Assembly: GCA_017420455.1 (NCBI GenBank)
Contig: JAFOJB010000528.1
Location: forward strand, 1 to 13,717
Length of the DNA stretch: 13,717 bases
Reading direction: 5' to 3'
Source of the DNA: Blautia sp.
GTDB taxonomy: Bacteria > Bacillota > Clostridia > Lachnospirales > Lachnospiraceae
The translations under genes were made by a program, and so were the position numbers. How positions within the stretch are numbered: position 1 is the first letter of the stretch; the number at the start of each line of letters is the position of its first letter. The notes under the pieces are model-generated. The model did not search any database, was not told the origin of the DNA, and saw only the letters and a list, made by a program, of their open reading frames with translations. This document shows, piece after piece, positions 1 through 13,717 of this stretch.

Positions 1-196
1 TGAGCCAGTGTTCCGGCCGCTTAGAGTATCCGCATTCTAGAGCCCGGAGCTGCGGACAAACCTGTATCCCCGTTCCGGAAGAGGCGTGTCCCAGGCCAGG
101 TGTCAGGAGCAGTCAGCCGGGACGGAACCGCCTGCCGCAGAGCTCTTCCCCGTCCGCTGTAAAAAATCCTCCAGATATGAAATGTTCACAGAATGT
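1..196. other. left-edge non-coding stretch upstream of xth
   Basis: I see no recognisable gene here. One + strand frame is open from the window edge to a TAA at 204-206, but its translation is a Cys/Pro/Ser/Arg-rich string with no domain I recognise, and it runs into the xth promoter. It is most likely chance openness in GC-rich sequence, though the tail of an upstream gene cannot be excluded. No T-tract terminator is evident. Confidence 0.4.
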
Positions 197-227
197 TTTA
201 CACTAATGTACTGAAACGTGCTATAAT
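197..227 (+). promoter_or_regulatory. extended -10 promoter for the xth operon
   Basis: A perfect TATAAT lies at 222-227, preceded by TGC (219-221), which makes an extended -10 element. Upstream is TTTACA at 197-202 (19-bp spacer); the overlapping TACACT at 199-204 would give 17 bp. The surrounding DNA is AT-rich, unlike the GC-rich sequence before it. Transcription would start near 234, leaving a leader of about 65 nt before the xth start at 299. Confidence 0.8.
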
Positions 228-298
228 ATACAAAGTATTTTTGGAAGAAACATGATACGATCGGAAAAATGACCACTGCAGAAAAGGAAGAGAAGAAA

Positions 299-1054
299 AT
301 GAAATTGGTTTCATGGAATGTAAACGGGATAAGAGCCTGCCTGACCAAAGGCTTCCTGGAGAGCGTTAATTCGCTGGATCCTGATGTCATCTGCCTGCAG
401 GAAACAAAATGCCAGAAAGGCCAGGTAGAAGTAGAACTGCCGGGGTACCACATGTACTGGAACTATGCCAGCCGGAAGGGCTATTCCGGGACAGCGCTTT
501 TCTCCAGAACCGAACCGGAAGAAGTAACCTGCGGCCTGGGAATCGAAGAACACGATAAAGAAGGGCGGGTCATCACCGCTTCCTTCAGAGATTTCCATCT
601 CGTCACCGTCTATACCCCCAACTCCCAGGAAGGCCTGAAAAGACTGGAATACCGGCAGATATGGGAAAAAGATTTCCTGGCATACCTTTTAAAACTCCAG
701 GAAACAAAACCAGTGATCTGCTGCGGAGACATGAACGTCGCACACAAAGAGATCGACCTGAAAAACCCCAAAACCAACCACATGAACGCAGGGTTCACAG
801 ACGAAGAACGCGAATGCTTTTCCAGGGTGCTGGAAGCCGGTTTTATCGATACCTTCCGCTATTTTTACCCCGATCAGGCTGAAATCTACTCCTGGTGGTC
901 CTACCGCTTTAAGGCCAGAGAAAAAAATGCGGGATGGAGGATCGATTATTTCCTGACATCACCCTCTCTGAAAGAAAGACTCGTAGACGCAAAAATCCAC
1001 ACACAGATCCTGGGGTCAGACCACTGCCCCGTAGAACTGGATTTAAAGGATTAA
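299..1054 (+). CDS. xth: exodeoxyribonuclease III / AP endonuclease
   Basis: This is an Mg2+-dependent AP endonuclease and 3'-5' exonuclease of the exonuclease-endonuclease-phosphatase fold, which cuts abasic sites in base excision repair. The protein has 251 residues, normal for the ExoA/Xth family. It begins [13 protein letters not shown], which carries the conserved Asn7. Other visible active-site landmarks are LQETK (Glu35), YTPN (Tyr105), GDMN (Asp144, Asn146), RIDYF (Asp216) and the terminal GSDHCP (Asp241, His242). The start at 299 is preferred to the in-frame ATG at 269 because family proteins start at MKLVSWN and AAGGAAG (284-290) sits 8 nt upstream. It is the first gene of a tight cluster; the next gene begins 14 bp after its stop. 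All catalytic residues appear intact. Confidence 0.96.
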
Positions 1055-1068
1055 AACAGGAGGATCCC

Positions 1069-2940
1069 ATGACAGACCGAGGACAGAATTTAAGGATAAA
1101 AAAAGGTTTTATCCTGCAGAATGGGATAAACCTTCTGGAAGGAGGATACAATTTTACCATGGAAGCCCCTGAAAAGGCAGAGGTTTCCCTCCTCCTGTAC
1201 AGGAAAAACGCCAGAAAGCCAATGAAGGAAATCCCGCTGACAGAGGAATACCGTCAGGGCAGGATCCGTTCCGTCCGTGTAGAAGGACTGGAAGCAGACA
1301 GCTTCGAATACAATTACCGGATCAACGGCAAAGTATGTCCGGACCCAAGAGCCAGAGTATTCTGCGGACGGGAAAAGTTCGGGACACCCTGGAACAAGGA
1401 CGAACACGCATTCCGCTGCGGACTTCTTCCTGCGGACGATTTCGACTGGGAAGATGAAACTCCGCCCCGGATTCCCTACGAGGATATGATCCTGTACAAG
1501 CTTCAGGTACGGGGCTACACAAAGCAGATGAACACCGTGACAGCATCAAAAAGAGGAACCTTCGCAGGCCTCGTCGAGATGATCCCCTACTGGAAAGGCC
1601 TGGGCGTCAATGCCATTGAACTGATGCCCTGTTATGAGTTTCAGGAAGTTTCAAAGGATACCCTGCCGGAAGGGATGGTTTCCCTGCGGAACAAAGAGAA
1701 CAAGGTCAACTGCTGGGGATATATTTCCGGATACTATTTCGCTCCGAAAAGATCCTTCTGCGCCGGCACATCCCCGGAAAATGAATTCCGGGAACTGATC
1801 AAGGCCCTGCACAGGGAAGGCATGGAATGCATTATGGAGTTCTATTTCCCACAGGGAACCAATGCGGTATATGCCCTTTCTGCCATGCAGTTCTGGAAAC
1901 TCTTTTATCATGTGGACGGCTTCCACATCCAGGGCGACGGCTTCCCCATCCGGATGGCACTGGAGGACGGTCTTCTTTCAGAAACGAAAATGATGGCCCA
2001 GGATTTCGATTTCCAGGGCTTTTACGGAAATGAACCGCCCCAGGTCAAAAGCAGCGCCATCGTGAACAGAGGCTTTCTGGAGGATATGCGGCGTTTCCTG
2101 AAAAGCGATGAAGAGATGGTGGGAAAAGCCATCTATCACATGCGGCACAATTCCAGAAACTACGGCATCGTCAATTATATCACCTCCCAGGACGGTTTCA
2201 CACTGCAGGACCTGGTATCCTACAATTACAGGCATAATGAGGAAAACGGCGAAAACAACCAGGACGGAAGCTCCTACAACTATTCCTGGAACTGCGGCGT
2301 AGAAGGACCTACCCGGAAAGCGCAGATCCTGAAAATACGGGAACGTCAGAAAAAGAATGCCATGCTTCTGCTCCTGCTTTCCCAGGGGACCCCCATGATC
2401 TACGGAGGAGACGAGTTCGGCAACAGCCAGAAGGGCAATAACAACGCCTGGTGCCAGGACAATCCCACAGGCTGGACAGACTGGAAGTCTGAGAAAAAGA
2501 ACGAAGCCTTCGAAAACTTCGTCCGTCAGGCCATTGCCTTCCGGAAGGAGCATCCCATACTGCACATGAAAGAAGAGCTTCGGGGAAGCGATTACCTGGC
2601 AAAAGGAACTCCGGATATCTCTCTTCACGGGGAACGGGCATATTATGTAAGCTATGACAATACCAGCAGGATGTTCGGGATAATGTACAATGAATCCTAC
2701 GCCTGCACGGAAAATAAGGAGGAAGACTCCAGAGAATATCTGTATATCGCCTGCAATTTCCACTGGGAGAACCGGCAGCTTGCCCTGCCGAACCTCCCGT
2801 CCGGCGTCTGCTGGAGGAAAGTAGCGGATACCATGGAATCGGAGACCTTTCTTTCTGAGCCGGTACCGGTACAGGAGAAAAATGTATTCTGCGGACCCAG
2901 ATCTGTCCTGATCCTTCTGGGAAGAGAGGAAGGAAAATGA
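1069..2940 (+). CDS. GlgX/isoamylase-like GH13 protein, predicted catalytically dead
   Basis: The 623-residue protein has the layout of bacterial glycogen-debranching/isoamylase GH13 enzymes. An N-terminal beta-rich CBM48-like part covers roughly residues 1-110, followed by a (beta/alpha)8 barrel and a C-terminal beta domain. Diagnostic blocks are well kept: GFTLQDLVSYN (about 376-386), the following HNEENGENNQDG, SWNCGVEGPT, and GTPMIYGGDEFGNSQKGNNN. The four GH13 catalytic blocks are not. Region I, normally DVVxNH, reads EFYFPQ (257-262). Region II, normally GFRFD, reads GFHIQ (284-288), so the Asp nucleophile is Gln288. The region III acid/base Glu is Gln311 (MMAQDFD). The region IV HD is QD (374-375). 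I infer a non-hydrolytic role such as glucan binding or regulation. ATG 1069 is chosen because AGGAGG lies at 1058-1063; the longer frame back to 934 overlaps xth. The gene overlaps the next by ATGA. Confidence 0.9.
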   Translation: MTDRGQNLRIKKGFILQNGINLLEGGYNFTMEAPEKAEVSLLLYRKNARKPMKEIPLTEEYRQGRIRSVRVEGLEADSFEYNYRINGKVCPDPRARVFCGREKFGTPWNKDEHAFRCGLLPADDFDWEDETPPRIPYEDMILYKLQVRGYTKQMNTVTASKRGTFAGLVEMIPYWKGLGVNAIELMPCYEFQEVSKDTLPEGMVSLRNKENKVNCWGYISGYYFAPKRSFCAGTSPENEFRELIKALHREGMECIMEFYFPQGTNAVYALSAMQFWKLFYHVDGFHIQGDGFPIRMALEDGLLSETKMMAQDFDFQGFYGNEPPQVKSSAIVNRGFLEDMRRFLKSDEEMVGKAIYHMRHNSRNYGIVNYITSQDGFTLQDLVSYNYRHNEENGENNQDGSSYNYSWNCGVEGPTRKAQILKIRERQKKNAMLLLLLSQGTPMIYGGDEFGNSQKGNNNAWCQDNPTGWTDWKSEKKNEAFENFVRQAIAFRKEHPILHMKEELRGSDYLAKGTPDISLHGERAYYVSYDNTSRMFGIMYNESYACTENKEEDSREYLYIACNFHWENRQLALPNLPSGVCWRKVADTMESETFLSEPVPVQEKNVFCGPRSVLILLGREEGK

Positions 2941-3506
2941 AAGCGATCGACCATTTCAGGACTATCACAAAGCACCATATCCTGGTCAGGAATTACTGCT
3001 TCCGGGCAGGGATGTACTGGCAGGGGCTGACCCACGACCTTTCCAAGTATTCCCCGGCAGAGTTCCTGGTGGGGTGCCGGTACTATCAGGGAAACAGGAG
3101 CCCAAACAACGCGGAACGGGAAGCCACCGGCGTCTCTATGGCCTGGCTGCATCACAAAGGCAGGAACCGGCACCACTTCGAACACTGGGTAGATTATTCG
3201 CTGGATCCGGACTATGTCATCATGGGCGCCAGAATGCCGAAAAAATACATCGCCGAGATGGCGATAGACCGGATCAGCGCCTCCCGGATCTACATGGGAG
3301 ACAGCTACACCAATGCCTGCCCGCTGGAGTACTTCCTGAAAAGCAGGGACAAGCTCTGGTTTGTGGAAAAGCATACCAAAAAAGAGCTTGAGGGGCTTCT
3401 GCGGATTCTGGACCGGTATGGGGAGGACTGCCTCTTACGGTATATCCGATACGGATATCTGAAGGGAATTTCCTGGAAACAGTATAAAAATAAAAATAAC
3501 TATTGA
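2937..3506 (+). CDS. DUF5662-like His/Asp-rich protein
   Basis: This is a 189-residue, probably cytoplasmic protein with no signal peptide or membrane segment. It resembles the uncharacterised DUF5662 family of Clostridia; I assign the family from memory of its LTHDLSKYSP and LHHKGRNRHHFEHW signatures. Visible potential metal ligands are His13-His14, His33-Asp34, His72-His73, His79-His80, Glu82-His83 and Asp111. The order H...HD...HH...HH...D is reminiscent of HD-type metal phosphohydrolases, but that is inference. The start codon overlaps the GH13 stop as ATGA (2937-2940), with a purine-rich GGAAGG-type RBS just upstream, so translational coupling is likely. The stop codon overlaps the putP -35 element. 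The function is unknown. Confidence 0.85.
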   Translation: MKAIDHFRTITKHHILVRNYCFRAGMYWQGLTHDLSKYSPAEFLVGCRYYQGNRSPNNAEREATGVSMAWLHHKGRNRHHFEHWVDYSLDPDYVIMGARMPKKYIAEMAIDRISASRIYMGDSYTNACPLEYFLKSRDKLWFVEKHTKKELEGLLRILDRYGEDCLLRYIRYGYLKGISWKQYKNKNNY

Positions 3507-3531
3507 ACATCACGCGGTAATGTGCTAAAGT
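3503..3531 (+). promoter_or_regulatory. putP promoter
   Basis: TTGAAC at 3503-3508 and TAAAGT at 3526-3531 are separated by exactly 17 bp. A TGC at 3523-3525 makes an extended -10. The -35 box lies across the stop codon of the upstream gene (TGA 3504-3506). Each hexamer matches consensus at 4 of 6 positions, so the TG extension probably matters. Transcription would start near 3538, giving a leader of about 68 nt. Confidence 0.65.
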
Positions 3532-3556
3532 GTAAAAATGAAAATTTTAACACAAT

Positions 3557-3579
3557 GGAGCCGGGAAAGAACCGGCTCC
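3557..3579 (+). promoter_or_regulatory. 5' leader hairpin of putP
   Basis: A perfect 8-bp inverted repeat, GGAGCCGG (3557-3564) and CCGGCTCC (3572-3579), encloses a 7-nt purine loop, GAAAGAA. It lies between the promoter and the RBS (AGGAGG at 3593-3598). No T-tract follows, so it is not an intrinsic terminator. It could stabilise the mRNA or bind a regulator. Confidence 0.55.
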
Positions 3580-3605
3580 GCCCATGTGGGAGAGGAGGAC
3601 ACCCC

Positions 3606-5144
3606 TTGAGCAGCACAAACACCATCGTTCTATTGGCCTTTGCGGTCTATCTTCTTCTGATGATCGTCATCGGCGCATTCTACATGAGATCTACCAACAG
3701 TACAGAGGATTATTTCCTTGGAGGCCGCGGCCTGAATGCCTGGGTAGCGGCGCTTTCCGCCCAGGCTTCGGATATGAGCGGCTGGCTTCTTATGGGCCTT
3801 CCCGGCGCTATCTATGCCATGGGAACAGGACAGGTCTGGATTGCTGTAGGTTTGTTTATCGGAACGGTACTGAACTGGCTTTTTGTTTCGGTACCGCTCA
3901 GAAGGTATACCATTGCGGCCAACAATTCCCTGACCCTTCCGGAATTCTTTGAAAACCGCTATCGTGACAGAAAGAAGATACTGCTTCTGGTATCCTCCAT
4001 CATGATCGTCATTTTCTTCCTGGTCTACACTGCGTCCGCTCTGGCCGCCGGCGGCAAGCTTTTCAACACTGTTTTCGGACTGGATTATCATGTGGCTCTG
4101 GTGGTTGGCAGCACCGTTATTCTCTGCTATACCCTGATGGGAGGCTTTAAAGCGGTCTGCACCACAGACCTGATCCAGGGTATGCTGATGCTGATCGGTC
4201 TTCTGGCGGTTCCCATCGTGGCCTTTTCCATGATGGAAGGCAATCTTTCGGAGCTGATCACCCAGAGCGGGACTCCCGGCGGCGCCTCTTCCTTTTTGAA
4301 TCCCTTCATGAACGGAGAACGCCCCTACACCTTTGTGGAGATCTTCTCACAGCTTGCCTGGGGCTTCGGTTACTGCGGGATGCCGCATATCCTGGTAAGG
4401 TTCATGGCAGTCAGGAGCGACCAGGAGCTGAAAAAATCCAAGACGATCGCGATCATCTGGGTATTCCTTTCTCTTGGAGCAGCCTGCTTCATCGGCGTGA
4501 TCGGCCGTGCTTATCTGATGCCCATCATTCTCGGAACAGAGGGACAGGCTTCCTCGGAAAGCGTGTTTATCGAGCTGATCACAAAACTTTTCTCCGACCA
4601 TCTGGGGATCCCCTTCGTCGGAGGAATCTTCCTCTGCGGAATCCTGGCAGCTATCATGTCCACCGCAGACTCCCAGCTGCTGGTCACGGCTTCCGCTGTT
4701 TCCGAGGACCTGTATCACAGCTTTATCAATAAGAAGGCCGAGCAGAATAAGGTGCTGCAGATCAGCCGTATCACCGTTGTGGCGGTAGCCCTGCTTGCCT
4801 TCATCATTGCCTGGAATCCGGAGAGCAGCGTCATGAACCTGGTATCCAACGCCTGGGCCGGCCTTGGGGCCTCCTTCGGTCCCATCGTGCTCATGTCCCT
4901 GTTCTGGAGAAGGACCAACCTGCCTGGCGCAGTGGCCGGTATCGTAGCCGGCGGCGGCGCGGTAATCCTCTGGGACTATATCCCCCTTGTAGGCGGAAAG
5001 ACCCTTGGAAGCGCGACAGGCCTTTATTCTCTGGCAGTCGGATTCTTCTTCAGCATTCTGATGATCGTGATCGTGAGTCTTGCGACCCCCGCTCCGGCAG
5101 CAGAGATCACAGAGGAATTTGACAGAGTAAAAGCCATGAAGTAA
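3606..5144 (+). CDS. putP: sodium/proline symporter
   Basis: This is a sodium:solute symporter of the SSSF family, PutP type, an integral membrane protein that couples proline uptake to the Na+ gradient. It has 512 residues (E. coli PutP has 502) and is hydrophobic throughout, with many transmembrane helices. The first helix starts around residue 5. The signature ASDMSGWLLMGLPG at about 54-67 contains Asp56 and Ser58, matching PutP Asp55 and Ser57 of the Na+/proline site. Ser352-Thr353 in MSTADSQLL matches the PutP Na+-site Ser/Thr pair. SEDLY follows in the usual place. The start is the TTG at 3606: AGGAGG lies 7 nt upstream at 3593-3598, and the protein then begins next to helix 1. The upstream GTG at 3522 falls inside the promoter. 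The gene has its own promoter and terminator and appears monocistronic. The proline substrate is inferred from family resemblance. Confidence 0.93.
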   Translation: MSSTNTIVLLAFAVYLLLMIVIGAFYMRSTNSTEDYFLGGRGLNAWVAALSAQASDMSGWLLMGLPGAIYAMGTGQVWIAVGLFIGTVLNWLFVSVPLRRYTIAANNSLTLPEFFENRYRDRKKILLLVSSIMIVIFFLVYTASALAAGGKLFNTVFGLDYHVALVVGSTVILCYTLMGGFKAVCTTDLIQGMLMLIGLLAVPIVAFSMMEGNLSELITQSGTPGGASSFLNPFMNGERPYTFVEIFSQLAWGFGYCGMPHILVRFMAVRSDQELKKSKTIAIIWVFLSLGAACFIGVIGRAYLMPIILGTEGQASSESVFIELITKLFSDHLGIPFVGGIFLCGILAAIMSTADSQLLVTASAVSEDLYHSFINKKAEQNKVLQISRITVVAVALLAFIIAWNPESSVMNLVSNAWAGLGASFGPIVLMSLFWRRTNLPGAVAGIVAGGGAVILWDYIPLVGGKTLGSATGLYSLAVGFFFSILMIVIVSLATPAPAAEITEEFDRVKAMK

Positions 5145-5169
5145 GGAACTACCAATTTTACCCGAGATG

Positions 5170-5178
5170 TGTTATGAT
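5170..5178 (+). promoter_or_regulatory. possible extended -10 element
   Basis: TGT followed by TATGAT (5173-5178) matches an extended -10 promoter, but I see no convincing -35 box at the right distance. If active it would start transcription near 5185, inside the terminator hairpin, and transcribe the structured repeat region. It may be chance. Confidence 0.25.
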
Positions 5179-5179
5179 A

Positions 5180-5211
5180 GGTGTGCCGCCAACGCAGCGG
5201 CGCACCTTTTT
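5180..5211 (+). terminator. rho-independent terminator of putP
   Basis: GGTGTGCCGC (5180-5189) pairs with GCGGCGCACC (5197-5206) over 10 bp with one G-U wobble and a 7-nt loop, followed directly by TTTTT (5207-5211). It lies 35 bp after the putP stop codon. Confidence 0.85.
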
Positions 5212-5216
5212 GTGTG

Positions 5217-5256
5217 CGATAAAGCCGCCAGACGTGCGCCGTGCTTGCACGAGCGC
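5217..5256. repeat. 40-bp intergenic repeat, copy 1
   Basis: This 40-bp segment starts CGATAAAGCCGCCAGACGTG and is repeated at 5348-5387 with 38 of 40 identical bases (mismatches at 5245 and 5252). It forms most of the left arm and the loop of a large hairpin at 5224-5268. It lies outside any gene. Confidence 0.85.
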
Positions 5257-5268
5257 ACACCTGGCGGC
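5224..5268. repeat. large palindromic hairpin in the putP downstream region
   Basis: GCCGCCAG (5224-5231) pairs perfectly with CTGGCGGC (5261-5268). Inside this, the sequence keeps pairing through GTGCGC/GCGCAC and CGTGC/GCACG, with one mismatch and a one-base bulge, giving a stem of about 20 bp with a very small loop. No T-tract follows. Confidence 0.8.
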
Positions 5269-5311
5269 GAACGGTCATCGAAGGGTGTGCCCTGAGATGA
5301 GCGGTATCGCG

Positions 5312-5348
5312 GATCGGACAGGGGAGCGCATTTCTCCCCTGTCCGATC
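5312..5348. repeat. perfect 15-bp inverted repeat
   Basis: GATCGGACAGGGGAG (5312-5326) and CTCCCCTGTCCGATC (5334-5348) are exact reverse complements around a 7-nt loop, CGCATTT. There is no T-tract. The right arm abuts the second 40-bp repeat copy. Confidence 0.85.
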
Positions 5349-5400
5349 GATAAAGCCGCCAGACGTGCGCCGTGCCTGCACGGGCGCCGGATGTTTTTTT
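5348..5400. repeat. 40-bp intergenic repeat, copy 2, with T-tract
   Basis: The second copy spans 5348-5387. Its end folds as GCGC-CGTGC against GCACGGGCGC with a one-base bulge. Six bases later comes a run of seven T residues (5394-5400), so this copy could act as a weak terminator. The remainder of the gap up to 5442 shows nothing else recognisable. Confidence 0.75.
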
Positions 5401-5442
5401 GCACCGGATTCAGAAATAAGGTTCTGTCGGAAAAAACCTGTG

Positions 5443-5462
5443 CATGTGTTTATAGAAGAGGA
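5443..5462 (+). repeat. 20-bp leader/RBS element, copy 1
   Basis: CATGTGTTTATAGAAGAGGA here matches the sequence in front of era (9253-9272) at 19 of 20 positions. In both places its right end is the ribosome binding site. The downstream gene here starts at 5471, eight bases after the element. Confidence 0.6.
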
Positions 5463-5470
5463 GATTGTAA

Positions 5471-6058
5471 ATGGATACACCGACCATCGCCGCATATTAT
5501 AAAGAAGCTGACCCTATGAAGCGGAAGAAGCTTCTGGAGGAATCCATCGCCAATGGAGAAGATCCGGAAATGAACCGGATCCGTGAGGAGCTCTGGGAAA
5601 TCCGGTACAGGGAAAAGGGATATTCCGGCGGCCCGGAGAGGGCAGATGGCTTTCTGGGACTCTGGATGACCCTGGAATTCAACAGGAACGCCGGAAACAG
5701 GCTCTTCGGAAAAAAGAGCATAAAAAAAGACATCATGAAGCACCTTTCCAGACTCGAATTTGAGCGGTTCTGGAATGGAAGCGAAATGGAGAAGGAAGCC
5801 TTCTACCGGGAATGCTGCCATATGGTCTGGATATATATGCAGCTGTGCGAGACGGACAAGGCCTACAACACTTACCTGATGGGGCTTATGGGGATGAAGA
5901 AGGAGCAGTCGGAGAACAAGCTGATCCGGGATATCATTGAAACGGGCATAGAGCTTCCCGAAGTGATCGGGATGGGGACAGAACTGGAGGCCGTCACAAA
6001 AGCAGCCAGAGAGATGTTCGCCCTGAAATTCCCCCAGGAGGCCGGCAGCCTTCGATGA
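5471..6058 (+). CDS. uncharacterised soluble protein
   Basis: The 195-residue protein is charged and Glu/Lys-rich, predicted mostly helical, with no signal peptide or transmembrane helix. I do not recognise a functional domain; it may belong to a Lachnospiraceae-type DUF family (DUF6553 is a guess I cannot verify). Visible features are an N-terminal EADPMKRKKLLEESI helix, a central RADGFLGLWMTLEFNRNAGN segment (about 57-76), and a CCHMVWIYMQL segment in the middle third, with few aromatic clusters elsewhere. The ATG at 5471 is supported by AGAGGAG at 5457-5463, 7 nt away. Codon use and composition resemble the neighbours. The stop TGA overlaps the ATG of a possible 31-codon ORF. It precedes the M16C peptidase gene in the same orientation and is probably co-transcribed with it. 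Confidence 0.8.
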   Translation: MDTPTIAAYYKEADPMKRKKLLEESIANGEDPEMNRIREELWEIRYREKGYSGGPERADGFLGLWMTLEFNRNAGNRLFGKKSIKKDIMKHLSRLEFERFWNGSEMEKEAFYRECCHMVWIYMQLCETDKAYNTYLMGLMGMKKEQSENKLIRDIIETGIELPEVIGMGTELEAVTKAAREMFALKFPQEAGSLR

Positions 6059-6150
6059 AAGTAAAAAAGACGGCACCTGTTGATCAGGAACAGATGCTGC
6101 CGCTGCAGAAGGAACATTCAGCGGAGGGATGCCTTTCTGCACCGGAATGA
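6055..6150 (+). CDS. possible 31-residue small ORF
   Basis: The ATG at 6055 overlaps the preceding TGA as ATGA, and the frame runs to TGA at 6148-6150. AGGAGG at 6036-6041 lies 13 nt upstream, rather far. The product starts MKVKKTAPVDQEQ and is hydrophilic with no motif I know. The stop again forms ATGA with an in-frame alternative Met of the next gene (6147). It could be a coupling ORF, a short peptide, or an eroded C-terminal extension of the gene before it; coding status is unproven. Confidence 0.3.
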   Translation: MKVKKTAPVDQEQMLPLQKEHSAEGCLSAPE

Positions 6151-6170
6151 ATAAGAGGAGAAAAATCTTT

Positions 6171-9104
6171 ATGCTGAACAAAGACAGACTGACAAAATAT
6201 GAGATCCTTCTGGAGGAGGATCTGCCGGATATACGGTCCAGAGGAACGGTGCTCCGGCACAGAAAGACCGGCGCACGGATCATGCTGCTGGAGAACGAGG
6301 ATGAAAACTAGGTGTTTAATATCGCCTTCCGCACGCCTCCCAGGAACAGCACCGGCGTAGCCCATATTCTGGAACACAGTGTGCTTTGCGGTTCCCGGGA
6401 ATTTCCCCTGAAGGATCCCTTTGTGGAGCTGGTAAAGGGTTCTTTAAATACCTTCCTGAACGCCATGACCTACCCGGACAAGACCTGTTATCCGGCGGCA
6501 AGCTGCAATGACCAGGATTTCCAGAACCTGATGCATGTGTATCTGGATGCGGTATTCTACCCGAACATTTACCGGAAGGAGGAAATCTTCCGGCAGGAGG
6601 GCTGGCATTATCAGCTGGAGGAGCCGGACGGCCCACTGGCCATCAGCGGCGTTGTCTACAATGAAATGAAAGGGGCCTTCTCCTCTCCGGACGAGGTCCT
6701 GGAGCGGGAGCTGATGAACTCCCTGTTTCCGGATACGCCCTACGGCTGTGAATCCGGCGGAGATCCGGACCATATTCCGGAGCTTACCTATGAGGCCTTC
6801 CTGGAATTTCACCGGACGTATTATCATCCCTCCAACAGCTTCATCTATCTGTACGGAAATATGGATATGAATGAGAAGCTGGACTTCCTGGATGAAAAAT
6901 ATCTCTCCTCCTTCGATCATCTGGATGTAAAATCCCAGATCCCGGGCCAGCCTCCCTTTGAAAAAAACTTCGATATTACAAAGGAATATCCCATCGCAGA
7001 GGAAGAGGATGAAGAGGAAAACACCTATCTTTCCTATGTAAGAACTGCCGGCAGCGGAGAGGACAGCGTGCTCTGTACAGCCTTTGAGGTCCTGGATTAC
7101 GCACTTCTTTCCGCCCAGGGGGCTCCGCTGCAGAAAGCCCTTCTGGAGGCGAAGATAGGAAAGGATATTTATGGATCCTTCGAGGACGGTATCCTGCAGC
7201 CGTATTTTACCGTGATCGCCAAAGGGGCCAGAGCGGACCAGAAGGATCAGTTCCTGGAGATCGTCGAGAAAGTCCTCAGGGAGCAGATCGCGAACGGCAT
7301 TGACAGAAAGGCTCTGGAAGCCGGGATCAGTTCCATGGAATTCAAATACCGCGAAGCGGATTTCGGCTCTTATCCCAAGGGACTGATGTACGGGCTGGAT
7401 ATCCTTGGAAACTGGATCTACAGCGATGAGGATCCCTTCTCCCAGGTAAAGCTCCTTGCGGTGTTCGATTACCTGAAAAAGGCGGCAGGCGAAGGGTATT
7501 TTGAGAAGCTTGCGGAAAAATACCTTCTTTCCAATCCTCACGGCGGCAGCCTTACCCTTGTTCCGAAGAAAGGGCTGCAGGCAGAGAAGGAACAGAAGCT
7601 GGCCGAGGAACTGGAGGCCTATAAGAATTCTCTTTCCAGGGCAGAACAGGATGATCTGGTGGAAAAAACGGCAGCTCTTCTGGCATATCAGGAGGAAGAG
7701 GAGGATCCGGAAAACCTCCGCTGCATCCCCATGCTGAAAAGAGAGGATATCAAAAAGGAAACTACAAAGATTTTCAACGAAGAATATGACCTTTCCGGCA
7801 GTCTGTTCCTTCATCATCCTGTGCCCTCCAACGGCATTGCCTATCTGGATCTGATGTTCCGTATTTCCGAGACAGATCCGGAGGAGATCCACTATCTGGG
7901 GCTTCTGAAGAGCGTGCTGGGTCTTCTGGATACCGGAGCCCATACCTACGGGGATCTGTGCAACGAGGTCAACGTTCATACCGGCGGAATGAATTTCGGA
8001 GTGGAGATTTTCGAGAGCCCGGATTATCAGGACTGGTTCCAGCCTTATTTCTCCCTGAAGGGAAAAGCCCTGTATGATAAAATGCCGGTCTATTTTGAAC
8101 TGGCAGAGGAGGTCCTCTTTACCAGCGCTCTCTCTGATACCGGCCGCCTCTACGAGATCGTGGCGGAAAAGAAGGTCCAGGCTCTTTCGGACATTATGAG
8201 CGGGGGGCACGGCGCCGCGGTGATGCGCGCCGCATCCTACAGTTCAAAACAGGCTCTGTTCCAGGAACATATGGGCGGCATCAGTTACTATCGTTTCCTG
8301 GAAAAGCTGGAGCGGGAATTCGACCAGCGCAAGGAAGAGACCGTGAAGCATCTCGAAGCGCTTCTTCGCAGGATCCTCCGGAAGGAAAACTTCTGTGTCA
8401 GCTGTGCCTGCGAGGAAGACGGACGGAAGGCGGTGATGGAGCTTTCCGAAGCCTTCCGGGAAAAGCTTTACGATGAGCCCCTTAACTATACTCCGGCAGC
8501 GGTCCTTCAGCCGGAAAAGAAAAACGAAGGCTTCCAGACCTCCGGACAGGTACAGTATGTTGCCCAGTCAGGGAATTTCCTGAAAAAGGGATATGCCTAT
8601 ACCGGTGCGCTCAATATCCTGAAGGTGATCATGAGCTATGACTATCTCTGGTCCAATGTCCGGGTAAAGGGCGGTGCCTACGGCTGCATGAGCAACTTCA
8701 AGAGAAACGGCCAGACCTTCTTTGTCTCCTACCGGGATCCCCACCTTAAGAGAACCCTGGAAATCTACAGGGGAATACCGGATTATGTAAGAAACTTTAC
8801 GGCTGATGAACGGGAAATGACGAAATATGTGATCGGAACCATCAGCAACATCGATGTGCCGAAAACCCCGGCGATGCTGGGAAGTATCTCAAAAACAGCG
8901 TATTTTAACCATGTTACAATGGAAATGATGCAGAAGAGCAGGGATGAGATCCTGACAGCGGCCCAGGAGGATATCCGGGCACTGGCGCCTTACATGGAAG
9001 CCGTGCTTTCCGATGAACAGATCTGTGTACTGGGCAGTGAGTCCGCTGTGGGGAAAGCCGGAGACGTGCTGGACCACATCGAATCCCTGGTCCGCGGGAA
9101 CTGA
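6171..9104 (+). pseudogene. M16C zinc metallopeptidase (presequence protease-like), interrupted by in-frame TAG
   Basis: This is a large M16C/insulinase-type peptidase, a cytoplasmic zinc protease that degrades peptides within a closed clam-shell of four homologous domains. From ATG 6171 (AGGAG at 6156-6160) 46 codons are followed by TAG at 6309-6311. The same frame then continues 930 codons to TGA, for a total of 977 positions, the normal family length. The two pieces join as ENEDEN-stop-VFNIAFRTPP, where relatives usually have Lys at the stop position, so a single AAG to TAG change explains the break. The second piece holds the inverted zinc motif HILEH (His65, Glu68, His69 of the full count) and the third ligand Glu165 in NEMKGAFSSP, plus the C-terminal RVKGGAYG block. 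Reinitiation could occur at GTG 6312 (GAGG at 6297-6300), giving a protein without its first strands but with the zinc site. The rest of the frame is undamaged, which suggests a recent mutation, a sequencing error or readthrough. Confidence 0.9.
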
Positions 9105-9170
9105 AGACGGAAGGGAAAGCCGGTGATATGCCGGCTGTATCGAATCCCTGGTCCGTGGGAACTGAAGACG
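9078..9170. repeat. 32-bp direct repeat, 61-bp period, across the M16C stop codon
   Basis: Positions 9078-9109 recur at 9139-9170 with 31 of 32 bases identical (C9095 versus T9156). The first copy encodes the last residues IESLVRGN and the stop of the M16C gene; the second is non-coding. Similarity continues weakly beyond each copy (GGAAAGCC then CTGTATCG), and a third partial ATCG-TTCCGGGA follows at about 9188. Small hairpins lie between the copies (AGCCGG 9118-9123 with CCGGCT 9131-9136) and after them (CAGGG 9172-9176 with CCCTG 9182-9186); neither has a T-tract. Confidence 0.85.
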
Positions 9171-9252
9171 TCAGGGGAAAGCCCTGTATCGTTCCGGGAT
9201 GACAGCCGCCTGCTTCGGGACCGGAATCTGACCGGGCTGCATCAGGCAGGAA

Positions 9253-9272
9253 CATGTGTTTACAGAAGAGGA
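9253..9272 (+). repeat. 20-bp leader/RBS element, copy 2
   Basis: CATGTGTTTACAGAAGAGGA matches 5443-5462 except for one T/C difference. It provides the RBS (AGAGGA) of era, whose ATG is 5 nt further on. Confidence 0.6.
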
Positions 9273-9277
9273 ACCAA

Positions 9278-10186
9278 ATGAGCGAACAGACAAAATCGGG
9301 ATTTGTTGCGATCATCGGCAGGCCGAATGTGGGAAAATCCACGTTGATGAATCATCTGATCGGCCAGAAGATCGCGATCACATCGAAAAAGCCTCAGACC
9401 ACCAGGAACCGGATCCAGACGGTCTATACCGATGAACGGGGACAGATCGTCTTTCTGGACACCCCCGGGATCCATAAGGCCAAGAACAAGCTGGGAGAAT
9501 ACATGGTGGCCGTGGCAGAGCGTACACTCCGGGAAACCGACGCCATCCTCTGGCTGGTAGAACCCTCTACCTTTATCGGGGCCGGGGAACAGCATATCGC
9601 GGAGGAACTCCAGAACGTAGGGGTTCCGGTGATCCTGATCATCAACAAGATCGATACGGTGAGCCGGGAGGAGATCCTGCCTGCCATCGATACCTACCGG
9701 AAGATCTGCAACTTTGCGGAGATTATTCCCTGTTCTGCCCTTCGGGGACAGAATACGCAGGAGATCATTCCCTGCATTTTCAAGTACCTTCCCTACGGCC
9801 CCATGTTCTACGATGCAGATACCATCACAGACCAGCCGGAACGGCAGATCGCGGCAGAGATCATCCGGGAAAAATCGCTCCACGCTCTGGACGAGGAAAT
9901 CCCCCACGGGATCGCTGTGGCCATCGATACCATGAAGAAGCGTCCGGGGAAGAGGAATATCGTTGATATCGAAGCCACCATCGTCTGTGAAAAGGATTCC
10001 CACAAGGGCATCATCATCGGAAAGCAGGGGAGCATGCTGAAAAAGATCGGCAGCAACGCGCGCTACGAACTGGAGCAGATGCTGGAAGCCCAGGTGAACC
10101 TGAGGCTCTGGGTAAAGGTGAAGAAGGACTGGCGGGAGAGCGATTTCCTGATCAAAAACTTTGGATACGATAAAAAGGATATCTGA
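9278..10186 (+). CDS. era: GTPase Era
   Basis: Era is an essential ribosome-associated GTPase that binds the 3' end of 16S rRNA and assists 30S subunit maturation. The protein has 302 residues, as in E. coli (301). The G-domain motifs are complete: G1 GRPNVGKS (14-21), the TTRN switch segment (41-44), G3 DTPG (61-64), G4 NKID (123-126) and G5 SAL (153-155). A C-terminal KH RNA-binding domain shows the GKQG loop (248-251) in IIIGKQGSMLKKIG. The ATG at 9278 is chosen over the in-frame ATG at 9254 because AGAGGA sits 5 nt upstream and the protein then aligns with the family. recO begins 11 bp after its stop, so the two form an operon, an order common in Firmicutes. The gene sits 173 bp after the M16C frame, with no clear promoter between. 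Confidence 0.97.
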   Translation: MSEQTKSGFVAIIGRPNVGKSTLMNHLIGQKIAITSKKPQTTRNRIQTVYTDERGQIVFLDTPGIHKAKNKLGEYMVAVAERTLRETDAILWLVEPSTFIGAGEQHIAEELQNVGVPVILIINKIDTVSREEILPAIDTYRKICNFAEIIPCSALRGQNTQEIIPCIFKYLPYGPMFYDADTITDQPERQIAAEIIREKSLHALDEEIPHGIAVAIDTMKKRPGKRNIVDIEATIVCEKDSHKGIIIGKQGSMLKKIGSNARYELEQMLEAQVNLRLWVKVKKDWRESDFLIKNFGYDKKDI

Positions 10187-10197
10187 GGAAAAAGGAA

Positions 10198-10947
10198 ATG
10201 AGCGATCTGATAACGGTACAGGGGGTGGTTCTGTCTGCGCTGCCCGTTGGAGAATATGACAGACGGATCGTTCTTCTGACCAGAGAGAGAGGGAAGCTTT
10301 CCGCCTTCGCGCACGGAGCCAGGCGGCAGAGCAGTCCCTTTCTGGCGGCAGCGAGCCCCTTTGTCTTCGGCACCTTCACCTTGTACGAGGGCAGGAGCAG
10401 CTACACGGTAAGCCAGGTGGAGATCCGCTCTCATTTTGTAGAACTGGCCTCCCGGCAGCCCGGGATCTATTATGGTTACTATTTTCTGGAGCTGGCGGAC
10501 TATTTCTGCCGGGAGGGCGTGCCGGACCGGGATACGGTGGACCTTCTTTTCGTCACGGCAAAAGCACTGCTCCATGACGGAATAGAGGACCGCCTTGTGC
10601 GGTGCATCTATGAACTCCGTCTCCTGACCATCCAGGGAATGATGCCGGACCTCGGCGGCTGTGTGTCCTGCAAAGAGGCGGCAGATGGAGCTCCTGTGTT
10701 CTTTTCTGCGGAAAATCATGGTCTTCTGTGTTCTGCCTGCCGGAAGTACGACAGCGGTGCTGTGCGCCTTTCGCCGGCGGCTGTCTCGGCCATGCGGTTT
10801 ATCGAAGCGGCTCCGGTCAGGAATCTGTACACCTTCGCGGTATCGGAGGAAGCCCTTGGCGAAATGGAAAGAAGCATCTGTAAATATACGCAGAGCTACC
10901 TGGACAGAAAGCTGAAAAGCCTGAAGATCCTCGAGGCGATGATATGA
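10198..10947 (+). CDS. recO: DNA repair protein RecO
   Basis: RecO is a mediator of the RecFOR pathway: it binds ssDNA and SSB and helps load RecA at gaps. The 249-residue protein shows an N-terminal OB-fold segment (VQGVVLSALPVGEYDRRIVLLT, then a GKLSAFAHGARR basic stretch around 32-43), a helical middle, and a four-Cys zinc site of the Firmicutes/Deinococcus type at Cys155-x2-Cys158 and Cys178-x2-Cys181. The C-terminus is helical. GAGGA at 10185-10189 lies 8 nt before the ATG, overlapping the era stop region. Translation is probably coupled to era. All expected features are present. Confidence 0.95.
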   Translation: MSDLITVQGVVLSALPVGEYDRRIVLLTRERGKLSAFAHGARRQSSPFLAAASPFVFGTFTLYEGRSSYTVSQVEIRSHFVELASRQPGIYYGYYFLELADYFCREGVPDRDTVDLLFVTAKALLHDGIEDRLVRCIYELRLLTIQGMMPDLGGCVSCKEAADGAPVFFSAENHGLLCSACRKYDSGAVRLSPAAVSAMRFIEAAPVRNLYTFAVSEEALGEMERSICKYTQSYLDRKLKSLKILEAMI

Positions 10948-10987
10948 TGCTTCGGCGTTCAGGGCCGGCCTGTTCATGAGTTTACTC

Positions 10988-11016
10988 TTTACAGGGCAGG
11001 GGGTTGCTAGTATAAT
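10988..11016 (+). promoter_or_regulatory. glyQS promoter
   Basis: TTTACA (10988-10993) and a perfect TATAAT (11011-11016) are separated by 17 bp, close to the sigma-A consensus. The start would be near 11023, leaving a leader of about 99 nt. No T-box is visible: the leader is too short and the GGUGG-type antiterminator sequence is absent. Confidence 0.85.
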
Positions 11017-11121
11017 GAAAAACTACGGGCTTCCGGGACATGATCAGGAACAGGCTGGTATACGGTCTGAATCTGACAGGAAGCTATTCTGCCGTGAAGA
11101 AAGAAGAGGAGAAAACATATT

Positions 11122-12516
11122 ATGGAAAAAACGATGGAAAAGATTGTAAACCTGGCAAAGGCAAGAGGCTTTGTATATCCGGGCTCCGAAATTTACGGAG
11201 GTCTTGCCAATACCTGGGATTACGGCAATCTTGGCGTGGAACTGAAAAACAACGTAAAACGTGCCTGGTGGCAGAAATTCATCCAGGAATCTCCCTACAA
11301 TGTGGGCGTGGACTGCGCGATCCTGATGAATCCGCAGACCTGGGTAGCCTCCGGCCATCTGGGAGGGTTCTCTGATCCTCTGATGGACTGCAAGGAATGC
11401 CACGAGAGGTTCCGTGCCGACAAGCTCATCGAGGACTTCTGCGAAGAGCATGGAATCGAGCTGGAAGGAACCGTGGACGCCTGGTCCCAGGAGAAGATGA
11501 TGGATTTCATCAAAGAGCATCAGGTTCCCTGTCCTACCTGCGGAAAGCACAATTTTACAGATATCCGTCAGTTCAACCTGATGTTCAAGACCTTCCAGGG
11601 AGTCACTGAGGACGCGAAGAATACCGTTTACCTGCGCCCCGAGACTGCCCAGGGCATTTTCGTAAACTTTAAGAACGTACAGAGAACCTCCAGAAAGAAA
11701 ATCCCCTTCGGAATCGGCCAGATCGGAAAATCCTTCCGGAACGAGATCACGCCCGGAAACTTTACCTTCCGGACCAGAGAGTTCGAGCAGATGGAGCTGG
11801 AGTTCTTCTGTGAGCCGGATACAGACCTGGAATGGTTCGCCTACTGGAAGAAGTTCTGCCTGGACTGGCTGTCCTCCCTTGGACTGAAGGCGGATGAGGT
11901 CCGTTACCGTGACCACGAAAAGGAAGAGCTGAGCTTCTACAGCAAGGCCACCACAGACGTGGAATTCCTCTTCCCCTTCGGCTGGGGAGAGCTTTGGGGC
12001 ATTGCGGACCGCACCGACTATGACCTTACCCAGCACCAGAATGTTTCCAGTCAGGATCTTTCCTATTTTGACGATGAGAAGAAGGAAAAGTACATCCCCT
12101 ATGTCATCGAGCCTTCCCTTGGAGCGGACCGTATGGTTCTTGCTTTCCTTTGCAGCGCCTATGATGAAGAGGTGCTGGATGCCGAGAAGAACGATGTGCG
12201 TACCGTCCTCCACTTCCATCCGGTACTGGCTCCGGTGAAGATCGGTGTCCTTCCGCTTTCAAAGAAGCTTTCCGAAGGCGCGGAGAAGATCTATCAGCAG
12301 CTTTCCAGAAAATATAACTGTGAATTTGACGACCGTGGAAACATCGGAAAGCGTTACAGAAGACAGGATGAGATCGGTACGCCGTACTGCATCACCTATG
12401 ATTTTGATTCCGAGACCGACGGCTCCGTCACTGTCCGTGACAGAGATTCCATGGAGCAGGTCCGTGTAAAAATAGATGAGCTGGATGCGTATTTCGCTGA
12501 CAAATTTACTTTCTAA
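11122..12516 (+). CDS. glyQS: glycine--tRNA ligase, single-chain dimeric type
   Basis: This is a class II aminoacyl-tRNA synthetase that attaches glycine to tRNA-Gly. The 464-residue single polypeptide is the alpha2 type related to eukaryotic/Thermus GlyRS, not the separate GlyQ/GlyS alpha2-beta2 form. Landmarks are [21 protein letters not shown] near the N-terminus, a probable zinc site of Cys90-x2-Cys93 and Cys137-x2-Cys140, and [10 protein letters not shown] (171-180). Class II motif 2 is [20 protein letters not shown] (about 205-224) and motif 3 is GADR (334-337) in [14 protein letters not shown]-terminal anticodon-binding domain starts near residue 370 ([13 protein letters not shown]). 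AGGAG at 11107-11111 is 10 nt before the ATG; a second ATG lies four codons in. It has its own promoter and ends in a large inverted repeat. Confidence 0.97.
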
Positions 12517-12581
12517 GGAACTGTCGAAATAATAACTTAAGGACAGTTCCTAAGCAGTCTGCGCAGGTTATTATCCGACAG
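12516..12581 (+). promoter_or_regulatory. inverted repeats after glyQS with two alternative pairings
   Basis: AGGAACTGTC (12516-12525) is a perfect complement of GACAGTTCCT (12542-12551), with a 16-nt AT-rich loop. The segment CTGTCG...ATAATAAC (12521-12536) can instead pair with GTTATTATCCGACAG (12567-12581) over about 14 bp. The two structures exclude each other. No T-tract follows the first hairpin, so it is not a standard terminator; it may be a 3'-end structure, a mobile palindromic repeat or an attenuator. Confidence 0.5.
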
Positions 12582-12612
12582 ATCCTGAGGTGGTCTGAAA
12601 GAAAGGAAAAAA

Positions 12613-13584
12613 ATGAGTAATAAAGAAATCTATCAGCGGACACTGAAATTTTCTCTTTTTCGCTTTTTGTACAGCTTTCTCGCTTTTATCGTAGTCGCGG
12701 TGATCGGTGCGATCGGGTTCATGGTCACAGAAAAGACGTTCGATAACGGCCTTATCGGAATGGGGATCGGGATTGTGGTTGGACTGATCGCCCTGGCCAT
12801 CTTCTTAAGGTATGTTTCCTATACCTATAAAGCAGGGCAGATCGCCATGATGACACAGGCGATCACCACCGGAAGTCTTCCGAAGGACGTGGTAGGAGAA
12901 GGAAAAAGAGTGGTGAAGGAAAGGTTTGCCACGGTCGCTCTGTTTTTTGCCGCGACTGGGATCATCAAGGGGATCTTTAATCAGCTCGGCAGAGGCATGA
13001 CAAAGCTTGGGGAAGCTCTGGGCGGCGATTCCGGGAAAAATGTGGCAAGTGTCATTTCCGCAGTGATCCAGGTGGTGATTGCCTATCTGTGCGACTGCTG
13101 TCTGGGCTGGGTCTTCTACCGGAAGGAGCAGAGCAGCGCTAAGGCTACACTGGAAGGCGCAGTACTCTTCTTCAGGCATGGGAAAACCTTTGCCAGAAAC
13201 ATGGGCCGGGTCTTCGGGATGGGACTGGCGTCCCTGCTGGTCATCGGCGGGGCCTTCTCCGGAATCTTTTATCTGATCGCTTCCCGCTTTAATGAATTCT
13301 TTGTGATTCTGGCAGGAGAGTTTACAGAGATATTCGCAGAGAGCGAAAAGGGGTTCACGGATCTTCTCCAGAGTCCTTCCAGTCTGATGGTGGTCAGCGC
13401 TGTGGTGGCAGGCCTGATCGTCTGGGGAATCCTGCATACCACCCTGGTGCAGCCCTTTGTCCTGACCGGCGTCCTCCGCAACTACCTGGAATCCGGTATG
13501 CATGATATTCCGACGGAAAGCTCCTTCGCAATGCTGGACAGCAAATCCGCCAAATTCAAAAAGCTCCACAGCGAAGCAGCATAG
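12613..13584 (+). CDS. uncharacterised polytopic membrane protein
   Basis: The 323-residue protein has about six hydrophobic segments, near residues 16-38, 46-66, 105-122 (weaker), 144-168, 201-223 and 255-285. The polar C-terminus is Lys/Ser-rich (SKSAKFKKLHSEAA) and there is no cleavable signal peptide. I recognise no transporter or enzyme motif. Odd features are a Cys-rich turn in segment 4 (LCDCCLGWVFYR, about 159-170) and a Gly-rich amphipathic stretch at 119-141. It resembles membrane proteins annotated only as hypothetical in Clostridia. The ATG at 12613 has AGGA 5 nt upstream. It ends in TAG (13582-13584), which lies in the loop of a GCAGCA/TGCTGC 6-bp hairpin (13576-13591). A promoter of its own is not clear; it may be read through from glyQS. 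Confidence 0.8.
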   Translation: MSNKEIYQRTLKFSLFRFLYSFLAFIVVAVIGAIGFMVTEKTFDNGLIGMGIGIVVGLIALAIFLRYVSYTYKAGQIAMMTQAITTGSLPKDVVGEGKRVVKERFATVALFFAATGIIKGIFNQLGRGMTKLGEALGGDSGKNVASVISAVIQVVIAYLCDCCLGWVFYRKEQSSAKATLEGAVLFFRHGKTFARNMGRVFGMGLASLLVIGGAFSGIFYLIASRFNEFFVILAGEFTEIFAESEKGFTDLLQSPSSLMVVSAVVAGLIVWGILHTTLVQPFVLTGVLRNYLESGMHDIPTESSFAMLDSKSAKFKKLHSEAA

Positions 13585-13642
13585 TTGCTGCAGTCCCCTG
13601 CCGGTGAGACCGTGAACTGTAACATATAGTTTCTTCTTTTAG

Positions 13643-13671
13643 TTGACTTTTGGAGACGGTGTTGTTAATAT
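13643..13671 (+). promoter_or_regulatory. strong promoter for the gene at the right edge
   Basis: TTGACT (13643-13648), a 17-bp spacer and TAATAT (13666-13671), with TGT directly before the -10 (13663-13665), make a near-consensus extended promoter. AGGAGG follows at 13692-13697, 11 nt before an ATG at 13709. The gap between 13585 and this promoter shows no clear terminator. Confidence 0.8.
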
Positions 13672-13708
13672 AAGGTCTGATATGATTTTATAGGAGGAAT
13701 AAATCAAC

Positions 13709-13717
13709 ATGGCAAAA
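13709..13717 (+). CDS. start of a gene cut by the window edge
   Basis: Only Met-Ala-Lys is visible. A consensus AGGAGG and a strong promoter precede it, so it is probably a highly expressed gene. Elongation factor Tu and GroEL both begin with MAK, but three codons cannot decide between these or others. Confidence 0.6.

Follow-up and report, generated by a model that had tools for sequence, protein, structure and literature searches.

The window, that is, the whole stretch of 13,717 nucleotides that was analysed, contains a gene for a GlgX/isoamylase-like protein located between an exodeoxyribonuclease III-like gene, which is presumably xth, and a gene of the DUF5662 family (Table 1). The tight operon described in an earlier sequence-only reading of this DNA holds for these neighbours, with a 14-nt gap after the upstream gene and a short overlap with the next one. 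The frame is intact, as that reading had it, being open from its ATG to its TGA. The segment to which it pointed, 1819–2196, does span the four catalytic blocks, but the gene itself is the longer 1069–2940. A relative of the exodeoxyribonuclease III-like gene is present on 53/80 homologous loci.

Two further genes of the window deserve mention. A DUF6553 gene (PF20190) lies at 5471–6058 (+), and a relative of it is found on 14/80 homologous loci along with an M16-type peptidase gene. In the window, the latter carries an in-frame TAG at 6309–6311 (+), which is codon 47 counted from ATG 6171. This codon is Lys in the relative on locus L047, and the listed open reading frame restarts at GTG 6312. 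The TAG could be either a true nonsense change or a draft-assembly error.

Table 1. Position of the genes and of the residues discussed, in window coordinates.
Feature	Position	Strand	Description
Exodeoxyribonuclease III-like gene	269–1054	+	Pfam: Exo_endo_phos; second in-frame ATG at 299
Ribosome-binding site and spacer	1058–1068	+	AGGAGG 1058–1063, before ATG 1069; direct reading
GlgX/isoamylase-like gene	1069–2940	+	623 aa; ATG 1069, TGA 2938–2940; putative CBM48-like N-domain, TIM barrel without nucleophile and acid/base, C-terminal beta-sandwich
W216 and Y218	1714–1722	+	By spacing, S. venezuelae GlgX W222 and Y224
Former region I	1837–1854	+	E257-F-Y-F-P-Q262 replaces DVVxNH
Former region II	1912–1935	+	VDGFHIQG; GFRFD changed to GFHIQ; nucleophile Asp to Gln288
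Former region III	1999–2001	+	Acid/base Glu to Gln311
Former region IV	2188–2193	+	Q374-D375; His lost, catalytic Asp kept
E395	2251–2253	+	By spacing, S. venezuelae GlgX E470
N459 and W461	2443–2451	+	By spacing, S. venezuelae GlgX N534 and Y536
DUF5662 (PF18907) gene	2937–3506	+	4-nt ATGA overlap with the stop of the GlgX-like gene

Loss of the catalytic residues

The catalytic blocks were aligned with those of E. coli GlgX (locus L098) and of intact GlgX from the same genus. The alignment confirms the changes that had been noticed in regions I, II and III (EFYFPQ, GFHIQ and Gln311), and the numbering of Gln288 and Gln311 is exact when counted from 1069. The claim that every block is replaced is right as regards QD for HD in region IV but is overstated, because Asp375 is kept there. 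The Asp-Glu-Asp triad and regions I–IV that define GH13_11/GlgX are therefore absent, the third Asp being the only one that the window protein retains. Two shortened segments had been overlooked: the one between regions I and II has 21 residues vs 65–66 in 35 intact enzymes, and the one between regions II and III has 23 vs 35–37.

By its sequence, the window gene belongs to a large clade of seemingly non-catalytic GlgX/isoamylase paralogues, which for brevity are called dead GlgX here. Homologues were taken from 80 loci of genome records (the best 80 of 550), from 120 listed proteins and from the loci of the genome draws described below. After removing open reading frames shorter than 560 aa (dead) or 600 aa (intact), identical sequences and those more than 97% alike, and once a truncated canonical row (L193) had been taken out of the dead group, the sets comprised 152 dead and 35 intact proteins, the window's own included. 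None of the 152 dead proteins has the full triad. Asp occupies the nucleophile column in 1/152, Glu the acid/base column in 16/152 and Asp the stabiliser column of region IV in 84/152, and all three columns are canonical in 35/35 intact proteins. Among the closest relatives, i.e., the 120 proteins listed, the respective counts are 0, 6 and 117, again with no triad. No intact triad was seen elsewhere in the barrel in the alignments. The segment between regions I and II measures 20–24 residues in all 152 dead proteins, and the deletions of active-site loops are common to all of them.

The weight that had been given to Gln at the two carboxylate positions is not borne out by these sets, in which both sites drift. 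The nucleophile column holds V, L, M, N, I, K and others, with Gln in 5/152 dead proteins and in 11/120 of the closer set. The acid/base column holds T, E, D, H, Q and others, with Gln in 11/152 and 26/120, respectively. In both sets only the window's own sequence combines the two Gln residues, so this part of the argument falls away.

Fold and domains

The preserved GlgX/isoamylase fold that had been proposed is found, with profile and fold matches that span the whole length of the protein and exclude chance. The GH13_11/GlgX architecture is present (N-domain, (beta/alpha)8 barrel and C-terminal beta-sandwich), and the fold of the predicted model matches those of ISA1 and GlgX over the full length. 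With Pfam, the window protein scores 40 bits for alpha-amylase, and the isoamylase C-terminal domain stays sub-threshold. With NCBIfam TIGR02100 (GlgX) it reaches 332.8 bits, below the equivalog cut-off of 640.9 bits, a value that is also narrowly missed by 16/25 canonical proteins of the genus (618.9–632.9 bits). Pfam did not find PF02922 (CBM48) in the window protein; this domain is precomputed in 12 among the 120 homologues listed, and by analogy the N-domain can be regarded as CBM48-like. The motif ExR(x)6R of the c-di-GMP-regulated S. venezuelae GlgX is absent from the first 120 residues of the window protein, and it occurs within the first 130 residues of 6/152 dead proteins. An extra N-terminal beta-sandwich of the ISA2 type is not seen in the model, which aligns with GlgX and ISA1 from residue 9, so that another N-terminal domain would not fit.

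A clade under purifying selection

A maximum-likelihood tree was built from 36 dead and 20 intact proteins, and a branch with 100/100 support separates the former from the latter. The dN/dS ratios were calculated by the Nei-Gojobori method for pairs with dS below 1.5. The median for the dead clade is 0.073 for 45 pairs and 0.079 for 19 disjoint pairs, with a range of 0.036–0.171; before de-duplication it was 0.072 for 65 pairs. The values for intact GlgX are 0.046 (5 pairs) and 0.040 (4 disjoint pairs). The dead clade is under looser constraint than intact GlgX, yet it is far from neutral. The frames of the homologues examined are open except at contig breaks.

The clade has lost the nucleophile, the acid/base, region I and the active-site loops, whereas the GH13_11 fold has been kept under purifying selection. 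The sequence-only reading had seen in the single window protein a selected pseudoenzyme with preserved fold instead of decay. The supported branch, the common deletions, the lack of the triad in 152/152 and a dN/dS of about 0.07 uphold this, and the homologues, like the window protein, lack the canonical residues. There is good support for reading the clade as pseudoenzymes, a reading that applies much more broadly than could be seen from one sequence, and the function given below is a proposal. Together with the retained sugar-contact residues described below, the pattern suggests a protected non-cutting role, perhaps in sensing or organising stored glycogen. None of the papers listed by the literature searches, whose coverage includes few subscription papers, deals with dead GlgX in bacteria.

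In loci L178–L183 and L241–L248, from several genera, the dead form is shortened at former region III too, mostly with NP after VDGFxx. Four of these forms were placed in the tree and share one 100/100 branch. The erosion of the active site can apparently be followed one step further in such forms.

Distribution among genomes

The dead protein was found, by score and split match, in 35/35 genus relatives, each at least 90% complete, and 14 of these proteins were inspected as sequence. Full-length intact GlgX is present in 25/35, and the one locus per genome that was inspected is canonical in all. The other 10 gave no full-length GlgX match, every first-look candidate having been scored in 6 of them and 15 of 16–21 candidates in the remaining four (G012, G025, G027 and G029). 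In ten family genomes in which all candidates were scored (G138, G187, G221, G224, G269, G285, G318, G351, G407 and G409), only the dead protein matches at E<=1e-40. Intact GlgX was not found in the window's own draft assembly, which is 78% complete.

At a larger scale, 393 genomes were evenly drawn from the order, and the best 3 first-look candidates were scored per genome. The dead-clade profile matches 201/220 family genomes at E<=1e-40. Three of these (G295, G365 and G372) have the canonical form only, and after subtracting them the dead protein is judged present, by score, in 198/220, of which 91 were inspected. Region II is readable in 90 of these 91, and GFRFD appears in none; in one dead protein (L229) the nucleophile column is Asp. 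Outside the family, 19/173 order genomes match the profile, with scores like those of intact enzymes; the eight inspected (G036, G039, G055, G057, G089, G115, G135 and G162) are all canonical, and the other 11 have intact-range scores. A phylum draw of 299 genomes, which holds few family genomes and for which the best 4 candidates per genome were scored, gave 3 matches at E<=1e-70. One comes from the genome of the window, another from a family genome that carries dead GlgX, and the third is a canonical protein. Since the order and phylum draws scored the best 3–4 candidates, the absence of intact GlgX is taken from the genus and ten-genome sets. Co-occurrence with glgC says little, because glgC is present in 378/393 order genomes; the three family genomes without glgC, all of one genus, are also without the dead protein.

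The DUF5662 neighbour

The window's DUF5662 protein scores 119.9 bits (E 9.7e-35), which passes the Pfam gathering score of 27 bits. In 34/35 genus relatives this gene lies directly downstream of the dead GlgX gene, and in the other one (G020) it is elsewhere. It was found within 1.4 kb in 72/77 loci with enough flank of the genome-record set, in which close relatives are over-represented because it comprises the best 80 of 550, as well as in 26/30 top order loci (window counted) and 12/17 divergent loci. The figure in a hand-picked sample, 11/40, is biased low because the loci were picked partly for lack of an adjacent DUF5662. Several carriers of the dead protein (e.g., G060, G091 and G110) have no DUF5662 match in the genome, DUF5662 is present in 226/393 genomes of the order draw, and it also occurs in other families of the order, without any dead protein having been seen in them. 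The link between dead GlgX and DUF5662, though real, is not universal.

Across 36 DUF5662 sequences, the residues H13, H33-D34, H72, H73, H79, H80 and D111 are invariant, a set which we take to resemble the metal ligands of HD domains (H...HD...D), whose fold is all-helical. Fold searches gave weak matches, and the protein is possibly an HD-type metal-dependent hydrolase. No paper using the name DUF5662 was found in the literature searched. One fused dead GlgX-DUF5662 protein exists, P0115 (1 member), which may be a frameshift artefact because over 631 residues it shares 99% identity with the unfused cluster P0120 (7,977 members).

Two observations were made on the surroundings. In 11 loci (L069, L075, L078, L080, L204, L205, L212, L213, L217, L233 and L236), a gene for a small TraX-like membrane protein, as read by eye, comes after the dead GlgX gene, and in some of them it sits between this gene and DUF5662. 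On locus L161 there is a second, different-looking type of DUF5662 within a longer open reading frame (312 aa by ATG; 343–349 aa in other frames), a type found in a few genus relatives.

Sugar-contact positions

The sugar contacts of S. venezuelae GlgX that served for comparison were W222, Y224, E470, N534 and Y536, as given in the available text of PMC9530166. At the corresponding positions of the dead proteins (Table 1), W216 is found in 152/152 and Y or F at 218 in 152/152, E395 in 134/152, N459 in 152/152 and W or Y at 461 in 152/152. In the dead clade, the sugar-contact columns hold while the catalytic columns drift. For Arg212 of the same contact set no equivalent could be placed in the dead proteins, and the Trp380 equivalent is aromatic in only 102/152. 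Keeping four contacts of four is not extraordinary, because 54/108 of the columns that the dead clade shares with intact GlgX, and that do not vary in the latter, are still conserved to at least 90%, and the retained residues may be structural instead of sugar-binding. In the model, pLDDT is below 50 for the conserved loops 384–401, 408–415 and 459–461, which contain E395, N459 and W461.

Function and alternative explanations

The glucan sensor or partner suggested earlier remains the best guess, given that the contact columns are kept. We think it somewhat probable, on balance, that this member of the clade still binds glucan and, on glycogen, has the role of a regulatory or scaffolding subunit. 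It would bind alpha-1,4/1,6-glucan (glycogen or maltodextrin) via W216/Y218, E395/N459/W461 and the CBM48-like N-domain, and would occupy branch points or chain ends as such a subunit. In many genera it would also carry or control the co-translated DUF5662 protein, and glycogen turnover would be modulated by it. A more ambitious version can be put forward tentatively, in which glycogen turnover in Lachnospiraceae passes through a near-universal ancestral dead paralogue. As a bacterial analogue of ISA2 with an independent origin, this protein would read the branch structure of glycogen and would produce, in many genera with a co-translated DUF5662 hydrolase, a regulatory or nucleotide signal.

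It seems rather unlikely that the dead paralogue is an obligate subunit of the ISA2 kind, forming a heteromer with intact GlgX and tuning its activity, even if the fold and the kind of loss are as in ISA2 (available text of PMC12510319) and both proteins coexist in 25/35 genus relatives. The other 10/35 and the ten family genomes have the dead protein and no GlgX match. Pairing with intact GlgX need not be obligate, as several carrier genomes show none, and since the protein is also retained in genomes that yielded no intact GlgX, being a GlgX subunit is probably not its whole role. In a variant of this explanation, the partner could be a pullulanase or another GH13 protein.

That the protein serves DUF5662 alone, as a regulatory or allosteric partner, with glucan binding as a relic and the barrel as a protein-protein scaffold, is in our opinion quite improbable. 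Gene overlap and adjacency over many genera point in this direction, and the conserved loops that are unordered in the model could form a partner interface. In some genera, however, the dead protein occurs without a DUF5662 match in the genome, in others DUF5662 is elsewhere, and the sole fusion is the doubtful P0115.

Neofunctionalisation, in which the polar barrel residues E257, H286 and D375 would form a new active site, is very unlikely. At position 257, 149/152 have E, Q or D, and H286 is kept in 121/152, but no catalytic-type set is invariant: D375, in spite of its frequency among the closer relatives, is N, E, Y, T or others in 68/152, and the active-site loops are deleted. Finally, a decaying pseudogene or damaged allele, for which the missing catalytic residues and nothing beyond would speak, is refuted by the low dN/dS, the presence in most family genomes and the 100/100 branch, and the open frames and the shared deletions also argue against it.

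Annotation and relation to known systems

The only kind of name shown for homologues in the protein listing is "Type II secretory pathway, pullulanase PulA and related glycosidase". Annotation pipelines may therefore count the dead protein as a debranching enzyme, and by score it is carried by 198/220 of the sampled genomes of this major gut family. Counting it as GlgX would mislead pathway reconstruction for the 10/35 genus relatives that gave no match to an intact enzyme. In the published survey of PMC10395257, as far as its available text goes, Blautia obeum has two glgX homologues, and the dead form may be one of the two.

Compared with GlgX/TreX (TIGR02100; PDB 2wsk, 2vnc and 7u3b), dead GlgX shares the whole-length fold, the W-G-Y and GNNNxxCQDN motifs and the acarbose-contacting residues outside the catalytic set. 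It differs in lacking the nucleophile, the acid/base and region I, in its shortened I-II-III loops and in scoring far below the TIGR02100 cut-off. In eukaryotes, the AMPK beta-subunit is said to be a glycogen sensor and BAM9 is reportedly a non-enzymatic starch regulator. Both would be cases of non-catalytic glucan binding or regulation too, in unrelated whole-protein architectures.

Within bacterial glycogen metabolism, GlgD is a regulatory subunit of GlgC (available text of PMC10395257), a parallel in that a regulatory subunit stands beside a catalytic one, although the enzyme and the pathway step differ. Inactive prokaryotic GH13 proteins are on record, as a review of archaeal glycogen marks "one inactive isoform" among the GH13 counts of some archaea (PMC11046441, in the part available).

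The closest comparison is with plant ISA2 (PDB 9j6x and 9xvi). According to the available text of PMC12510319, this non-catalytic isoamylase is conserved across the green lineage and affects the extent of glucan crystallisation, and its role is called unclear and the reason for its continued selection not understood. Maize ISA2, from the same paper, sets a precedent for glucan structure being shaped by an isoamylase without catalysis. ISA2 has an extra N-terminal beta-sandwich and complexes with ISA1 (PMC12510319 and PMC12516185, in the parts available). Like ISA2 as described there, dead GlgX has a GH13_11 fold, has lost the nucleophile and most catalytic residues clade-wide and is selected. 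Unlike ISA2, it is bacterial, has no extra N-terminal beta-sandwich, is linked to DUF5662 and is often present without intact GlgX, and its active-site loops are deleted relative to intact GlgX. The dead GlgX clade is apparently a bacterial counterpart of ISA2 that would have originated independently, the tree having been built without ISA2. We think that it offers a bacterial system for asking why a non-catalytic isoamylase stays selected, the question that the available text of PMC12510319 raises for plants.
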